The position numbers and the translations under genes were made by a program. Shown here piece by piece: positions 1 to 64,000 of a stretch of 64,000 nucleotides of DNA. Below the pieces are notes generated by a model, which did not search any database, was not told where the DNA came from, and saw nothing but the letters and a program-made list of their open reading frames with translations. Source of the DNA: Petropleomorpha daqingensis (GTDB taxonomy: Bacteria > Actinomycetota > Actinomycetes > Mycobacteriales > Geodermatophilaceae); contig NZ_JACBZT010000001.1 in assembly GCF_013408985.1 (NCBI RefSeq), forward strand, positions 4,977,197 through 5,041,196, read 5' to 3'. The number at the start of each line of letters is the position of its first letter. Position 1 is the first letter of the stretch.

Positions 1-2
1 TC

Positions 3-44
3 GTGCACGCCCTGCTGCTGGAGTGCGCCGCGCAGCTGCGCTGA
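3..44 (+). CDS. 3' end of an upstream gene (partial)
   Basis: Reading from base 3, fourteen codons run to a TGA stop, giving the tail VHALLLECAAQLR. All thirteen sense codons end in G or C, as expected for a coding frame in this genome, and the other two forward frames do not behave this way. The gene begins outside the window, so the product cannot be named. It is followed by about 160 bases without an evident gene before the P450. Confidence 0.5.
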   Translation: MHALLLECAAQLR

Positions 45-208
45 CCCGACGGCGGGTGGGATCCCCGGGGCTGGTCGGACGAGGGTGACGGCAGCGACGG
101 CCGCCGAGGAGCCCGATGCCCCGCGGTGGAACCGTGCTGCCTACGTTCGGCGTAGAACAAGCGGGGCGGGTCCGCCCTGGTCGGTCCAGCGAGAAGACGG
201 AAGGAACC

Positions 209-1513
209 ATGCCCACGATCCGTGTCCCTCGTCCCCGCGCCCTCGTCACGGCGTGGCTGGGCCGCCTCGTGCAGTGGCGGATCCGGCGGAAGGGCCTCGA
301 CCTCTCCGAGCTGACGATCCTCCCGGAGAGCGTGCGGCTGCCCCTCCTGCGCAACGGCACCGACCCGGTCCCCGAGCTCGCCGAGACACGCGCCCGGTGC
401 CCGGTGCAGCGGCTGGAGATGCCGATGCCGTTCGACTTCGGCGTCCACCTGGTGACCGGGTACGACCAGGCCCGGGTGGTCCTGGCCGACAGCGAGTCCT
501 ACAGCAACGACATGCGGCACCTGTTCAAGGACTCGAGCGAGGGTTCGGTCGCCGACGTCGGCGGGCTCGGCTTCACCGATCCGCCGCTGCACACGCGGCT
601 GCGCAAGCTCGTGGCCCCGGAGTTCACCAAGGCGCGGCTGGGCAAGCTGGAGCCCCGGATCGAGGCCATCGTGGCCCAGCGGCTCGACGACCTGGCCGCT
701 GCCGGGTCGCCGGCGGACCTGGCCGCGCACGTCTCGTCCAAGGTCCCGATGGACGTGATCTGCGAGCTGCTCGGCCTGGACGACGCCGACCACGACGAGT
801 TCGTCCGGCTGGGGACCTCCCGCTTCGACGCCACGGGCGGCACCGCTGCGTCGCTCGGGGCGGTGTCCGAGCAGAAGACCATGCTGCTCGACGTGGTCGC
901 CCGCCAGCGGCGCGAACCCGGCGAGGGTCTGATCGGGCGGATCCTGCAGGCCGAAGGGGACTCGATCTCCGACAACGAGCTCGCCGGTGTGGTCGACGGC
1001 ATCGTCACCGGCGGCTACGAGACCACGGCCAGCACGATCTCCATGGGCACCGCGGTGCTGCTGCGCGACCCCGCCCACGCAGCGTTGGTCCGCGACGGCT
1101 CGCGCGCCGAGGTGGAGCGCGCCGTGGAGGAGATCCTCCGGTACCTGACCGTGGTCCAGGTGGCCTTCCCGCGATTCGCCAAGGCCGACCACGAGCTGTT
1201 CGGCTGCCCCGTCCGCAAGGACGACGTCATCGCCGTCTCCCTGAGCGGCGCCGACCGCGACCCGGCCTGGGCCGGTCCGGACCCCGAGAGCTTCGACCCG
1301 ACCCGGTCGCCCGCCGGCGGCGGGCACCTGGCGTTCGGGCACGGGGTGCACCGCTGCGCCGGCGCCGAGCTCGCCCGGCTCGAGCTGCGGATCATCTTCC
1401 CGGCGCTGCTGCGCCGCTTCCCCGACCTGGCCCTCGCCGTCCCGGAGGCGGAGCTCAGCTGGCGGGGGCTCTCGTTCGTCTACGGCGTCGAGGAACTGCC
1501 GGTCTCCTTCTGA
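209..1513 (+). CDS. Cytochrome P450
   Basis: A 434-residue soluble bacterial cytochrome P450, a haem monooxygenase that needs electrons from a ferredoxin/reductase pair; the substrate is unknown. Visible family marks are the I-helix oxygen-activation segment GGYETT (about residues 268-273), the ExxR helix in EEILRY, and the haem loop FGHGVHRCAG with Cys383 as axial ligand. The ATG at 209 is chosen because GGAAGGA lies just upstream; an in-frame start at 116 would add an atypical leader. No redox partner lies next to it. Its last 34 bases overlap the end of the convergent STAS gene, so the two transcripts would be antisense there. Confidence 0.93.
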   Translation: MPTIRVPRPRALVTAWLGRLVQWRIRRKGLDLSELTILPESVRLPLLRNGTDPVPELAETRARCPVQRLEMPMPFDFGVHLVTGYDQARVVLADSESYSNDMRHLFKDSSEGSVADVGGLGFTDPPLHTRLRKLVAPEFTKARLGKLEPRIEAIVAQRLDDLAAAGSPADLAAHVSSKVPMDVICELLGLDDADHDEFVRLGTSRFDATGGTAASLGAVSEQKTMLLDVVARQRREPGEGLIGRILQAEGDSISDNELAGVVDGIVTGGYETTASTISMGTAVLLRDPAHAALVRDGSRAEVERAVEEILRYLTVVQVAFPRFAKADHELFGCPVRKDDVIAVSLSGADRDPAWAGPDPESFDPTRSPAGGGHLAFGHGVHRCAGAELARLELRIIFPALLRRFPDLALAVPEAELSWRGLSFVYGVEELPVSF

Positions 1514-1926
1514 CCGGCCGGCGGCGTTCCTCCTGACCGCGGGAAGTAGTCCTCCAGCCCGGCCGTGCGCAGCAGCCGGTCCACCGGGGCGGAGGCGGCG
1601 CGCAGGACGGGGAGCCGGCCCACCCCGGCGGCTGCCTCGGCATAGCGGACCATCACCGCGAGCCCGGCGGAGCCGAGGAACGTCACCGCGCCGGCGTCGA
1701 TCGCGCCGACCACGACCGGCCGACGCCCCTGGCGACCCTCGAACTCGGCCACCACCGCGGAGTCGATGTCACCGACCAGGCGGAGCACGCCCGGGCTGTC
1801 CGGGTCGCGCTCGACCGTGAGAGATCCGGGGAGAGGGCGCACACGCCCCGCATGCGAATCCACGGCCGCCTCCACGCTGACCGGCGACGCCGACGACAAC
1901 GCTACGCGGGTGCCGCGGCGCAGCAC
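1480..1926 (-). CDS. STAS-domain protein (anti-sigma-factor antagonist type)
   Basis: A protein of up to 148 residues with a STAS fold from about residue 35 to 130, the domain of SpoIIAA/RsbV-type anti-anti-sigma factors. The segment VTFLGSAGLAVM matches the antagonist loop FMDSSGLG and keeps the first Ser, the usual phosphorylation site, so regulation by a kinase/phosphatase pair is possible. The GTG at 1926 is 10 bases after the RNase Z stop on the same strand. No good Shine-Dalgarno is seen, and GTG codons at residues 18 and 22 are alternative starts. It may work with the SpoIIE-type phosphatase at 17.8 kb, but that is inference. Confidence 0.75.
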   Translation of the reverse strand: MLRRGTRVALSSASPVSVEAAVDSHAGRVRPLPGSLTVERDPDSPGVLRLVGDIDSAVVAEFEGRQGRRPVVVGAIDAGAVTFLGSAGLAVMVRYAEAAAGVGRLPVLRAASAPVDRLLRTAGLEDYFPRSGGTPPAGQKETGSSSTP

Positions 1927-1936
1927 ACCCTCCGGC

Positions 1937-2851
1937 TCAGCGACGGGACGGGACGGCGATCCGGTCGAGGTCGGCGGCGACCACGACGTCCCCGCCGAAC
2001 GCCGCGGCGGCCTCGTCGCGGAACCGCTCGGGCTCGACGTAGCGCTGGCTGAAGTGCGTGAGCACGAGGCAGCGCACCCCGGCCGACTCGGCCACGGCGC
2101 CGGCCTGCGCCGCGGTGAGGTGGCCGTACCGGTGCGCCAGGTCGGCGTCCTCGTCGAGGAAGGTCGACTCGATGACCAGCAGGTCGGCGCCGTCGGCCAG
2201 GGCGTGCACCCCGTCGCAGAGCCGGGTGTCCATCACGAAGGCGAACCGCTGGCCGCGCCGCGGCACGCTGACCTCCTCCAGGCGGACCGTCCGGCCACCG
2301 ACGCTGAGCTCGCCCTCCCGCTGCAGCCGGCCGACGTCCGGGCCCGCGATGCCGGCGCGGGCGAGCTCGTCGGGCAGCATCCGCCGGCCGTCGGGCTCGA
2401 CCAGCCGGTAGCCGAAGGACTCGATCAGGTGGTCCAGCCGGCGCACCTCCAGCGTGCCGAAGGAGCCCTCGGCGATCGGACCGTCCGCGGTCAGCGGCCG
2501 CTCCTGGATCTCGGCGACCTCGTGGAACACCGAGGCGTGCCGCAGCCGGTCGAAGAACACCTGACCGGAGGCCGGGTAGTGCGCCACGACCGGGTGCGGC
2601 ACCTTGTCCAGCGACAGCCGCTGCACGACGCCGGGGACGCCGAGGACATGGTCGCCGTGGAAGTGGGACAGGCACAGGCGGGTGATCGCAGAGCTCGGCA
2701 CGCCGGCGCGCAGCATCTGCCGCTGGGTGCCCTCCCCCGGGTCGAAGAGCAGCCCCTCGGCGTCCCAGCGCAGGAAGTAGCCGTTGTGGTTGCGGGTGCG
2801 GGTCGGTGCCTGGCTCGCCGTCCCCAGGACGACGAGCTCGCGGGCGGCCAC
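1937..2851 (-). CDS. rnz: Ribonuclease Z
   Basis: A 304-residue member of the metallo-beta-lactamase family of tRNA 3'-processing endonucleases (ElaC/RNase Z, short form). The zinc signature HFHGDH (His63, His65, Asp67, His68) is intact, as are the downstream motifs VMDTRLCDG and THFSQRY around further metal ligands. RNase Z removes the 3' trailer from tRNA precursors. The start is the GTG at 2851: the protein from here ([10 protein letters not shown]) fits the family N-terminus, and a TAGCGT -10 hexamer lies 8 bases upstream, implying a leaderless transcript. It is divergent from the Cys-rich protein gene across 45 bases and is followed by the STAS gene. Confidence 0.92.
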
Positions 2852-2857
2852 GCCGCG

Positions 2858-2893
2858 GGACGCTACCGGCGGTCGCTCCCGGCGGTAGCGTCC
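2858..2893. promoter_or_regulatory. Interlocked divergent promoters in an 11-bp perfect inverted repeat
   Basis: GGACGCTACCG (2858-2868) and CGGTAGCGTCC (2883-2893) are exact reverse complements separated by 14 bases and fill almost the whole 45-base gap between rnz and the Cys-rich gene. Each arm contains a TAGCGT -10 hexamer pointing outward: 2886-2891, 5 bases before ATG 2897, and 2865-2860, 8 bases before GTG 2851. The -35 position of each promoter falls on the -10 of the other, so polymerase should not be able to occupy both at once. A regulator binding the palindrome is an alternative reading. Confidence 0.6.
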
Positions 2894-2896
2894 GGC

Positions 2897-3304
2897 ATGA
2901 CCGTTGCCGCCCAGATGCTCGAGACCTTCCCGGCCGACCTCGGCGGGATCGACAGACAGAAGCTCCTCGCCTGCATCGAGGCCTGCGTCGAGTGCGGCCA
3001 GGCCTGCACCGCGTGCGCCGATGCCGACCTCAGCGAGGAGACGGTCGCCCACCTCAGGACGTGCATCCGCTCGTGCCTCGACTGCGCCGACGTCTGCGAG
3101 GCCACCGGCCGGGTGCTCTCGCGGCGCACCGCCTACGACGCGACCGTCACCCGCGCGGTGCTCGAGGCCTGCGCCACCACGTGCCGGGCCTGCGGGGACG
3201 AGTGCGAGCGGCACGCGCAGATGCACGAGCACTGCCGGATCTGCGCCGAGGTGTGCCGGCGCTGCGAGCAGGCCTGCCGGGACCTGCTCGGTTCGCTCGG
3301 CTGA
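2897..3304 (+). CDS. Cys-rich four-helix-bundle copper-binding-type protein (DUF326)
   Basis: A 135-residue protein with 18 cysteines spaced every 3-4 residues along helices ([51 protein letters not shown]). This is the pattern of the DUF326/Csp family, four-helix bundles whose cysteines face inward and bind many Cu(I) ions. No signal peptide is seen, so it should be a cytosolic storage protein. The ATG at 2897 has no Shine-Dalgarno but a TAGCGT hexamer 5 bases before it, suggesting a leaderless mRNA. A thioredoxin gene follows 38 bases downstream, consistent with thiol maintenance. Copper binding is known for the family and inferred here. Confidence 0.85.
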
Positions 3305-3342
3305 ACCGGGAATCCCGGCGGCGCAGGGTTGTTGCTTCTCCC

Positions 3343-3714
3343 ATGAGCAGCACCGCACTCACCGCCGGCACCTTCGAGACCACGGTGACGGACAACGACA
3401 TCGTGCTCGTCGACTTCTGGGCCGACTGGTGCGGCCCGTGCAAGCGCTTCGCGCCGGTGTTCGAGGCCGCCAGCGAGGTTCACCCCGACATCGTGTTCGC
3501 CAAGGTCGACACCGAGGCCGAGCAGGGGCTGTCCGCCGCGGCGAACATCCGCTCGATCCCGACGCTGATGGCCTTCCGGCAGGGCATCCTCGTGTTCAAC
3601 CAGGCCGGTGCGCTGCCGGCGCCCGCGCTGGAGCAGCTGATCGAGGGCGTCCGCAGCCTCGACATGGACAAGGTCCGCGAGCAGCTCGCCGAGCAGAAGG
3701 CCCAGTCGGCCTAG
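3343..3714 (+). CDS. trxA: Thioredoxin
   Basis: A 123-residue cytosolic thioredoxin. The redox motif WCGPC is intact (Cys30 and Cys33), preceded by the typical VDFWADW strand and followed by the cis-Pro segment SIPTLMAF. It reduces protein disulfides using electrons from thioredoxin reductase, which is not encoded here. The C-terminal 15-20 residues form a charged helix ([15 protein letters not shown]) a little beyond the minimal fold. It follows the Cys-rich copper-type gene with a 38-base gap. There is no clear ribosome-binding site before ATG 3343. A large nested hairpin follows the stop. Confidence 0.93.
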
Positions 3715-3752
3715 ACCGCCGTCCCGGCTCGCGGCAACGCGTCCGGCCCCCA

Positions 3753-3842
3753 GCGGTGATCAGGTGACCTGATCAATGGCTGTCCTACCGCACCAGCGTT
3801 GGTGCGGTAGGACAGTGTTCGATCAGGTCACCTGATCACCGC
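3753..3842. terminator. Nested 90-nt inverted repeat between convergent genes
   Basis: Outer arms 3753-3774 and 3821-3842 are 22-nt exact reverse complements, and each arm is itself nearly palindromic around TGATCAGGTSACCTGATCA. Inside lies a second perfect 16-bp hairpin, 3780-3795 with 3800-3815 (CTGTCCTACCGCACCA, loop GCGT). Between the two stems are non-pairing 5-nt segments. The element sits between thioredoxin and the convergent ligase gene and includes the last six codons and stop of the ligase. It probably terminates transcription from both sides. No U tract follows, so it would be an actinobacterial-type stem terminator. Confidence 0.75.
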
Positions 3843-5427
3843 CGTGGCCGCCGTACAGGTCGGCGTGGTGCTGGCGGACGACGTTCTTCTGGATCTTGCC
3901 GGTCGAGGTCTTCGGCAGCTCGTCCACGACCACGACCGCCTTCGGCACCTTGTAGCCGTCCAGCCGCCCCTTGAGCGCGGCGATCAGCTCGGCCTCGTCG
4001 ATCCGCTCCCCCGGCTTCGGGACGACGACCGCCGTGATCGCCTCGCTCCACCGCGCGTGCGGCAGCCCGACCACGACCGCCTCGGCGATCCGCGGATCGG
4101 CCGCGTAGACCGCCTTCTCGACCTCGATCGAGGCCACGTTCTCCCCGCCGGTCTTGATCACGTCCTTGTACCGGTCGGCGAACCACAGCACGCCGTCCTC
4201 GCCGAAGCGGCCGACGTCGCCGGAGTGGAACCAGCCGTGCTCGAACGCGGCCGCCGTCGCCTCGGGGTTGCGCAGGTACCCGGTCATCGTCGACGGCCCG
4301 CGGTAGACGATCTCGCCCTGCTCGCCCCACGGCAGCAGCGCGCCGTCCGGACCCATGACCGCCACCTGCACCCCGGTGACCGGCGTGCCGACCGCGCCGA
4401 TGTGGGTGAGCTGGTGCTCCGGCCGGAAGAACGTGGTCACCGGGCTCATCTCGGTCTGCCCGAACAGCAGCGCGAAGTCGCAGTCGAAGCCGGCCAGGCA
4501 GGCGCGGATCAGCGCGTCGGGCATCGGTGCCATGGCGTAGACCGCGCGCCGGAGGCTGGTCACGTCCCGCTCGCCGAACGTCGGGTGCTCCAGCGCGGCG
4601 CGGTACATCATCGGCAGCCCGAAGACCTGGGTGATCCGCTCCCGCTCGATGGTCTCCAGGAAGACGACCGGGTCGAAGCCGCGCAGCACGTGGATGGTCG
4701 CGCCGACCAGCACCGCCGGGGTGCAGAACGCGTTGAGCTGGGCGGTGTGGAACATCGGCATCATCGCCGCGAACCGGTCGCTCGCGCTCCAGCCGTTGTC
4801 CAGCGCCGTCGACATCGACTCCAGGTAGATGGCCAGGTGGCTGCCGACCACGCCCTTCGGGAAGGACGTCGTCCCGGAGGTGTACAGGTAGGACAGCGGG
4901 GCGCGGTCCTCGACGAGCACCTGGGGCTCGGTCTCGTCGTCGGCGGCGAGCTCGTCGAGCGTCGTCCAGGTCCGTTCGGCGGGCTCGGCCGTGTACTCGG
5001 CGCCGAGCCCCGGGAGGACGACGACGTCGCCGATCTCGGCCACCTTGGCGATCGCCTCGGTCATCGCGCCGACCAGCTGCGTCTCGACCGCCAGGCCGCG
5101 GGAGCGGGAGTGCTCGAGCACGTAGGCGACCTCGTCGGGCCGCCAGCCGAGGTTGACCGGCACGCAGACCACGCCGAGCTTGGCGCAGGCGTAGTAGACG
5201 GCGAGGAACTCCGCGCTGTTCCCGGAGGCCAGCCCGAGGGCGTCGCCGGTGGAGTAACCCCGCGCCGCGAGGCCGTGCGCGATCCGGTTCACCCAGGCGT
5301 TGAGCTCGCGGTAGGTCCACCGGCGCTCGCCGTCGACCACCGCGACCTGATCCGGCCGTGCCGCGGCCGTGCGGGTCAGGCTGTCGCCGACGTTGACCCG
5401 CTGGATGAGGTTCTCTGCCAGCTCCAT
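3823..5427 (-). CDS. AMP-forming acyl-CoA synthetase
   Basis: A 534-residue adenylate-forming enzyme of the fatty-acid/carboxylate-CoA ligase family. The ATP-binding P-loop LYTSGTTSFPKG, the motif FGQTEMSP, the hinge region GWFHSGDVGRF and WFADRYKDVIKTGGENV, and the catalytic C-terminal lysine in PKTSTGKIQKN are all present. It activates a carboxylic acid to its CoA thioester with ATP. It is the last gene of the catabolic operon, 11 bases after the TetR gene, with GGGAG before the ATG. In Pseudomonas atu clusters the corresponding gene is atuH, so a branched or terpenoid acid is a reasonable guess for the substrate. Confidence 0.9.
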   Translation of the reverse strand: MELAENLIQRVNVGDSLTRTAAARPDQVAVVDGERRWTYRELNAWVNRIAHGLAARGYSTGDALGLASGNSAEFLAVYYACAKLGVVCVPVNLGWRPDEVAYVLEHSRSRGLAVETQLVGAMTEAIAKVAEIGDVVVLPGLGAEYTAEPAERTWTTLDELAADDETEPQVLVEDRAPLSYLYTSGTTSFPKGVVGSHLAIYLESMSTALDNGWSASDRFAAMMPMFHTAQLNAFCTPAVLVGATIHVLRGFDPVVFLETIERERITQVFGLPMMYRAALEHPTFGERDVTSLRRAVYAMAPMPDALIRACLAGFDCDFALLFGQTEMSPVTTFFRPEHQLTHIGAVGTPVTGVQVAVMGPDGALLPWGEQGEIVYRGPSTMTGYLRNPEATAAAFEHGWFHSGDVGRFGEDGVLWFADRYKDVIKTGGENVASIEVEKAVYAADPRIAEAVVVGLPHARWSEAITAVVVPKPGERIDEAELIAALKGRLDGYKVPKAVVVVDELPKTSTGKIQKNVVRQHHADLYGGHGGDQVT

Positions 5428-5438
5428 CGCTCTCTCCC

Positions 5439-6014
5439 TCAGGTGTAGAGGCATCTCCGGGCGCACTCGGTCAGCAGGTCCGCCAGCGCCTCGCGCGGGA
5501 CGCCGGCGTTCCAGGTCGCCGCCGACTGGATCGCGCCGATCGCCACGTGCACGCGGGCGCGGGCGTCGGCGTCGAGCAGCTCGGGGCGCAGTTCGCGCAG
5601 CGTGTGCACCCACTCCTCGACGTAGTGCCGCTGCAGCCGGCGCAGCCGCCGCTGGTCGCCGTCCGGGAGGGTCTGCACCTCGCGCAACCACAGGCGGACC
5701 AGCAGGGCCTCGTCGACGGCGAAGCGCACCTGGTCGCGGACCAGCTCGTCGAGCACCTCGGCGTCGGGCCGGCCGGAGCCGACCGCCGCCGACGCGCCGG
5801 CCAGCAGCCGCTCCATCCCGTCGTCGAGCAGCGCCAGCAGGACGGCGGACTTCGAGTCGAAGTGCCGGTAGACGCCGGAGCCGACGATCCCGGACGCGGC
5901 ACCGATGTCGGCCATGCTCACCGCGTGGAAGCCGCGCTCGGCGACCAGCTCGGCGGCGGCGCGCAGGATCCGCTCCCGCCGGTCGGGGTCGCGGGTGCGC
6001 ACGCTCTCGGACAT
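5439..6014 (-). CDS. TetR/AcrR-family transcriptional regulator
   Basis: A 191-residue repressor-type protein with an N-terminal TetR helix-turn-helix (about residues 14-60: RERILRAAAELVAERGFHAV, then VGSGVYRHFDSK) and a helical ligand-binding domain. Its ATG overlaps the stop of the AtuA-family gene by one base (TGATG), so it is translated within the catabolic operon and the operon should be autoregulated. The best operator candidates are the two AAGTGA-N8-TCACTT elements at 14.06 and 15.55 kb. The ligand is probably an acyl-CoA intermediate; this is inference from other TetR regulators of acyl-CoA catabolism such as KstR2 and AtuR. Confidence 0.88.
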   Translation of the reverse strand: MSESVRTRDPDRRERILRAAAELVAERGFHAVSMADIGAASGIVGSGVYRHFDSKSAVLLALLDDGMERLLAGASAAVGSGRPDAEVLDELVRDQVRFAVDEALLVRLWLREVQTLPDGDQRRLRRLQRHYVEEWVHTLRELRPELLDADARARVHVAIGAIQSAATWNAGVPREALADLLTECARRCLYT

Positions 6015-7732
6015 CAGACGAGCTCCGCCGGGACGTCGACCAGCCGCGAGCGCAGGTACTCCCCCAGCCCCTTGGCCTGCGGGTCGGGCCGGGTGCTCGA
6101 CGCCACGCCCTCGCCGAGCAGGCCGACGACAACCACGTTGACCGCCCGCAGGTTCGGCAGGGCGAAGACCCGCACCTCCAGGTCGGCCGCCTCGGGGAGC
6201 AGCTCGCGGACCCGGTCGGGTGTGATCTCCGCGGCCAGCCAGGCGTAGCCGGCGTCGTCCCGGGCCCACAGCCCGATGTTGGCGTTGCCGCCCTTGTCCC
6301 CCGACCGCGCCCCCGCCACCGTCCCCAGCGGCACCCGCACCGTCGGTCCGTCCGGGCGGGCCGTCGCCGGCGCCGGCCGCGGCGCCGGCACGGCGCCCGA
6401 CGGCGAGTGCGGGATGGTCGTCGTGGTCCCGTCGGGCAGGTGGACGACGTGCTCGACCTCGTCGGCGGGCACCAGCGCCGGCCAGTAGACGCCGTAGGCC
6501 GTCTCCGACGTCGGCGGTGTCGTGGTGTGGAAGCCCGGGTAGCCGCCGAGGGCCAGCGCCATGGTGGCGTCGGAGAAGCGGCGCCCGACCTTCGCCGGGT
6601 CGGGGTCCTTGACCGTGATCCGCAGGTGCGCGCCCGTGTCGAACGGCAGCAGCCGGATGTCGGAGTCGGCGAACGTGCCCCACCCGCCGAGCAGCTCGTC
6701 GAGCAGATCGCGCGCCCGGGCGGCCTTCGCCTCGAGGTCGAGGCCGGTGAGCACGAGCGTCATCGTGTTGCGGTAGCCGCCCAGGTAGTTCAGCGCGACC
6801 TTCAGCGTGTCCGGCGGCGGCGAGCCGCGTGTGCCCGAAAGCCGCACCCGGTCGGGCGCCTCCTGGGTGAGCTCGACGGTGTCGAAGTGCGCGACGACGT
6901 CGGGGTTGAGGTACGCGGGCTCGGCGATCTCGTAGAGCAGCTGCGCGGTCACCGTGCCCACCGAGACGACGCCGCCGGTGCCCTCGTGCTTGGTGATCAC
7001 GCTGCTGCCGTCGGCGGCGACCTCGGCGATCGGGAACCCCGGGTACCGCAGGTCGGTGATCTCGTCGAGGAAGGCGTAGTTGCCGCCGGTCGCCTGCGGC
7101 CCGCACTCGATGACGTGCCCCGCCGCGACCGCCCCGGCCAGGGCGTCCCAGTCCTCCCGCGCCCAGCCGTGCCACCACGCGGCCGGCCCGACGACCAGCG
7201 AGGCGTCGGTGACCCGCGGGCAGACGACGACGTCGGCGCCGGCGGAGAGGGCCGCCGCGATCCCCCACCCGCCGAGGTAGGCGTTGGCGGAGATCGGCCG
7301 CACGCCCGCCGCGGCCAGGGTGCGTCCGGTGTCGAGGTGCGCGAGGTCGACGCCGGCCGCCTGCAGCTCGGGCAGCCGGTCGAGCAGGTCGTCACCGGTG
7401 ATCGCGGCGACCTTCGGCGCCAGGCCCAGGGTCGCGGCGAGCTTGCCGACCTCGTCGGCCAGGCCCAGCGGGTTGAGGCCGCCGGCATTTGTGACGATCT
7501 TGATGCCGCGGTCGAGGCAGGTGCCGAGCACCTCCTCGAGCTGGGTGAGGAAGGTCCGCGCGTAGCCCGCGGTGTCGTCCTTCCGGCGCGCCTTCCAGAG
7601 GATCAGCATGGTCAGCTCGGCCAGGTAGTCACCGGTGAGGACGTCGATCGGGCCGCCCTCGACCATCTCCTTGGCGGCGGCGAGCCGGTCGCCGTAGAAG
7701 CCGGAGCAGTTCGCGATGCGCACGGGTCTCAC
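6014..7732 (-). CDS. AtuA-family protein (DUF1446, acyclic terpene utilisation)
   Basis: A 572-residue member of the DUF1446/AtuA family, made of the large N-terminal AtuA domain (about residues 4-435) and a shorter C-terminal AtuA-like domain (from about 475, beginning LGTVAGARSGDKGGNANIG). AtuA is required for citronellol/geraniol catabolism in Pseudomonas, but its reaction is unknown. The GTG at 7732 overlaps the preceding stop by four bases (GTGA); an internal GTG three codons later is possible. Its place beside a two-subunit acyl-CoA carboxylase and a hydratase matches both the atu cluster and, from memory, the mycobacterial accA2/accD2 locus that contains Rv0976c. Confidence 0.88.
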   Translation of the reverse strand: MRPVRIANCSGFYGDRLAAAKEMVEGGPIDVLTGDYLAELTMLILWKARRKDDTAGYARTFLTQLEEVLGTCLDRGIKIVTNAGGLNPLGLADEVGKLAATLGLAPKVAAITGDDLLDRLPELQAAGVDLAHLDTGRTLAAAGVRPISANAYLGGWGIAAALSAGADVVVCPRVTDASLVVGPAAWWHGWAREDWDALAGAVAAGHVIECGPQATGGNYAFLDEITDLRYPGFPIAEVAADGSSVITKHEGTGGVVSVGTVTAQLLYEIAEPAYLNPDVVAHFDTVELTQEAPDRVRLSGTRGSPPPDTLKVALNYLGGYRNTMTLVLTGLDLEAKAARARDLLDELLGGWGTFADSDIRLLPFDTGAHLRITVKDPDPAKVGRRFSDATMALALGGYPGFHTTTPPTSETAYGVYWPALVPADEVEHVVHLPDGTTTTIPHSPSGAVPAPRPAPATARPDGPTVRVPLGTVAGARSGDKGGNANIGLWARDDAGYAWLAAEITPDRVRELLPEAADLEVRVFALPNLRAVNVVVVGLLGEGVASSTRPDPQAKGLGEYLRSRLVDVPAELV

Positions 7733-8511
7733 GCCGTCCTCCCCCGTCCCGGCGCGCCGGCGAAGGCCTGCGCGACGTCGAGCCACCGGTCGGCGACCGG
7801 GCCGGTCGCGGTCAGCGCGGTCTGCGACCGGTGCCGGCGCTGGACGACGAGCAGGCAGAAGTCCTCGGCCGGGCCGGTGACGCGGTCGGCGGCGTCCTCG
7901 GGGCCCCAGGTCCACGGTTCGCCGTCCGGGCCGGTCAGCTCCACCCGGACCGGGACGGTGGGCGGCTCCTCCCCGCGGACGACGAAGCTCCAGCCGAACG
8001 TCCGGACGCCGAGATGGGCGACGTGCCGCAGCCGCAGGGTCGGCCGGCGGGTCAGCCCCAGCGCGTCGACGACGTCCTGCCCGTGCGCCCAGGTCTCCAT
8101 CAGCCGCGCGGTCACCGACGACGCCGCGCTCATCGGCGGGCCGTACCAGGGCAGCTGGGTGCCGGGGTCGAGCGCGCCGAAGGTGTCCAGGTAGTCGCGG
8201 CGCTCCCGCTGCAGCCAGGCGAAGGCCTCGGCGCCGGAGAGCCCGCGGTACTTCTCGGCGATCCGGTCGGGGAAGTCGGGCCCCTCGGCGGTGATGGCCT
8301 CGGTGTCGGCCCGGAACCGCTCGGGGTCGGTGGCCGAGAGCACCGCGGTCCCGTCGAAGTAGGCGAGGTGGGTGACCTGGTCGCGCACGGTCCAGCCCGC
8401 CGCGGGGGTGTCGCGGTTCCACTCCGGCTCGGCCAGCACGGAGAGCACCTCGTAGAGGTCGGCGGACTCGGCGGCCAGGTCGGCGGTGAGCACGCCCATG
8501 TCGACGGCCAC
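7729..8511 (-). CDS. TIGR03084-family protein (DinB/maleylpyruvate-isomerase-like)
   Basis: A 260-residue protein of the actinobacterial TIGR03084 family. It has an N-terminal DinB/mycothiol-dependent maleylpyruvate-isomerase-like four-helix domain (residues 5-150), with WTVRDQVTHLAYFD carrying a likely metal-ligand His, and ETWAHGQDVVDALG carrying a second His/Asp group. A C-terminal SCP2-like part follows. The GTG at 8511 is chosen because GGGAGG stands 5 bases before it; an in-frame ATG four codons later is less well placed. It lies 2 bases after the hydratase gene and overlaps the AtuA-family gene. A thiol-dependent isomerase or transferase step in this pathway is plausible but unproven. 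Confidence 0.8.
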   Translation of the reverse strand: MAVDMGVLTADLAAESADLYEVLSVLAEPEWNRDTPAAGWTVRDQVTHLAYFDGTAVLSATDPERFRADTEAITAEGPDFPDRIAEKYRGLSGAEAFAWLQRERRDYLDTFGALDPGTQLPWYGPPMSAASSVTARLMETWAHGQDVVDALGLTRRPTLRLRHVAHLGVRTFGWSFVVRGEEPPTVPVRVELTGPDGEPWTWGPEDAADRVTGPAEDFCLLVVQRRHRSQTALTATGPVADRWLDVAQAFAGAPGRGRTA

Positions 8512-8513
8512 GG

Positions 8514-9275
8514 CTACCTCCCCTGCCAGACGGGCGCGCGCTTGTCGCGGAAGGCGGCCGGGCCCTCCTGCGCGTCGGCGCTGCGGTAGACCGGCGCCCA
8601 CAGCTCCTCGGCCTGCTCGAACGCAGACGCCAGCGGCAGCTCCGCGACCAGCCGGACCGTCTTCTTCGCCGCGCGCACCGACAGCGGCGCGTTGGCCGCG
8701 ATCCGCTCGGCCAGCGCCTGCGCGGTGGCCCGGAGCTCGGCGAGCGGCACGACCTGGTTGACCAGGCCGACCTCGTGCGCGCGGGCGGCGTCGATCGGGT
8801 CGCCGGTGAGCAGCATCTGCATCGCGATCCGCGGCGGCACGAGCAGCGGCAGCGGGGTGGCCCAGGGCATGCCCCGGCCGACCTTGGCCTCGGTGACCGC
8901 GAACCGGGCGTGCTCGGCGGCGACGACGAGGTCGCAGTTCATCACCAGCAGGAAGCCCCCGGCGTAGGCGACGCCGTTGACCGCGGCGATGGTCGGCTTG
9001 TCGACGTCGATGTTGCGGCCGAACTGCGGCAGGAAGTCCACGGGGACGGTGGTCATCGCCGAGTCGGCCATCTCCCGCAGGTCACCGCCGGCGCAGAACG
9101 CGGTGTCGCCGGCACCGGTGAGCACGAGCACCGCGGCGTCGTCGTCGGCGTTGAACCGCCGCACGCCGTCCCAGAGCGCGGCGCGCACCGCCGCCGACAG
9201 CGCGTTGCGCGCCTCCGGCCGGTCGATGGTCAGCCAGGCGACCCCGTTGTCGACCTCGTAGGTCACCTCGCTCAT
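8514..9275 (-). CDS. Enoyl-CoA hydratase/isomerase family protein
   Basis: A 253-residue crotonase-fold enzyme. The oxyanion-hole segments TAFCAGGDL and NGVAYAGGFLL and the downstream EAKVGRGMPWA helix are recognisable. It should add water across an enoyl-CoA double bond; in the analogous atu/liu pathways this step hydrates the carboxylated glutaconyl-CoA intermediate made by the carboxylase. Its ATG overlaps the stop of the biotin-carboxylase gene by four bases (ATGA), so the two are probably translationally coupled. Total length matches bacterial EchA proteins. The exact substrate cannot be read from sequence. Confidence 0.9.
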   Translation of the reverse strand: MSEVTYEVDNGVAWLTIDRPEARNALSAAVRAALWDGVRRFNADDDAAVLVLTGAGDTAFCAGGDLREMADSAMTTVPVDFLPQFGRNIDVDKPTIAAVNGVAYAGGFLLVMNCDLVVAAEHARFAVTEAKVGRGMPWATPLPLLVPPRIAMQMLLTGDPIDAARAHEVGLVNQVVPLAELRATAQALAERIAANAPLSVRAAKKTVRLVAELPLASAFEQAEELWAPVYRSADAQEGPAAFRDKRAPVWQGR

Positions 9276-11251
9276 CCGGTCACCACCGCGAGCACGTGCC
9301 CGGTGTCGACGGCCTGGCCGACGTCGGCGTGCAGGGAGGTGACGACGCCGTCGTGCGGGGCGCGGACGGCGTGCTCCATCTTCATCGCCTCCAGGACGAC
9401 GACCACGGTGCCCGCGCCGACCGGGGCGCCCTCCTCGACCTCGACCCGCACGACCGTGCCGGGCATCGGCGCGTGCAGGGAGCCCGCCTCCTCCTCGGCC
9501 ACCGGCTCGGGGAACCGCTCGGCCTCCACCAGCTCGGTGGCGCCCAGCGCGCTGTCGCAGAACGAGGTGTCGCCGACCCGGTGCACGTCGACGGTGCGCC
9601 GGACGCCGTCGACGGTGAGCGTCACGCGCTCGGCGGTGACCGCGCCGACGGTGACGTCGAGCCGCTCGCCGTCCACGCTGGCGCGCACGCCGTCGCGGCC
9701 GAACCGGTAGGCGACGTCGACCGTCCGGTCGCCCACACCGAAGGAGGCGGAGGCATCGGCGTTGGGGACGTTGCGCCAGCCGGCCGGGATCGTCGCCTGC
9801 ACCCGGGCGTCGGTGCGGCGTGCCGCCGCCCCCGCCAGGGCGGCCGCCAGCGCGTGCACCCGGACGGCGAGCTCCTCCTGCGGGTTGCGGGAGAGCTCCG
9901 CCGGGTCGTGCCGCTCCAGGTAGCCGGTGTCGATCGCGCCGCGGCGGAACTCGTCCTCGCGCAGCAGGCCGACGAGCAGGTCGCGGTTGGTCGTGACGCC
10001 GTGCAGGTGCGCGTCGGCCAGCGCCCGCGCCAGCGTGCGGCAGGCGGCGTCGCGGGTGGGTCCGTACGCGATGACCTTGGCCAGCATCGGGTCGTAGTAG
10101 GTGCTCACCACGGAGCCGTCGATGACGCCGGCGTCGACCCGCACACCGGGCAGCGCCGGGACGGCGAACCGGTGCAGGGTGCCGGTGACCGGGAGGAACC
10201 CGGCCGGCACGTCCTCGGCGTAGAGCCGCACCTCGACCGCGTGCCCGGTGATCGAGGCGCCGGTGACCTCGTCGGGCAGCGGCTCGCCGTCGGCGACCTG
10301 TAGCTGCACCCGCACCAGGTCGAGGCCGGTGACCAGCTCGGTGACCGGGTGCTCGACCTGCAGCCGGGTGTTGACCTCGAGGAAGAAGAACCGGCCCGAC
10401 TGGTCGAGCACGAACTCGACGGTGCCGGCGCCGACGTAGTCGATCGCTTTGGCCGCGGCGACCGCGGCGGCACCGAGCTCGGCGCGCAGCTCCGGCGTCA
10501 CCGCCGGCGACGGCGCCTCCTCGACGATCTTCTGGTAGCGGCGCTGGATCGAGCACTCGCGCTCGAAGAGATGGACGACGGTGCCGTGGGTGTCGCCGAA
10601 GACCTGCACCTCGACGTGCCGCGGCCGCTCGACGAACCGCTCCAGGAACACCGTGCCGTCGCCGAACGCCGAGGCCGCCTCCCGCCGCGCGCCGGCGACC
10701 GCCTCGGCCAGCTCGTCGGGCGCCCGGACGATCCGCATGCCGCGTCCGCCGCCGCCGAACGCGGCCTTGACCAGCAGCGGGTAGCCGATGCCCTCGCCCG
10801 CCCTTCTCAGCGCCGCCTCGTCCAGCTCGCCCCGGGCGCCGATGACCGCGCCGGGCAGCGTGGGCACGCCGGCCGCGGCCATCCGCTCCTTGGCCGCCGT
10901 CTTCGAGCCCATCGCCTCGATCGCCTCGGGCGAGGGGCCGACGAAGACCAGCCCGGCGTCGGCGCAGGCCCGGGCGAACCCGGCGTTCTCCGACAGGAAG
11001 CCGTAGCCGGGGTGGACGGCGTCCGCGCCGGTGGCCCGCGCCGCGGCGACGATCAGCTCGCCGCGCAGGTAGGTCTCCCCCGGTGTCGCGCCGGGCAGCC
11101 GGACCGCCTCGTCGGCTGCGGCCACGAACGGCGCGTCGGCGTCCGGGTCGGAGAAGACCGCGACCGTGGCGATGTCCATCGCCCGGGCGGTGCGGATGAT
11201 GCGGGCGGCGATCTCGCCGCGGTTGGCGACGAGCAGCTTCCGGATGGTCAT
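9272..11251 (-). CDS. Acyl-CoA carboxylase alpha subunit (biotin carboxylase + BCCP)
   Basis: A 659-residue subunit combining an ATP-grasp biotin carboxylase (residues 1-450, starting MTIRKLLVANRGEIAARI, glycine-rich KAAFGGGGRGMRIV, FLEVNTRLQVEHPVTE), a central linker domain, and a biotin carboxyl carrier domain at the end with the biotinylated lysine in EAMKMEH. It carboxylates its own biotin with bicarbonate and ATP. With the carboxyltransferase encoded just upstream it forms a methylcrotonyl-, geranyl-, acetyl- or propionyl-CoA carboxylase. The C-terminal BCCP organisation is that of alpha subunits such as AccA2 or LiuD/AtuF. GAGGAG precedes the ATG. Confidence 0.95.
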   Translation of the reverse strand: MTIRKLLVANRGEIAARIIRTARAMDIATVAVFSDPDADAPFVAAADEAVRLPGATPGETYLRGELIVAAARATGADAVHPGYGFLSENAGFARACADAGLVFVGPSPEAIEAMGSKTAAKERMAAAGVPTLPGAVIGARGELDEAALRRAGEGIGYPLLVKAAFGGGGRGMRIVRAPDELAEAVAGARREAASAFGDGTVFLERFVERPRHVEVQVFGDTHGTVVHLFERECSIQRRYQKIVEEAPSPAVTPELRAELGAAAVAAAKAIDYVGAGTVEFVLDQSGRFFFLEVNTRLQVEHPVTELVTGLDLVRVQLQVADGEPLPDEVTGASITGHAVEVRLYAEDVPAGFLPVTGTLHRFAVPALPGVRVDAGVIDGSVVSTYYDPMLAKVIAYGPTRDAACRTLARALADAHLHGVTTNRDLLVGLLREDEFRRGAIDTGYLERHDPAELSRNPQEELAVRVHALAAALAGAAARRTDARVQATIPAGWRNVPNADASASFGVGDRTVDVAYRFGRDGVRASVDGERLDVTVGAVTAERVTLTVDGVRRTVDVHRVGDTSFCDSALGATELVEAERFPEPVAEEEAGSLHAPMPGTVVRVEVEEGAPVGAGTVVVVLEAMKMEHAVRAPHDGVVTSLHADVGQAVDTGHVLAVVTG

Positions 11252-11258
11252 GAGCTCC

Positions 11259-12881
11259 TCACATCCGGAAGACGCCGAAGCCACGGCGTCCCTCGATCGG
11301 TCCGGAGTGCGCGGCCGACAGCGCGATGCCGAGCGCCGTGCGGGTGTCGCGCGGGTCGAGCAGGCCGTCGTCGTAGAGCCGCGCGGTGACGAAGAAGGAG
11401 TGCGACTCGGCGTCGATCTGCGCCTCGATGGCCCGGCGGCGGGCGTCGTCCGCGTCCTGGTCGAACGGCCGCCCGGACGCCGCCGCGGCCGCCTTGCCGA
11501 CGATCGACATGACCCCCGCCAGCTGGGCGGCGCCCATGACGGCGAGCTTGGCGCCGACCCAGGCGAACATCAGCCGCGGGTCGTAGGCCCGCCCGCTCAT
11601 GCCGTAGTTGCCGGCGCCGAAGCTCGAGGCGGTGTTGATGGTGATGTGCGGGACCGTCGAGTTGGTGACGGCGTTGATCATCTTCGAGCCGTCCTTGATG
11701 ATCCCGCCCTGCTCGTAGTCCTTGCCGACCATGTAGCCGGTGGTGTTCTGCAGGAAGACCAGCGGGGTGTCGACCTGGTTGGCCAGCTGGATGAACTCGG
11801 CGGCCTTCTTGGCCTCCTCGCTGAACAGCACGCCGCGGGCGTTGGCCAGCACACCGACCGGGTAGCCGTGCACCGAGGCCCAGCCGGTGACCAGGCTGGT
11901 GCCGTACTCCGGCTTGTACTCGCCGAACCGGGAGCCGTCGACGACGCGGGCGAGCACCTCGCGCGGGTCGAACGGCACGCGGATGTCGGCCGGGGCGATG
12001 CCGAGCAGCTCGTCGGGGTCGTAGCGGGGCTCGTCGGCCGGCAGCGAGGGGCCGGGCCCGAGCTTGCGCCAGTTCAGCTCGCTGACGATCCGCCGTCCCA
12101 GCCGGATGGCGTCGCGCTCGTCGACGGCGAAGTGGTCGGCCAGCCCGGACACGCGGCTGTGCATGCGGGCGCCGCCGAGCTCCTCGTCGTCGGCGTCCTC
12201 ACCGGTGGCCATCTTGACCAGCGGCGGGCCGCCCAGGAACACCTTGGCCTGCTGGTCGACCAGGACGGCGTAGTCGCACATCCCCGGCACGTACGCGCCC
12301 CCGGCGGTGGAGTTGCCGAACACCAGCGCGATCGTCGGCACGCCCATCGCCGAGAGCTCGGTCAGGTCGTGGAAGATCTTGCCGGCCGGCACGAACAGCT
12401 CCGACTGGGTCGGCAGGTCGGCGCCGCCGGACTCGACCAGGTTGATCACCGGCAGCCGGTTGATCCGGGCGATCTCCAGGGCGCGCAGCGACTTCTTCAG
12501 CGACCAGGGGTTCATCGCGCCGCCGCGCACGGTCGACTCGTGGGCGATGACCACGCACTCGACGCCGCTCACCACCCCGATCCCGGTGACCAGGCTGGCG
12601 CCGACGGTGAACTCGGTGCCCCACGCGGCCAGCGGCGAGAGCTCGAGGAACGCCGAGTCGCGGTCCAGCAGCAGCTCCAGCCGCTCGCGGGCGAGCAGCC
12701 GGCCGCGGTCGCGGTGCCGCTGCTGGTAGCGCTCGCCGCCACCGGCGCGGGCCAGGTCGAGCTGCTCCTCCAGCTGCTCGAGCAGGGCCAGGTTGGCCGC
12801 GCGGTTGGTGCGGTACTGCTCGTCGGCGGTGTCCAGCGTCGAGCGCAGCACCGTGCCCTCGTCGACCCGCGGGTGCGCCAT
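11259..12881 (-). CDS. Acyl-CoA carboxylase beta subunit (carboxyltransferase)
   Basis: A 540-residue carboxyltransferase with the two crotonase-like halves of the family. It transfers the carboxyl group from biotin on the alpha subunit to an acyl-CoA. Segments such as NLVESGGADLPTQ, GNSTAGGAYVPGM, NTTGYMVGKDYEQGG and SSFGAGNYGMSGRAYDPR are those of the methylcrotonyl/geranyl-CoA carboxylase branch rather than of propionyl-CoA carboxylase, so a beta-methyl-branched enoyl-CoA substrate is favoured. The ATG overlaps the stop of the acyl-CoA dehydrogenase gene by one base, and the alpha-subunit gene starts 7 bases after the stop. Confidence 0.93.
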   Translation of the reverse strand: MAHPRVDEGTVLRSTLDTADEQYRTNRAANLALLEQLEEQLDLARAGGGERYQQRHRDRGRLLARERLELLLDRDSAFLELSPLAAWGTEFTVGASLVTGIGVVSGVECVVIAHESTVRGGAMNPWSLKKSLRALEIARINRLPVINLVESGGADLPTQSELFVPAGKIFHDLTELSAMGVPTIALVFGNSTAGGAYVPGMCDYAVLVDQQAKVFLGGPPLVKMATGEDADDEELGGARMHSRVSGLADHFAVDERDAIRLGRRIVSELNWRKLGPGPSLPADEPRYDPDELLGIAPADIRVPFDPREVLARVVDGSRFGEYKPEYGTSLVTGWASVHGYPVGVLANARGVLFSEEAKKAAEFIQLANQVDTPLVFLQNTTGYMVGKDYEQGGIIKDGSKMINAVTNSTVPHITINTASSFGAGNYGMSGRAYDPRLMFAWVGAKLAVMGAAQLAGVMSIVGKAAAAASGRPFDQDADDARRRAIEAQIDAESHSFFVTARLYDDGLLDPRDTRTALGIALSAAHSGPIEGRRGFGVFRM

Positions 12882-14047
12882 CAGTACGACCTCGGCAGGC
12901 CCAGGCTGTGCTGGGCGACGAAGTTGAGGATCATCTCGCGGTTCACCGGGGCGATCCGCAGCAGGCGGGCCAGCCCCCACAGCGGCACGAGGCCGTACTC
13001 GGTGGACAGCCCGTTGCCGCCGTGGGTCTGGATGGCCGCGTCGACGGCGGCCAGCGCGGCCTCGGCGGCGGCGTACTTGGCCATGTTGCTGGCCTCGCCG
13101 GCGGGCAGCCCGAGATCGTGCGCCCAGGCGGCCTTGCGGGTCATCAACCCGGCGAGCTCGGTCTCGATCTTCGCCTTGGCCAGCGGGTGGCTGACCCCCT
13201 GGTGGGCACCGATCGGGGTCTGCCACACCTGCCGGGTGCGGGCGTAGTCGGCGGCGCGGTCCAGCGCGTAGCGGGCGATGCCGACGCAGACCGCCGCCCC
13301 GGTGATCCGCTCGGGGTTCAGGCCGTGGAAGACCTGCGTGAAGCCGTCGCCCTCCTCGCCGACCAACGCGTCCGGGCCGAGCCGCGCCTCGTCGAAGTGC
13401 AGCGTGAACTGCTTCTCCGGCAGCTGGGCGCTCACGGGCAGCGGGTGGGCCTGCAGCCCCGGGGTGTCGGTCGGGACGACGAACAGCGACAACCGCGGCT
13501 TGCCGGTGCCCGGGTCGCGGCCGCGCTGCGCCCCGGTGCGGGCGACCACCAGGACGGCGTCGGCCTCGTCGACCCCGGAGATGTAGTACTTGGTGCCCGA
13601 GAGCAGCCAGTCCTCGCCGTCCCGGACCGCCACGGTGGACAGCTCGTGGGTGTTGGAGCCGGCGTCGGGCTCGGTGATCGCGAAGACCACCTTGCTGCGG
13701 CCGGACGCCAGCCCGGGCAGCCAGCGCGCCTTCTGCTCCTCGGAGCCGTACCGGCCGATCACCTCGGCGGAGATCGCCTGCGAGACCAGGAGCAGCAGCA
13801 GCGGCGCCCCGGCGGCCGCGGTCTCCTCGCAGACCGCGGCGAGCTCGCGCAGCCCGGCCCCGCCGCCGCCGTACTCCTCGGCCACGTTGATCCCGATGAA
13901 GCCGGCCTCGCCGAGCGCCGACCACAGCTCGTCGCAGGGCTCGTGCGCCTCGGCGTGCCGGGCGTAGTAGGCCCCGCCGAAGCGGCCGGTGATGTCCGCG
14001 ACGGTCTTGCGCAGCGCCTGCATCTCGGCGGTCTCGGCGAAGTCCAC
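12881..14047 (-). CDS. Acyl-CoA dehydrogenase
   Basis: A 388-residue FAD-dependent acyl-CoA dehydrogenase, first gene of the catabolic operon. The FAD/substrate segments FAITEPDAGSNTHEL and YYISGVDEAD and the C-terminal QTHGGNGLSTEYGL are clear. At the position where medium-chain enzymes have the catalytic Glu (YEGT) this protein reads IAPVNREM, so the base must come from elsewhere, as in isovaleryl-CoA-type enzymes. It would make the enoyl-CoA that the next-encoded carboxylase uses, like AtuD or LiuA. The GTG start has GGGGG before it, and the operator-like element ends 12 bases upstream. Confidence 0.92.
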   Translation of the reverse strand: MDFAETAEMQALRKTVADITGRFGGAYYARHAEAHEPCDELWSALGEAGFIGINVAEEYGGGGAGLRELAAVCEETAAAGAPLLLLLVSQAISAEVIGRYGSEEQKARWLPGLASGRSKVVFAITEPDAGSNTHELSTVAVRDGEDWLLSGTKYYISGVDEADAVLVVARTGAQRGRDPGTGKPRLSLFVVPTDTPGLQAHPLPVSAQLPEKQFTLHFDEARLGPDALVGEEGDGFTQVFHGLNPERITGAAVCVGIARYALDRAADYARTRQVWQTPIGAHQGVSHPLAKAKIETELAGLMTRKAAWAHDLGLPAGEASNMAKYAAAEAALAAVDAAIQTHGGNGLSTEYGLVPLWGLARLLRIAPVNREMILNFVAQHSLGLPRSY

Positions 14048-14058
14048 GGCGCCCCCAG

Positions 14059-14078
14059 AAGTGATTCGTCATTCACTA
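14059..14078. promoter_or_regulatory. Predicted TetR operator, copy 1 (AAGTGA-N8-TCACTT type)
   Basis: AAGTGATTCGTCATTCACTA is an imperfect palindrome (AAGTGA...TCACT) located 12 bases upstream of the first gene of the catabolic operon and in the divergent gap before the ClC gene. Seventeen bases match copy 2 at 15547 apart from four central positions. The position overlaps or follows the expected operon promoter, as expected for a repressor site. The TetR protein of this operon is the obvious candidate ligand; this is inference. Confidence 0.6.
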
Positions 14079-14199
14079 CCGGACGCAGCCAACACCACTC
14101 GGGGGCGGCTGTCGAGGGCCTCTCCTCATCCGGCGCGGAGGATGCGTCCGCACCGCGCCGGGCACCAGCGTGGCGCGGGCCGGAACGGAGGCCGCGACG

Positions 14200-15552
14200 A
14201 TGACCACGCAGGCTTCGGACAGCTCCGCCCCGGCGGCCGCCGCGGATCCTGCGGCCCTGCTGCGCAGCCGGCAGTACCTGCAGCTGCTGGTCCTCTCCGT
14301 CGTCCTCGGCGTGCCGATCTCCGCCATCGCCTACGGGTTCCTCGCGCTCAGCGACACGCTGCAGGACTGGCTGTACTCCGACCTGCCCGCAGCCCTGGAC
14401 CTGGACCCGGTGCCCGCCTGGTGGCCGCTGCCGGTGCTCGGCGCGGGCGGGTTGCTGGTCGCCGTCCTCATCCGGTATGTGCCGGGTCACGGCGGCGAGT
14501 CGCCGCTCGGGGGGTTCACCCCTGGCGGCGGCGCTCCCGGCCCGGTTCCGCTGCTGGGGATCGCGGTCGCCGCGCTCGTCAGCCTGGCGGCGGGCGCCGT
14601 CGTCGGACCGGAGGCGCCGCTGGTCGCGATCGGCGGCGGGCTCGCCGCGCTCGCCGTCCGGGCGGCCCGCCGCGGCGCGCCGGCGCAGGTGCTCACCGTC
14701 GTCGCCGCGGCCGGCAGCTTCGCCGCGATCAGCGCGCTGCTGGGCTCGCCGCTGTCCGGTGCGTTCCTGCTCATGGAGGCGGTCGGGCTCGGCGGCCCGC
14801 TGCTGCGGACGCTGCTGCTGCCCGGGCTGGTCGCGTCGGGGATCGGCACGCTCGTGTTCATCGGCCTGGACGCCTGGACCGGCCTCGGCACGTTCACCCT
14901 CGCCCTCCCCGATCTGCCGTCCTTCGCCCATCCCGACCTCGCCCAGCTCGCCTGGGCCGTGCCCATCGGCGTCGCGGCCGCGCTCCTCGTGAGCGGGATC
15001 CGCCGGGTCGCGGTGCCGCTGCGGGCACCGGTCGAGCGGCGCATCCTGGTCGCCGGCCCGCTCGTCGGGCTCGCCGTCGCCGGCCTGGCCATCGGCTACG
15101 CGCAGCTCACCGGGCACGGGACGGCGGACGTGCTGTTCTCCGGCGAGGCCGGGCTGCCCGCGGTGGTCAGCCGGAGCGCCGAGTACTCGACCGGCGCGCT
15201 GCTCCTGCTCCTGGTCTGCAAGTCGCTCGCCTACGCGGGCTCGCTGGTCGCCTTCCGCGGCGGTCCGACCTTCCCGGCCATCTTCCTGGGGGCGGTCGGC
15301 GGGATCGCCCTGTCGGCGATCCCCGGCCTGCCCCTGGTCCCGGCCATCGCGATGGGCATGGGTGCGACCTGCGCGGCGATGCTGCAGCTGCCGCTGACCT
15401 CGGTGCTGCTGGCCACCCTGATCATGGGGGCCGACGGGCTGGCCGTGATGCCGGTGGTGATCGTCGCCGTGGCCGTGAGCTACGTCGTGACGGCGCGGCT
15501 CACGCCGCCGGTGCCCGCCGCCGCACCGGCCGCGGCACCAGCCGCCAAGTGA
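14200..15552 (+). CDS. ClC-family chloride channel/antiporter
   Basis: A 450-residue integral membrane protein of the ClC family with about ten to twelve hydrophobic helices. The three selectivity-filter regions can be seen as variants: HGGESPLGG for GSGIP, VGPEAPLVAIGGG for GxEGP with the gating Glu kept, and FRGGPTFPAIFLGA for GGxFxP. It should move chloride or another anion across the membrane, possibly in exchange for protons. The ATG at 14200 is preceded by ACGGAGG at good spacing. It lies divergent from the catabolic operon and its stop codon is part of the second operator-like element. Its link to that pathway is unknown. Confidence 0.88.
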   Translation: MTTQASDSSAPAAAADPAALLRSRQYLQLLVLSVVLGVPISAIAYGFLALSDTLQDWLYSDLPAALDLDPVPAWWPLPVLGAGGLLVAVLIRYVPGHGGESPLGGFTPGGGAPGPVPLLGIAVAALVSLAAGAVVGPEAPLVAIGGGLAALAVRAARRGAPAQVLTVVAAAGSFAAISALLGSPLSGAFLLMEAVGLGGPLLRTLLLPGLVASGIGTLVFIGLDAWTGLGTFTLALPDLPSFAHPDLAQLAWAVPIGVAAALLVSGIRRVAVPLRAPVERRILVAGPLVGLAVAGLAIGYAQLTGHGTADVLFSGEAGLPAVVSRSAEYSTGALLLLLVCKSLAYAGSLVAFRGGPTFPAIFLGAVGGIALSAIPGLPLVPAIAMGMGATCAAMLQLPLTSVLLATLIMGADGLAVMPVVIVAVAVSYVVTARLTPPVPAAAPAAAPAAK

Positions 15553-15566
15553 TCGGCCATTCACTT
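15547..15566. promoter_or_regulatory. Predicted TetR operator, copy 2
   Basis: AAGTGATCGGCCATTCACTT is a near-palindrome with perfect outer half sites AAGTGA and TCACTT and a GGCC centre. It begins in the last codon of the ClC gene and lies 75 bases before the second acyl-CoA ligase gene. A weak promoter, TTCACT (15560-15565), 17 bases, CAGACT (15583-15588), overlaps its right half. I saw the AAGTGA-N8-TCACT arrangement only here and at 14059, so the two sites probably bind the same regulator. Confidence 0.6.
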
Positions 15567-15640
15567 CGGGGCTCCGGTGGTCCAGACTCTGTGGCGCCCG
15601 TCACGCCTCAGGCCCGCACCACCGAACCCGGGGAGCCCCA

Positions 15641-17317
15641 ATGGTCATCGACGTCGAGAAGCTCTACGACCGCCGCGCGGACAACCGGTGGGACCGGACC
15701 TGCGTCGGCGACGTCCTGGAGCGGGTGACCTGGAGTCGGCCGGACCGGGTGGCCATCACCGGCTGGGCGGGCGCCTTCGCCACCCCCGAGTTCGAGCGGC
15801 TGACCTACCGCGAGGCGAACGAGGTCGTGAACCGGGTGGCGCAGGGTCTGCTCGCCCGCGGCCTGACCCGCGGCGACCGGGTGCTCCTGCTCTGCGAGAA
15901 CTCGGTCGAGGCGTACCTGACCAAGCTCGGCGTGGCCAAGGCCGGCATGGTCAACGTCCCGCTCAACCCCTCGCTCGCCCCCGACGTGATCGCGCAGCTC
16001 CTCGCGCTGGCCGAGCCGCGCTTCGCCGTCGTCGACGCCGAGCTGTGGCCGGCCGTGCAGCCGGCGTTCGACGCCGCCGGCCTCTCCCCCGACGTGACCA
16101 TCGGCATCGGCGGCGGGCCGGTCGCCGGCACCGTCGCCTTCCCCGAGTTCCTCGCCGGCGCCTCGCCCGAGGAGCCGGACACCGTCGTCCACGGCGACGA
16201 CATCTGGGAGCTGCTGTTCACCTCGGGGACGACGGCGCTGCCGAAGGGCGTGATGCTCTCGCACACCTACGCGCACATGGGCGCGTACGCGTTCGCGCTG
16301 TCGCTGACCCGCGGCGTGCCGGTCGAGGCCGACCTGGTGCTCTGCTCGTTCCTGCCGGTGATCTACCACGTGGCCGACCAGGCGCTGTCGCTGCCGGCGT
16401 TCCTGGCCGGCGGCCGGCTGCTGATCGGCCGCCGGCCGGTGCCGGGCGAGATGGCCGCGGCGGTGCGCCGCGAGCAGGTCACCGCGCTGTGGGGCGGCTC
16501 CCCGCAGCTGGTCAAGGCGTTCGCCGCGGCGCTGGACGCCGGCGAGCCGGACTGCGCGCTGAAGGTGCTGGTCTACGGCTGGGGCGCGGTCGAGCCCGGT
16601 GTGCTGGCCACGCTCAAGGAGCAGTGCGGCGAGGACTTCCTGCTCGTGGGCATCTTCGGGCAGACCGAGGCGATCAGCTGCCACCGCTTCTGGCCCGACC
16701 GGGAGCGGGAGAAGTACGTCAAGGCCGGGTCCAGCGTCAACTACGTCGGCATCCCGAACCCGCTGCTGGCCTCGACGATCATGGACTTCGACGGCTCGTC
16801 GCTGCTGGACAAGCCCGGCACTCCCGGCGAGGCCGTGTACCGCTCCCCCGCCGTCGCCTCGGGCTACTACCGCGACCTACCGGCCACCGAGGAGGCCTTC
16901 CGCCACGGCTGGTTCCACTCCGGCGACAGCTGCGTGGTCGACGACGAGGGCCTGCGGATCATGGTCGACCGCTACAAGGACATCATCAAGAGCGGTGGCG
17001 AGAACGTCTCGAGCATCCGGGTCGAGGCGATGCTGCACGAGCACCCGCAGGTGGCGAAGGCCGCCGTCATCGGGCTGGCCCATGACCGCTGGGGCGAGGC
17101 GGTGACGGCGGTCGTCGTCCGGACGCCGGACGCGACGGTCACCGAGGACGAGCTGGTCGACTGGGCGCGCGCCCGGTTGGCCGGCTTCGAGACGCCGAAG
17201 GCCGTCGTCTTCGCCGACGCGCTGCCCGAGACCGTGGGCGGCAAGGTGCTCAAGTACAAGCTGCGCCAGGCGATGGCCGACCTCTACGCCGCCGCGGCGT
17301 CGTCCTCGGCCGACTGA
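15641..17317 (+). CDS. AMP-forming acyl-CoA synthetase
   Basis: A 558-residue adenylate-forming acyl-CoA ligase. The P-loop FTSGTTALPKGV, the FGQTEAIS motif, GWFHSGDSCVV, VDRYKDIIKSGGENVSS and the catalytic Lys region near ETVGGKVLKYK are present. It would activate a carboxylic acid to the CoA ester. GGGGAG stands before the ATG. It is transcribed away from the catabolic operon but shares its operator-like element, suggesting that this second ligase supplies the same pathway or an alternative entry substrate. It is not a close copy of the ligase at 3.8-5.4 kb. Only 3 bases separate its stop from that of the convergent DUF1707 gene. Confidence 0.9.
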   Translation: MVIDVEKLYDRRADNRWDRTCVGDVLERVTWSRPDRVAITGWAGAFATPEFERLTYREANEVVNRVAQGLLARGLTRGDRVLLLCENSVEAYLTKLGVAKAGMVNVPLNPSLAPDVIAQLLALAEPRFAVVDAELWPAVQPAFDAAGLSPDVTIGIGGGPVAGTVAFPEFLAGASPEEPDTVVHGDDIWELLFTSGTTALPKGVMLSHTYAHMGAYAFALSLTRGVPVEADLVLCSFLPVIYHVADQALSLPAFLAGGRLLIGRRPVPGEMAAAVRREQVTALWGGSPQLVKAFAAALDAGEPDCALKVLVYGWGAVEPGVLATLKEQCGEDFLLVGIFGQTEAISCHRFWPDREREKYVKAGSSVNYVGIPNPLLASTIMDFDGSSLLDKPGTPGEAVYRSPAVASGYYRDLPATEEAFRHGWFHSGDSCVVDDEGLRIMVDRYKDIIKSGGENVSSIRVEAMLHEHPQVAKAAVIGLAHDRWGEAVTAVVVRTPDATVTEDELVDWARARLAGFETPKAVVFADALPETVGGKVLKYKLRQAMADLYAAAASSSAD

Positions 17318-17320
17318 CCC

Positions 17321-17773
17321 TCAACGGCGCTCGCCGCGCATCCCGACCACGCCGGCGGAGACGGCGAACAGTGCCGCCCCGGGCACGGCCAGCCACATCG
17401 GCCAGAAGTACGTGAGCCCGGTCGTGACGCTGACGATCAGCCAGACGGTCAGGTTGATCGCGACCACCGCGCCCCAGACGGTCCACAGCACCTTGAGCGC
17501 GGTCGGCACCCGGGCGACCGACGGCGCCGGGCGCGGCGCGGGCGGCGCGGTCGGTCTCGGGCGCAGCTCGGGCAGCGCCATCGCGCTCGCCGGCGGCAGG
17601 TCGATGAACAGCGGCTCGAGGTCGGCGTACGTGACGGCGGCGTAGGCCTTAGCCAGCCGGTCGTCGTACTCGACGACGTCGAGCCGTCCTTCGCCCATCG
17701 CGAGGCGCAGTCGCTCGGCGGCGGCCTGCCGGTCGCGGTCCGACACCCGCAGATCCGGACGTCGCTCGTCCAT
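17321..17773 (-). CDS. DUF1707 (SHOCT-like) small membrane protein
   Basis: A 150-residue protein. Residues 8-60 form the DUF1707 domain typical of actinobacteria (LRVSDRDRQAAAERLRLAMG, EYDDRLAKAYAAVTYADLEPLF). A Pro/Ala-rich linker follows, and then two transmembrane segments (about residues 95-115 and 120-142) with a short WPMWLAVP turn, resembling the 2TM domain. Function is unknown; DUF1707 proteins are often membrane-associated and neighbour stress or signalling genes. GGGAGG stands 6 bases before the ATG. The SpoIIE-type phosphatase gene lies 39 bases upstream on the same strand, so the two may be cotranscribed. Confidence 0.82.
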   Translation of the reverse strand: MDERRPDLRVSDRDRQAAAERLRLAMGEGRLDVVEYDDRLAKAYAAVTYADLEPLFIDLPPASAMALPELRPRPTAPPAPRPAPSVARVPTALKVLWTVWGAVVAINLTVWLIVSVTTGLTYFWPMWLAVPGAALFAVSAGVVGMRGERR

Positions 17774-17812
17774 GTCAGACCTCCCGGGAACCTGCCCGGG
17801 TCGCAAGATACT

Positions 17813-19501
17813 TCAGCTCTGCCGGTGGCAGCGGACGGCGACGATCGCGACGTCGTCCTCGCTGCGCCGGGCCACGATCCGGTCGAGCAGCGCGTCGCAG
17901 AGCGCGTCGGGGCCGAGCTCCCCCAGGTCGCGGACGGCGCCCATCAGCCGCTCGAGCCCGGCGTCGATCGTGGTGCGGCCCTGCTCGACCAGCCCGTCGG
18001 TGTAGAAGAGCACGGTGTCCTCCGGCAGCAGCCGGTGCACGTGGTCGGTCCGGTTCTGGGCGATGTCGGCGCCGAGCAGCGGTTCGGGGCGGGCGGAGAG
18101 GACGTCGATCGTCCCGTCGGCGTGCCGGACCAGCGGGGGCAGGTGGCCGGCCGACGACCAGCGCAGCCGGCGCACGCTCTGCTCGCGCTCCTCGGGCGTC
18201 TGCTCGATGCGGGCGATCAGCGCGGTGGCCATGGTGCCGATCCGCAGCCCGTCCATCACCTCGTCGACCCGGCCGAGGACCGCGGCCGGTTCGTCCTGGC
18301 GGTCGAAGGCGATGCCGCGCACGATCGAGCGGATCTGGCCCATCGCGGCGGCCGCGTCGACGTTGTGCCCGACGACGTCGCCGATGACCAGCAGCGTGGC
18401 GCCGTCGGGCTGCTGGAAGGCGTCGTACCAGTCGCCGCCGACGTGCATGTTGATCGCCGCCGGCTGGTAGCGGACGGCGATCTCCAGGTCGTCCGGCTGC
18501 GGCGGCGGGGTGAGCAGGCTGCGCTGCAAGGTCTCGGCCACCTTGAGCTGCTGGCCGTAGAGCCGCGCGTTGTCCAGCGCCAACCCCGCGCGGCGGGCGA
18601 CCTCCACAGCGGTGGCGATCTCCATCTCGCTGTGCGGACCCCGTGCACTGGTGTTGAGCAGCACCAGGCCGCCGAACGTCTCGCCGCGAGCCCGCAGCGG
18701 CACGATGACGAACGAGTCGGTGTCGAGGCGTCGCCAGGCGGCGCGCACCTCGTCGCTGGTCAACTGGTAGTCGACCAGCTCTGACGGGATCGGGTGCATC
18801 GCGATCGGCTCGCCGGTGTAGAACGCGGCGGCCATCGGGCTGTCCTGGTCACCGTCACCCTGGTCGGGCCGGTCCAGGTAGGCGTCCATGTCGGGGATCC
18901 GGGCGGGATCGCTGTGCGCCCGGGCGCTCTGGGTCGGCCGGCGGTCGTCGCCGAGCAGGGCCACGATGGCCCAGTCGCCGAGCCGCGGGACGACGAGGTC
19001 CATCAGCTTCTGCAGCGCGTCGTCGACGTCCAGCGAGCTCGAGATCATCGCCTCGCTGACCTCGGCGAGGAAGCGCAGCCGCTCGCGGTCGGCGTCGGCC
19101 GCGTCGTCGTCGTCCGGACCCGCGAGGAGGGCGGCGTCCTCGCGCCCGTGGTCGCTGGCCTCGCGGAAGCTGACGTGCAGCCGGTCGCCCCGGCGGACGG
19201 CGGTGGCGTTCAGCCAGCGCGCGGCCGGCGCGTAGTAGCCGTGCCAGCTGACCTGCGAGCCGACGCTCCGGGCGTGCAGCAGGAAGCTGTGCAGGATCGT
19301 GCCGCCGAGCTCGGGCAGGGCGATCCAGATGTTGCGGCCGAGCAGCTGCGTGCGGTCGCGCTGCAGGATGCCGGCGGCGGAGCGGTTGACGTAGACGATG
19401 GTCCAGTCCGCGTCGAACACGGCGACACCCTCGGGGACGGCGTCCAGCGCCTCCCCGAGCAGCTCCGGATCCACCGGCGCGGAGGCACCGGCATCAACCA
19501 C
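17813..19501 (-). CDS. PAS-GAF-SpoIIE PP2C-type phosphatase
   Basis: A 562-residue soluble signalling protein. An N-terminal PAS domain (about 12-115, ending in the WHGYYAPAARWLNATAV region), a GAF domain (about 145-318) and a C-terminal SpoIIE/RsbU PP2C phosphatase (about 335-560) can be traced. Metal-binding motifs of the phosphatase are intact: GGDWYDAF, IGDVVGHNVDAAAAMGQ, FYTDGLVE and DDVAIVAVR. Such proteins dephosphorylate STAS anti-sigma antagonists to release a sigma factor when a PAS or GAF ligand is sensed. The target is unknown; the STAS proteins at 1.5 and 54.6 kb are candidates. GGGAGACGTC precedes the GTG start. Confidence 0.9.
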   Translation of the reverse strand: MVDAGASAPVDPELLGEALDAVPEGVAVFDADWTIVYVNRSAAGILQRDRTQLLGRNIWIALPELGGTILHSFLLHARSVGSQVSWHGYYAPAARWLNATAVRRGDRLHVSFREASDHGREDAALLAGPDDDDAADADRERLRFLAEVSEAMISSSLDVDDALQKLMDLVVPRLGDWAIVALLGDDRRPTQSARAHSDPARIPDMDAYLDRPDQGDGDQDSPMAAAFYTGEPIAMHPIPSELVDYQLTSDEVRAAWRRLDTDSFVIVPLRARGETFGGLVLLNTSARGPHSEMEIATAVEVARRAGLALDNARLYGQQLKVAETLQRSLLTPPPQPDDLEIAVRYQPAAINMHVGGDWYDAFQQPDGATLLVIGDVVGHNVDAAAAMGQIRSIVRGIAFDRQDEPAAVLGRVDEVMDGLRIGTMATALIARIEQTPEEREQSVRRLRWSSAGHLPPLVRHADGTIDVLSARPEPLLGADIAQNRTDHVHRLLPEDTVLFYTDGLVEQGRTTIDAGLERLMGAVRDLGELGPDALCDALLDRIVARRSEDDVAIVAVRCHRQS

Positions 19502-19522
19502 GACGTCTCCCGCGATTCGGCC

Positions 19523-19543
19523 GGTGGGTGATCATCTCCCACC
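19523..19543. promoter_or_regulatory. Small inverted repeat upstream of the SpoIIE-type gene
   Basis: GGTGGG and CCCACC form a 6-bp perfect inverted repeat around TGATCATCT, 22 bases upstream of the phosphatase start. It could be an operator or an mRNA leader hairpin. Nothing else recognisable fills the 144-base gap to the DMT-type gene. Confidence 0.3.
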
Positions 19544-19645
19544 CATTCGCGCTGACCGTACGCCAGCGGCCCGCCGACCCGGTGCATGTGCCGTCGTCGA
19601 GCCCCCGTGCGGGTGAGGGCCGCCAGGACGGGGAATGCTCTTCGC

Positions 19646-20563
19646 ATGCTCGCTGAGGCAGAGGCGGGGACGACGGCGGCCGGCTACGGCCTGGGGACGG
19701 CGGTCGCGGCGCTGGCGGCGGTGCTGTTCGCCGTAGGCGCCGTCCTGCAGCACGAGGCCGCGGAGAAGAGCACGGTCGGCGGCACCCTGCGGATGGGGCA
19801 GCTGCTCCGGCGGCCGCGCTGGGTCGTGGGCCAGCTGTCCACCGCGGCCGGCACCGGCATGCAGGTGGTCGCCCTGGGTCTCGCGCCGGTCGCCGTGGTC
19901 CAGCCGGTCCTGGCCGTGGCGCTGGTCGTCGCCCTGGCGATCCGGGCGGTCCGCAACCGCCAGGTCCCGCTCCGGCTGGAGCTGATCGGCGCCGCGCTGA
20001 CCACCGGCGGCCTCGCCGTCTTCCTCGTCGCCGCCAAACCGGCCAGCGGGGTGCACACGCACCAACCGTCCACGCTCGCGGTCATCACCGCGGTCGCGGT
20101 CTCCGTCGTGCTCGTCGCCGTGGCCACGCTGTTCAAGCGCGGGGCGCACGGCGCGCTGGCCTGCGGCAGCGCCGCCGGGATCGCCGCCGGCATCGGGGCC
20201 GTGCTCATCTCCGTCGGGCTGACCTCGCTCCGCGAGGGCGGGTGGGTGCATGCCCTGGCCGGCATCGCGGTGTGGGGCGCCCTGGTGGTGGCCATCGTGG
20301 CGCAGGTCGGCGGTCAGCAGGCGTACGCGCGCGGCTCGCTGGCCTGGTCGCTGCCGGCGCTGATCCTGCTCGACCCGGTCGCCGCGATCCCCGCCGCGCA
20401 CCTGCTGCTCGGCGAGCGCCTCGAGCACGGGCACGCGGTGGTCTGGCTGCCGGCCGCGGCCGTTGCGGCGGTCGGCGTCGTCCTGCTCGCCCGGACCGGC
20501 GAACACGCGCCCGACGCCTCGTCGGAGCACCCCTCCGACGAAGAGCACCCCCGAGCAGCCTGA
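19646..20563 (+). CDS. DMT/EamA-type multi-spanning membrane protein
   Basis: A 305-residue integral membrane protein with about nine or ten hydrophobic helices in the drug/metabolite-transporter (EamA, NIPA-like) pattern. Helix 1 (AVAALAAVLFAVGAVLQHEAAE), paired helices with the signature GLAPVAVVQPVLAVALVVAL, and a second half ending DPVAAIPAAHLLLGERL are typical of actinobacterial DMT-superfamily proteins. The substrate is unknown. A C-terminal hydrophilic tail of about 15 residues is acidic. The ATG at 19646 has no Shine-Dalgarno; AATGCT 6 bases upstream could serve as a -10 of a leaderless transcript. Confidence 0.82.
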   Translation: MLAEAEAGTTAAGYGLGTAVAALAAVLFAVGAVLQHEAAEKSTVGGTLRMGQLLRRPRWVVGQLSTAAGTGMQVVALGLAPVAVVQPVLAVALVVALAIRAVRNRQVPLRLELIGAALTTGGLAVFLVAAKPASGVHTHQPSTLAVITAVAVSVVLVAVATLFKRGAHGALACGSAAGIAAGIGAVLISVGLTSLREGGWVHALAGIAVWGALVVAIVAQVGGQQAYARGSLAWSLPALILLDPVAAIPAAHLLLGERLEHGHAVVWLPAAAVAAVGVVLLARTGEHAPDASSEHPSDEEHPRAA

Positions 20564-20631
20564 CGGCATCTACTGGGTGCGTCTGACAGTTCTCTGCTGT
20601 TGTCCACAGGCCGCTGAGCTGCGGATTCGTA

Positions 20632-20663
20632 TTGTGCTCCGCCGCTTTCGAACGTATGATCGA
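20632..20663 (+). promoter_or_regulatory. Promoter with overlapping LexA (SOS) box
   Basis: TTGTGC (20632-20637), a 17-base spacer and TATGAT (20655-20660) form a promoter 7 bases before GTG 20668, implying a leaderless mRNA. Overlapping the -10 is TCGAAC-GTAT-GATCGA (20648-20663), which matches the mycobacterial SOS box TCGAAC-N4-GTTCGA at 11 of 12 defined positions. LexA bound here would block polymerase directly. Confidence 0.7.
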
Positions 20664-20667
20664 GGGC

Positions 20668-22617
20668 GTGACCATCCCTTCCGACCCGCTGGCCTTCGGG
20701 CCGCAGACTGCCCTGGGGCGCGGTGCGCTGGGGGCGGCGCAGGTGGCGGATCGGGCGATGGGTGCGGCGTTCGTGGCCCGATGCCGGGCGCTCGCGGCGT
20801 TCGCCGCGGAGCGCCCGGCATCGGCCGATCGGGCGCAGGGCGAGCCCGGGGCGATGAGCCCGGAGCGGTGGGCGGCGCGCCCGGAGCTGCTCCAGCCGGT
20901 GTCGGAGTGGGCCGCGCCGGAGCTCTCGATCGGGCTGAGCTGCTCGCGGCGCAGGGCCGAGGATCTGCTGGGCCAGGCGCTGATGCTGGCCCGGCTGCCG
21001 GCCGCGCTGGCCGCGACCGAGGCCGGGCTGCTCACGGTCGGGCATCTGTGGTGCCTGGAGGAGCACGTGGCGCCGCTGGCCGACCCGGTGCTGCGCGCGG
21101 AGGTCGAGGGTGTGCTGCTGGACTGGGTCGCCGGCCGGGCGGCGAAGGGCACGATCACCACCCCGGGGCAGTTGGCGGAGAAGGTGCTGCGCGAGCTGGC
21201 CCGGCGCAACGCCCGGGATCGGGCGCAGGAGGCGATCAGGGCGCTGGCGAAGCGTGGCGTGCGGCTGGAGGGCGAGCGCGGGGTGGGCCTGGCCGGCCTG
21301 GGTGTGGTCGGGACGGTGCCGGAGATCGAGGCGCTGCACGCCGCGCTGTCGGCGTGTGTCGACGCGCTGCCGAAGGACCCCTCCGACACCCGCACCCGCG
21401 AGCAGAAGCTGCTGGACGTGCTGCTGGACCTGGTGCTGCGCCCCGGCGAGTCCGGGCTGCCGCCGGTGCAGGTGGTGCTGACCCTGGTCGCTTCGGTGCA
21501 GACCGCACTGGGCGGCGATCAGCCCGCGGAGCTCAACGGCCGGATCGTGTCCGCCGAGACCGCCCGGCAGCTGCTCAACGCGCTGACCGGCGCCGGCCTC
21601 GGCGACGGAGCCCTGGCCGAGCTGCGGCGCATCGCCGAGGAGGACGCCGAGCGAGTGCCTCCCGAGCCGGTCGGCACCGCGCCCGACAGCGAAGACTTCG
21701 CCGACTGGGAGCGTCAGTGCCAGGCGGAGGACGACGATCCCGATCCGATGCCCGATGACGTGTGGCTCGCCTCGGTGGAAGCCCGGCTGGCCAGCGGCGA
21801 GATCGAACTCGAGCTGGATCGGGAGCTGGCCGCGGCGCAGGACCGCTGGTGGCGCGAGTACGCCGCCGGGCTGCATCCCGACCCCGACCCGGACGATCAC
21901 CCCGAACCAGCACCGACCGAACCATCCCCGACCGATCCACCGCCGGGTGGTGGCTGGTGGGCGAGTGCGGAGCGGGCGCTGGAGGAGGCGCGGGCCGCGC
22001 AGGAGCAGGCCGAGTGCGCCCTGGCCCGCGCCGGGGGGCAGGTGCGGCAGGCGGTGTGGTCCGACGCCGAAGACGAGCAGGCCTGGCGGACCGGCAGCGG
22101 CGGCCGCGTCGACGCCGCCGAGGATGCGATGACCGCGCTGCGCGCGGCCACGATCGCCGACCGGACGGCGCTGACCGACCTGCTGCGGCGCACCGCCGGC
22201 GGCGGGCTGGCCGAGCGTCCCCGCCTCGCGCTGGTCGACGCCCTCACCGGCGCCCTGGTCTCCCTCACCGACCTGCCCGCGCTGGGCCGGGCCGTACGCG
22301 ACGGGCGCGCCCTGGGCGCGCCGCCGCCGACCGGCGGCTACCGGCCCGGCGCCGAGCTGGACCGGTTCCTGCGCCGCCGCGACCGGCGCTGCCGCTTCCC
22401 CGGCTGCCGGCTGCCCGTCTCCAAGGGCGAGCTCGATCACTTCGTGCGCTGGCCCGAGGGCCCGACAGACGCCATCAACCTGGCCGGGTTCTGCACCGGC
22501 GACCACCGCGGCAAGCACCAGGCCCCCGGGTTCACCCACGCCATGACCGCCGACGGCACCCTCGTCGTCACCACACCGTCGGGCATCACCGCCACCACCG
22601 ACCCGACGCCCTTCTGA
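20668..22617 (+). CDS. DUF222 and HNH endonuclease-signature protein (13E12 family)
   Basis: A 649-residue member of the actinobacterial 13E12-repeat family: a long DUF222 helical domain (about residues 30-330), an acidic Pro-rich variable linker (about 400-430), and a C-terminal HNH nuclease-like domain (about 560-630) with FLRRRDRRCRFPGCRLP, GELDHFVRWPEG and the CTGDHRGKHQ end. Such genes occur in many copies in actinobacterial genomes and some are induced by DNA damage; function is unknown. GTG 20668 is chosen over in-frame TTG 20632 and ATG 20656 because those codons form the -35 and -10 of the promoter. The SOS box supports LexA control. Confidence 0.88.
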   Translation: MTIPSDPLAFGPQTALGRGALGAAQVADRAMGAAFVARCRALAAFAAERPASADRAQGEPGAMSPERWAARPELLQPVSEWAAPELSIGLSCSRRRAEDLLGQALMLARLPAALAATEAGLLTVGHLWCLEEHVAPLADPVLRAEVEGVLLDWVAGRAAKGTITTPGQLAEKVLRELARRNARDRAQEAIRALAKRGVRLEGERGVGLAGLGVVGTVPEIEALHAALSACVDALPKDPSDTRTREQKLLDVLLDLVLRPGESGLPPVQVVLTLVASVQTALGGDQPAELNGRIVSAETARQLLNALTGAGLGDGALAELRRIAEEDAERVPPEPVGTAPDSEDFADWERQCQAEDDDPDPMPDDVWLASVEARLASGEIELELDRELAAAQDRWWREYAAGLHPDPDPDDHPEPAPTEPSPTDPPPGGGWWASAERALEEARAAQEQAECALARAGGQVRQAVWSDAEDEQAWRTGSGGRVDAAEDAMTALRAATIADRTALTDLLRRTAGGGLAERPRLALVDALTGALVSLTDLPALGRAVRDGRALGAPPPTGGYRPGAELDRFLRRRDRRCRFPGCRLPVSKGELDHFVRWPEGPTDAINLAGFCTGDHRGKHQAPGFTHAMTADGTLVVTTPSGITATTDPTPF

Positions 22618-22699
22618 GCCGCCTCGACAGCGTCGCCCCCTCACGGCATGTCTCATGGGCGCCGTCCTCACCAGTCAGCGCACCCCCGCGTCGAGAACG

Positions 22700-22858
22700 T
22701 CACCCGGCCACCCACGGAGCCTTGTTGAACGGGGCGCCGGTGCGCCTCCCGCACCGACGGCAGATCTTCTCGTCCGGCGCCGGGGCCTCCTCTCCGTCTG
22801 GGTGCCGCTGGACGTAGGAGTGAAACCCGACCCAGCACCGCAGTGGCTTCCGAGTCAT
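22700..22858 (-). CDS. Small Cys/His-cluster protein (52 aa)
   Basis: A 52-residue frame beginning MTRKPLRCWVGFHSYVQRHP and ending in a TGA. Cys8, His13, Cys33 and Cys36 (in KICRRCG) make a C-x4-H-x19-C-x2-C zinc-finger-like set, similar in layout to small C..GxH....CxRCG proteins known from actinobacteria and phages (DUF1660-like). Of its 52 sense codons, 45 end in G or C. The ATG has a TAGCGT hexamer 6 bases upstream and no Shine-Dalgarno, the leaderless pattern of this window. It is antisense-oriented to the DUF222 gene and ends 83 bases from it. Zinc or nucleic-acid binding is a guess. Confidence 0.65.
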   Translation of the reverse strand: MTRKPLRCWVGFHSYVQRHPDGEEAPAPDEKICRRCGRRTGAPFNKAPWVAG

Positions 22859-22864
22859 GAACCG

Positions 22865-22870
22865 ACGCTA
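22865..22870 (-). promoter_or_regulatory. -10 hexamer TAGCGT of the 52-aa gene
   Basis: TAGCGT on the reverse strand, 6 bases before ATG 22858. The same hexamer stands before rnz, the Cys-rich gene, the racemase gene and the MFS gene at similar distance, so a leaderless promoter is likely. Confidence 0.55.
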
Positions 22871-23223
22871 GGAGTCGCCGATTGCGCCGGGGAAGGGCCT
22901 TACGGACCGGTGCGGCAGGCCCTCGCCGCTGACTCTGGGCGTCTGCTTGGCGCGCCCCTGCTCTGGAACCCCTGGCGGGTCGAGGGTGGGGAGGACTCGC
23001 CCTACTGTCCCTAAATGGGCCGCTTGAGGGCACCCGGCCGATCCGCCGCTGAAGGGTTCCCCTCCTGGTTGAAGCTGGTCCGGCCGGGGGAACGCGGCTC
23101 CAAACGGGACAAAGACGCCACGCCCGGCGAGCACCGGAAAGGTTGACGTGCAGCCGTCAGTGGTATTTCGCGAACTCAGCGAGGGGCCAACTTCGGGCTT
23201 CGGGATGGGGAGGCGTCGCCAAC
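22871..23223. other. 353-base stretch without a convincing gene
   Basis: No frame here combines a start signal with G/C-rich third positions. It holds a 7-bp inverted repeat GTTCCCC/GGGGAAC (23056-23062, 23087-23093), a few AT-richer spots (CTGTCCCTAAATGG near 23008) and TTGACG at 23143-23148, which could be a -35 for the following gene although no well-spaced -10 is evident. It may be the remains of transferred DNA. Confidence 0.5.
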
Positions 23224-23943
23224 ATGGCTCAAGGACGTCTGGCGGCTCAGGGGCGTCGGGCGGCGCAGGGGCGACGAGCGGCACCGCGGGCCGCGGATTC
23301 CCGGCGCATCTCCGCCCGTCCGGCACAGACCGGCACCGACGCAGCCACGCGGCCGGCCGCGGGCGCGGCTCGGGCTGAGCAGGTCCCCCGTGACCCCCAG
23401 CGCAGTCGGGACACCCGCACGGTCACCGAACGACATGTCGACCGCGGTACCCGCGGGGCGCAGCCACCCAGCGAGCGCCCACCGCGCCCGGAGAGCACCG
23501 AGGATCACCCGGCCGGCGGCGCCGACGGCAGCACGCGCACAGCCCGGCCGCCTCACGAGACCCGCGACATCGTCTCGGCGACGCTGCACCGCGCCCGTGC
23601 GGCGCTGCGCGGGCTTCTCGCTGGTCCGCTGCAGGCAGTCCGGCGCATGGTGCGTCGGTTGTCATCGCGGCTTGCTTCGGCAGTGGGCGACCGCGCAGGC
23701 CACGGTGGCGGGGCGGCGCGGGCCGCGTTGGCCGCCGTGCAAGCCGTCCTGGCCGGCCGCAATCCTGTGGTCGCGGCGATCAAGGCCTGGGTTGCCGGAC
23801 TGAGCACGCCCGTGAAGATCCTGCTGATCGTCGGGCTGGCGCTGTTCGCGCTGCTTGCCCCGCTGCTGCTCTTGCTGCTGCTGGTGGCCCTCGCCGTTGC
23901 CGTCGTGGTGGTTTCCGTTCGGACGCCGGCCGCTTCCCTTTAG
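23224..23943 (+). CDS. Hypothetical protein with basic N-terminus and C-terminal membrane helix
   Basis: A 239-residue protein not recognised. The N-terminal 130 residues are Arg/Ala/Pro/Gln-rich and low complexity, with a small tandem repeat (AAQGRRAAQGRRAAP). A predicted helical part (ARAALRGLLAGPLQAVRRMV) follows, then one very long hydrophobic stretch (about residues 195-230, KILLIVGLALFALLAPLLLL onward) close to the C-terminus, suggesting a tail-anchored or one- to two-span membrane protein. GGGGAGG stands 10 bases before ATG 23224. Third-position G/C content looks lower than in neighbouring genes, a hint of transfer. A strong hairpin begins 13 bases after its stop, supporting a real transcript. 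Confidence 0.55.
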   Translation: MAQGRLAAQGRRAAQGRRAAPRAADSRRISARPAQTGTDAATRPAAGAARAEQVPRDPQRSRDTRTVTERHVDRGTRGAQPPSERPPRPESTEDHPAGGADGSTRTARPPHETRDIVSATLHRARAALRGLLAGPLQAVRRMVRRLSSRLASAVGDRAGHGGGAARAALAAVQAVLAGRNPVVAAIKAWVAGLSTPVKILLIVGLALFALLAPLLLLLLLVALAVAVVVVSVRTPAASL

Positions 23944-23955
23944 GCCGCGCAGACG

Positions 23956-23994
23956 CGAACCGGCCGGCATGCGGAAAGCACGCCGGCCGGTTCG
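23956..23994. terminator. Hairpin terminator between convergent genes
   Basis: CGAACCGGCCGGC (23956-23968) pairs perfectly with GCCGGCCGGTTCG (23982-23994). Inside, after one A-C mismatch, TGC pairs with GCA around a GGAAA loop. It lies in the 66-base gap between the hypothetical gene and the convergent thiolase gene and could stop transcription from both sides. Confidence 0.8.
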
Positions 23995-24009
23995 TCGAGG
24001 AGTACCCGC

Positions 24010-25149
24010 CTACAGCAGCTCGAGGATGGTGGCGTTGGCCTGGCCGCCGCCCTCGCACATCGTCTGCAGCCCGTAGCGGATGCCGTTGTCGCGCATGTGG
24101 TGCACGAGCGTGGTCATCAGCCGCGCACCCGAGCCGCCGAGCGGGTGGCCGAGCGCGATCGCGCCGCCGTTGGGGTTGAGCGCCTTGGCGTCGGCGCCGA
24201 GGTCGGCCAGCCAGGCCAGCGGCACCGGGGCGAAGGCCTCGTTGACCTCGAACGCGCCGATCTGGTCGATCGACAGGCCCGACTTCGCCAGCGCCTTCTG
24301 GGTCGCCGGGATCGGCGCGGTCAGCATGATCACCGGGTCGGCGCCAGCCAGGACGGCGGTGTGCACGCGGGCGATCGGGTTCAGCCCGAGCTCGCGCGCC
24401 TTCTCCGACGTCGTCATCAGCAGCGCCGCCGAGCCGTCGGAGATCTGCGACGAGTTGCCCGCGGTGATGACGCCGTCCTCCTTGAACGCCGACTTCAGCG
24501 TGCCGAGCTTCTCGACGGTCGACTCACGGATGCCCTCGTCGTGGGCCACCACCCCGGCGTCGGTGGTCACCGGCGCGATCTGCGCGTCGAAGCGCCCCTC
24601 GTCGCGCGCCGCAGCAGCCTTCTCGTGCGAGTGCACCGAGAACTCGTCCACCTGCTGGCGCGAGAAGCCCCACTGCTCGGCGATCATCTCCGCGCCGATG
24701 CCCTGGTTCGGGAAGACGCCGTAGCGGTCCATGAACGGCGCCGGCAGCGGGTTGCCGCCGACCGACGTCGCCGTGCCCATCGGCACCCGGGACATCGACT
24801 CCACACCACCGGCGACGACGAGGTCGTACTGCCCGGCGATCAGCCCGGCCGCGGCGAAGTGCACCGACTGCTGCGAGGACCCGCACTGCCGGTCGACGGT
24901 CACGCCGGTCGCCGTCTCCGGCCACCCGGCGGTGAGCACCGCGGTGCGCGCGATGTCGAAGGTCTGCTCCCCCACCTGCGACACGCAGCCCCAGATGACG
25001 TCGTCCACCGCGGCCGGGTCCACGCCCGCCCGCTCCACCAGCGCCTTGAGCACGTGGGCCGACAGGTCGGCCGGGTGCACCCCCGACAGCCCGCCGTTGC
25101 GCTTGCCGGTCGGCGTGCGCACGGCCTCCACGATCACTGCGTCCCGCAT
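24010..25149 (-). CDS. Thiolase (acetyl-CoA acetyltransferase family)
   Basis: A 379-residue thiolase with the nucleophilic Cys in VTVDRQCGSSQQSVHFA, the His of NPNGGAIALGHPLGGSGARL and the second Cys in QTMCEGGGQANA. It cleaves 3-ketoacyl-CoA to acetyl-CoA and a shortened acyl-CoA, or catalyses the reverse condensation. The first residues MRDAVIVEAVRTP are the standard thiolase start, and AAGGGGA precedes the ATG. It belongs to the degradative thiolase I/FadA group. It stands alone, transcribed the same way as the thioesterase-hydratase-racemase group upstream (71-base gap), so it may be the last gene of that beta-oxidation set. Confidence 0.93.
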   Translation of the reverse strand: MRDAVIVEAVRTPTGKRNGGLSGVHPADLSAHVLKALVERAGVDPAAVDDVIWGCVSQVGEQTFDIARTAVLTAGWPETATGVTVDRQCGSSQQSVHFAAAGLIAGQYDLVVAGGVESMSRVPMGTATSVGGNPLPAPFMDRYGVFPNQGIGAEMIAEQWGFSRQQVDEFSVHSHEKAAAARDEGRFDAQIAPVTTDAGVVAHDEGIRESTVEKLGTLKSAFKEDGVITAGNSSQISDGSAALLMTTSEKARELGLNPIARVHTAVLAGADPVIMLTAPIPATQKALAKSGLSIDQIGAFEVNEAFAPVPLAWLADLGADAKALNPNGGAIALGHPLGGSGARLMTTLVHHMRDNGIRYGLQTMCEGGGQANATILELL

Positions 25150-25219
25150 GTCCAGTCCCCTTCGACGGCGTGTGGTCTGCCACCAACTCTGCATCGCACT
25201 GTAGGTGCACTTCCCGAAC

Positions 25220-26050
25220 TCAGGACAGCGGCTCCTCGGAGGCGCGTGGCCGGCGGAACGGGTTGGGTCCGGTCCGGAACAGCGTCTCCTGCACGAAGCT
25301 CGCGGCCAGGACGCCGTCGGCGGTGTGCAGCGTGCCGGTGTACCAGCCGCGCCCGGCCGCCACGGTCCGCGGCACGAGGTCCATGAGCACCCACTCGTCC
25401 AGCCGCGCCGGGCGGTGGAACCACAGCGCGTGGTCCAGCGACGGGCCGGGGCTCGCCTCGTCGTGCGGCAGCGCGGACAGACCCGTGCCGATGTCGGACA
25501 GGTAGGTCAGCGCGCAGGCGTGCACCAGCGGGTCGTCCGGCAGCGGCGTGGTGCTGCGCGCCCAGAACCGGGTCGGCCAGTGCGCGCCGGGATAGGGCTG
25601 GGACGGACGGCGTCCCTCGAAGGAGAACAGCCGCGGCAGCTGGTGCGAGGGCAGCCCGTCCGGCGGCTCGGCGTCCGGCGCGGGGTCGACCGCGACGTCC
25701 GGCCCGGTGCCCTCCGCGGCGAACGACACCGACATGTTGAAGATGACCTCGCCGCCCTGCAGCGCGACCACCCGCCGGGCCGAGAACGAGCCGCCGTCGC
25801 GGTCGCGGTCCACCCGGAAGACGGCGGGCCGGGCGGCGTCCCCGCTGCGCAGGAAGTACCCGTGCAGCGAGTGCGGCAGCCTGTCCTCCGGCACCGTGCG
25901 GCCGGCCGCGAACAGCGCCTGCGCCGCCACCTGCCCGCCGTAGAGCGGGTAGGGGTCGGCGAAGACCAGCCGGCTGCGGTACAGGTCGCGGTCGATCTCC
26001 TCCAGGTCCAGGACGTCGAGCAACGACGACGTGCTCAGCGGCCCTTCCAC
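25220..26050 (-). CDS. tesB: Acyl-CoA thioesterase II (TesB family)
   Basis: A 276-residue double-hotdog thioesterase hydrolysing acyl-CoA to free acid and CoA. Family segments are YGGQVAAQALFAAGRTV, LHGYFLRSGD, RRVVALQGGEVIFNM, TYLSDIGTGL, and SLDHALWFHRP with the catalytic Asp/Thr/Gln network. The GTG at 26050 overlaps the end of the enoyl-CoA hydratase gene by 16 bases. The usual N-terminus of relatives (LLDVLDLEEIDRDLYRS) begins about ten residues later, so a shorter start is possible. It may release free branched acids or prevent CoA trapping during beta-oxidation. Confidence 0.9.
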   Translation of the reverse strand: MEGPLSTSSLLDVLDLEEIDRDLYRSRLVFADPYPLYGGQVAAQALFAAGRTVPEDRLPHSLHGYFLRSGDAARPAVFRVDRDRDGGSFSARRVVALQGGEVIFNMSVSFAAEGTGPDVAVDPAPDAEPPDGLPSHQLPRLFSFEGRRPSQPYPGAHWPTRFWARSTTPLPDDPLVHACALTYLSDIGTGLSALPHDEASPGPSLDHALWFHRPARLDEWVLMDLVPRTVAAGRGWYTGTLHTADGVLAASFVQETLFRTGPNPFRRPRASEEPLS

Positions 26051-26799
26051 ACCGGCGCCCGCTTCTCGGCGAACGCCGTCGACCCCTCGACGGCGTCCTC
26101 GCTGGCGAACACGGGGCCGGTGAGCTCCGCCTGCCGGCGCCAGCTCTCCTCCCAGGACCAGTCGACGGTGCCGCGGGCGATCTGCTTGGTCGCGGCCACC
26201 GCCAGCGGGCCGTTCGCGGCGATCGTGGCGGCCAGGTCGAGGGCGCCGTCGAGGGCGGCGCCCTCGTCGGTCAGCCGGTTGACCAGCCCGATCTCGGCCG
26301 CCCGCGGCGCGCTCAGCGCCTCGCCGGTGAGCAGCATCTCCAGCGCCAGCGCGTAGGGCACGCGCTTGGGCAGCAGCAGCGCCGCTCCCCCGGCCGCGAC
26401 CAGCGACCGCTTGACCTCCGGGACGCCGAACTTCGCGGTCTCGGCGGCGACGACGAGGTCGCAGGCGAGCAGCAGCTCGAAGCCACCGGCCAGCGCCCAC
26501 CCCTCGACCGCGCCGATGAGCGGCTTGCGCGGCGGCGTCTGCGTGATGCCGCACAGGCCGCGGCCCTCGATCGCCGGGGTCTCCCCGCGCAGGAACGCCT
26601 TGAGGTCCATGCCCGCGGAGAACGTACCGCCGGCGCCGGTGAGCACGCCGACGCGCAGCTCGTCGGAGGCGTCCAGCTCGTCGACGGCCGCCGCGACCGC
26701 CTCGGCGACGGCCTTGTCGAGGGCGTTCTTCGCCTCGGGCCGGTTGATCGTGATGACCTGCACGCCGTCCCGCTGCTCGACCAGCACCACGTCGTTCAC
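26035..26799 (-). CDS. Enoyl-CoA hydratase/isomerase family protein
   Basis: A 254-residue crotonase-fold enzyme with [13 protein letters not shown] and [16 protein letters not shown] forming the oxyanion hole and [15 protein letters not shown] following. It is of the short EchA type common in actinobacteria. The GTG start overlaps the stop of the racemase gene by four bases (GTGA), with GAGGAGG upstream, so it is coupled to that gene. It probably hydrates the enoyl-CoA derived from a 2-methyl-branched acyl-CoA. It is only distantly similar to the hydratase at 8.5-9.3 kb. Confidence 0.92.
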
Positions 26800-27953
26800 T
26801 GAGCCTCCTCGCTCTGCACCACGGCCCCGCTGGCCAGCAGTGCGTCGACCTCGTCGTCCGCGAACCCCCACGCGCTCAGCGTGGCGACCGTGTCCTGCCC
26901 GGGCCCCCTGGGTGTGCCGCGCACCTCGGCGGGGGTGCGGGAGAAGCGCGGCGCCGGTGCCGGCTGGAAGCCGGTCGGTGTCTCCACGTACGTCCCCCGC
27001 GCCGCCAGGTGCGGGTGCCGCGGCGCCTCGGTGAGGCCCAGCACCGGCGTGACGCAGGCGTCGGTCCCCTCGAACACCGCCGTCCACTCGTCCCGGGTGC
27101 GCGAGGCGAACGCCTCGGCGATCAGCCGCCGGTGCTCCGGCCACCGCTGCACGTCGTGCTGGCCGCCGGGCAGGTCGACGCCGAGGCCGGCGACGAACTG
27201 CGCGTAGAACTGCGGCTCCAGCGCGCCGACCGCCATGAACCCGCCGTCGGCGCAGGCGTAGGTGTCGTAGAACGGGGCGCCCCCGTCGAGCAGGTTGCTG
27301 GCCCGCCGGTCGCGCCACAGGCCGCCGCCGAGCATCCCGTGCACCATCGTGATCAGGGAGCTGGCGCCGTCCACCATGGCCGCGTCGACGACCTGGCCGC
27401 GGCCGCTGGTCGCGCGCTCGAGCAGCGCGGCGAGCACCCCGACGACGAGGAACATCGAGCCGCCGCCGAAGTCGGCGCCGATGTTCAGCGGCGGGACCGG
27501 CTTCTCCTTCGGGCCGATGGCGTGCAGCGCGCCGGTCAGACCGAGGTAGTTGATGTCGTGCCCGGCCCGGTCGGCCAGCGGGCCGGTCTGCCCCCAGCCG
27601 GTCATCCGCGCGTAGACCAGCCGCGGGTTGCGGGCGAGGCAGTCGTCGGGCCCGAGGCCGAGCCGCTCGGTGACGCCGGGCCGCAGCCCTTCGACGAGGA
27701 CGTCGGCCCGCTCGACCATGCGCAGCACGGTCTCTCGCCCGTCGGGGTTCTTGAGATCGACCGCGGCGCACGGGCGGCTGCGGTGCAGTGCCTCCTTCTC
27801 CGGCGGGAAGAGCTTCGCTCCCCCACCGGGCCGGTCCACGCGGACGACGTCGGCGCCGAGCTCGGCCAGCAGCATGCAGGCGTACGGCCCGGGCCCCAGC
27901 CCGGACAGTTCGACGACGCGGATACCGGCCAGCGGGCCGGACGGCGGCAGCAC
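26796..27953 (-). CDS. Alpha-methylacyl-CoA racemase-like CaiB/BaiF family protein
   Basis: A 385-residue class III CoA-transferase-fold protein. The N-terminus [20 protein letters not shown] and the segments [17 protein letters not shown] and [14 protein letters not shown] correspond to the catalytic His and Asp regions of the alpha-methylacyl-CoA racemase of M. tuberculosis, so epimerisation of (2R)/(2S)-methylacyl-CoA is more likely than CoA transfer. This allows beta-oxidation of methyl-branched chains. The GTG at 27953 is chosen because TAGCGT lies 7 bases upstream; an upstream GTG at 27962 overlaps that hexamer. It heads a three-gene unit with the hydratase and TesB. Confidence 0.88.
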
Positions 27954-27960
27954 GGCTCGC

Positions 27961-27966
27961 ACGCTA
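27961..27966 (-). promoter_or_regulatory. -10 hexamer TAGCGT of the racemase operon
   Basis: TAGCGT on the reverse strand with 7 bases to GTG 27953. No Shine-Dalgarno precedes that codon, so a leaderless transcript is likely. The hexamer overlaps an earlier in-frame GTG, which argues against that codon as the start. Confidence 0.55.
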
Positions 27967-28039
27967 GCAACGCGGTCCGGCGTCCCCCGAGCGGGCGTGA
28001 TCGAATCGGCGGCGGGCGACAACGGGGAGGTCGACGCAG

Positions 28040-28666
28040 GTGAACGGCAGGAGAGCCCTGGGGACGTGCGCGGTGGCGCTCGGCGTCCTGCTGGCGAGCG
28101 GCTGCGCCACGACCGTGCGCGGGCAGGCCACCGCGGACCCGGCGATCGGCCCCGGCGAGGCGGTGGCGCCCTCGACCGACCCCCCGTCGTCCTCGTCGTC
28201 CGCACCGGCCGCTCCGGGGGGCAACGCGCGCGGCAACATCGAGAAGCAGATCGGCGAAGAGGCCGGCGTCACCGGCACGGACGGCTCGGACCTCATGACC
28301 TTCACCGTCGACGCGATCCAGGTCGACTACCCCTGCTCCGGCGACTATCCGCAGCCGCCGGAGAACGGCCACTTCGTCGGGCTCTCGATGCACATCACGA
28401 CGGCGCCGAACCTGCCGGCCGACTCCTTCGTCGACATCAACGCCACCGACTTCTCGTTCATCGGCGGCGACGGGGTCACGGTCAGCAACGTCGACACCTT
28501 CCCGGCGTTCACCTGCGCGCCGGACGCCGAGCAGCTGCCCAGCGGTCCGCTCGGCAGCGGCCAGCAGTACGTCGGCACGCTCGTCCTCGACGTCCCCGAG
28601 ACGACCGGGATCGTGCAGTACCAGCCGCTCTACCTCACTCAGGGCGGCTGGGAGTGGCACTTCTAG
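28040..28666 (+). CDS. Secreted lipoprotein of unknown function
   Basis: A 208-residue exported protein. Residues 1-24 are a signal peptide ending in the lipobox LLASGC, so the mature protein should be anchored by a lipidated Cys on the outer face of the membrane. A Ser/Pro/Ala-rich linker (about 35-65) precedes a beta-rich domain (about 80-208) that looks like the DUF4352/immunoglobulin-like domains of actinobacterial lipoproteins, with a conserved [12 protein letters not shown] and a C-terminal GGWEWHF. GGGAGG stands 9 bases before the GTG. It is divergent from the racemase operon and convergent with the SDR gene, 4 bases apart. Confidence 0.82.
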
Positions 28667-28670
28667 AGAC

Positions 28671-29351
28671 TCAGGCGTCGCCGTAGACGGGGATGCGGGC
28701 GCCGCTGGTCGGGGCGGAGTCGGGGCCGGCGAGGAACGCGATCACGCGGGCGATCGCGGCCGGCGCCACGGCGCGGGCGGCTAGGTCGGGCGGCATCCAC
28801 TCGCGGTTGGCCGGGGTGTCGATCACCGACGGCAGCACGCAGTTGACCCGGATGCCCTGCGGGCGCAGCTCCTCGGCGAGCAGCTCGGTGAGCCGGACGA
28901 CGGCGGCCTTGCTCGTCGCGTGCGCGACCGGCGCCGCCCCGGTGACGGCGGTCTTCGAGCCGACGGTGACGATCGCCCCGCCGTCCCCCATGCGCGCCGC
29001 CGCCTGCTGGGCCGACCAGAGCACCGACGCCACGTTGGAGCTCCACATCGCGTCCCAGATCTCCTCGGTCAGGTCGGCGAGGGACGACGGCCGGAACCCA
29101 CCGGCCAGCGTGACGAGCGCCGACACGGTGCCGATCTCGTCGATCGCCCGCCAGGCCTGCGACACCGAGTCGCGAACGGCCAGGTCGGCCGCGACGGCGT
29201 GCACTCCCGGTTCGCCGCCCAGCCGCTCGAGGCGCTCCCCCGCGCGATCCAGCGCGACGACCTCCCGGCCGGCGCCGCGGAACTCCGCCACGACCGCGTG
29301 ACCAAGCGCACCCGCCGCGCCGGTGATCACCACCAGCCCCTGCTGCTCCAC
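28671..29351 (-). CDS. Short-chain dehydrogenase/reductase with altered active-site Tyr
   Basis: A 226-residue SDR-fold protein. The NAD(P)-binding motif TGAAGALG, an NxAG-equivalent in VTLAGGF, and the catalytic Ser region VTVGSKTAV are present. The YxxxK motif reads HATSK: the codon is CAC, so the catalytic Tyr is replaced by His while the Lys remains. Activity may be lost or changed. The GTG at 29351 gives the standard N-terminus VVITGAAGALG. Only 19 bases separate its start from that of the divergent MFS gene. Confidence 0.85.
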   Translation of the reverse strand: MEQQGLVVITGAAGALGHAVVAEFRGAGREVVALDRAGERLERLGGEPGVHAVAADLAVRDSVSQAWRAIDEIGTVSALVTLAGGFRPSSLADLTEEIWDAMWSSNVASVLWSAQQAAARMGDGGAIVTVGSKTAVTGAAPVAHATSKAAVVRLTELLAEELRPQGIRVNCVLPSVIDTPANREWMPPDLAARAVAPAAIARVIAFLAGPDSAPTSGARIPVYGDA

Positions 29352-29370
29352 GCGGTTAGCGTGGCAGGAC
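29352..29370. promoter_or_regulatory. 19-base divergent promoter gap
   Basis: The entire space between the SDR start (GTG 29351) and the MFS start (GTG 29371). Forward, TAGCGT (29357-29362) lies 8 bases before GTG 29371. In reverse, CACGCT (29363-29358) lies 6 bases before GTG 29351. The two -10 elements overlap, so both mRNAs would be leaderless and the promoters mutually exclusive. Confidence 0.5.
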
Positions 29371-30786
29371 GTGTCGACTCCCGCGCCGCGCGCCCTCGTC
29401 CCCGCGCTGATCTTCATCGGCACGTGCGTCGCCGTCATCAGCAGTCTCGGCGCCCCGCTGGTCCCGGCGATCGCGGCCGACACCGGCGCCTCCCCCGCCT
29501 CGGCGCAGTGGACCCTCACGATCACGCTGCTCGTCGGCGCCGTCGCGACCCCGGTCGTCGGCCGGCTCGGCGACGGCCCGCACCGCCGTCCCGTGGTGCT
29601 CGCCGTCCTGGCCCTCGTCGTCCTCGGCGGCGTCCTCGCCGCGCTCCCCCTCGGCCTCGGCTGGATCATCGCCGGCCGCGGACTGCAGGGCTTCGGGCTG
29701 GGCCTCACCCCGGTGGCGATCGCGACCGCCCGCGACGTGCTCGCCGGCGAGCGGGGCCGCTCGACCGCGGCGGCGCTGTCGCTCACCACGGCGGCCGGGA
29801 TCGGGCTCGGCTACCCGATCACCGGCGCGATCGCCGAGCTCGGCGGGGTGCACGCGGCGTTCTGGTTCGGCGCGGCGTTCACCGCGATCGCCCTGGTCAC
29901 GGCGCTCGTCGTCTTCCCGCCGTCCCCGTCCCGCCCGGCGACGCGGCTCGACGTGGTCGGCGGGCTGCTGCTCGGCGTGGGGCTGGCCTGCCTGCTGCTG
30001 TTCATCAGCGAGGGCGAGGCGCACGGGTGGGCGTCCCCGTGGCTGCTCGCACTGGTCGCCGTCGCCGTCGTCTCGCTCGTCGCCTGGGTGTTCTGGGAGC
30101 TGCGCCGTCCGGCGCCGTTGGTGGACCTCCACCTCGCCCGCGGCCGGACCGCCTCCGTCGCGCACGCCGCCTCGATGCTGACCGGCCTGGCCAACTACCT
30201 GCTGATCACCGGCGTCACGTTCCTCGCGCAGACGCCGGAGTCGTCCGGGTACGGCTTCGGCGCGAGCGTGGTGCTCTCCGGGCTGATCCTGCTGCCGTTC
30301 TCCGTGGGCAGCCTGCTCGCCGGGCGCGTCGTCCGCGGCCTGGTGGTCCGCGGGCGCGGCGCCGTCGTCCTGCCGGCCAGCGCACTGATCGTCGCCGCCG
30401 CTGCCCTGCTGTTCGCCACCGCCCGCACCCAGCTGTGGGAGCTGTTCGTGCTCATGGGGGTGTGCGGGTTCGGCGTCGGCGGGGCGTTCTCCGCCTTCCC
30501 CGGCCTGATCGCCCGGGCGGTGCCGCCGAGCGAGACCGGCAGCGCGATGGGCCTGAACCAGGTGCTGCGCTACGTCGGCTTCGCCTCCGGCAGTGCCCTG
30601 ACGGCCACGCTGCTGGAGGCCGCCACGCCCGGGTCCGGCGGCGTCCCGGCCAGCAGCGGGTACACGGTTCTCGGGCTCGTGGCCTGCGGGGTCGCGCTGG
30701 TCACGGCGGTGCTCACCGCGGTGCTGCTGCGCCACCCCGCGCCGGCTCCCGCAGCGGTCGCGGAAGCCGCGGTTACCGGGCAGTAG
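29371..30786 (+). CDS. MFS multidrug-type exporter
   Basis: A 471-residue major facilitator superfamily protein with about 12-14 transmembrane helices in the DHA2 style. The loop 2-3 signature GRLGDGPHRRPVV and the motif C-like glycine-rich helix 5 (TTAAGIGLGYPITGAIAE) mark it as a proton-driven exporter. Substrates cannot be predicted. The GTG at 29371 follows a TAGCGT hexamer by 8 bases without a Shine-Dalgarno. It is divergent from the SDR gene across 19 bases, and the two may respond to the same signal. The acyl-CoA dehydrogenase pair downstream starts 68 bases after its stop. Confidence 0.88.
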   Translation: MSTPAPRALVPALIFIGTCVAVISSLGAPLVPAIAADTGASPASAQWTLTITLLVGAVATPVVGRLGDGPHRRPVVLAVLALVVLGGVLAALPLGLGWIIAGRGLQGFGLGLTPVAIATARDVLAGERGRSTAAALSLTTAAGIGLGYPITGAIAELGGVHAAFWFGAAFTAIALVTALVVFPPSPSRPATRLDVVGGLLLGVGLACLLLFISEGEAHGWASPWLLALVAVAVVSLVAWVFWELRRPAPLVDLHLARGRTASVAHAASMLTGLANYLLITGVTFLAQTPESSGYGFGASVVLSGLILLPFSVGSLLAGRVVRGLVVRGRGAVVLPASALIVAAAALLFATARTQLWELFVLMGVCGFGVGGAFSAFPGLIARAVPPSETGSAMGLNQVLRYVGFASGSALTATLLEAATPGSGGVPASSGYTVLGLVACGVALVTAVLTAVLLRHPAPAPAAVAEAAVTGQ

Positions 30787-30853
30787 CCGATGTGGGATCG
30801 TCGGGGAAGCCACGCGTACGACGGCGAAGGCGCCGTCAGGGAGTAGAGGTCCG

Positions 30854-32029
30854 ATGCGGTTGCAGCTGTCCCCGGAGGACGAGGCCTTCCGGGAGGAGAT
30901 GCGCACCTTCTTCACCACCCAGGTGCCGCAGTCGATCCGCGACACCGTCGCCAACCACCGCCACCTGACCAAGGACCAGTACGTCGAGACCCAGCGGATC
31001 CTCAACGCCGCCGGCCTCGCCGTCCCGCACTGGCCGGTCGAGTGGGGCGGCAAGGACTGGACGCCGCTGCAGCGGCACATCTGGCGCGAGGAGATGCAGC
31101 TCGCCGCCGTGCCCGAGCCGCTGGCGTTCAACACCAGCATGATCGGCCCGGTGCTCGCCCAGTTCGGCTCGCAGGAGCAGAAGGAGGAGTTCCTCCCGAA
31201 GACGGCGAACCTCGACATCTGGTGGTGCCAGGGCTTCTCCGAGCCCGACGCCGGCTCCGACCTGGCCTCGCTGCGCACCACCGCCGTCCGCGAGGGCGAC
31301 GAGTACATCGTCAACGGCCAGAAGACGTGGACGACGCTGGGGCAGCACGCCGACTGGATCTTCTGCCTGGTCCGCACCGACCCGACGGCCGAGAAGCGGC
31401 AGCGCGGCATCTCGATGCTGCTGTTCCCGATGGACACCCCGGGCGTCACCATCCGCCCGATCGAGCTGCTCGACGGCACCCACGAGGTCAACGAGGTCTT
31501 CTTCGAGGACGTCCGGGTGCCCGCCGAGAACCTGGTCGGCGAGGAGAACTCCGGCTGGACGATCGCCAAGTTCCTGCTCGGCAACGAGCGGGTCGGCATC
31601 GCCCGGGTCGGCCACACCAAGCGGCTGCTGGCCGACGCCAAGGAGCACGCCCGCACCATCGTGTCCAACGGCACCCCGCTGTCGGAGGACCCGGGCTTCA
31701 CCGCCCGGATCGCCGAGATCGAGAACGAGCTGCTGGCCCTCGAGCTGACCGCGCTGCGCGTGGTCGCGAACTCCTCCGGCGGCCGGCCCGACCCGGCCTC
31801 CTCGGTGCTCAAGCTCCGCGGCTCCGAGCTGCAGCAGGCCGCCACCGAGCTGCTGGTCGACCTGGCCGGGCCGCTCTCGCTGGCCTCCTACGCCGACGGC
31901 GGCTCCGACGTCCCCGAGTGGGCGCGGGCGGCCACCCCGGAGTACCTGAACTACCGCAAGGTCACCATCTACGGCGGCTCGAACGAGGTTCAGCGCACCA
32001 TCATCGCCGGCACGATCCTGGGGTTGTGA
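30854..32029 (+). CDS. Acyl-CoA dehydrogenase, first subunit of a likely heteromer
   Basis: A 391-residue acyl-CoA dehydrogenase. WWCQGFSEPDAGSDLASLRT and YIVNGQKTWTTLGQHADW bind FAD and substrate, and VTIYGGSNEVQRTIIAG ends the protein. At the position of the medium-chain catalytic Glu (YEGT) it has Gly. Together with the different second subunit encoded 7 bases later, this fits the alpha2-beta2 FadE enzymes first described for mycobacterial cholesterol side-chain degradation (ChsE type). It would oxidise a branched or steroid-like acyl-CoA. AGGGAG lies upstream of the ATG. Confidence 0.9.
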   Translation: MRLQLSPEDEAFREEMRTFFTTQVPQSIRDTVANHRHLTKDQYVETQRILNAAGLAVPHWPVEWGGKDWTPLQRHIWREEMQLAAVPEPLAFNTSMIGPVLAQFGSQEQKEEFLPKTANLDIWWCQGFSEPDAGSDLASLRTTAVREGDEYIVNGQKTWTTLGQHADWIFCLVRTDPTAEKRQRGISMLLFPMDTPGVTIRPIELLDGTHEVNEVFFEDVRVPAENLVGEENSGWTIAKFLLGNERVGIARVGHTKRLLADAKEHARTIVSNGTPLSEDPGFTARIAEIENELLALELTALRVVANSSGGRPDPASSVLKLRGSELQQAATELLVDLAGPLSLASYADGGSDVPEWARAATPEYLNYRKVTIYGGSNEVQRTIIAGTILGL

Positions 32030-32036
32030 TCTCACC

Positions 32037-33185
32037 GTGGACTTCACCTACGACGACGAGCAGAAGGCCCTCCGCGAGGCGGTGAGCGGGCTGCTCGCCC
32101 GCGCGTACGGCGACAGCGAGCAGCGCCGCCGGGTCACCGCGGCCGACCCCGGGTTCGACGAGAAGACCTGGGCGCGGCTGGCCGAGATGGGGCTGCTCGG
32201 CCTGCCCTTCCCCGAGGAGTCCGGCGGCATGGGCGCCGGCCCGGTCGAGGTCGCGATCGTGGCTGAGGAGATCGGCCGCGTGATCGCGCCCGAGCCCTTC
32301 GTCGAGGCCGTCGTCCTGACCGGCGGGCTGATCCAGGCCGAGGGCACCGCCGCCCAGCGGGAGGGGCTGATCGGCGGGCTGGCCGAGGGCTCGCTCATCC
32401 CCGCGTTCGCGCACGCCGAGCCCGGCACCCGCTGGACGCCGACCGCCTCCGGGGTCAAGGCGACCGAGGACGGCGGCACGTGGCGGCTCACCGGCGTCAA
32501 GGAGCCCGTGCTGGGCGGTGCCCGCGCGGACGTGCTGATCGTGAGCGCGGTCGCCGGCGGCGGCACGCGGCTGTTCGTCGTCCGTGGCGACGCCGACGGG
32601 CTGACCCGCACCGGCTACCGCACCCACGACGGCGGCCGCGCGGCCAAGGTCGAGTTCGCGAACACCCCGGCCGAGCCGCTCGGCGACGCCGGCGCCGACC
32701 AGTCGGTGGCGATCGACCGGGCCCAGGCCGAGGCGCGGATCGCCTACGCCCACGAGGCGATGGGCGCGATGCAGACCGCGCTGACCACGACGACCGAGTA
32801 CCTCAAGACCCGCAAGCAGTTCGGCGTCACGCTCAACAAGTTCCAGGCGCTCACCTTCCGCGCCGCGGACATGTACGTGTCGCTGGAGCTGGCCCGCAGC
32901 ATCGCGCTGTGGGGCTCGCTGGTCATCGACGCCGGTGGCGACGTCGTCACCGCCGCCGAGCGGGTGCGGCTGCAGATCAGCAAGGCGTCGCGGCACATCG
33001 GCAAGGACGCGATCCAGCTGCACGGCGGCATCGGCGTCACCGCGGAGTACTCGGTCGGGCACTACACCAGCCGGCTCACCGCGATCGACCACGTGCTCGG
33101 CGACGGCGCCTGGGCGCTGTCCCGGCTCGCGGCCGACGTCGACAGCTACCCGACCGTCGACCCGCTCGGCGCCCCCTACGCCTGA
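32037..33185 (+). CDS. Acyl-CoA dehydrogenase, second subunit of a likely heteromer
   Basis: A 382-residue acyl-CoA dehydrogenase-fold protein starting with GTG 7 bases after its partner. The N-terminal helices (MDFTYDDEQKALREAVSGL form) and C-terminal GKDAIQLHGGIGVTAEYSV are clear, while the FAD-binding EPGTR-type segment is atypical and the C-terminal segment lacks a YEGT-like Glu. Close spacing and unequal sequences suggest that the pair forms one alpha2-beta2 enzyme in which only one subunit type holds the active site. The gene ends 5 bases before a 46-nt palindromic terminator. Confidence 0.88.
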   Translation: MDFTYDDEQKALREAVSGLLARAYGDSEQRRRVTAADPGFDEKTWARLAEMGLLGLPFPEESGGMGAGPVEVAIVAEEIGRVIAPEPFVEAVVLTGGLIQAEGTAAQREGLIGGLAEGSLIPAFAHAEPGTRWTPTASGVKATEDGGTWRLTGVKEPVLGGARADVLIVSAVAGGGTRLFVVRGDADGLTRTGYRTHDGGRAAKVEFANTPAEPLGDAGADQSVAIDRAQAEARIAYAHEAMGAMQTALTTTTEYLKTRKQFGVTLNKFQALTFRAADMYVSLELARSIALWGSLVIDAGGDVVTAAERVRLQISKASRHIGKDAIQLHGGIGVTAEYSVGHYTSRLTAIDHVLGDGAWALSRLAADVDSYPTVDPLGAPYA

Positions 33186-33190
33186 GCAGA

Positions 33191-33236
33191 GTGGTTTCGC
33201 GCGCTTAACCGCGCGCGGTTAAGCGCGCGAAACCAC
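33191..33236. repeat. 46-nt palindromic terminator element, copy 1
   Basis: An almost perfect hairpin, GTGGTTTCGCGCGCTTAACC on the left and its reverse complement on the right (33217-33236), around a GCGCGC centre. It fills the gap between convergent acyl-CoA dehydrogenase and hydrolase genes. The element at 60271-60316 has the same length, centre position and layout, differing by compensatory base changes, so both belong to one dispersed family. A bidirectional terminator role fits its position. Confidence 0.75.
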
Positions 33237-33237
33237 C

Positions 33238-33993
33238 TCAAGGGAGGCGGGCTAGGAAGTCGAGCATGGCCTGGAGGGGCTGCTTCCAGCGGGCGTCGAG
33301 CATGAGGTCGTGCCCCATCCCGGGGAACTCGACCAGCTCGGCGTCGTAGCGGCGGGCGGTCGCCCGGATGCTCGACGCGGGCAGCAGCTCGTCGTCCGGC
33401 GACTCGAGCACGAGCACCGGCGCTCCGCCCAGGGGCTTCGGGGCCGGCCTGTGGAAGATCAGCTGGTACTGCGCCAGCGGTGACTCCTCGCCGCAGCGCC
33501 CGCTGTGCCGGGCGGCCTCGTCGCCGTCCAGCTCGCGGAACAGGTACTCGGGCCTCATCGGCAGGCTCCGGCCGGCCAGCATCCCGAGCGCGTCGCCCGG
33601 GTGCCGGCGCAGCAGCCGCAGGTACGCGTACACCGCAGGCTGCGCCGGAACCGGCGCGACCAGGACGCCGGCCCGGGCCGCGTAGCGGGACAGCGCCCGC
33701 GTCACAACCAGCCCGCCCATCGAGTGCCCCACCAGGACGGCGGGCCGCGGCAGCCCGAGCGCCGTCTGCACGACGTCGTCCACGTAGTGCGACAGCCGCG
33801 CCGTCCCCAGCCTCCCCGAGCTGCCGGCGTGCCCCCGCAGCGAGACCGCGTACGCCGGGTACCCCGCCGCGGCGACGCCGTCGAGCCAGTGCTCCCAGCA
33901 CCACGAGCCGTGGCCGAGCCCGTGCACCATCAGCACCGGCGGGCGCTCGGGGGTGGCGGAGTCGGGCAGCCGTTCGACGAGCTCGAGTTCCAC
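33238..33993 (-). CDS. Alpha/beta hydrolase
   Basis: A 251-residue alpha/beta-hydrolase-fold protein. The nucleophile elbow GHSMGG places Ser91, the acid is probably Asp in LESPDDELLP, and the His lies in FPGMGHDLML. The oxyanion region is HGLGHGSW. It could be an esterase, lipase or thioesterase; the substrate is unknown. Its GTG shares one base with the stop of the methyltransferase gene (TAGTG), so the two form an operon. The hydrolase may remove or generate an ester group made or used by the methyltransferase. Confidence 0.88.
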   Translation of the reverse strand: MELELVERLPDSATPERPPVLMVHGLGHGSWCWEHWLDGVAAAGYPAYAVSLRGHAGSSGRLGTARLSHYVDDVVQTALGLPRPAVLVGHSMGGLVVTRALSRYAARAGVLVAPVPAQPAVYAYLRLLRRHPGDALGMLAGRSLPMRPEYLFRELDGDEAARHSGRCGEESPLAQYQLIFHRPAPKPLGGAPVLVLESPDDELLPASSIRATARRYDAELVEFPGMGHDLMLDARWKQPLQAMLDFLARLP

Positions 33994-34982
33994 TAGGTCT
34001 CCTGCGCGGGGAGGGCTTCGATCACGAACACGTCCGTGCCGGTGGGCACGGCCCGGCCGAGGGAGAACCCCGCGGCGCTGAGCAGGGTGCCGTACTCCGC
34101 GAGCTCGCGCTCCTGGCCGCCGGGCGCGACCAGCATGTTCAGGTCGGAGAACGCCGTCCGGACCGGGTCCGGGGCGAGGTCGAGCACCTGCTCGACGATC
34201 AGCACGACGCCGCCCGGGGCCATGGCCCGCCGACAGCTGCGCAGGATCGCCACGCACTCCTCGTCCGGCCAGTCGTGCAGCACCGCCTTGAGCAGGTAGG
34301 CGTCACCGCCCTCGGGCACGGCGGCGAAGAAGTCCCCGCCGACGGCCCTCATCCGCTCCGCCGACGTCACGGCCGCGACCGTCTGCGGCTGGTCGAAGAG
34401 CACCCCGCGCACCCCCGGGTGCACGGCGAGGATCGCCGCCAGCTGGTGGCCGCGTCCGCCGCCCACGTCGACCACCGTGCCGAACCGGCCGAAGTCGTAG
34501 GCGCGCGCGACGGCGTCGGCGACCGGCCCGGCCAGCGACGTCATGGCCCGGTCGAAGATCGCCTGCTCCAGGGGACGGGTGGCGCGGTACTCCCAGACCG
34601 ACGTCCCGTGCACCAGGGAGAAGGCGTTCTCGCCGGTCCGCACGCTGTCCGCCAGCGCCGCCCAGGCCTGCGCGTACGAGGCCCGGCCGACCAGCCGGGC
34701 CCAGCCGGCCACCGACCCGGGGACGTCGGTGCGCAGCGTGGCGCCGAGCTCGGTCAGGGCGTACCCGCCGTCGTCCTGCCGCTCGTAGACCCCCACCGTG
34801 CTCAGCGCGCGCAGCAGCCGGCACAGGGTCGGCTCGTGCACGCCGGCGGCCTCGGCGAGCTCGGCCGGGGTGCGCGGGCCGTCGGCGAGCAGGTCCGACA
34901 GCCCCAGCCACGCGGCGACCGACAGCGCGTGCGACACCTGGTAGCCGTTCACCATCGCCCGCATCCGCGCCACCGGGTCCAT
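33993..34982 (-). CDS. SAM-dependent O-methyltransferase (plant COMT-like, winged-helix type)
   Basis: A 329-residue methyltransferase of the family typical of polyketide and antibiotic O-methyltransferases. An N-terminal dimerisation/winged-helix domain (residues 5-90, HALSVAAWLGLSDLLADGPR) is followed by the Rossmann SAM domain with motif I VVDVGGGRGHQLAAIL. The catalytic His lies in LKAVLHDWPDEECVAIL. It probably methylates a hydroxyl on a small aromatic or polyketide-like molecule, but no biosynthetic cluster surrounds it. The ATG at 34982 is taken as start; no strong Shine-Dalgarno is visible. It is followed directly by the overlapping hydrolase gene. Confidence 0.88.
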   Translation of the reverse strand: MDPVARMRAMVNGYQVSHALSVAAWLGLSDLLADGPRTPAELAEAAGVHEPTLCRLLRALSTVGVYERQDDGGYALTELGATLRTDVPGSVAGWARLVGRASYAQAWAALADSVRTGENAFSLVHGTSVWEYRATRPLEQAIFDRAMTSLAGPVADAVARAYDFGRFGTVVDVGGGRGHQLAAILAVHPGVRGVLFDQPQTVAAVTSAERMRAVGGDFFAAVPEGGDAYLLKAVLHDWPDEECVAILRSCRRAMAPGGVVLIVEQVLDLAPDPVRTAFSDLNMLVAPGGQERELAEYGTLLSAAGFSLGRAVPTGTDVFVIEALPAQET

Positions 34983-35020
34983 AGCCCGCGATCCTGGCCC
35001 GGAGCGAGCCCCGGCGGGAG

Positions 35021-35842
35021 CTATCCGATCATCGCGGCGCGCAGCTCCTCGGCCTCGACCCAGACCCGCTCCAGCACCGGGGGCAGCGCCTCCTCACCCA
35101 GCACCCCGCAGGTGAGCCGGCTGATCGGGATCGGCTCGTAGTCCTCGAGCGTCAGCCGGCCGGCCACCTCGAACGCCGCACGCAGCAGCGACCCCTCCGG
35201 CGCCGTGATCTCCTCGACCTTGTTGAGGACGCTCACCATCTCGCGGGGGAAGCCCCACTGCTCCAGCGCGACGGCGGTCAGCCGCAGCGCGGAGATGCCG
35301 TACCGCTGCACCTCGGCCGCGCGCAGGTCGGCGAACGCGGGGTTGTCCGCCCGCAGCCCGGCGTGCCCCTCGGGGTCGTTGTGGGCCAGCAACGCCATCC
35401 CGAGCTGGGCCAGCAGCCCGATGCACAGCGCGTCCTGCGGCCGCTCGCCGAAGCGCGGCGCGAGGGTCGAGGCGGACAGCGCGATCGTGGTGGTGAGGTC
35501 CCAGAAGTCCTCGGGGAGGCGGGACTCGTCGTCCAGGTCGGTCAGCGCGACCGTCGCCATCGTCCGCACGGTGGTGAAGCCGACGACGGTGACGGCGAAC
35601 TGCAGCGAGGTCACCCGCCCGCGCATGCCGAAGTAGGCCGAGTTGGCCAGCTTCATCACCCGGCCGGCCAGCGCGACGTCGGTGGCCAGGATGGCGGCGA
35701 GCTTCTTGGAGCTGGTGTCGTCGGCGTTGGCGACCGAGACGATCTGCGCGGCGACCGGCTTCTGCGCGGCCATGGTGTCGATGCTGGCCAGCACGCGCTC
35801 GATGTCGAACGACGGCGCGGGCACGGCGGTGAGGGGGGTCAT
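35021..35842 (-). CDS. HDOD-domain protein
   Basis: A 273-residue protein with an HDOD domain (about residues 15-215), a helical relative of HD phosphohydrolases lacking the metal motif. LAAILATDVALAGRVMKLANSAYFG and VTSLQFAVTVVGFTTVRTMA are the defining segments. HDOD proteins are found in signalling, motility and stress pathways and often accompany cyclic-di-GMP enzymes; no enzymatic activity is established. Its ATG overlaps the stop of the GGDEF-EAL gene by four bases (ATGA), so the two products are made together and may form a complex. Confidence 0.85.
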   Translation of the reverse strand: MTPLTAVPAPSFDIERVLASIDTMAAQKPVAAQIVSVANADDTSSKKLAAILATDVALAGRVMKLANSAYFGMRGRVTSLQFAVTVVGFTTVRTMATVALTDLDDESRLPEDFWDLTTTIALSASTLAPRFGERPQDALCIGLLAQLGMALLAHNDPEGHAGLRADNPAFADLRAAEVQRYGISALRLTAVALEQWGFPREMVSVLNKVEEITAPEGSLLRAAFEVAGRLTLEDYEPIPISRLTCGVLGEEALPPVLERVWVEAEELRAAMIG

Positions 35843-37959
35843 CGGGGCAGCTCCGGGTCGGTCGGGGTCTCGAGGGTCTCGCGGTGGGCGGCGAACCAGG
35901 TCGTGATCTCCGGGCCGCTCATCGGCCGGCCGAGGCTGAAGCCCTGCAGGAAGGTGGCGCCCAGACGGGCCAGCTCCTCGGCCTGCTCCACGGTCTCCAC
36001 GCCCTCGGCGACCGTGCACAGGTTGAGGTTGTGGGCCAGCGCGATGACCGCCGAGGCGATCTCGGCGTGCCCGTCGGCCAGCTCGGCGACGAACGAGCGG
36101 TCGACCTTGAGGCAGTCGACCGGTAGGTGGCGCAGGTAGGCCAGCGAGGAGTAGCCGGTGCCGAAGTCGTCGATGGCCACCTCGACGCCGAGGTCGCGCA
36201 GCTGCTGGAGAACCTCGCGGGCGAACGTCGGGTCGGCCATGAGGGCCGACTCGGTGATCTCGATCTGCAGCCGGCACGGCTCCAGCCCGTGCCGGTGCAA
36301 CGCCGCGCGGACGTGCACCGGCAGGTTCTCGTCGAGCTGCAGGGCGGAGACGTTCACGTTGGCCCGCATCGGCGCGGCCATGCCCAGCTCGGCGTCCCAG
36401 TCGGCGAGCTGCCGGCAGGTCTCGTCGAGCACGAGCAGGCCCAGCGGCGAGATCAGCCCGCTCTCCTCGGCCAGCGGCACGAACGTGACCGGGCTGATCA
36501 GGCCGCGTTCCGGGTGCTCCCAGCGGGCCAGCGACTCGACGGCGACGGGGGCGCCGTCGCCGGCGCTGAAGATCGGTTGGTAGAGCAGCGCGATCTCGCC
36601 GCGCTCGATGGCGTCGCGCAGGTCGGCCACCAGACGCAGCTTGTCGCGCGCCTGGGCGCGGCCCTGCTGGTCCAGCACGGTGATCCGGCCCTTGCCGCCG
36701 GCCTTCGCCTGGTACATGGCGATGTCGCAGTCGCGGATGAGCTCGTCGGCCTCCACGTGCTCGCCGGTCTGCACGGTGACACCGACGCTGGCGTGCGGCC
36801 GGACGTCGACGCCGCCGAGCCGGACCGGCGCCGACAGCGCCTCGCCGATCCGCTGGGCCAGGGTCACCGCGGCGGCCTCGTCCACCCCCTCGCAGACGAC
36901 GACGAACTCGTCGCCGCCGAACCGGGCGACCAGGTCGCCGGGGCGGACGGTCCGGGTGAGCCGGGTGGCCACCTCCACCAGCAGCAGGTCGCCGGCGGCG
37001 TGGCCGAGGGAGTCGTTGACGACCTTGAAGTTGTCCAGGTCGAGGAAGAGGCAGGCCAGCTCGCTGCGGCCGGCCGCGAAGCGCTCGGCCACGTACTGGG
37101 CCAGCAGCGTCCGGTTGGGCAGGCCGGTCAGCGGGTCGTGGTTGGCCTGGTGGGCCAGGCGCTCCTCGAAGGCCAGCCGGTCGGTGATGTCCTCGATCGT
37201 GCCGACGAAGCCGGCCCCGACGCCGGGGGTGAACAGGTGCGCGAAGCGGAGCACCGTCGTCCGGACGGTGCCGTCCTCGCGGACCATCCGGGCCTTCGCC
37301 TCGCCGTCCCCGCCCTCGAGGGCGTCCGCGGCCGACTCGAGGACCTCGTCGAGGTCGTCGGGGTGGACGGCGTCGAGCCAGCTCGTGCCGAGCAGCTGCT
37401 CGGCGCGGCGGCCGAGCAGGCTGCAGAAGGCGTCGTTGACGTGCGCGAGCCGCATGCCCTGCTCGGAGAGCAGCATCGGGATCGGCGAGCGCTCGGTCAG
37501 GGTGGAGAAGCGGCGCTCGTGCGCGTCGGCGGTGGCCCGCAGCGCGCGCTCCTGCTCGTTGGTGCCGGCGACCACCCGCAGGGTCCACATCCGGCCGCTG
37601 GGCATCGGCGTGGAGATGATCGCGCAGTCGACGGTCGCGCCGCTGGCGGTGCGGATCGGCAGGTTCATCTGGGTGCCGCGCTCTCGGCGCAGCAACAGCT
37701 TGAGCTCGCCGCCGCGCAGGGTCGGCAGCAGCGTCTCGAAGGGGAGGTTGCCGAGGTCTTCCACGCCGTAGCCGAGCAGCTTCACCGCGCCCTGGTTTCC
37801 CCAGGTCACGCGCGTGGTGCCGGCGGTCCGCTCGGCGACGAGGATCGCCATCATGTCCGTGACGGCGGCACCGTAGAAGATGCCGGCGACGATCTCCGGT
37901 GACGGCTGACCCGCGATCATCGCGGTCGGCTCGGCGGCCACGGTCCTCCCCTCGTCCAT
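35839..37959 (-). CDS. PAS-PAS-GGDEF-EAL cyclic-di-GMP enzyme
   Basis: A 706-residue cytosolic signalling protein. Two PAS-like sensor domains (about residues 20-135 and 148-262) precede a GGDEF diguanylate cyclase domain (about 275-430, signature RFGGDEF intact) and an EAL phosphodiesterase domain (about 445-690). The EAL motif reads ESL, with the metal Glu kept, and [17 protein letters not shown] is intact. It could therefore make and degrade cyclic-di-GMP depending on the sensed signal; which activity dominates cannot be told. It is divergent from pntAB by about 150 bases and overlaps the HDOD gene downstream. Confidence 0.92.
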
Positions 37960-38069
37960 GTTGCGGAACCGGCGCGGCCGGTTTCCTGTGCGGGCGTCTT
38001 TCGGCCGACACCCGGGCCGTGTTTCGTGGAACCGCGCGGACTCACCCGAAGGGGTAGTGCGACGATCCG

Positions 38070-38089
38070 ACGACGCAACGGTGCGTCGT
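38070..38089. promoter_or_regulatory. Inverted repeat upstream of pntA
   Basis: ACGACGCA and TGCGTCGT are exact 8-bp arms around ACGG, ending 21 bases before the pntA start and 110 bases from the divergent PAS-GGDEF-EAL gene. It may be an operator for pntAB or a leader hairpin just upstream of the GAGAGG ribosome-binding site. The rest of the gap shows no other clear motif. Confidence 0.4.
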
Positions 38090-38110
38090 TGGCTCGGAGA
38101 GGCAGTGCGG

Positions 38111-39640
38111 ATGCGTATCGGAGTTCCCGTCGAGTCCCGGGCGCGGGAGACCCGCGTGGCGGCGACACCCGCGACGGTGGGCGCCCTGCGCCGCCTCGGC
38201 TACGAGGTGCTGGTCGGCGCGGGAGCCGGCCGCGCCAGCAGCTTCGCCGACGAGGCCTACGTCGAGGCGGGCGCGCAGGTGGTCGGCGACGACGAGGCGT
38301 GGGCCGCGGACGTCGTCCTGCGGATCAACGCGCCGACGCCCGGAGAGCTCGACCGGCTGGCCGAGGGCGCGACGCTGATCGCGCAGCTCGCGCCCGCGCT
38401 CGACCCGGCCCTCGTCGAGGAACTGGGCCGGCGCCCGATCACCGCGCTCGCCATGGACGCCGTCCCCCGGATCTCCCGGGCGCAGTCGCTGGACGTGCTC
38501 AGCTCGATGGCCAACATCGCCGGCTACCGCGCGGTCGTGGAGGCGGCGCACACCTTCGGCCGGTTCTTCACCGGGCAGGTGACCGCGGCGGGCAAGGTGC
38601 CGCCGGCGAAGGTGCTGGTCGCCGGTGCCGGGGTGGCCGGGCTGGCCGCGATCGGCGCTGCGTCGAGTCTCGGCGCGATCGTGCGGGCGACCGACGTCCG
38701 CCCCGAGGTGGCCGAGCAGGTCCGCTCGCTGGGCGGCGAGTACGTCGGCGTGCCGGCCGACGAGGAGCAGGGCGGTGGCACCGGGTACGCGTCGGTGACG
38801 TCGGAGGACTACAACGCCCGGGCCGCGGTGATGTACGCCGAGCAGGCAGCCGACGTCGACATCGTGATCACGACCGCGCTGATCCCCGGCCGGCCCGCGC
38901 CGCGGCTGATCACCGAGGAGATGGTCGCCGCCATGCGGCCGGGATCGGTCATCGTCGACATGGCCGCCGCCCAGGGCGGCAACGTGGCCGGGTCGGTCGC
39001 CGACGAGGTGGTGACGACGCCGAACGGCGTGACGATCATCGGCTACACCGACCTGCCCGCCCGCCTGCCGGCGCAGGCCTCGCAGCTGTACGGCACCAAC
39101 CTGGTCAACCTGCTCAAGCTCCTGACGCCCGGCGAGGACGGGCAGCTGGTGCTCGACCTGGACGACGTCGTCCAGCGGGCGATGACCGTGGTGCGCGACC
39201 GCGAGGTGCTGTGGCCGCCCCCGCCGGTGCAGGTGTCCGCGGCACCGGTGGTCGCTCCCCAGCCCGCCCCGTTGGCGCTGCCGGAGAAACGGCCGGCCCC
39301 ACCGGGACGGCGGTTCGCGGTGGTCGGTGTGGCCGCGGCCCTGCTGTTCCTGCTGGCCGGCTTCTCGCCCAACGAGCTGATCGGCCACCTGACGGTGTTC
39401 GCGCTCGCCGTCGTCGTCGGGTTCTACGTCATCGGGTCGGTGCACCACGCGCTGCACACCCCGCTGATGAGCGTCACCAACGCGATCAGCGGGATCATCG
39501 TGGTCGGCGCCCTCCTGCAGATCGGGCACGGGGACGCCGTGGTCAGCGTGCTGGCGTTCGTGGCGATCCTCGTGGCCAGCATCAACGTGTTCGGGGGCTT
39601 CGCCGTGACCCGCCGCATGCTCGGCATGTTCACCCGATGA
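38111..39640 (+). CDS. pntA: NAD(P) transhydrogenase alpha subunit (fused form)
   Basis: A 509-residue alpha subunit of the proton-translocating transhydrogenase, which transfers hydride between NADH and NADP+ using the proton gradient. The NAD-binding domain I (residues 1-380) starts [20 protein letters not shown] and carries [18 protein letters not shown]. The membrane domain (about 395-509) has four helices, the last ending [17 protein letters not shown]. Length and order match E. coli PntA, with the alpha1 and alpha2 parts in one chain. GAGAGG precedes the ATG at 38111. The stop overlaps pntB by four bases. Confidence 0.95.
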
Positions 39641-41043
39641 CCGCGACGTCCGCGGCCGCTGCGGCCTACATCGTCGCCGCCCTGCTGTTCGTGCTGGCGC
39701 TGGCCGGCCTCTCCAAGCACGAGACGGCGAAGGCGGGCAACACGTTCGGCATCGCCGGCATGGCGGTCGCGCTGGCCGCCACGATCGGGCTGGCCACCCG
39801 GTCGATCTCCGCGGCGGCGATCGGGGCGATCGCCGTCGCGATGGTGATCGGCGCGACGATCGGGCTGTGGCGGGCGCGGCGGGTGCCGATGACCGGGATG
39901 CCCGAGCTCATCGCGATGCTGCACAGCTTCGTCGGGCTGGCCGCGGTCCTGGTCGGCTGGAACGGCTACCTGTCGGTCGAGCGCAAGGGCGCGACCCAGG
40001 ACGAGATCGCGAGCAACCTCGTCGGCATCCACTCCGCCGAGGTGGGGATCGGCGTCTTCATCGGCGCGGTCACCTTCACCGGGTCGATCGTGGCGTTCCT
40101 CAAGCTGTCGGCGCGGATCAAGAGCAACCCGCTCATGCTCCCGGGGCGCAACGCGCTGAACCTGGGCGCGCTGGTGGCGTTCGCCGCCCTGACCGTCGTC
40201 TTCGTGATCACGCCCAACCTCGGCCTGCTGGTGGCGCTGACCGCCATCGCGCTGGCGCTGGGCTGGCACCTGGTCGCCTCGATCGGCGGCGGCGACATGC
40301 CGGTCGTGGTCTCGATGCTCAACAGCTACTCGGGCTGGGCGGCCGCGGCGTCGGGCTTCCTGCTGGGCAACGACCTGCTCATCGTCACCGGTGCGCTGGT
40401 CGGCTCCTCGGGTGCGTACCTGTCCTACATCATGTGCAAGGCGATGAACCGCTCGTTCCTGTCGGTGATCGCCGGCGGGTTCGGCAACGAGGGCAGCGTC
40501 GCCGCCGACACCGACTACGGCACGCACACCGAGGTCACCGCCCAGGACGCGGCCGAGCTGCTGCGGACGGCGAAGTCGGTGATCATCACGCCCGGCTACG
40601 GCATGGCGGTGGCCCACGCGCAGTACCCGGTCGCCGAGCTGACCCGCCGGCTCGGCGAGCTCGGCGTCGACGTGCGCTTCGGCATCCACCCGGTCGCCGG
40701 CCGGCTGCCCGGGCACATGAACGTGCTGCTCGCCGAGGCCAAGGTGCCCTACGACGTCGTCCTGGAGATGGACGAGATCAACGACGACTTCCCCGACACC
40801 ACCGTGGTGCTGGTGATCGGCGCCAACGACACGGTCAACCCGGCGGCGCTGGAGGACCCGGGCTCGCCGATCGCCGGCATGCCGGTGCTGCACGTGTGGG
40901 AGGCCGAGCACGTCGTCGTCTTCAAGCGCTCGATGAGCACCGGCTACGCGGGCGTGCAGAACCCGCTGTTCTTCCGCGACAACACCCAGATGCTCTTCGG
41001 CGACGCGAGGGAGCGGGTCGAGGACATCCTCAAGGCGCTGTAG
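39637..41043 (+). CDS. pntB: NAD(P) transhydrogenase beta subunit
   Basis: A 468-residue beta subunit. About eight or nine membrane helices (residues 5-265) precede the NADP(H)-binding domain III (about 295-468), which has [44 protein letters not shown] and [13 protein letters not shown]. With PntA it forms the integral-membrane complex that supplies NADPH, useful for the many acyl-CoA, P450 and thioredoxin reactions encoded nearby. The ATG overlaps the pntA stop (ATGA). Its own stop lies 9 bases from the stop of the convergent HTH regulator gene. Confidence 0.95.
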
Positions 41044-41052
41044 CCGGCGGGT

Positions 41053-41724
41053 TCAGCCGCGAGTTGGCTGGCTCGACGGGTGCAGGACGACGCAGCAGCG
41101 GCCGGGCGCGGGGTCGAGGGATGCCTCCACCGGCTCGCCGCGCTCGTCGAGCAGCGCGGTGAGCATGCCCAGGTTCATGCCGCAGACCAGCGCGGTGTGC
41201 GACGTGGCCAGCGCGTGGAACGGGCAGTTGCCCAGGACGACGCCGTCGCCGGTCTCGCGGGGTTCGAAGCCCAGGTCGGTGAGGACGTCGGTCAGCCCGG
41301 AGTCCGGGGACGCCAGCCGGCGCCCCTCCGCGGACGCCGCCTCGTCGACCGCCTCGAGCACCGGACCGCCCGATACCGACGCGGACTCGACGGCGCCGGC
41401 CAGGATCTGCCCGGCCAGGTCGTAGTGCCGCTCGGGCAGCGACACGTCGATCTGCCGCGTCGAACGGCGGTACAGCTTCGACGGGCGACCGGCGCCCGGG
41501 CCGCGCCGGCCGGAGAGCCGCCGGTACTCGGTCTCCAGCAGCCCGTCGTCCACCATCCGGTCGAGGTGGAACTTCACGGTGTGCCGGGCCAGGCCGACGC
41601 CGGCGGCCGCCTGGTCCCGGCTGACCGGCTCGGACGCGCCCGTGACGAAGCGGTACAGGGCCCGACGCGCGGGGTCGGCGAGCGCGCCGACCGCCGCGAT
41701 CTGCCCGGCGAGGTCCTCCGCCAC
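41053..41724 (-). CDS. HTH regulator with C-terminal Cys/His cluster (SufR-like)
   Basis: A 223-residue DNA-binding protein. A winged helix-turn-helix (about residues 12-75, ADPARRALYRFVT, RHTVKFHLDRMVDDGLL) is followed by a sensor domain ending in GNCPFHALATSHTALVCGMN and RCCVVL. This Cys/His pattern resembles SufR-type regulators that hold an Fe-S cluster, so redox, iron or nitric-oxide sensing is plausible but unproven. GTGGAGG stands before the GTG start. It is divergent from the doxX-folE-reductase operon across a 91-base region with inverted repeats and is the likely regulator of that operon. Confidence 0.83.
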   Translation of the reverse strand: MAEDLAGQIAAVGALADPARRALYRFVTGASEPVSRDQAAAGVGLARHTVKFHLDRMVDDGLLETEYRRLSGRRGPGAGRPSKLYRRSTRQIDVSLPERHYDLAGQILAGAVESASVSGGPVLEAVDEAASAEGRRLASPDSGLTDVLTDLGFEPRETGDGVVLGNCPFHALATSHTALVCGMNLGMLTALLDERGEPVEASLDPAPGRCCVVLHPSSQPTRG

Positions 41725-41754
41725 GGCGCCTCCACTTTCTAAGAGACAACAGTC

Positions 41755-41803
41755 TTGCTGTAAGACACTTCACGTTCTAACGTCCAGGCTACAGTCCGTT
41801 AGA
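41755..41803 (+). promoter_or_regulatory. Promoter and inverted repeats before doxX
   Basis: TTGCTG (41755-41760), 17 bases and TAACGT (41778-41783) make a promoter about 30 bases before the GGAGG of doxX. TCTAACG (41776-41782), overlapping the -10, is repeated in inverted form as CGTTAGA (41797-41803), and GTCTT-N5-AAGAC (41752-41766) overlaps the -35. Both repeats are candidate operators for the divergent Cys-cluster regulator. Confidence 0.6.
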
Positions 41804-41815
41804 CCGGAGGTCACC

Positions 41816-42271
41816 ATGACGCTTCTCGGCAGAGCCACCGCCACCGACCCGTCCCTGCGCGTCCCCACCGCCGCCCACCAGGTCTTCCTGCTGCTGCGGA
41901 TCGGCTTCACCGTCCTGCCGATCGTGTTCGGCCTGGACAAGTTCGCGAACGTGCTCACCGACTGGTCTAGGTACCTGGCCCCGCAGATCGACTCGATCGT
42001 GCCCGGCACCGCCCACCAGGCGATGCTCGCCGTCGGCGTCGTCGAGATCGTCGCCGGCCTGGTCGTCGCGGTGCTCCCCCGCTTCGGCGGTCCGCTCGTC
42101 GCCGCCTGGCTGGCCGGCATCATCGTCGACCTGCTGCTGCTCGGCGGCTACGGCGACGTCGCGCTGCGCGACCTCGGCCTCCTGCTCGCCGCGCTGGGCC
42201 TGAGCCGCCTCGCCTGGGCGTTCCACCCGGCCGGCACCACCGCCGACGCCGATGCCCGGGCGCGCGCATGA
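41816..42271 (+). CDS. DoxX-family membrane protein
   Basis: A 151-residue protein with four transmembrane helices in the DoxX/DoxD-like layout: LLLRIGFTVLPIVFGLDKF, then the AMLAVGVVEIVAGLVVAVL helix and two more, and a hydrophilic C-terminus. DoxX proteins occur in thiosulfate oxidation (archaeal DoxDA) and, in mycobacteria, with SodA and thiol-oxidation functions; none is proved here. GGAGG precedes the ATG by 6 bases. It is the first gene of a three-gene operon with folE and an FAD-dependent reductase, each overlapping the next. Confidence 0.83.
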   Translation: MTLLGRATATDPSLRVPTAAHQVFLLLRIGFTVLPIVFGLDKFANVLTDWSRYLAPQIDSIVPGTAHQAMLAVGVVEIVAGLVVAVLPRFGGPLVAAWLAGIIVDLLLLGGYGDVALRDLGLLLAALGLSRLAWAFHPAGTTADADARARA

Positions 42272-42879
42272 CCGCGGCGGCCGCCTTCGGGCCCTCCTCC
42301 CGTCTGCACGTCGTGCACGACGGTTCCGCCCCCGATGCCGACCGCGCCAGGGACGCCGCCGAGGCGTTCCTCCGGGCTCTCGGCGTCCCGGTGGACGACC
42401 CGGGGCTCGAGGAGACGCCGCGGCGCATGGTCGACGCGTACACCGAGCTGCTCACGCCTCGCGCGTTCGACCTGACGACCTTCCCCAACGAGGAGGGCTA
42501 CGACGAGCTGGTGCTGGCCCGCGGCATCCCGGTGCAGTCGGTGTGCGAGCACCACATGCTGCCGTTCACCGGGGTCGCGCACGTCGGCTACCTGCCCGGT
42601 GAACGCATCGTCGGCCTGTCCAAGCTCGCCCGGGTCGTGGAGCTGTTCGCCCGCCGTCCCCAGGTGCAGGAGCGGCTCACCGTCCAGGTGGCCAACTGGC
42701 TGCAGGCGCAGCTGTCCCCACGCGGGGTCGGGGTCGTCGTCGAGGCCGAGCACCTGTGCATGACGCTGCGCGGGGTGCAGGCCCCCGGCACCACGACGAT
42801 CACCTCGGCGCTGCAGGGCGTCCTGCGGGAGGATCCGCGGTCACGGGCAGAGTTCCTGTCGCTCACCGGGAGGCCGTGA
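42268..42879 (+). CDS. folE: GTP cyclohydrolase I
   Basis: A 203-residue GTP cyclohydrolase I converting GTP to dihydroneopterin triphosphate, the first step of folate and other pterin or deazapurine pathways. Zinc ligands are intact: Cys93 and His96 in CEHHMLPF, and Cys164 in EHLCMTLRGV; VGLSKLARVVELFARR is also typical. The ATG overlaps the doxX stop (ATGA). No other folate gene lies in the window, and pairing with doxX and a ferredoxin-reductase-like gene is unusual, so this may be a second, conditionally expressed copy. Confidence 0.93.
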   Translation: MTAAAAFGPSSRLHVVHDGSAPDADRARDAAEAFLRALGVPVDDPGLEETPRRMVDAYTELLTPRAFDLTTFPNEEGYDELVLARGIPVQSVCEHHMLPFTGVAHVGYLPGERIVGLSKLARVVELFARRPQVQERLTVQVANWLQAQLSPRGVGVVVEAEHLCMTLRGVQAPGTTTITSALQGVLREDPRSRAEFLSLTGRP

Positions 42880-44090
42880 TGGACAGCGCGGAGAACATGG
42901 TCGTCGTCGGGGCCGCACTGGCCGGTGCGCGGGCGGTGACCGCGCTGCGCGAGGAGGGCCACGACGGCCCGATCACGCTCATCGGCGCCGAACCGCACGT
43001 GCCCTACGAGCGCCCGCCGCTGTCCAAGGGCTACCTCCTCGGCAACGACGAGCTCGACGTCGTCTTTCCCCAGCCGCGGGAGTGGTACGCGGACAACGAC
43101 GTCACGCTCCGGCTGAGCACCCGGGCGACGGCGATCGACCGCGACGCGCACCTGGTCCGGCTGGCCGACGGCGACGCGCTCCCCTACGACCGGCTGCTGC
43201 TCACCACCGGGGCCCAGCCCCGGCCGCTGGACATCCCGGGCGCCGACGAGCTCGCCCCGCGATACCTGCGCACGATCGAGGACAGCCAGGCGCTCAAGGC
43301 GGCGTTCACCCCCGGCGCGCGGGTGGTCGTCGTCGGGGCGGGCTGGATCGGCCTCGAAGCGGCCGCCGCGGCGCGAAACGCCGGCGCGGACGTCGTCGTC
43401 CTGGAGTACGCCGAGCTGCCGCTGCTGCGCGCGCTCGGCCCGGAGATGGCCCAGGTGTTCGCCGACCTGCACCGCGAGCACGGCGTCGACCTGCGCCTCG
43501 GCGCCCGCATCGCCTCGGCCCGGGCCGGCGCGCTGGTGCTCGAGGACGGCACGACGGTCGAGGGCGACGTCGTCCTCGCCGGGGTCGGCGTGGCACCGGA
43601 CGTCGCGCTCGCCCAGGAATCCGGGCTCGCCGTGGACGACGGCGTCGTCGTCGACGCGTCGCTGCGCAGCTCCGACCCGGCCGTCTTCGCCGCCGGCGAC
43701 GTGGCCAGCGCCTTCCACCCCTTCTACAACAAGCACCTGCGCGTCGAGCACTGGGCGAACGCGCTGCACCAGCCCCAGGTGGCCGCCCGCTCGATGCTCG
43801 GCAAGCGGACGGTCTACGAGCGGCTGCCGTACTTCTTCAGCGACCAGTACGACCTCGGCATGGAGTACATCGGGTATGCAGTGCCCGGCCAGTACCAGCG
43901 GGTCGTCGTCCGCGGGGACCAGAAGGGCCGGGAGTTCATCGCGTTCTGGCTGTCCGGCGACCACGTCGTCGCCGGGATGAACGTCAACGTCTGGGACGTC
44001 GTCGACCAGGTCGGTGACCTCGTGCGCTCCGGCAGGCCCGTGGACGTCGACCGGCTGACCGATCCGGAGGTGCCGCTGACGGAGGTCTAG
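42879..44090 (+). CDS. FAD-dependent NAD(P)H:ferredoxin/rubredoxin reductase-type protein
   Basis: A 403-residue flavoprotein of the class-II pyridine-nucleotide oxidoreductases like putidaredoxin reductase. The N-terminal FAD motif VVVGAALAGARAV, the PYERPPLSKGYLLG segment, the NADH motif VVVGAGWIGLEAAAAARN and the FAAGDVASAF FAD motif are present, followed by the C-terminal reductase domain. It passes electrons from NAD(P)H to a ferredoxin, which is not encoded nearby. Its ATG overlaps the folE stop (TGATG), with GGGAGG upstream. The stop codon overlaps that of the convergent PPOX gene (CTAG). Confidence 0.9.
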   Translation: MDSAENMVVVGAALAGARAVTALREEGHDGPITLIGAEPHVPYERPPLSKGYLLGNDELDVVFPQPREWYADNDVTLRLSTRATAIDRDAHLVRLADGDALPYDRLLLTTGAQPRPLDIPGADELAPRYLRTIEDSQALKAAFTPGARVVVVGAGWIGLEAAAAARNAGADVVVLEYAELPLLRALGPEMAQVFADLHREHGVDLRLGARIASARAGALVLEDGTTVEGDVVLAGVGVAPDVALAQESGLAVDDGVVVDASLRSSDPAVFAAGDVASAFHPFYNKHLRVEHWANALHQPQVAARSMLGKRTVYERLPYFFSDQYDLGMEYIGYAVPGQYQRVVVRGDQKGREFIAFWLSGDHVVAGMNVNVWDVVDQVGDLVRSGRPVDVDRLTDPEVPLTEV

Positions 44091-44497
44091 CGCCGCCTGC
44101 TCAGGGCCCGCCCGGAGATCAGCTCGAGCGGCAGGCCGATGTAGCGCCCGCCGTCCTCGAAGGTCCAGGGCGTGAACCCCAGGGCGTCCAGTTCCTTGAT
44201 CTCGACCTCGTCGGTGACCACCCGGCAGGGTGCGACCACGCCCACGCTCCAGCCCTCGCACGCGGCGGGGTCGTAGCTGTCGGCCTCGAAGGCGACCACG
44301 TCGCCTTCGAGGACCCGGACGGACTTGTGCGCCTGGATGCTGCCGAGAACGATCTCGCCCCCGCGCACGGTGCAGTGCACGGGGACGATCTTCGGCAGCC
44401 CGTGGTGGGTGGAGGCGATCCGGCCGAACGCGACGGTCCGGATCAGCCGCTCGCAGGTCGCCTGATCCAGCTCCTCGACTCGGAAGGCACCAGGCAC
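44087..44497 (-). CDS. Pyridoxamine 5'-phosphate oxidase-family protein
   Basis: A 136-residue split-barrel protein of the PPOX/FMN-binding family. RTVAFGRIASTHHGLPKIVPVH and GEIVLGSIQAHKSVRVLEGD correspond to the flavin-binding beta barrel; actinobacterial relatives include F420- or haem-binding proteins and small reductases, so the cofactor is open. GTG 44497 is chosen because the preceding residues do not resemble the family, and CACGCT 6 bases upstream could be the -10 of a leaderless mRNA. It is transcribed in the direction of the hut genes, 25 bases after hutI. Confidence 0.78.
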   Translation of the reverse strand: MPGAFRVEELDQATCERLIRTVAFGRIASTHHGLPKIVPVHCTVRGGEIVLGSIQAHKSVRVLEGDVVAFEADSYDPAACEGWSVGVVAPCRVVTDEVEIKELDALGFTPWTFEDGGRYIGLPLELISGRALSRRR

Positions 44498-44522
44498 CCC
44501 GAAAGCGTGCCCGACCCGGGGA

Positions 44523-45680
44523 CTACACGTCCAGCACCCCGGCCAGCGGTACACCCGGACGGTAGGCCAGGTGCCGGTAGGACGGCGCGTCGAGCACGGC
44601 GAGGTCGGCCCGGCTGCCGAGGGCGAGCCGGCCCACGTCGGTCCGCCGCAGCGCCGCCGCGCCCCCGGCGGTCGCCGCCCACACGGCCTCGGCCGGGGTC
44701 ATGCCCATCTCGCGCACCGCCAGCGCGATGCAGAACGGCAGGGAGGACGTGAAGCAGCTGCCGGGGTTGCAGTCGCTCGCCAGTGCCACGGTCGCGCCGG
44801 CGTCGAGCAGCCGCCGCGCGTCCGGGTAGGGCGAGCGGGTCGAGAACTCCACACCCGGCAGCAGGGTCGCCACCGTGCCGCTCCCGGCCAGGGCCTCGAC
44901 GTCGGCGTCCGCGAGGTGCGTGCAGTGGTCCGCGCTGGCCGCGCCCAGCTCCACGGCCAGCCGCACCCCGGGCCCGGCCGAGAGCTGGTTGGCGTGCACC
45001 CGCAACCCCAGCCCCGCGGCCCGGCCGGCCTCGAGCACCACCCGCGCGGCGTCGCCGTCGAAGGCGTGCGGGGACGCCGGTTCGCAGAAGACGTCGATCC
45101 AGCGGGCGGACGGCGCGCCGGCGGCCAGCATCGGCCCGGTGACCAGCTCGACGTAGGCGTCGGCGCGGCCGGCGTACTCGGTCGGGACGACGTGCGCGCC
45201 GAGGAACGTCGTCTCCGGCGTGACCTCCCGGGCCAGGCGCAGCGCCCGCGCCTCGTCGTCGACGGTGAGCCCGTAGCCGCTCTTGACCTCGACGGTCGTG
45301 GTGCCCTGCGCCCGCATCTCGGCGACCAGCCGGGCCAGGTGCGCGCGCAGCTCGTCGTCGGTGGCCGCGCGGGTCGCGGCCACCGTGGTCGCGATGCCCC
45401 CGCCGTCGTAGGGCGTGCCGGTCATCCGCGCCTCGAACTCCGCCGCCCGGTCGCCGGCGAACACCAGGTGCGCGTGGCTGTCGACGAAGCCGGGCAGCAC
45501 CGCCCGGCCGTCGACGTCGGTCCGGCGGTCGGCGTCCGGTGCGGCGGCAGCGGACCCGACCCAGGCGACGAGGCCGTCCTCGACGACGAGCGCCGCGTCG
45601 TGGACCAGCCCGAGCGGTCCGGAGCCCAGAGCGGGGTCGTTGGTGACCAGCTCCCCGATCCCGGTCACGAGCGTGCTCAC
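44523..45680 (-). CDS. hutI: Imidazolonepropionase
   Basis: A 385-residue amidohydrolase of the histidine-utilisation pathway, hydrolysing 4-imidazolone-5-propanoate to N-formimidoyl-L-glutamate. Metal ligands lie in [15 protein letters not shown], and [40 protein letters not shown] and [10 protein letters not shown] are HutI signatures. The GTG overlaps the hutF stop by four bases, so it closes the hut operon. Its length is slightly shorter than the roughly 400 residues of the Bacillus enzyme. Confidence 0.95.
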
Positions 45681-46993
45681 CGCCACAGCGGCTCCACCGC
45701 CTTGCGCAGCAGCGTGCCGACGTCGCCCAGCACGTGCCGGCCCTCGTCGACCACGACCCGCCCGTCGGCGACGACGGTGGTCACGTCGGCCGCGGTCGCG
45801 GCGAGCACCAGCTGGTCGGGCGCGACCCCGGCGGTCCGCGGCGAGTCGGTCGCGACGGCGACGAGGTCCGCGCGGCAGCCGACCGCGAGCCGCCCGGCGT
45901 CGGTCCAGCCGAGCGCCCGGTGGCCCGCGCCGGTGAGCGCGTCGACCAGCTCGCCGGGCCCGAAGGTGCCGCGGGCGCCGGTGGCCAGCCGCGAGTACGA
46001 CTCGAGCGACCGGGCCTCGGCCAGCAGGTCGGCCTGTGCGTGCGAGTCCGAGCCCACGCAGAGCGGCGAACCGGCGTCGCGGAGCCGCCCGAACGGCCCG
46101 ATCCCGTCGGCGAGCTCCGCCTCGGTGCTCGGGCAAGCGCAGACCGCGGTGCCCGAGCCGCCGAGCAACGCCAGGTCGCCGTCGGTCAGGTGGGTGGCGT
46201 GCACCGCGGTGGTGCCCGGCCCGAGCACGCCGTGCTCGGCCAGCAGCCCGGTCGGCGTGCACCCGTAGAACGCCCGGGCGGCCTCGTTCTCGGCCGGTTG
46301 CTCGGACAGGTGCACGTGCAGCGGCCCGCCGGCCGCGGCCTCGACCACGTCGGCCAGAGCGCCCGCCGGCACCGCCCGCACCGAGTGGACGGCGGCGCCG
46401 ATCAGCAGCCCGGGGCGGGCCGGCAGCGCGGCGACCCGGGCCGCCCAGGCGGCCACGGAGCCGTCGGAGAACCGGCGCTGGACGTCGTCCAACGGCAGGT
46501 GCCCCTCGCCCGAGAGCCCGCCGGCCAGGTAGACGGTGTCGAGCAGGGTCAACCGGATCCCCGCCTCGGCCGCCGCCTGGACCAGCGCCTCGGACATCGC
46601 GTTCGGGTCGGCGTAGGGGCGGCCGGCCGGGTCGTGGTGCAGGTAGGAGAACTCGCCGACGCAGGTGATCCCGGCCAGGGCGAGCTCGGCGAACGCGGCC
46701 CGGGCCAGCGCGAGGTAGGAGTCCGGGTCCAGCCGCGCGGCGACCCGGTACATCGCCTCCCGCCAGGTCCAGAAGGTGCCGGAGCCGGCGGCGGTGCGGC
46801 CGCGCAGCGCGCGGTGGAAGGCGTGCGAGTGCGCGTCGGCGAAGCCGGGCAGGACCAGGCCGCGCAGCCGGACGTCGTCGGCCCCGGGCTCGCGGCGCTC
46901 GACAGCCGTGATCACGCCGCCTGATTCGGTGACGCGGACGCCGTCCGCGACACCTGACGGCAGCCAGGCACGCTCGCACCAGAACGAGCTCAC
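45677..46993 (-). CDS. hutF: Formimidoylglutamate deiminase
   Basis: A 438-residue amidohydrolase that removes ammonia from N-formimidoyl-L-glutamate, giving N-formyl-L-glutamate. [17 protein letters not shown] holds the first metal ligands, and [23 protein letters not shown] and [19 protein letters not shown] hold the others. The presence of HutF instead of HutG-type formiminoglutamase means that the five-step histidine route through formylglutamate is used. The GTG overlaps the preceding amidohydrolase stop (GTGA), and hutI follows with the same overlap. Confidence 0.94.
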
Positions 46994-48173
46994 GCGAGCT
47001 CCCGGACCACCCGGGCCAGGGCGTGGACCCCGGCGAGGCAGTCGTCGGCCTCGGCGTGCTCGGCCGGAGAGTGCGAGATCCCGGTCGGGTTGCGCACGAA
47101 CAGCATCGCGGCGGGCACCCCGGCCGCGGCGAGGATGCCGGCGTCGTGCCCGGCGCCGGTGTCCAGCAGCGGCGCCGGCCCGGCGTCGCCGCCGGCGGCC
47201 GCCGCCACCCGGTCGCGCAGCCCGGCCTCGAACGTCGTCGGCGGCACCCACGACTCCTCGACCGGGTCGACCCCGGCCGCCGCACCCACCTCGGCGACCA
47301 GCTCGCGCACCGCCGACACGGGCAGCCCGCGGGCGTCCAGCCAGGCGGTGACCTCCGACGGGATGGCGTTGACCGCGTTCGGCCGGACCACCAGCTTGCC
47401 GACGGTGGCGACGACGTCGTGCCGCCGCGCGGCCTCGCGCGCGGTCTGCACGAGCGCGGCCAGGTCCAGCATCGGGTCGCGGCGGTCCTCGAGCCGGGTC
47501 GTGCCGGCGTGGTCGGCCCGCCCGCGCAGGTCCAGCCGCCACCGCCCGTGCGGCCTGATCCCGGTCGCCACGCCGACCGCCGCGTCGCCGTCCACCAGCC
47601 AGCGGCCCTGCTCGACGTGCAGCTCGACGTACGTGCCGATCCGGGCCAGGGCCTCGTCGTCCCGGCCGACGGAGCCCGGGTCGACGCCGGCCGCGGCCAT
47701 CGCCTCGGCCATGGTCGTGCCGTCGGCGTCGGTCAGGGCGCGTGCCCGGTCGGCGTCGAGGTCGCCGGTGAGCAGCTTGGAGCCGGCGCAGGCGACGCCG
47801 AAGCGCGCGCCCTCCTCGTCGGCGAAGCAGGCGATCCCGAGCGGCCGCTCCGGGCGATGACCGTCCGAGCGCAGCAGGTCGACCGCCGCGAACGCGGACA
47901 CGATGCCGAGCGGCCCGTCGAAGGCGCCGCCGTCGGGCACCGAGTCGAGGTGGCTGCCGAGCACCAGGCCGGGGCCGTCGGCGTCCGGGTCGCCGTCCCA
48001 GGCCCAGAGGTTGCCGACCCGGTCGGAGATCACCGTCATCGAGCGGCGCGCGGCCTCGCCGCGGAACCACTCGCGCAGCGCGCCGTCCTCCCGGGTCCAG
48101 GCGAACCTCCGGTAGCCGCCGGACGGCGCCCGGCCGACGTCCCCGAGGTCGTCCCACATGCCGGGGAAGGAGC

Positions 48174-48177
<4 letters not shown>
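46990..48177 (-). CDS. M20 amidohydrolase (allantoate/N-carbamoyl-amino-acid hydrolase type)
   Basis: A 395-residue metallopeptidase-fold hydrolase of the AllC/hydantoinase-carbamoylase family. [44 protein letters not shown] and [11 protein letters not shown] carry the metal ligands and catalytic residues. It lies inside the hut operon between hutU and hutF with four-base overlaps on both sides. No classical HutG N-formylglutamate deformylase is present, so this enzyme is the best candidate for hydrolysing N-formylglutamate, a close analogue of N-carbamoyl amino acids. That is inference. Confidence 0.9.
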
Positions 48178-49832
<1,655 letters not shown>

Positions 49833-49843
49833 GGGGTTCTCCT

Positions 49844-51379
49844 TCACTGCAGGTCCACCGGGACGGCGGCGAGCAGGCCGCCGTCCCGGACGAGGGTGGT
49901 GACGGTCTCGAGGTCGGGAGCGAGGTGGGCGTCGGGTCCCGGGCCGGCGACGCCGGCCGCGCGGACGGCGTCCCGCACCGCACCGGTGGCTGGCGAGGGC
50001 GCCAGCGGGGCGCGCAGGTCGATCGCGCGGGCGGCGGTCAGCACCTCGACGGCGAGCACGCGGGCCAGGCCGTCGACGGCGCGGCGCAGCTTGCGGGCGG
50101 CGGCCCAGCCCATCGAGACGTGGTCCTCCTGCATGGCCGAGGAGGGGATGGAGTCGACGCTGGCCGGGACGGCGAGCCGCTTGAGCTCGCTGACGATCCC
50201 GGCCGCCGTGTACTGGGCGATCATCAGGCCGGAGTCGACACCGGGCTCGGCGGCGAGGAACGGCGGCAGCCCGTTGCTGCGGGCCTTGTCGAGGAACCGG
50301 TCGGTGCGCCGCTCGCTCATGCCGGCCACGTCGGCGACGGCGATCGCCAGGAAGTCGAGCACGTAGCCGACGGGCGCGCCGTGGAAGTTGCCGTTGGACT
50401 CCACCCGCCCGTCGACGGTGACCACCGGGTTGTCGATCGCCGCGGCCAGCTCCCGCTCGGCGACCGACGCAGCGTGGTCGACGGTGTCGCGGGCGGCGCC
50501 GTGCACCTGGGGTGCGCAGCGCAGCGAGTAGGCGTCCTGCACGCGGGTGCACTCCGGCCCGCGATGGCTGGCCATGATCCCGCTGCCGGCCAGCAGCGCA
50601 CGCAGGTTGGCCGCCGAGGCCGCCTGACCGGGGTGCGGGCGCAGCCGCTGCAGGTCGGCGGCGAAGACGGCGTCGGTGCCCAGCAGCGCCTCGACGCTCA
50701 TCGCGGCCGCGACGTCGGCGACGGCGAGCAGCCGGCGGAGGTCCGCGAGCGCCAGCAGCAGCATGCCGAGCATGCCGTCGGTGCCGTTGACCAGTGCCAG
50801 CCCCTCCTTCTCGGCCAGCTGCACCGGCGCGAGCCCGGCGGCGGCCAGCGCCTCGGCGGCGGGCAGCAGCCGGCCGGAGGCGTCGCGGACGTCGCCCTCC
50901 CCCATCAGCGCCAGCGCGACGTGGGCCAGCGGCGCCAGGTCCCCGGAACAGCCGAGCGAGCCGTACTCGTGCACCACGGGGGTGATCCCGGCGTCGAGCA
51001 GCGCGGCGTAGGCGAGCGCGGTCTCGGGGCGGGCGCCGGTGCGGCCGGTCGCCAGGGTGGACAGGCGCAGCAGCATGAGCGCGCGCACGACCTCGCGCTC
51101 GACCTCCGGGCCGGCGCCGGCGGCGTGCGAGCGGATCAGGCTGCGCTGCAGCTGGGCCCGGCGGTCGGCCGGGATGTGCGTGGTGGCCAGCGCGCCGAAG
51201 CCGGTCGAGATGCCGTAGTGCGGCACCGGGTCGTCGGCCAGGGCGTCGACGACCTTGCGGCTCTCGGCGAGCGCGGCCAGCGCGTCGCCGCCCAGGCGGA
51301 CCCCCGCCCCCTCACGGGCGACCCGGACGACGTCCTCGGGCGACAGCGGACCGGCGCCGACGACCACCGTGGTGCTCAT
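49844..51379 (-). CDS. hutH: Histidine ammonia-lyase
   Basis: A 511-residue histidine ammonia-lyase, first enzyme of histidine catabolism (histidine to urocanate plus ammonia). The MIO prosthetic group would form from Cys144-Ser145-Gly146 in [14 protein letters not shown]; Cys in place of the usual Ala is allowed in the family pattern. HYGISTGFG carries the catalytic Tyr55, and [10 protein letters not shown] and [10 protein letters not shown] are conserved. ATG 51379 is preferred over ATG 51388, nine bases earlier. It starts the hut operon and is divergent from the IclR regulator, with a palindromic operator between. Confidence 0.95.
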
Positions 51380-51433
51380 GCGCCTCATGGCACACCCGCC
51401 CCCACCTCGCTGGGGAGGTCCTCCGGTCGAGCA

Positions 51434-51480
51434 CTGTCCGGGATCCGGGACTGTCCGGCATCCCGGACAGCGCCTATCGT
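51434..51480. promoter_or_regulatory. Predicted IclR (HutR) operator and iclR promoter
   Basis: CTGTCCGGGAT (51434-51444) and ATCCCGGACAG (51460-51470) are perfect 11-bp inverted arms 15 bases apart. A direct repeat CTGTCCGGSATCC also occurs at 51434-51446 and 51451-51463, so there are three half sites. TATCGT (51475-51480) lies 8 bases before GTG 51489 as a leaderless -10 for iclR. A regulator bound here could control both hutH and its own gene. Confidence 0.7.
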
Positions 51481-51488
51481 CCCCCGTC

Positions 51489-52274
51489 GTGGAGAGCCTC
51501 CGCCGGGCGCGACCCGGCGTGCCGGCCGCGCGGCAGGCGCTGGACCTGCTGCAGGCGCTGGCCCGTGCGCCCGGGCCGGTGCCGGCGGCCGCGCTGGCCC
51601 GCGACCTCGGGCTCCCGCGCTCCACGACCTACGCCCTGCTGGGCGAGCTGGAGGGCGCGGGCTTCGTCGTCCACCTGCCCGAGGAGCGCCGCTACGGCCT
51701 CGGGGTGGGTGCGTTCGAGATCGGGACGGCGTACCTGCGCCAGGAGCCGCTCGCCCGCCTGGCCCGCCCGGTGCTCGGGCGGCTGGTCGAGGCGGTCGGA
51801 CAGTCGGCGCACCTGGCGGTGCTGCACGGGCGGGAGGTGCTCTACGTCGTCGAGGAGCGGGCGCCGGGCCGGCCGCGGCTGGTCACCGACGTCGGCGTCC
51901 GGCTGCCCGCGCAGCTGACCGCGAGCGGGCGGGCGGTGCTGGCCGGGCTCTCGGCCGCGCAGGTGCGCGCGCTGTTCCCCGACGCGTCGGCGTTCGTCGA
52001 CCGGCACGGCGCCGGACCGCGCACGCCGACCCAGCTCGGCCGGCTGCTCGCCACCGCCCGGGCCGCCGGCTACGCCACCGAGGACGGCGAGGTCACCCCC
52101 GGCCTGGCCTCGGTCGCCGCCGCCGTGCACGACCACACCGGCCACCCGGTCGCGGGCGCGGCCGTCACGTTCCCGGCCGGGGACGTCGACGAGGCCGCCC
52201 GCCGGCAGCTGGCCCGCCGGGTGACCGCGGCCGCCGGCGAGCTGACCCGGCGGATCGGTGGCCTGGCGCCGTGA
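51489..52274 (+). CDS. IclR-family regulator of the hut operon
   Basis: A 261-residue IclR-family protein: N-terminal winged helix (about residues 12-75, ALARDLGLPRSTTYALLGEL) and C-terminal effector-binding domain (GRPRLVTDVGVRLPAQLTASG, LASVAAAVHDHTGHPVAGA). Its position divergent from hutH makes control by urocanate or a related intermediate likely; IclR-type regulators of hut genes are common in actinobacteria. GTG 51489 is selected because TATCGT stands 8 bases upstream and longer frames lack conserved sequence. Its stop overlaps the following acetyltransferase gene by four bases. Confidence 0.88.
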   Translation: MESLRRARPGVPAARQALDLLQALARAPGPVPAAALARDLGLPRSTTYALLGELEGAGFVVHLPEERRYGLGVGAFEIGTAYLRQEPLARLARPVLGRLVEAVGQSAHLAVLHGREVLYVVEERAPGRPRLVTDVGVRLPAQLTASGRAVLAGLSAAQVRALFPDASAFVDRHGAGPRTPTQLGRLLATARAAGYATEDGEVTPGLASVAAAVHDHTGHPVAGAAVTFPAGDVDEAARRQLARRVTAAAGELTRRIGGLAP

Positions 52275-52846
52275 CCCACGTGGAGGTCCGGGACGCGACG
52301 GCCGAGCGCTGGGACGACGTCGTCGCCGTCTTCGAGGGGCCGGGCGATCCGGGGAGGTGCTGGTGCCAGTGGTTCTTCCGCGGAGGGCAGGCCGACACCG
52401 AGCACGCCGCGGGCAACCGGTCGGCCCTGTGCGACCAGGTGCGCGGCGGCCCACCGCCCGGCGTGCTCGGCTACCTCGACGGCGTGCCGAGCGGCTGGGC
52501 CGCCGTGGCCGCCCGGCCCGGCTACACCCGGCTGACCAACGGGCAGCTGCTGCGCGGAGCGGAGGACCTGGAGGACCCGGCGGTGTGGTCGGTGACCTGC
52601 TTCGTCGTCCGCCGCCCCGCCCGGCGCAGCGGGCTCGCGTCGGCCCTGCTGGCCGGCGCCGTCGACCTCGCCCGCCGCGGTGGGGCGAGCGAGGTCGAGG
52701 GCTATCCGGTCGACCTCGCCGTCCGGGGCCGGACCAGCGCGGCCGAGCTGTACCACGGACCGCTGTCGGTGTTCCTGCGTGCCGGGTTCACCGAGGTGGC
52801 CCGCCCGCAGCCGGCGCGGCCCGTCGTCCGGCTGCGGCTGGGCTGA
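52271..52846 (+). CDS. GNAT-family N-acetyltransferase
   Basis: A 191-residue Gcn5-related acetyltransferase-fold protein. VWSVTCFVVRRPARRSGLAS contains the beta4 strand and the acetyl-CoA pyrophosphate loop (RRSGLA), followed by the helix LLAGAVDLARRGGASEVEGYP and the end SVFLRAGFTEVAR. The N-terminal part has the CWCQWFF segment seen in a subgroup of actinobacterial GNATs. The substrate is unknown. The GTG overlaps the IclR stop (GTGA), so it is cotranscribed with the hut regulator. It abuts the convergent SDR gene with no bases between stops (TGATCA). Confidence 0.85.
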   Translation: MTHVEVRDATAERWDDVVAVFEGPGDPGRCWCQWFFRGGQADTEHAAGNRSALCDQVRGGPPPGVLGYLDGVPSGWAAVAARPGYTRLTNGQLLRGAEDLEDPAVWSVTCFVVRRPARRSGLASALLAGAVDLARRGGASEVEGYPVDLAVRGRTSAAELYHGPLSVFLRAGFTEVARPQPARPVVRLRLG

Positions 52847-53785
52847 TCAGCCGACGAGCCCCCGGGAGACGTCCCAGAGGCGGGCGGCGGACTCGGGGTC
52901 GAGCGCGTAGTCCGCGACGCCGCTGTAGGTGCCCTCGCGGTGCGGCTCGGCCTCGTTGCAGTCCTCGAAGTAGCGCCCGCCGACGCCGTCGACCAGCGGC
53001 GAGGCGGCCAGCAGCGCCGAGGTCGCCGCACCCTGCTGCGGGGTCTTCCACCCCGGCCCCTCCGCCGCCCGGACCTGCATCCGGGCCAGCTCGTCGGTGG
53101 AGAGGTGGCGCTGGAGGTTGGTGCGGATCCCGCCCGGGTTCAGGGCGTTGACGGTGATCCCGTGGTCGGCCCAGCGCCGCTGCGCCTCGACGGCGAAGAG
53201 CACGTTCGCCGTCTTCGACTGCCCGTAGGCCAGCCACGGGTCGTAGGGCCGGGCGCGGAAGTGCAGGTCGTCGAGGACGACGTCGGACCGCAGGTGCGCG
53301 GTCGAGCTCACGGAGACGACCCGCGCCCCCTCGCTGCCGGCCAGCGTGGGGTGCAGGCCGGTGGCCAGCGCGAAGTGGCCGAGGTGGTTGGTGGCGAACT
53401 GCAGCTCGTAACCCTGGCGGGTGCGCCGCAGCGGGGCGGCCATGACGCCGGCGTTGAGCACCAGCGCGTGCAGCGGGCCGCTCCAGATGTCGAGGAAGGT
53501 CCTGATCGAGCGGGGCTCGGTGAGGTCGAGCGGCAGCACCCGCAGCCACGGGTTGCCGGTGCTCTCGAGGATCTCGCGTGCGGCGCGCTGGCCGGCGGCC
53601 TGGTCGCGGACGGCGAGGGTGACCTCGGCGCCGGCCCCGGCGAGGGCACGGGCGGTCTCCAGGCCGATGCCGGAGGCGGCGCCGGTGACGATGGCGCGGC
53701 GGCCGCGGAGGTCGACGCCGGCGAGGACGTCGGCGGCGGTGGAACGTGCGTCGAAGGGGGTGGTGAGACGGGTGATGGTGGTCAT
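52847..53785 (-). CDS. Short-chain dehydrogenase/reductase
   Basis: A 312-residue SDR of the retinol-dehydrogenase-like/light-dependent protochlorophyllide-reductase-like group. The cofactor motif TGAASGIG, NAGVM, catalytic Ser in VVSVSSTAHL and YGQSK (YxxxK) are intact, so it should be an active NAD(P)H-dependent oxidoreductase. The substrate is unknown. AGAGGGGACAAGCC precedes the ATG. It is divergent from the TetR gene with two palindromic sites in the gap and is the likely target of that repressor. Confidence 0.9.
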   Translation of the reverse strand: MTTITRLTTPFDARSTAADVLAGVDLRGRRAIVTGAASGIGLETARALAGAGAEVTLAVRDQAAGQRAAREILESTGNPWLRVLPLDLTEPRSIRTFLDIWSGPLHALVLNAGVMAAPLRRTRQGYELQFATNHLGHFALATGLHPTLAGSEGARVVSVSSTAHLRSDVVLDDLHFRARPYDPWLAYGQSKTANVLFAVEAQRRWADHGITVNALNPGGIRTNLQRHLSTDELARMQVRAAEGPGWKTPQQGAATSALLAASPLVDGVGGRYFEDCNEAEPHREGTYSGVADYALDPESAARLWDVSRGLVG

Positions 53786-53842
53786 GTGGCTTGTCCCCTC
53801 TTCGGGTGGACGGATCGGACCCGCAGGTCCGTAGAATTGCGG

Positions 53843-53891
53843 ACCGGAGGCGCCTCCGGTACGTGTGGAACACTATCCGGAGGAACCTCCG
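53843..53891. promoter_or_regulatory. Two TetR operator palindromes
   Basis: ACCGGAGGCGCCTCCGGT (53843-53860) is an 18-bp perfect palindrome, and CGGAGGAACCTCCG (53878-53891) repeats its core CGGAGG-N2-CCTCCG. Their centres are 33 bases apart, about three helical turns. They lie in the divergent gap between the SDR gene and the TetR gene and flank an AT-richer CACTAT segment that could be the tetR -10. Confidence 0.7.
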
Positions 53892-53918
53892 CTTCGCAAC
53901 CCCGAGGAGGGATCGACC

Positions 53919-54500
53919 GTGCCGCCGACCGGAGAGCGGACGCTGCGCGCCGACGCGCAGCGCAACCGCGACCGCCTGCTGGAGGTCGCCGCCCGCGCGT
54001 TCGCCGCCGGGGACGACCCGACGCTGGAGGCGATCGCCCGCGAGGCAGGGGTCGGCATCGGGACGCTCTACCGCCACTTCCCCACCCGCGAGGCACTCGT
54101 CGAGGCGGCCTACCGCAACGAGCTGGCCCGCCTGTGCGACGCCGCCGCGGACCTGCTGGCCACGACGGACCCCGCCCGCGCGCTGCGGCTCTGGATGGAC
54201 CGCTTCGTCGACTACATGACCACCAAGCGCGGCATGAAGGGGGCGCTGCACGCGGTCGTGGCCTCGGGGGGCAACCCCTTCGCGCACAGCCGCGATCGCA
54301 TGGTGGAGGCCCTCGACGTGCTGCTCCGCGCCGGAGCGGAGGCAGGCACGCTCCGCCCGGACGCCGACGCGACCGACCTCCTGGCCGGCCTGTCCGGCGT
54401 CTCCCTGGCCGCCGGCGATCCGGCGCAGCGGGCCCAGGCGGGCCGCCTGCTCGACCTCCTCGTCGACGGCCTGCGGTTCGGCACCCGGCAGTCCCCCTGA
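53919..54500 (+). CDS. TetR-family transcriptional regulator
   Basis: A 193-residue repressor-type protein. The N-terminal helix-turn-helix (about residues 10-58) has RNRDRLLEVAARAFAAGDDP, then IAREAGVGIGTLYRHFPTRE; a helical ligand domain with a C-terminal TetR_C-like region follows. GAGGAGG stands 9 bases before GTG 53919, and an in-frame ATG at 53865 would place the operator inside the coding region. It should repress the divergent SDR gene and itself through the twin palindromes. The ligand is unknown. Confidence 0.88.
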   Translation: MPPTGERTLRADAQRNRDRLLEVAARAFAAGDDPTLEAIAREAGVGIGTLYRHFPTREALVEAAYRNELARLCDAAADLLATTDPARALRLWMDRFVDYMTTKRGMKGALHAVVASGGNPFAHSRDRMVEALDVLLRAGAEAGTLRPDADATDLLAGLSGVSLAAGDPAQRAQAGRLLDLLVDGLRFGTRQSP

Positions 54501-54548
54501 TCGGCGCGGGTCCCCCGCTCGGGGCTGTCTTTCGGCCGCCCCGGCTCC

Positions 54549-54554
54549 TACGGT
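54549..54554 (+). promoter_or_regulatory. -10 hexamer TACGGT before the MEDS-STAS gene
   Basis: TACGGT lies 6 bases before GTG 54561, and no Shine-Dalgarno is present, indicating a leaderless mRNA. No good -35 is visible. Confidence 0.5.
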
Positions 54555-54560
54555 GATCAG

Positions 54561-55421
54561 GTGCGTGCCGCCGGACTGCTGACCGACCCTGCGGGGGCGG
54601 TCCAGGCCGACCACGTGTGCTGGGTCTACGACGACGACGAGGACTTCGTCGACGTCGCCCGCCGCTACCTCGAGGAAGGCCTGGCCCGCGGCGAGCGGCT
54701 GCTCTACGTCGGCGAGCCGCATCCCGCCGACCTGGCCACCGACGACGGCCCGCTGGCCGACGTCGAGGCGCTGATCGCCCGCGGCACGCTGCAGGTGCTC
54801 GACCTGCGGGCGGGGTACGAGGGGTCGGGCTCCTTCACGCCCGCCGTGCAGCTCGCCTTCTACGAGACCGCCACCGCCGACGCGCGCGCCGCGGGCTACA
54901 CGGGGCTGTGCGTCGTCGCCGAGATCAGCGGCCTGGCCGCCGACCGCGAACGCCGGCCGGCCCTGGTCCGCTGGGAGCACCTGGCCGACGACTTCATGGC
55001 CTCCGGCTCGGGCATGCGGGCCCTCTGCGCCTACCGCAGCGAGCTGGGCCGCCAGGCGCTCACCGACGTCGCGTCGGTGCACCCCCTGGTGCACGACGCC
55101 GCCGGCGGGCCGCCGTTCCGCGCCTGGTTCGAGGGCGAGGCGATCACGCTCGCCGGCGCTCTGGACACCTTCGGCGCCGACCGGCTCGAGCGGGTGCTCA
55201 CCGGCACGCACGTCGCCCGGCCGACCGTGACGCTCGACCTCTCGCAGGTCGAGTTCGTCGACGTCGGCGGCGCCCGGGCGATCGCCCGCTGGGCACGCCT
55301 GCTGCAGGAGCGCGGCTCGGTGCTGGAGCTGGCCGGTACGTCCCGGGTGTTCCGCAGGATGTGGCGGATCTGCGACTTCGACGCCTGCGCCGAGGTGTCG
55401 TTCCGGGAGCCGCCTACGTGA
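54561..55421 (+). CDS. MEDS-STAS signalling protein
   Basis: A 286-residue protein combining an N-terminal MEDS (DcmR-like sensory) domain (about residues 15-170, beginning DHVCWVYDDDEDFVDVARRYL) with a C-terminal STAS domain (about 195-283). The antagonist loop reads VEFVDVGGARAIA: both Ser positions of the SpoIIAA loop (DSSG) are Val and Gly, so ordinary phosphorylation control is unlikely. It overlaps the following MEDS-HATPase gene by four bases (GTGA), suggesting that the two products interact directly. Confidence 0.82.
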   Translation: MRAAGLLTDPAGAVQADHVCWVYDDDEDFVDVARRYLEEGLARGERLLYVGEPHPADLATDDGPLADVEALIARGTLQVLDLRAGYEGSGSFTPAVQLAFYETATADARAAGYTGLCVVAEISGLAADRERRPALVRWEHLADDFMASGSGMRALCAYRSELGRQALTDVASVHPLVHDAAGGPPFRAWFEGEAITLAGALDTFGADRLERVLTGTHVARPTVTLDLSQVEFVDVGGARAIARWARLLQERGSVLELAGTSRVFRRMWRICDFDACAEVSFREPPT

Positions 55422-56317
55422 CCGTGGCTCTCCCCGGCTTCGAGCACGACGCGCTCTTCTACCGCGACGACGCGGAGTTCACCTGCCGCGTCGGCGGCTT
55501 CGTGCGGGCCGGGGTGGCCGGCGGCGAGGTGGTCGCGGTGGCCCTCCCCCGGCCCCGCCTGGACCAGCTGCGGGATGCCCTCGGCGGCGACGCGACCACG
55601 GTCACCTGGCTGGACATGGCCGAGATCGGTGCCAACCCGGCCCGGATCATCGACGTCTGGACGACGACGCTGCGCGCGAGCCTGGCCGCCGGACGGCCGC
55701 TGCGCGGGGTCGGCGAGCCGGCGTACGTCGGCCGCCGGCCGGCCGAGCTGGTCGAGTGCACGCTGCACGAGCGGCTGCTCGGCCGCGCGTTCGGCGACGG
55801 CCCGGCCTGGCGGCTGGTCTGCCCGTACGACGAGCAGCACCTGCCGCCGGAGGTGATCGCCGGGGCACGCCGGACCCATGCCGGCCCGGGCACGGACGCC
55901 GAGCACCGGGCGGCGTTCGCCGCGCCGCTGCCGCCGCCGTCGGGTGCGGTGCTGCGCGGCGAGTTCTCCGCCGTCGACGTCCCCGCCGTCCGGCGGACCG
56001 TCCGGCACTGGGCCGCGTCGCTGCACCTGCCGGCCGACGGGGTGGAGGCGCTGGAGCTGGCGAGCGCCGAGCTGGCGGCCAACAGCGTCCGCCACGGCGG
56101 AGGGTCCGGTTCGGTCGCGATGTGGACCGAGGACGGCGCCGCCGTCCTGGAGTTCACCGATCCCGGGACGATCGACGAGCCGCTCACCGGCCGGCTGCGC
56201 CCGGCGGCCGAGGACGACGGCGGCCACGGCCTCTACCTGGTCAACCAGCTCTGCGACCTGGTCCAGCTGCGCTCCTCCCCCACCGGGACGACGGTGCGCG
56301 TGCTCACCTGGCTGTGA
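55418..56317 (+). CDS. MEDS-HATPase anti-sigma/serine kinase-type protein
   Basis: A 299-residue protein with an N-terminal MEDS domain (about residues 5-165, GFEHDALFYRDDAEFTCRVG) and a C-terminal RsbW/SpoIIAB-type HATPase (about 185-298). The ATP site is complete: N box ASAELAANSVRHGG, G1 FTDPGTID and G2 GHGLYLVNQLCD. Such kinases bind a sigma factor or a STAS antagonist. GGGAG precedes the GTG. No sigma factor gene is adjacent. Its last 14 bases overlap the end of the convergent patatin gene. Confidence 0.85.
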   Translation: MTVALPGFEHDALFYRDDAEFTCRVGGFVRAGVAGGEVVAVALPRPRLDQLRDALGGDATTVTWLDMAEIGANPARIIDVWTTTLRASLAAGRPLRGVGEPAYVGRRPAELVECTLHERLLGRAFGDGPAWRLVCPYDEQHLPPEVIAGARRTHAGPGTDAEHRAAFAAPLPPPSGAVLRGEFSAVDVPAVRRTVRHWAASLHLPADGVEALELASAELAANSVRHGGGSGSVAMWTEDGAAVLEFTDPGTIDEPLTGRLRPAAEDDGGHGLYLVNQLCDLVQLRSSPTGTTVRVLTWL

Positions 56318-58679
56318 GCAGCTCCTCGACCTGATCGCCGAGCAGCCCCCTGAGCCGGGCGACGCCGGTCAGGTCGGTCTCGGCGGCGAGCACCGCCCGC
56401 AGACCCTGCTGGAGCACCGGCCCGCCGGCCGTTCGCACCGCCTCCTCGACCGACGCCGGTTGCGTCGTGCGGGCCGGCGCGGGGTGCTCGGAGCCGGCGT
56501 CGTAGAGGGTGCGCAGGTTCAGCTCGACGCCGTCCAGGCGGCCCCAGAGGTAGTCGTTCTGCCGCCATTCCGGCTTGACGAACCCGGCGAAGTGGAACAG
56601 CGCGAGCCCCTTGAGCTTCGCGCCGTCGGGGGTCAGCGCCCTGGCGGTCAGGGGACTGAACTGGGCGACGCCGATGGGGGTGAACTGCGGCAGGGCGGCC
56701 AGGGCGACGGTCGGGAAGATCAGCCCGTCCCAGAACGGGAAGGCCAGGTACCGGTCGAGCAGCGCGCGCCGGTGGTCCTCGTCCCAGCCGCGGGCCTGCT
56801 CCTCGAACTCGACCCAGAGCACGCTGCTGCCGTCCCCGAGGTCGTGCTCCAGTGCCCGGCCGTAGACGTCGAAGAGCCCGTGGAAGTGCTTGGCGTGGTC
56901 CGCGGCGAACGCGGCCGGGTCGGCGATCCGGTTCTCGTCGAGGGCGATGGGGTCGAGGAAGTCCGCCTCGGGGACGTGGACGACCCGCTGGGCGACGTCT
57001 CGCTGCTTCTGCAACAGGTCCCACACCTTGCGCTTGAGCGCGTCGAGCTGGGTGCGCTTCGGCGCCCCGGCGTCCGCCCCGACCCGCGGGTAGAGCGAGT
57101 TGATGCCGGCCAGCAGGAAGAACAGCCGACGCTCGCGATAGGGCAGATCGGTCTGCTTGAGCAGGGCGATCATGCCGTCCGGGTCCTGGTCGGCCCACTC
57201 GGGGAGGCTCCTGACCCAGGCGCCGGCCGCCGCCCGCAGGAACGACTCGCGCCGGGCGCCGGACGGGTAGGTGAACCGCCGCGCGACCTCGTCGGCCAGC
57301 CGACGGACGGTGGCCTCCAGCTTGAGCCGGACGTAGGTGGGATAGTCCGCGCCGAGCCGCTCGGCCGCCTTCCGGTGCACCGCGTCGGAGACCGGCCGGA
57401 ACGCCTCCTGCGTCACCTGCCCGGCCGGGAGGCCGGTCCCGGCGAGGGCGGCCCGGAGGAGGCCCTCGACGGCGGCCATCTGGGTCGCGGTGATGGAGCC
57501 CACCTCGGCGATGTGCAGGTTGAGGTCGCGCAGCGCGATGAGGTCGCGCAGGACGTCGTGGTTGCCCTTCACCTCCCACACCGCCTGCGTGAGGCCACCC
57601 AGCCACGTGGGCGCCTGCGCACCGCCGCCCTGCTGCTGCCCCTGCGTCGGTGGGAGTCCCGGGTCGGGCTGGATGTAGACGATCCGTCGGACCACCTGGC
57701 TCTCGGCCCGTTTGTCGGCGACGGCCCGCACGACGAGGTCGAACGGCGCGTTGTCGAGCACCCCACCGTCGACGAACCAGGCGTCGACCGCCGTCGCGCC
57801 GTTCTCCTCGTACGGGTAGACGAACCTCTGCTTCAGCAGGTCGATGTCCGGCTTCTCGCCGGACTCGGTGCCGAACGAGACGGCGTTGACCGGCGCGAAC
57901 GCGCCCGGGAAGGCCGAGGTCGCCCGGGCGGCGAAGGCCAGCGCGCCGGTGGCCTTCGGGCCGAACTGCGCGGTGTCGGTGCCGTCGGCCGTGAACCGCA
58001 GCACCTGCGCGTGCTGCCGGTCGTGCTGGCTGGCGCCACCGACCCCGGTGGGCACCAGCATCTCGAAGCCGTGCAGGTCGGTGGCGGTGACGAACAGGTC
58101 CAGCGATCCCGGCTGCGGGATCAGCGAGCCGTCGGCGGAGGCGTCGATCTCCCCGATCGCGTCGACCAGCAGCCGGGACATGCGCTCGCCCTTGAGCGGC
58201 GAGAGGGACTTGTCCTCCCTGCTGCCGATCAGCTGGCGGCCCAGCAGCCGCACGCCGGCCAGCGCGGCCCGGACCCGGACACCGCCGATGGCCGGTGCGC
58301 GCAGGAGCGTCTTCAGGTCGCCGGCGTCGATCCACAGCCGCTTCAGCTTCTCCTGGGAGCCGCCGCGCGCCAGGACCTTGCCCAGGACGACCCCGTTGAT
58401 GCCGCCTGCGGAGGTTCCGGAGATGACGTCGATGGACACCGACAACCGGCGGCCGTTCCGGGCGATCTCGCGCAGCGCCTCGAAGTACGCGAAGGCGCTG
58501 TCCTCGGCGTCGAAGGGGTTGGCGTCGTCCGGGTCCATGGCGTCGAACTTCCGCGAGGCCTGCACCAGCTTGTGCAGCTCCTTGGTCACGCCGTGCATGT
58601 AGACGGCGAGCGAGACGCCGCCGTAGCAGACCAGGGCGAGGCGCAGCTCGATGCGCTCGTCGGGCAGGGCACGGGTCAT
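56304..58679 (-). CDS. Large patatin-like phospholipase-family protein
   Basis: A 791-residue protein with an N-terminal patatin domain (about residues 10-330). The nucleophile Ser90 lies in GTSAGG and the catalytic Asp304 in DGG; VCYGGVSLAVYMHGV supplies the oxyanion region. It belongs to the long actinobacterial patatin-like protein group (TIGR03607-like), whose C-terminal 450 residues are helical and of unknown function. Lipid acyl hydrolysis is expected. GGGAGG lies 5 bases before the ATG. It stands alone, about 84 bases after the DUF4334 gene on the same strand. Confidence 0.85.
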   Translation of the reverse strand: MTRALPDERIELRLALVCYGGVSLAVYMHGVTKELHKLVQASRKFDAMDPDDANPFDAEDSAFAYFEALREIARNGRRLSVSIDVISGTSAGGINGVVLGKVLARGGSQEKLKRLWIDAGDLKTLLRAPAIGGVRVRAALAGVRLLGRQLIGSREDKSLSPLKGERMSRLLVDAIGEIDASADGSLIPQPGSLDLFVTATDLHGFEMLVPTGVGGASQHDRQHAQVLRFTADGTDTAQFGPKATGALAFAARATSAFPGAFAPVNAVSFGTESGEKPDIDLLKQRFVYPYEENGATAVDAWFVDGGVLDNAPFDLVVRAVADKRAESQVVRRIVYIQPDPGLPPTQGQQQGGGAQAPTWLGGLTQAVWEVKGNHDVLRDLIALRDLNLHIAEVGSITATQMAAVEGLLRAALAGTGLPAGQVTQEAFRPVSDAVHRKAAERLGADYPTYVRLKLEATVRRLADEVARRFTYPSGARRESFLRAAAGAWVRSLPEWADQDPDGMIALLKQTDLPYRERRLFFLLAGINSLYPRVGADAGAPKRTQLDALKRKVWDLLQKQRDVAQRVVHVPEADFLDPIALDENRIADPAAFAADHAKHFHGLFDVYGRALEHDLGDGSSVLWVEFEEQARGWDEDHRRALLDRYLAFPFWDGLIFPTVALAALPQFTPIGVAQFSPLTARALTPDGAKLKGLALFHFAGFVKPEWRQNDYLWGRLDGVELNLRTLYDAGSEHPAPARTTQPASVEEAVRTAGGPVLQQGLRAVLAAETDLTGVARLRGLLGDQVEELLTAR

Positions 58680-58763
58680 GGGGCACCTCCCACGGACAGC
58701 GGCCGAGTGTGCTCCGGCGCCGTGGGGCCGACAAGGACTCCGGGAACCACCGGAGCCCGGTCC

Positions 58764-59306
58764 TCAGGGGTTGTCGCGCCGCAGCACGAAGAAGAACGGT
58801 GCCGGCACGCCGCGCAGGTCCATGAGCCCGAGCAGGGTCGCCTCGTCGGCCCGCCGCAGCACGTCGATGATCGGCAGCCGGTCGTAGACCAGGGCCGCCG
58901 ACAGCACTCCGCGGAACTCGACGGCGCGCACCCGGGCCGCCGGACGGCGGGTGGTGCGCAGCGGCCGGACGACGGCGAAGCCGGTCCGGGCGGCCGTGGT
59001 CCGGGCCAGTCCCGGCGCCCGGCGCAGGAGCGCGAGCGGCGCGTGAGTGGGGTCGACCGGCCGCGGCCGCCCGCGCCGGTCGCGGAACAGCAGCGGGTGC
59101 ACCGTCTCGGGGTCGACGACCTCCTTGCCGTACCAGCCGTAGTCCTCGAGCAGCCCGTCGAACGGGTGGCCGGTCGGCAGCCCGCTCCCTCGCCAGCGAC
59201 CGGTCAGCTCACCCGGCCCGACCGTGCCGCACCGGTCGAAGCAGGCGAGCGCGTCGGCGGCGAGCCCACCCGTGCGGTGCGCGGCGAGCCAGACCGACGG
59301 ATCCAC
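58764..59306 (-). CDS. GXWXG/DUF4334-domain protein
   Basis: A 180-residue protein. The GXWXG domain (about residues 25-85: GELTGRWRGSGLPTGHPFDG, LEDYGWYGKEVV) and a DUF4334 domain (about 115-178, ending IDVLRRADEATLLGLMDLRG) are recognisable from family memory. These domains occur together in actinobacterial proteins of unknown function, perhaps lipocalin-like ligand binders. GTG 59306 has TAGCCT 7 bases upstream and no Shine-Dalgarno. It is divergent from an alpha/beta hydrolase gene. Confidence 0.8.
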   Translation of the reverse strand: MDPSVWLAAHRTGGLAADALACFDRCGTVGPGELTGRWRGSGLPTGHPFDGLLEDYGWYGKEVVDPETVHPLLFRDRRGRPRPVDPTHAPLALLRRAPGLARTTAARTGFAVVRPLRTTRRPAARVRAVEFRGVLSAALVYDRLPIIDVLRRADEATLLGLMDLRGVPAPFFFVLRRDNP

Positions 59307-59313
59307 GGCCGCG

Positions 59314-59319
59314 AGGCTA
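59314..59319 (-). promoter_or_regulatory. -10 hexamer TAGCCT before the DUF4334 gene
   Basis: TAGCCT on the reverse strand, 7 bases before GTG 59306, with no ribosome-binding site; a leaderless start is likely. Confidence 0.5.
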
Positions 59320-59395
59320 GGACCTGTTCGCCGAGCGGAGGGACGAGTGGGGCCTGCTGCCGGAGCGCCGTCCGCCGTCGGAGAGGATCACCGTC

Positions 59396-60268
59396 GTGAG
59401 CGAGCCGACCGACACCGACGTCCCCGCGTGGTTCACCCGGGCCCTCGCCGCGGCGCCGGAGCACCGCGACGTCGAGGTCGACGGCACCCGCGTGCACTAC
59501 CGCGTGTGGGGCCGGGTCGGCGCGCCGGGCCTGGTGCTCGTGCACGGCGGGGCCGCGCACTCCGGCTGGTGGGACCACATCGCACCGCAGCTGTCCTCGC
59601 ACCGGGTGGTGGCGCTCGACCTGTCCGGGCACGGTGACAGCGGCCGCCGGGAGATCTACGACATGCGCCAGTGGGCGCGCGAGATCGTGACGGTGACCGA
59701 GGCCGAGGCGCTGGACCGGCCGGTCGTGGTCGGGCACAGCATGGGCGGCTGGGTCGCGGTGACCGTCGGTGTGGAGCACGGCGACGCCGTCTCCGCGGTC
59801 GCCTACATCGACTCCCCGCTCAACGACCAGCCGCCGGAGGAGTCCCGGCTGGCCGAGCGGCGCCGTCCGCGCCGGGTCTACCCGACCCTCGAGGCGGCGG
59901 TCGGCCGGTTCCGCACGCTGCCGCCGCAGGACGTCGTCCTGCCCTACATCCGCGAGCACGTCGCCCGCGAGTCGCTGCACCAGGTCGAGGGCGGCTGGAC
60001 CTGGAAGTTCGACCCGACCTTCTTCGGCCGCCGGCTCCTGCTGCGTGAACTGCTGCCGCAGCTGACCTGCCCGGTGGCGCTGTTCCGCTGCGAGCACGGG
60101 CTGGTCAGCCCCGAGATGGCAGCCGAGATGGCCGGGCTCGCGCGGGAGCACCTGCCGGTCGTCGACCTGCCCGACGCCGGCCACCACCCCATGCTCGACC
60201 AGCCGCTCGCCCTGGTCACCGGGCTGCGGACGCTGCTCGCCCTCTGGCCCGCCGCGGCCGGGATGTGA
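59396..60268 (+). CDS. Alpha/beta hydrolase
   Basis: A 290-residue alpha/beta-hydrolase-fold protein. The oxyanion segment LVHGGAAHSGWW, DLSGHGDSGRR, the nucleophile elbow VVGHSMGGW (Ser115), and DAGHHPMLD with the catalytic His are clear; the acid is likely in the FRCEHGLVSPE region. Closest in style to epoxide hydrolase/haloalkane dehalogenase/MhpC-like enzymes, but the substrate is unknown. GGAGAGG stands upstream of GTG 59396. A 46-nt palindrome starts just after the stop. Confidence 0.88.
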   Translation: MSEPTDTDVPAWFTRALAAAPEHRDVEVDGTRVHYRVWGRVGAPGLVLVHGGAAHSGWWDHIAPQLSSHRVVALDLSGHGDSGRREIYDMRQWAREIVTVTEAEALDRPVVVGHSMGGWVAVTVGVEHGDAVSAVAYIDSPLNDQPPEESRLAERRRPRRVYPTLEAAVGRFRTLPPQDVVLPYIREHVARESLHQVEGGWTWKFDPTFFGRRLLLRELLPQLTCPVALFRCEHGLVSPEMAAEMAGLAREHLPVVDLPDAGHHPMLDQPLALVTGLRTLLALWPAAAGM

Positions 60269-60269
60269 C

Positions 60270-60317
60270 CGCGGTTTCGCACGCCTGACCGCGGGTGGTC
60301 AGGCGCGCGAAACCGCG
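60270..60317. repeat. 46-nt palindromic terminator element, copy 2 (plus one flanking pair)
   Basis: The hairpin core is 60271-60316: GCGGTTTCGCACGCCTGACC on the left, a GCGGGT centre, and GGTCAGGCGCGCGAAACCGC on the right, with one A-C mismatch; bases 60270 and 60317 add a C-G pair. It lies between convergent hydrolase and aldehyde dehydrogenase genes. Compared with 33191-33236, three stem pairs differ on both sides so that pairing is kept. Confidence 0.75.
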
Positions 60318-60322
60318 ACGGG

Positions 60323-61783
60323 TCAGAACGGGTAGGCCGGGAGGTCGCCGCGCAGGGTGACCCACTGGGTCTCGGTGAACGCCTCGATGTTGGCCTGCGG
60401 GCCACCGTGCCGGGAGCCGGTGCCCGACGCCCCGACGCCGCCGAACGGGGCGACCGCCTCGTCGTTGACCGTCTGGTCGTTGATGTGCACCAGGCCCGAC
60501 GGGATCTGCTCGGCGATCTCCAGACCCTGGTAGACGTCGCGGGTGAGGATGCCCAGCGACAGGCCGTACTCGGTCCCGCGCGCGAGCTCCACGACCTCCT
60601 CCAGGGAGGAGAACGGGGTCACCGGCGCGACCGGGCCGAAGATCTCCTCCTGGTAGGCCGGGGTGTCGACCGGGACGTCGCCGAGCACGGTCGGCCGGTA
60701 GAACAGGCCCTCGTAGGTGCCGCCGGTGCGCACGCTCGCGCCGCGCTCGGCCGAGGCGGTGACCAGCCCGTGCACGCGGTCGCGCTGGCCGACGTCGATC
60801 AGCGGGCCCATCGCGACCTGCTCGCGGAACGGGTCGCCGACCGGCAGCTTCTCCACCTTCTCGGTGAGGATCTGCGTGTACTCCTCGGCGATGTCGCGGT
60901 GCACCAGGTGCCGCGAGGTCGCCATGCAGATCTGGCCCTGGTGGGCGAAGGTGCCCCACGCCCCGACCGACGCGGCCGCGGCCACGTCGACGTCGGGCAG
61001 CACGATCAGCGCCGAGTTGCCGCCCAGCTCCAGGTGCGCCCGCTTGAGGTGCTGGCCGGCCAGCGCGCCGACCGCGCGCCCGGCCCGGGTCGACCCGGTG
61101 AACGCGATCACCCGGATCGCCGGCTCGACGACCATGGCCTCGCCGACGTCGGCACCGCCGGGCAGCACCTGCAGCACGCCGGCCGGCAGCCCCGCCTCCT
61201 CGAAGACGCGGGCGAACATCGCCCCGCCGGAGATCGCGGTGCGCGGGTCGGGCTTGAGGACCACCGCGTTGCCCAGCGCCAGCGCCGGGGCGACCGCCCG
61301 GATGGCCAGGATGGTCGGCACGTTGAACGGCGCGATCACGCCGACGACGCCGGCCGGCAGCCGCCGGGCGAACGACAGGCGCGGGGAGCCGCTGCGCAGC
61401 AGCTCGCCATAGGGGTGCGAGGGCAGCGCCGCCGCCTCGTAGCACTCCGCCGCCGAGGTGTGCACCTGGAAGTCACCGAAGGGCTGGATCGCCCCGGACT
61501 CCCGCGCCAGCCAGCCCTTGATCTCGTCGGCGTGGGCCTCGAGGACCTCGCCGGCCCTGCGCAGCACGCGGGCCCGCTCCTCGAACGGGGCGGCCGCCCA
61601 CGCCTTCTGCGCCGCGACCGCGCGCTCCGCCGCGGCGTGCACGTCCTCCGGCGTCGCCCGGCCGACCGGCGCGATCACGTCGCCGGTCGCCGGCTCCACC
61701 GCGTCATAGGTGCCGCCGGACCCGTCGGTCCAGGCACCGGTCCAGAGCCTGCCCTGCCAGGCGCCGTCGTCGAGCAGTCCCAT
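60323..61783 (-). CDS. Aldehyde dehydrogenase (benzaldehyde dehydrogenase-like)
   Basis: A 486-residue NAD(P)+-dependent aldehyde dehydrogenase. Catalytic Cys286 lies in HQGQICMATS, the general base Glu252 in LELGGN, and the cofactor segment is VIAFTGSTRAGRAV. NTLA-like LKPDPRTAISGGAMFARVFE and EEIFGPVAPV match benzaldehyde/vanillin dehydrogenases, so an aromatic aldehyde is a reasonable substrate. The gene is followed downstream by a palindromic terminator. Upstream on the same strand is an IclR regulator, with an inverted repeat between that may be its operator. Confidence 0.92.
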   Translation of the reverse strand: MGLLDDGAWQGRLWTGAWTDGSGGTYDAVEPATGDVIAPVGRATPEDVHAAAERAVAAQKAWAAAPFEERARVLRRAGEVLEAHADEIKGWLARESGAIQPFGDFQVHTSAAECYEAAALPSHPYGELLRSGSPRLSFARRLPAGVVGVIAPFNVPTILAIRAVAPALALGNAVVLKPDPRTAISGGAMFARVFEEAGLPAGVLQVLPGGADVGEAMVVEPAIRVIAFTGSTRAGRAVGALAGQHLKRAHLELGGNSALIVLPDVDVAAAASVGAWGTFAHQGQICMATSRHLVHRDIAEEYTQILTEKVEKLPVGDPFREQVAMGPLIDVGQRDRVHGLVTASAERGASVRTGGTYEGLFYRPTVLGDVPVDTPAYQEEIFGPVAPVTPFSSLEEVVELARGTEYGLSLGILTRDVYQGLEIAEQIPSGLVHINDQTVNDEAVAPFGGVGASGTGSRHGGPQANIEAFTETQWVTLRGDLPAYPF

Positions 61784-61868
61784 GTCGGTGGCCTCCCTGC
61801 CGTTCCCCGGAGCCGCGCCGGCGCGGCCGGTAGCGGACGTTAGCCGCCGGTTCGGAAGCGCGACAACA

Positions 61869-61914
61869 GAGCGTTCCGCCCGGCGGGACGCCGGATCGAG
61901 AGAGTGGAACGCTC
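61869..61914. promoter_or_regulatory. Inverted repeat between iclR and the aldehyde dehydrogenase gene
   Basis: GAGCGTTCC (61869-61877) and GGAACGCTC (61906-61914) are perfect 9-bp arms 28 bases apart. The second arm runs into the iclR stop. The CGTTCC/GGAACG core also occurs in the iclR promoter, so it may be an IclR binding site; a terminator hairpin for iclR is the alternative. Confidence 0.45.
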
Positions 61915-62737
61915 AACCGGTCGGGTCGCGGAAACCCAGCTGGCCGGAGATGTCGGCGGCGGTCCGCCGCAGGGCCGGCTCCAGCCGGCGCATGAGCGCG
62001 TCGGGCGAGGCGTTCCAGCCGGTCGTGTGGACGGCGATGTTGATCGCCGCGACCACCCGGCGGGACCGGTCGCGCACCCCGACGGCGATCGCCCGCAGGC
62101 CCGGGGTGAGCTCCTCGTCGTTGACCGCGACAGCGCCGCGCCGGATGCGGTCGAGCGCGGCCAGCAGGTGCTCGCGGGCGGTGATCGTGTTCGGCGCGCG
62201 CCGGGCCAGGTCGATCCGGTCGAGCAGCGCCCGCAGCTGGGCCGGCGGCTCGGCGGCGAGCAGCACCTTGCCCAGCGCCGTGCAGTACGCCGGCAACCGC
62301 GAACCGACCTGCAGGTTGAGGTCGAGCTGCCGGTCCTGCCCGGTCCGCCGGCGCTCGATGTAGACGATCTCCGGGCCGTCGAGGACGGCCATGCTCACGG
62401 TGAACCCGGTCTCGTCGGCCAGCCGCTGCAACGGGCCCGCCGCGACCCTGGTGATCTCGATCGAGTTCAGGGCGGCGAAGCCGATCTCGACGGCCCGCGC
62501 GCCGAGCCGGTACTTGCGGCTCTCCGGGTCCTGGTGCAGGTACCCGAGGACGGCGAGGGTGTTGACGTACCGGTGCGTGGTGCTCTTGTTGAGACCCACC
62601 TCGCGGGCGATCTCGGCGATGCCCAGCGTCGAGTGCATCCCGGCGAACGCGTCGAGCACCGAGAGCCCCCGCTCCAGCGACTGCGAGAACCCGGAGCGCT
62701 CCGCCGTCCGCACGGTGTTCGAATCGTTGGCCTCCAC
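61913..62737 (-). CDS. IclR-family transcriptional regulator
   Basis: A 274-residue IclR-family regulator. The winged helix (about residues 17-80: SQSLERGLSVLDAFAG, EIAREVGLNKSTTHRYVNTL) and effector domain (VSMAVLDGPEIVYIERR, GSRLPAYCTALGKVLLA, LRAIAVGVRDRSRRVVAAIN) are typical of the PcaR/PobR/CatR group controlling aromatic degradation. GTG 62737 has TACGAT 7 bases upstream and no Shine-Dalgarno. It lies between an aromatic-type aldehyde dehydrogenase and a divergent substrate-binding protein gene and probably controls both. Confidence 0.9.
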   Translation of the reverse strand: MEANDSNTVRTAERSGFSQSLERGLSVLDAFAGMHSTLGIAEIAREVGLNKSTTHRYVNTLAVLGYLHQDPESRKYRLGARAVEIGFAALNSIEITRVAAGPLQRLADETGFTVSMAVLDGPEIVYIERRRTGQDRQLDLNLQVGSRLPAYCTALGKVLLAAEPPAQLRALLDRIDLARRAPNTITAREHLLAALDRIRRGAVAVNDEELTPGLRAIAVGVRDRSRRVVAAINIAVHTTGWNASPDALMRRLEPALRRTAADISGQLGFRDPTG

Positions 62738-62755
62738 GTTCCGGATCGTAGAACG
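62737..62755 (-). promoter_or_regulatory. iclR promoter with CGTTC-N9-GAACG repeat
   Basis: TACGAT on the reverse strand (62750-62745) lies 7 bases before the iclR GTG. It sits inside the inverted repeat CGTTC (62737-62741) and GAACG (62751-62755), matching the core of the repeat before the aldehyde dehydrogenase gene, consistent with autoregulation. Confidence 0.5.
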
Positions 62756-62760
62756 ACGTG

Positions 62761-62789
62761 TTGACGGTCACACCCGGGATCCCTAGCTT
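62761..62789 (+). promoter_or_regulatory. Promoter of the substrate-binding protein gene
   Basis: TTGACG (62761-62766), a 17-base spacer and TAGCTT (62784-62789) form the best sigma-70-like promoter seen in the window. The transcript would start near 62796, giving a leader of about 40 bases with GAGG before ATG 62836. It lies directly beside the iclR operator-like repeat. Confidence 0.65.
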
Positions 62790-62835
62790 GCCGACCACCG
62801 GTCCAATGGCGGACCCACGGAGCAGCGAGGTCGAC

Positions 62836-64000
62836 ATGGACCAACCACGGGAAGGGCTGTTCGCCGGCCGGGGCATGAGCCGGCGTGATCTGTTCCGGAC
62901 GGCGGGGGCGGTGGGCGCGGGGCTGGCGCTGTCCTCCCCCCTCCTGTCCGCCTGCGCCAACGGCAGCAGTGGCGGCGGCTCGGGCGGTTCGTCGCTGAAG
63001 GTCGGTTTCGTCAGCCCGCGGACGGGCGCCACCGCCGGGTTCGGCGAGCCCGACGGCTACGCCCTGAAGCAGGCCCGCGACGCGCTCAAGGGCGGCCTGA
63101 AGATCGGCGGCACCACCTACGACGTGACCATCGTCGACAAGGACAGCCAGTCCGACCCGCAGCGCTCGGCCCAGGTCGCCAACGACCTGATCAACTCCGA
63201 CGGCGTCGACCTCATGCTCACGACCTCGACGCCGGAGACGGTCAACCCGGTCTCCGACGCGTGCGAGGCCGCGGGCGTTCCGTGCATCTCCACCGTCGTC
63301 CCGTGGGAGGCCTGGTACTTCGGCCGCGGCGGCACGCCCGAGGACAAGAAGGCCTTCCGGTACACCTACCACTTCTGCTTCGGCGTCGAGCAGTTCGCCT
63401 CGGCCTACACGACGATGTGGCCGCAGGTGCCGACGAACAACAAGGTCGGCGTGATGTGGCCGAACGACTCCGACGGCAACGCGATCCGCCAGTCGCTCGG
63501 CCCGCTGCTGCAGCAGGCCGGGTACACGATCGTCGACCCGGGCGCCTACACCGACGGCACCAACGACTACTCGTCGCAGATCGCGCAGTTCAAGGCCGAG
63601 GACTGCCAGATCTTCAACACCTTCCCGATCCCGCCGGACTTCGCGACGTTCTGGCAGCAGGCGGCGCAGCAGGGCTACAAGCCGCTGATCGCGCAGATCG
63701 CCAAGACCGGCCTGTTCCCCTCGCAGGTCGAGGAGCTCGGTGACATCGGCGTCGGCCTGGCGTCCGGCGCGTACTGGACGCCGACGTTCCCCTACAAGTC
63801 CTCGCTCACCGGGACCAGCTCGAAGGACCTCGCCGACGGCTACCAGAAGGACTCCGGCAAGCAGTGGAACCAGCAGCTCGGCGCGACGATGGCACTGCTG
63901 GACGCCGGCGTCGCCGCGCTCAAGGCGGCCGACGACCCCACCGACAAGGAGGCCGTGTCCAAGGCGATCGGCACCCTCGAGGTCGAGACGCCGGTGGGGA
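62836..64000 (+). CDS. ABC-transporter substrate-binding lipoprotein, Liv type (partial)
   Basis: The first 388 codons of an extracytoplasmic solute-binding protein, open to the window edge. A twin-arginine-like signal (MSRRDLFRTAG, with a hydrophobic stretch) ends in the lipobox LLSAC, so it should be a lipoprotein on the outer membrane face. The mature part starts with LKVGFVSPRTGATAGFGE and continues in the type-I periplasmic fold of branched-chain amino acid/aromatic acid receptors (Peripla_BP_6). The permease and ATPase genes are probably beyond the window. Divergence from an IclR gene beside an aldehyde dehydrogenase suggests aromatic or amide uptake. Confidence 0.9.
   Translation, partial: MDQPREGLFAGRGMSRRDLFRTAGAVGAGLALSSPLLSACANGSSGGGSGGSSLKVGFVSPRTGATAGFGEPDGYALKQARDALKGGLKIGGTTYDVTIVDKDSQSDPQRSAQVANDLINSDGVDLMLTTSTPETVNPVSDACEAAGVPCISTVVPWEAWYFGRGGTPEDKKAFRYTYHFCFGVEQFASAYTTMWPQVPTNNKVGVMWPNDSDGNAIRQSLGPLLQQAGYTIVDPGAYTDGTNDYSSQIAQFKAEDCQIFNTFPIPPDFATFWQQAAQQGYKPLIAQIAKTGLFPSQVEELGDIGVGLASGAYWTPTFPYKSSLTGTSSKDLADGYQKDSGKQWNQQLGATMALLDAGVAALKAADDPTDKEAVSKAIGTLEVETPVG

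Follow-up and report, generated by a model that had tools for sequence, protein, structure and literature searches.

The window analysed here, a 64,000-nucleotide stretch of the genome of Petropleomorpha daqingensis (Geodermatophilaceae), contains an acyl-CoA locus in which eight genes run on the minus strand. The first encodes an acyl-CoA dehydrogenase (12881-14047) and is followed by genes for AccD, an acyl-CoA carboxylase carboxyltransferase subunit without the methylcrotonyl Phe191 fingerprint (11259-12881), AccA, a biotin carboxylase subunit with a BT domain of the methylcrotonyl-CoA carboxylase (MCC) type (9272-11251), an enoyl-CoA hydratase (8514-9275), a TIGR03084 family protein (7729-8499, its start codon being our choice), an AtuA-family protein (acyclic terpene utilisation; 6014-7723; PF07287, 550 bits), a TetR-family regulator and proposed repressor (5439-6014), and, as the last gene, acyl-CoA ligase 1 (3823-5427). 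Adjacent genes in this run overlap or are separated by at most 15 bp, judged by their coordinates, and a single transcript is therefore likely. The TetR gene lies within the run, as the sequence-only reading had said of the operon behind the first of two palindromes. On the plus strand are a ClC-type chloride channel gene (14200-15552) and a detached gene for acyl-CoA ligase 2 (15641-17317), a candidate member of the same regulon.

Two near-palindromic 20-mers, predicted operators with no strand assigned, are present where they had been reported, at 14059 and 15547. Operator 1 (AAGTGATTCGTCATTCACTA, 14059-14078) lies before the dehydrogenase gene, with which the eight-gene operon begins, and ends 11 bp from its start (14047 on the minus strand); operator 2 (AAGTGATCGGCCATTCACTT, 15547-15566) overlaps the stop codon of the ClC gene (TGA, 15550-15552) and lies 74 bp upstream of the ligase 2 ATG (15641), so that the ClC gene falls between the two. 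The operators have 16 of 20 bases in common and match their own reverse complements at 12 of 20 positions (operator 1) and 16 of 20 (operator 2). Across the GTGAT...CATTCACT part our count is 14 shared bases of 17, which corrects the earlier figure of 13, and the form AAGTGA-N8-TCACTT proposed for both copies is exact at the second and one base off at the first. When the window was scanned with this loose form at up to three mismatches, 3 matches were obtained against a shuffle mean of 3.33, which is not above chance, and for this reason stricter and comparative tests were used. The shared pattern AAGTGATNNNNCATTCACT occurs with 0-1 mismatch at exactly two places in the 5,376,835-base genome, both of them the window operators; the next-best places in this 5.38-Mb genome carry 3 mismatches, and base composition alone would give about 1e-4 exact matches. 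The pattern AGTGR-N7-TTCACT is likewise found exactly in its own genome at the two window operators only. Matrix scoring of the genome beyond the window covered nine further places of the AGTGR-N7-TTCACT search. The third strong site of this genome, a near-perfect palindrome, CAGTGATCCATCGATCACTG (L125:1500-1519, that is G000:C1:1313550-1313569; 25.4 bits), was set aside as having no tie to the pathway; it adjoins an ArsR-like gene and an ArsI/VOC-type gene, as read from their translations, and is perhaps the site of another regulator.

The carboxylase offers some indication of what the pathway may act upon. Geranyl-CoA carboxylase has Gly at the place of MCC beta Phe191, and MCC beta has a three-residue insertion by comparison (PMC4673880). 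Alignment of the window AccD with the structure 3u9r places Ala at the Phe191 position and shows three residues fewer, so that it has the small residue and lacks the insertion, as in the geranyl-CoA carboxylase type; all AccD segments at least 73% identical to it also carry Ala there. Over its whole length, the window AccD scores 524 bits against MCC beta and 456 bits against geranyl-CoA carboxylase beta. Gly at this place, as in geranyl-CoA carboxylase, was seen in the AccD proteins encoded by Rhodococcus, Nocardia, Saccharopolyspora and related clusters (L056, L057, L059-L063, L065, L066, L068-L072). Together with AtuA and the dehydrogenase, the pocket residue of the window AccD suggests that the substrate is a larger methyl-branched or terpenoid acyl-CoA. 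The predicted dehydrogenase, carboxylase with opened pocket, hydratase and AtuA would fit the scheme of dehydrogenation, carboxylation and hydration that is common to citronellate and leucine breakdown.

To follow the locus through the family, the TetR protein was searched in 112 Geodermatophilaceae genomes. Besides its own, nine matches at 61-79% identity were recovered from eight genomes, after which came only paralogues at no more than 49% identity and a 76-residue TetR fragment in one genome (G093). Relatives that have the operon include Blastococcus, Klenkia and Modestobacter. Six loci fetched twice were counted once (L040, L041, L042, L044, L045 and L046 are the same as L053, L050, L049, L051, L052 and L054, respectively), and L038 and L039, which end before the operon's promoter, were left out. 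The TetR gene is within the same locus in seven of the nine copies; the contigs of the other two (L047, L048) end after AccD and before TetR, and in G036 and G037 the TetR gene is on one contig and the same two sites are on another. Operator 1 is present in all nine copies, its 16-bp core stopping 13-15 bp short of the dehydrogenase start codon (13 bp in the window). In all eight relatives that have ligase 2 its gene is directly divergent from the operon, with no ClC gene between, and operator 2 precedes it in each (8/8). The divergent gap in these relatives measures ~180-215 bp and holds both sites; an alignment of the gap from seven loci has a mean column identity of 64%, with invariant blocks that include the half-sites of operators 1 and 2. 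The ninth copy (L054, the second in the Klenkia genome G081) showed no ligase 2 in the stretch fetched and no detectable operator 2. This Klenkia genome has two operon copies (L040, L046).

The degenerate motif WGTGRYY-N4-RTTCACT occurs twice in eight of the nine regulator-bearing family genomes, including that of the window, and once in the ninth (G081). Among the other 103 genomes it occurs twice in none and once in eight, and read backwards it gives 3 matches in all 112; having been drawn from the regulator genomes' own sites, the motif is informative only in its rarity elsewhere. One of the single matches, in G093 (L144:4606-6272, G093:C4), is an intact operator-2 sequence that abuts a C-terminal piece of a TetR gene and is followed by a ligase 2 gene, broken and rearranged; the rest of the operon is absent from the 10 kb fetched around it. 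The G093 site is a relic of the operon/ligase-2 locus.

A matrix built from the sites of 11 distinct relatives, with the window sites held out, ranked operator 1 first (29.2 bits) and operator 2 second (28.8 bits) in the window; the third match scored 9.7 bits, and 60 shuffled windows reached 16.4 bits at most. A profile search at the level of the order (397 genomes) gave 11 genomes outside the family with a TetR match of at least 202 bits, and these, with L055 and with L073 (a 4-kb contig without a TetR gene), make up 13 outside loci. The sequence-only reading had looked to orthologous TetR-containing operons for the element, and it is there: before all nine family copies as operator 1, and in the outside loci as the top matrix match, which for 12 of the 13 falls in the 300-bp stretch ahead of a pathway gene (such stretches make up ~10% of the sequence). 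The genes concerned are those for the dehydrogenase (4), AccD (3), the hydratase (2) and AtuA (1), and in L055 and L073 the match lies between AccD and the dehydrogenase; in G238 the top match is not upstream of a pathway gene. The corresponding binomial probability of 1e-11 ignores relatedness, G214 and G340 being near copies of one another, and three of the 13 top scores, among them those of G214 and G340, are 16.7-17.1 bits, values that shuffled sequence also reaches (95% at 17.1). The correspondence is looser in G359 (TetR 44%, AccD 47%). Upstream of ligase 2, a match of at least 16.7 bits was present in four of the five outside loci that show this gene (G386, G329, G335 and G149, not G275), the G149 match, at 16.7 bits, being common to AccD. 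More distant TetR relatives at 42-43% identity (L116, L117), which stand outside the 13-locus count, showed no such site, and the best match was at most 14.8 bits in 18 loci of another arrangement (Rhodococcus, Nocardia, Saccharopolyspora and others, some partial) in which no such TetR was seen. Two of the order-level genomes each contain a pair of TetR genes of the window regulator's clade near ligase 2, with several copies of the motif (L105:6655-7185 and 12643-13188; L107:7446-7967 and 11732-12277), which points to a further duplication of the regulator. A different palindrome, AATCAAGCATGCTTGATT, lies upstream of the dehydrogenase in L067 and L074 and is possibly the site of another regulator.

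The regulator contains the TetR_N domain PF00440 (55.4 bits against a cut-off of 24), and its structure model has nine helices with a pLDDT of 89.8. The nearest solved structures to this model are those of BkaR/Fad35R (TM 0.83-0.85, 39-40% identity). Against the SACE_7040 family (NCBIfam NF050111) it scored 169.4 bits, below the curated cut-off of 250, and its sequence relative Mce3R was rejected as a model, since the Mce3R site is asymmetric and non-palindromic (PMC11667970). The proven core of the BkaR site is GTTA(N)T(N4)A(N)TAAC (PMC3920632); the window sites keep the spacing of this core but have GTGA at both half-sites and do not reproduce it. The P. daqingensis genome has a BkaR-type paralogue of its own (G000:C1:3243749-3244348, locus L143), which is divergent from an AccD gene encoding PDREHFGRIF, a stretch described as an MCC fingerprint (PMC4347857). 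A tree separates the window-type and BkaR-type groups (10 BkaR-type rows, 100/98), with some deeper forks weak, long branches flagged and no mycobacterial BkaR row among those included. Unlike a BkaR orthologue, the window regulator lies outside the BkaR-type clade and has no MCC-type carboxylase as neighbour; it belongs to a sister group of BkaR.

In 20 of 22 paralogue loci (21 from the family and L143), a near-match site with at least one GTTA half-site lies no more than 300 bp upstream of the TetR gene, and many of these upstream sites carry one GTGA half-site; in the other two (L021, L024) the best matrix match, elsewhere in the locus, has GTTA at both ends. Because BkaR-type sites so often include one GTGA half-site, cross-binding between the BkaR-type regulator and the window sites is possible. 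The recognition helix reads GIVGSGVYRHF in the window regulator and all nine family orthologues, and GVTGPAIYRHF in 19 of the 21 BkaR-type paralogues and in L143. Outside the family the helix varies, and L113 and L114 have the GPA helix together with GTGA-type sites, so that the match between helix and site is not strict.

We consider it highly probable that both palindromes serve as operators for the TetR protein encoded at 5439-6014, which would jointly control the acyl-CoA operon and ligase 2, now split by insertion of the ClC gene. The operator, regulator and target set predicted by the sequence-only reading is supported by the comparison of genomes, the shared pattern standing at two places only in this genome and the sites being conserved with the regulator. 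From the sites, this conservation, the arrangement in relatives and the kinship with BkaR, we infer binding, repression, ligand and substrate as follows. In the absence of inducer, a dimer of the regulator would occupy each operator; on operator 1 it would turn off the eight-gene operon, including the regulator's own gene (autoregulation), and on operator 2 it would turn off ligase 2. The inducer would be an acyl-CoA of the pathway, probably the product of ligase 1 or ligase 2 acting on a methyl-branched or terpenoid acid; its binding would free both operators from the regulator. The ancestral state would have been that of two divergent units facing each other across ~180-215 bp, into which the ClC gene later entered.

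Ligase 2 had been claimed as a member of the regulon despite the intervening gene, and the relatives bear out this membership, since ligase 2 in them adjoins the operon in divergent orientation and has a site of its own; the claim is weaker for its present control. The gaps of all seven relatives compared have a TTGAC whose first base is 17-18 nt ahead of the first base of operator 2. The window lacks this element, ClC coding sequence having taken its place; TTGAC is also absent from both strands between operator 1 and the ClC gene (14079-14199), and a search of 13900-15800 gave no sigma-70-like promoter. The ligase-2 promoter has thus changed in this genome, and its present control is less certain; transcription may now come from elsewhere. 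ClC orthologues (E 1e-60) were found in six of the 112 family genomes, this one included, and the five others have longer, different tails, the window ClC reading frame stopping at the TGA of operator 2. As the ClC gene is missing at this place from all eight relatives that have ligase 2, its insertion between the operators in this lineage is the simplest reading. Its start is 121 bp from operator 1, and the ClC gene may itself be under the control of the repressor. These features also allow that operator 1 alone works and that operator 2 is a relic, the insertion having destroyed the ligase-2 promoter and left the ligase dependent on ClC read-through or on a promoter that is not regulated. 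The lost TTGAC and the lack of a promoter-like site would suit such an outcome, but a relic should have decayed, and operator 2 of the window comes nearer to a perfect palindrome than operator 1, with a held-out score almost as high; a repressor bound there could, moreover, also block read-through. We regard a relic as unlikely, with some weight left to it.

The sites could also belong to another regulator, for example the BkaR-type paralogue, the TetR protein of the operon acting in some other way. The paralogue sites do have the same spacing and often one GTGA half-site, but the distribution of the motif follows the window-type regulator rather than the paralogues: TetR matches at E 1e-20 are found in 99 of the 112 genomes, 90 of which have only a paralogue or fragment, and the paired motif is confined to the genomes with the window-type regulator (8/9, against 0/103). 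The two TetR groups separate in the tree, and the highest-scoring site within the 12-kb locus of the paralogue has 13.5 bits. This makes control by another regulator improbable. That the palindromes are a chance occurrence or a repeat element would agree with the behaviour of the loose form in the window, but their rarity in the whole genome, their conservation at orthologous positions and their ranks under the held-out matrix leave it a negligible probability. Beyond joint control of the operon and ligase 2 by the in-operon TetR protein, we offer a wider account tentatively, as a speculation that may well prove wrong. Within one genome, the BkaR-type regulator with its methylcrotonyl-CoA carboxylase and the window regulator with its geranyl-CoA-carboxylase-like enzyme would share common descent, their DNA code having split by one base per half-site, with the mixed GTTA/GTGA sites of the BkaR-type branch as intermediates; the ClC gene would have entered the shared promoter, taken its stop codon from operator 2 and come under the repressor.

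Among known systems, the closest is BkaR/Fad35R of mycobacteria (Rv2506, MSMEG_4718), which is alike in its TetR dimer, its two palindromes and the spacing of the 16-bp core. It controls a biotin-dependent acyl-CoA carboxylase operon, which in M. tuberculosis is adjoined by fadD35 (PMC3920632). The two systems differ in their half-sites (GTTA/GTTA in BkaR, GTGA/GTGA here) and clades, in the placing of the regulator, which is divergent in BkaR and inside the operon here, and in the carboxylase, which lacks the MCC fingerprint in the window; the window genome, furthermore, encodes a separate BkaR-type regulator at another locus. AtuR, of the acyclic terpene utilisation cluster of Pseudomonas, is also a TetR repressor with two inverted repeats. 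That cluster has dehydrogenase, geranyl-CoA carboxylase and hydratase genes. The repeats stand before atuA (PMC9973270, PMC3511530) and read AGCAAGCGCTTGG and CCAAGCGCTTGCT (PMC9973270). They are unrelated to the window motif, and the window TetR belongs to the BkaR branch.

Loci of Rhodococcus and Nocardia in which the genes are arranged AtuA-ACAD-AccD-AccA-ACAD-ECH contain homologues of the window operon. We take these to correspond to the M. tuberculosis operon Rv0971c-Rv0976c, of which Rv0976c is presumably the AtuA protein. This operon unites echA7, fadE12, accA2, accD2 and fadE13 (PMC9283954), and the text of PMC4347857 that concerns AccA2-AccD2 leaves their role open. In contrast to the window, 18 loci of the AccA2-AccD2 type showed neither an orthologous TetR gene nor the motif. 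Literature searches of titles and abstract openings found no published account of the window regulon, and its standing as a new regulon of the known BkaR/TetR type is well supported.

With this regulon, a carboxylase pathway gains an operator, a regulator and a set of target genes. Its mycobacterial relatives, AccA2-AccD2, have no substrate assigned to them in the papers cited, and the inducer of the regulator should point to the substrate of the pathway. The locus also provides a clean example of operator divergence between related regulators, and an example of a divergent promoter that was split by the insertion of a gene, with both operators surviving.
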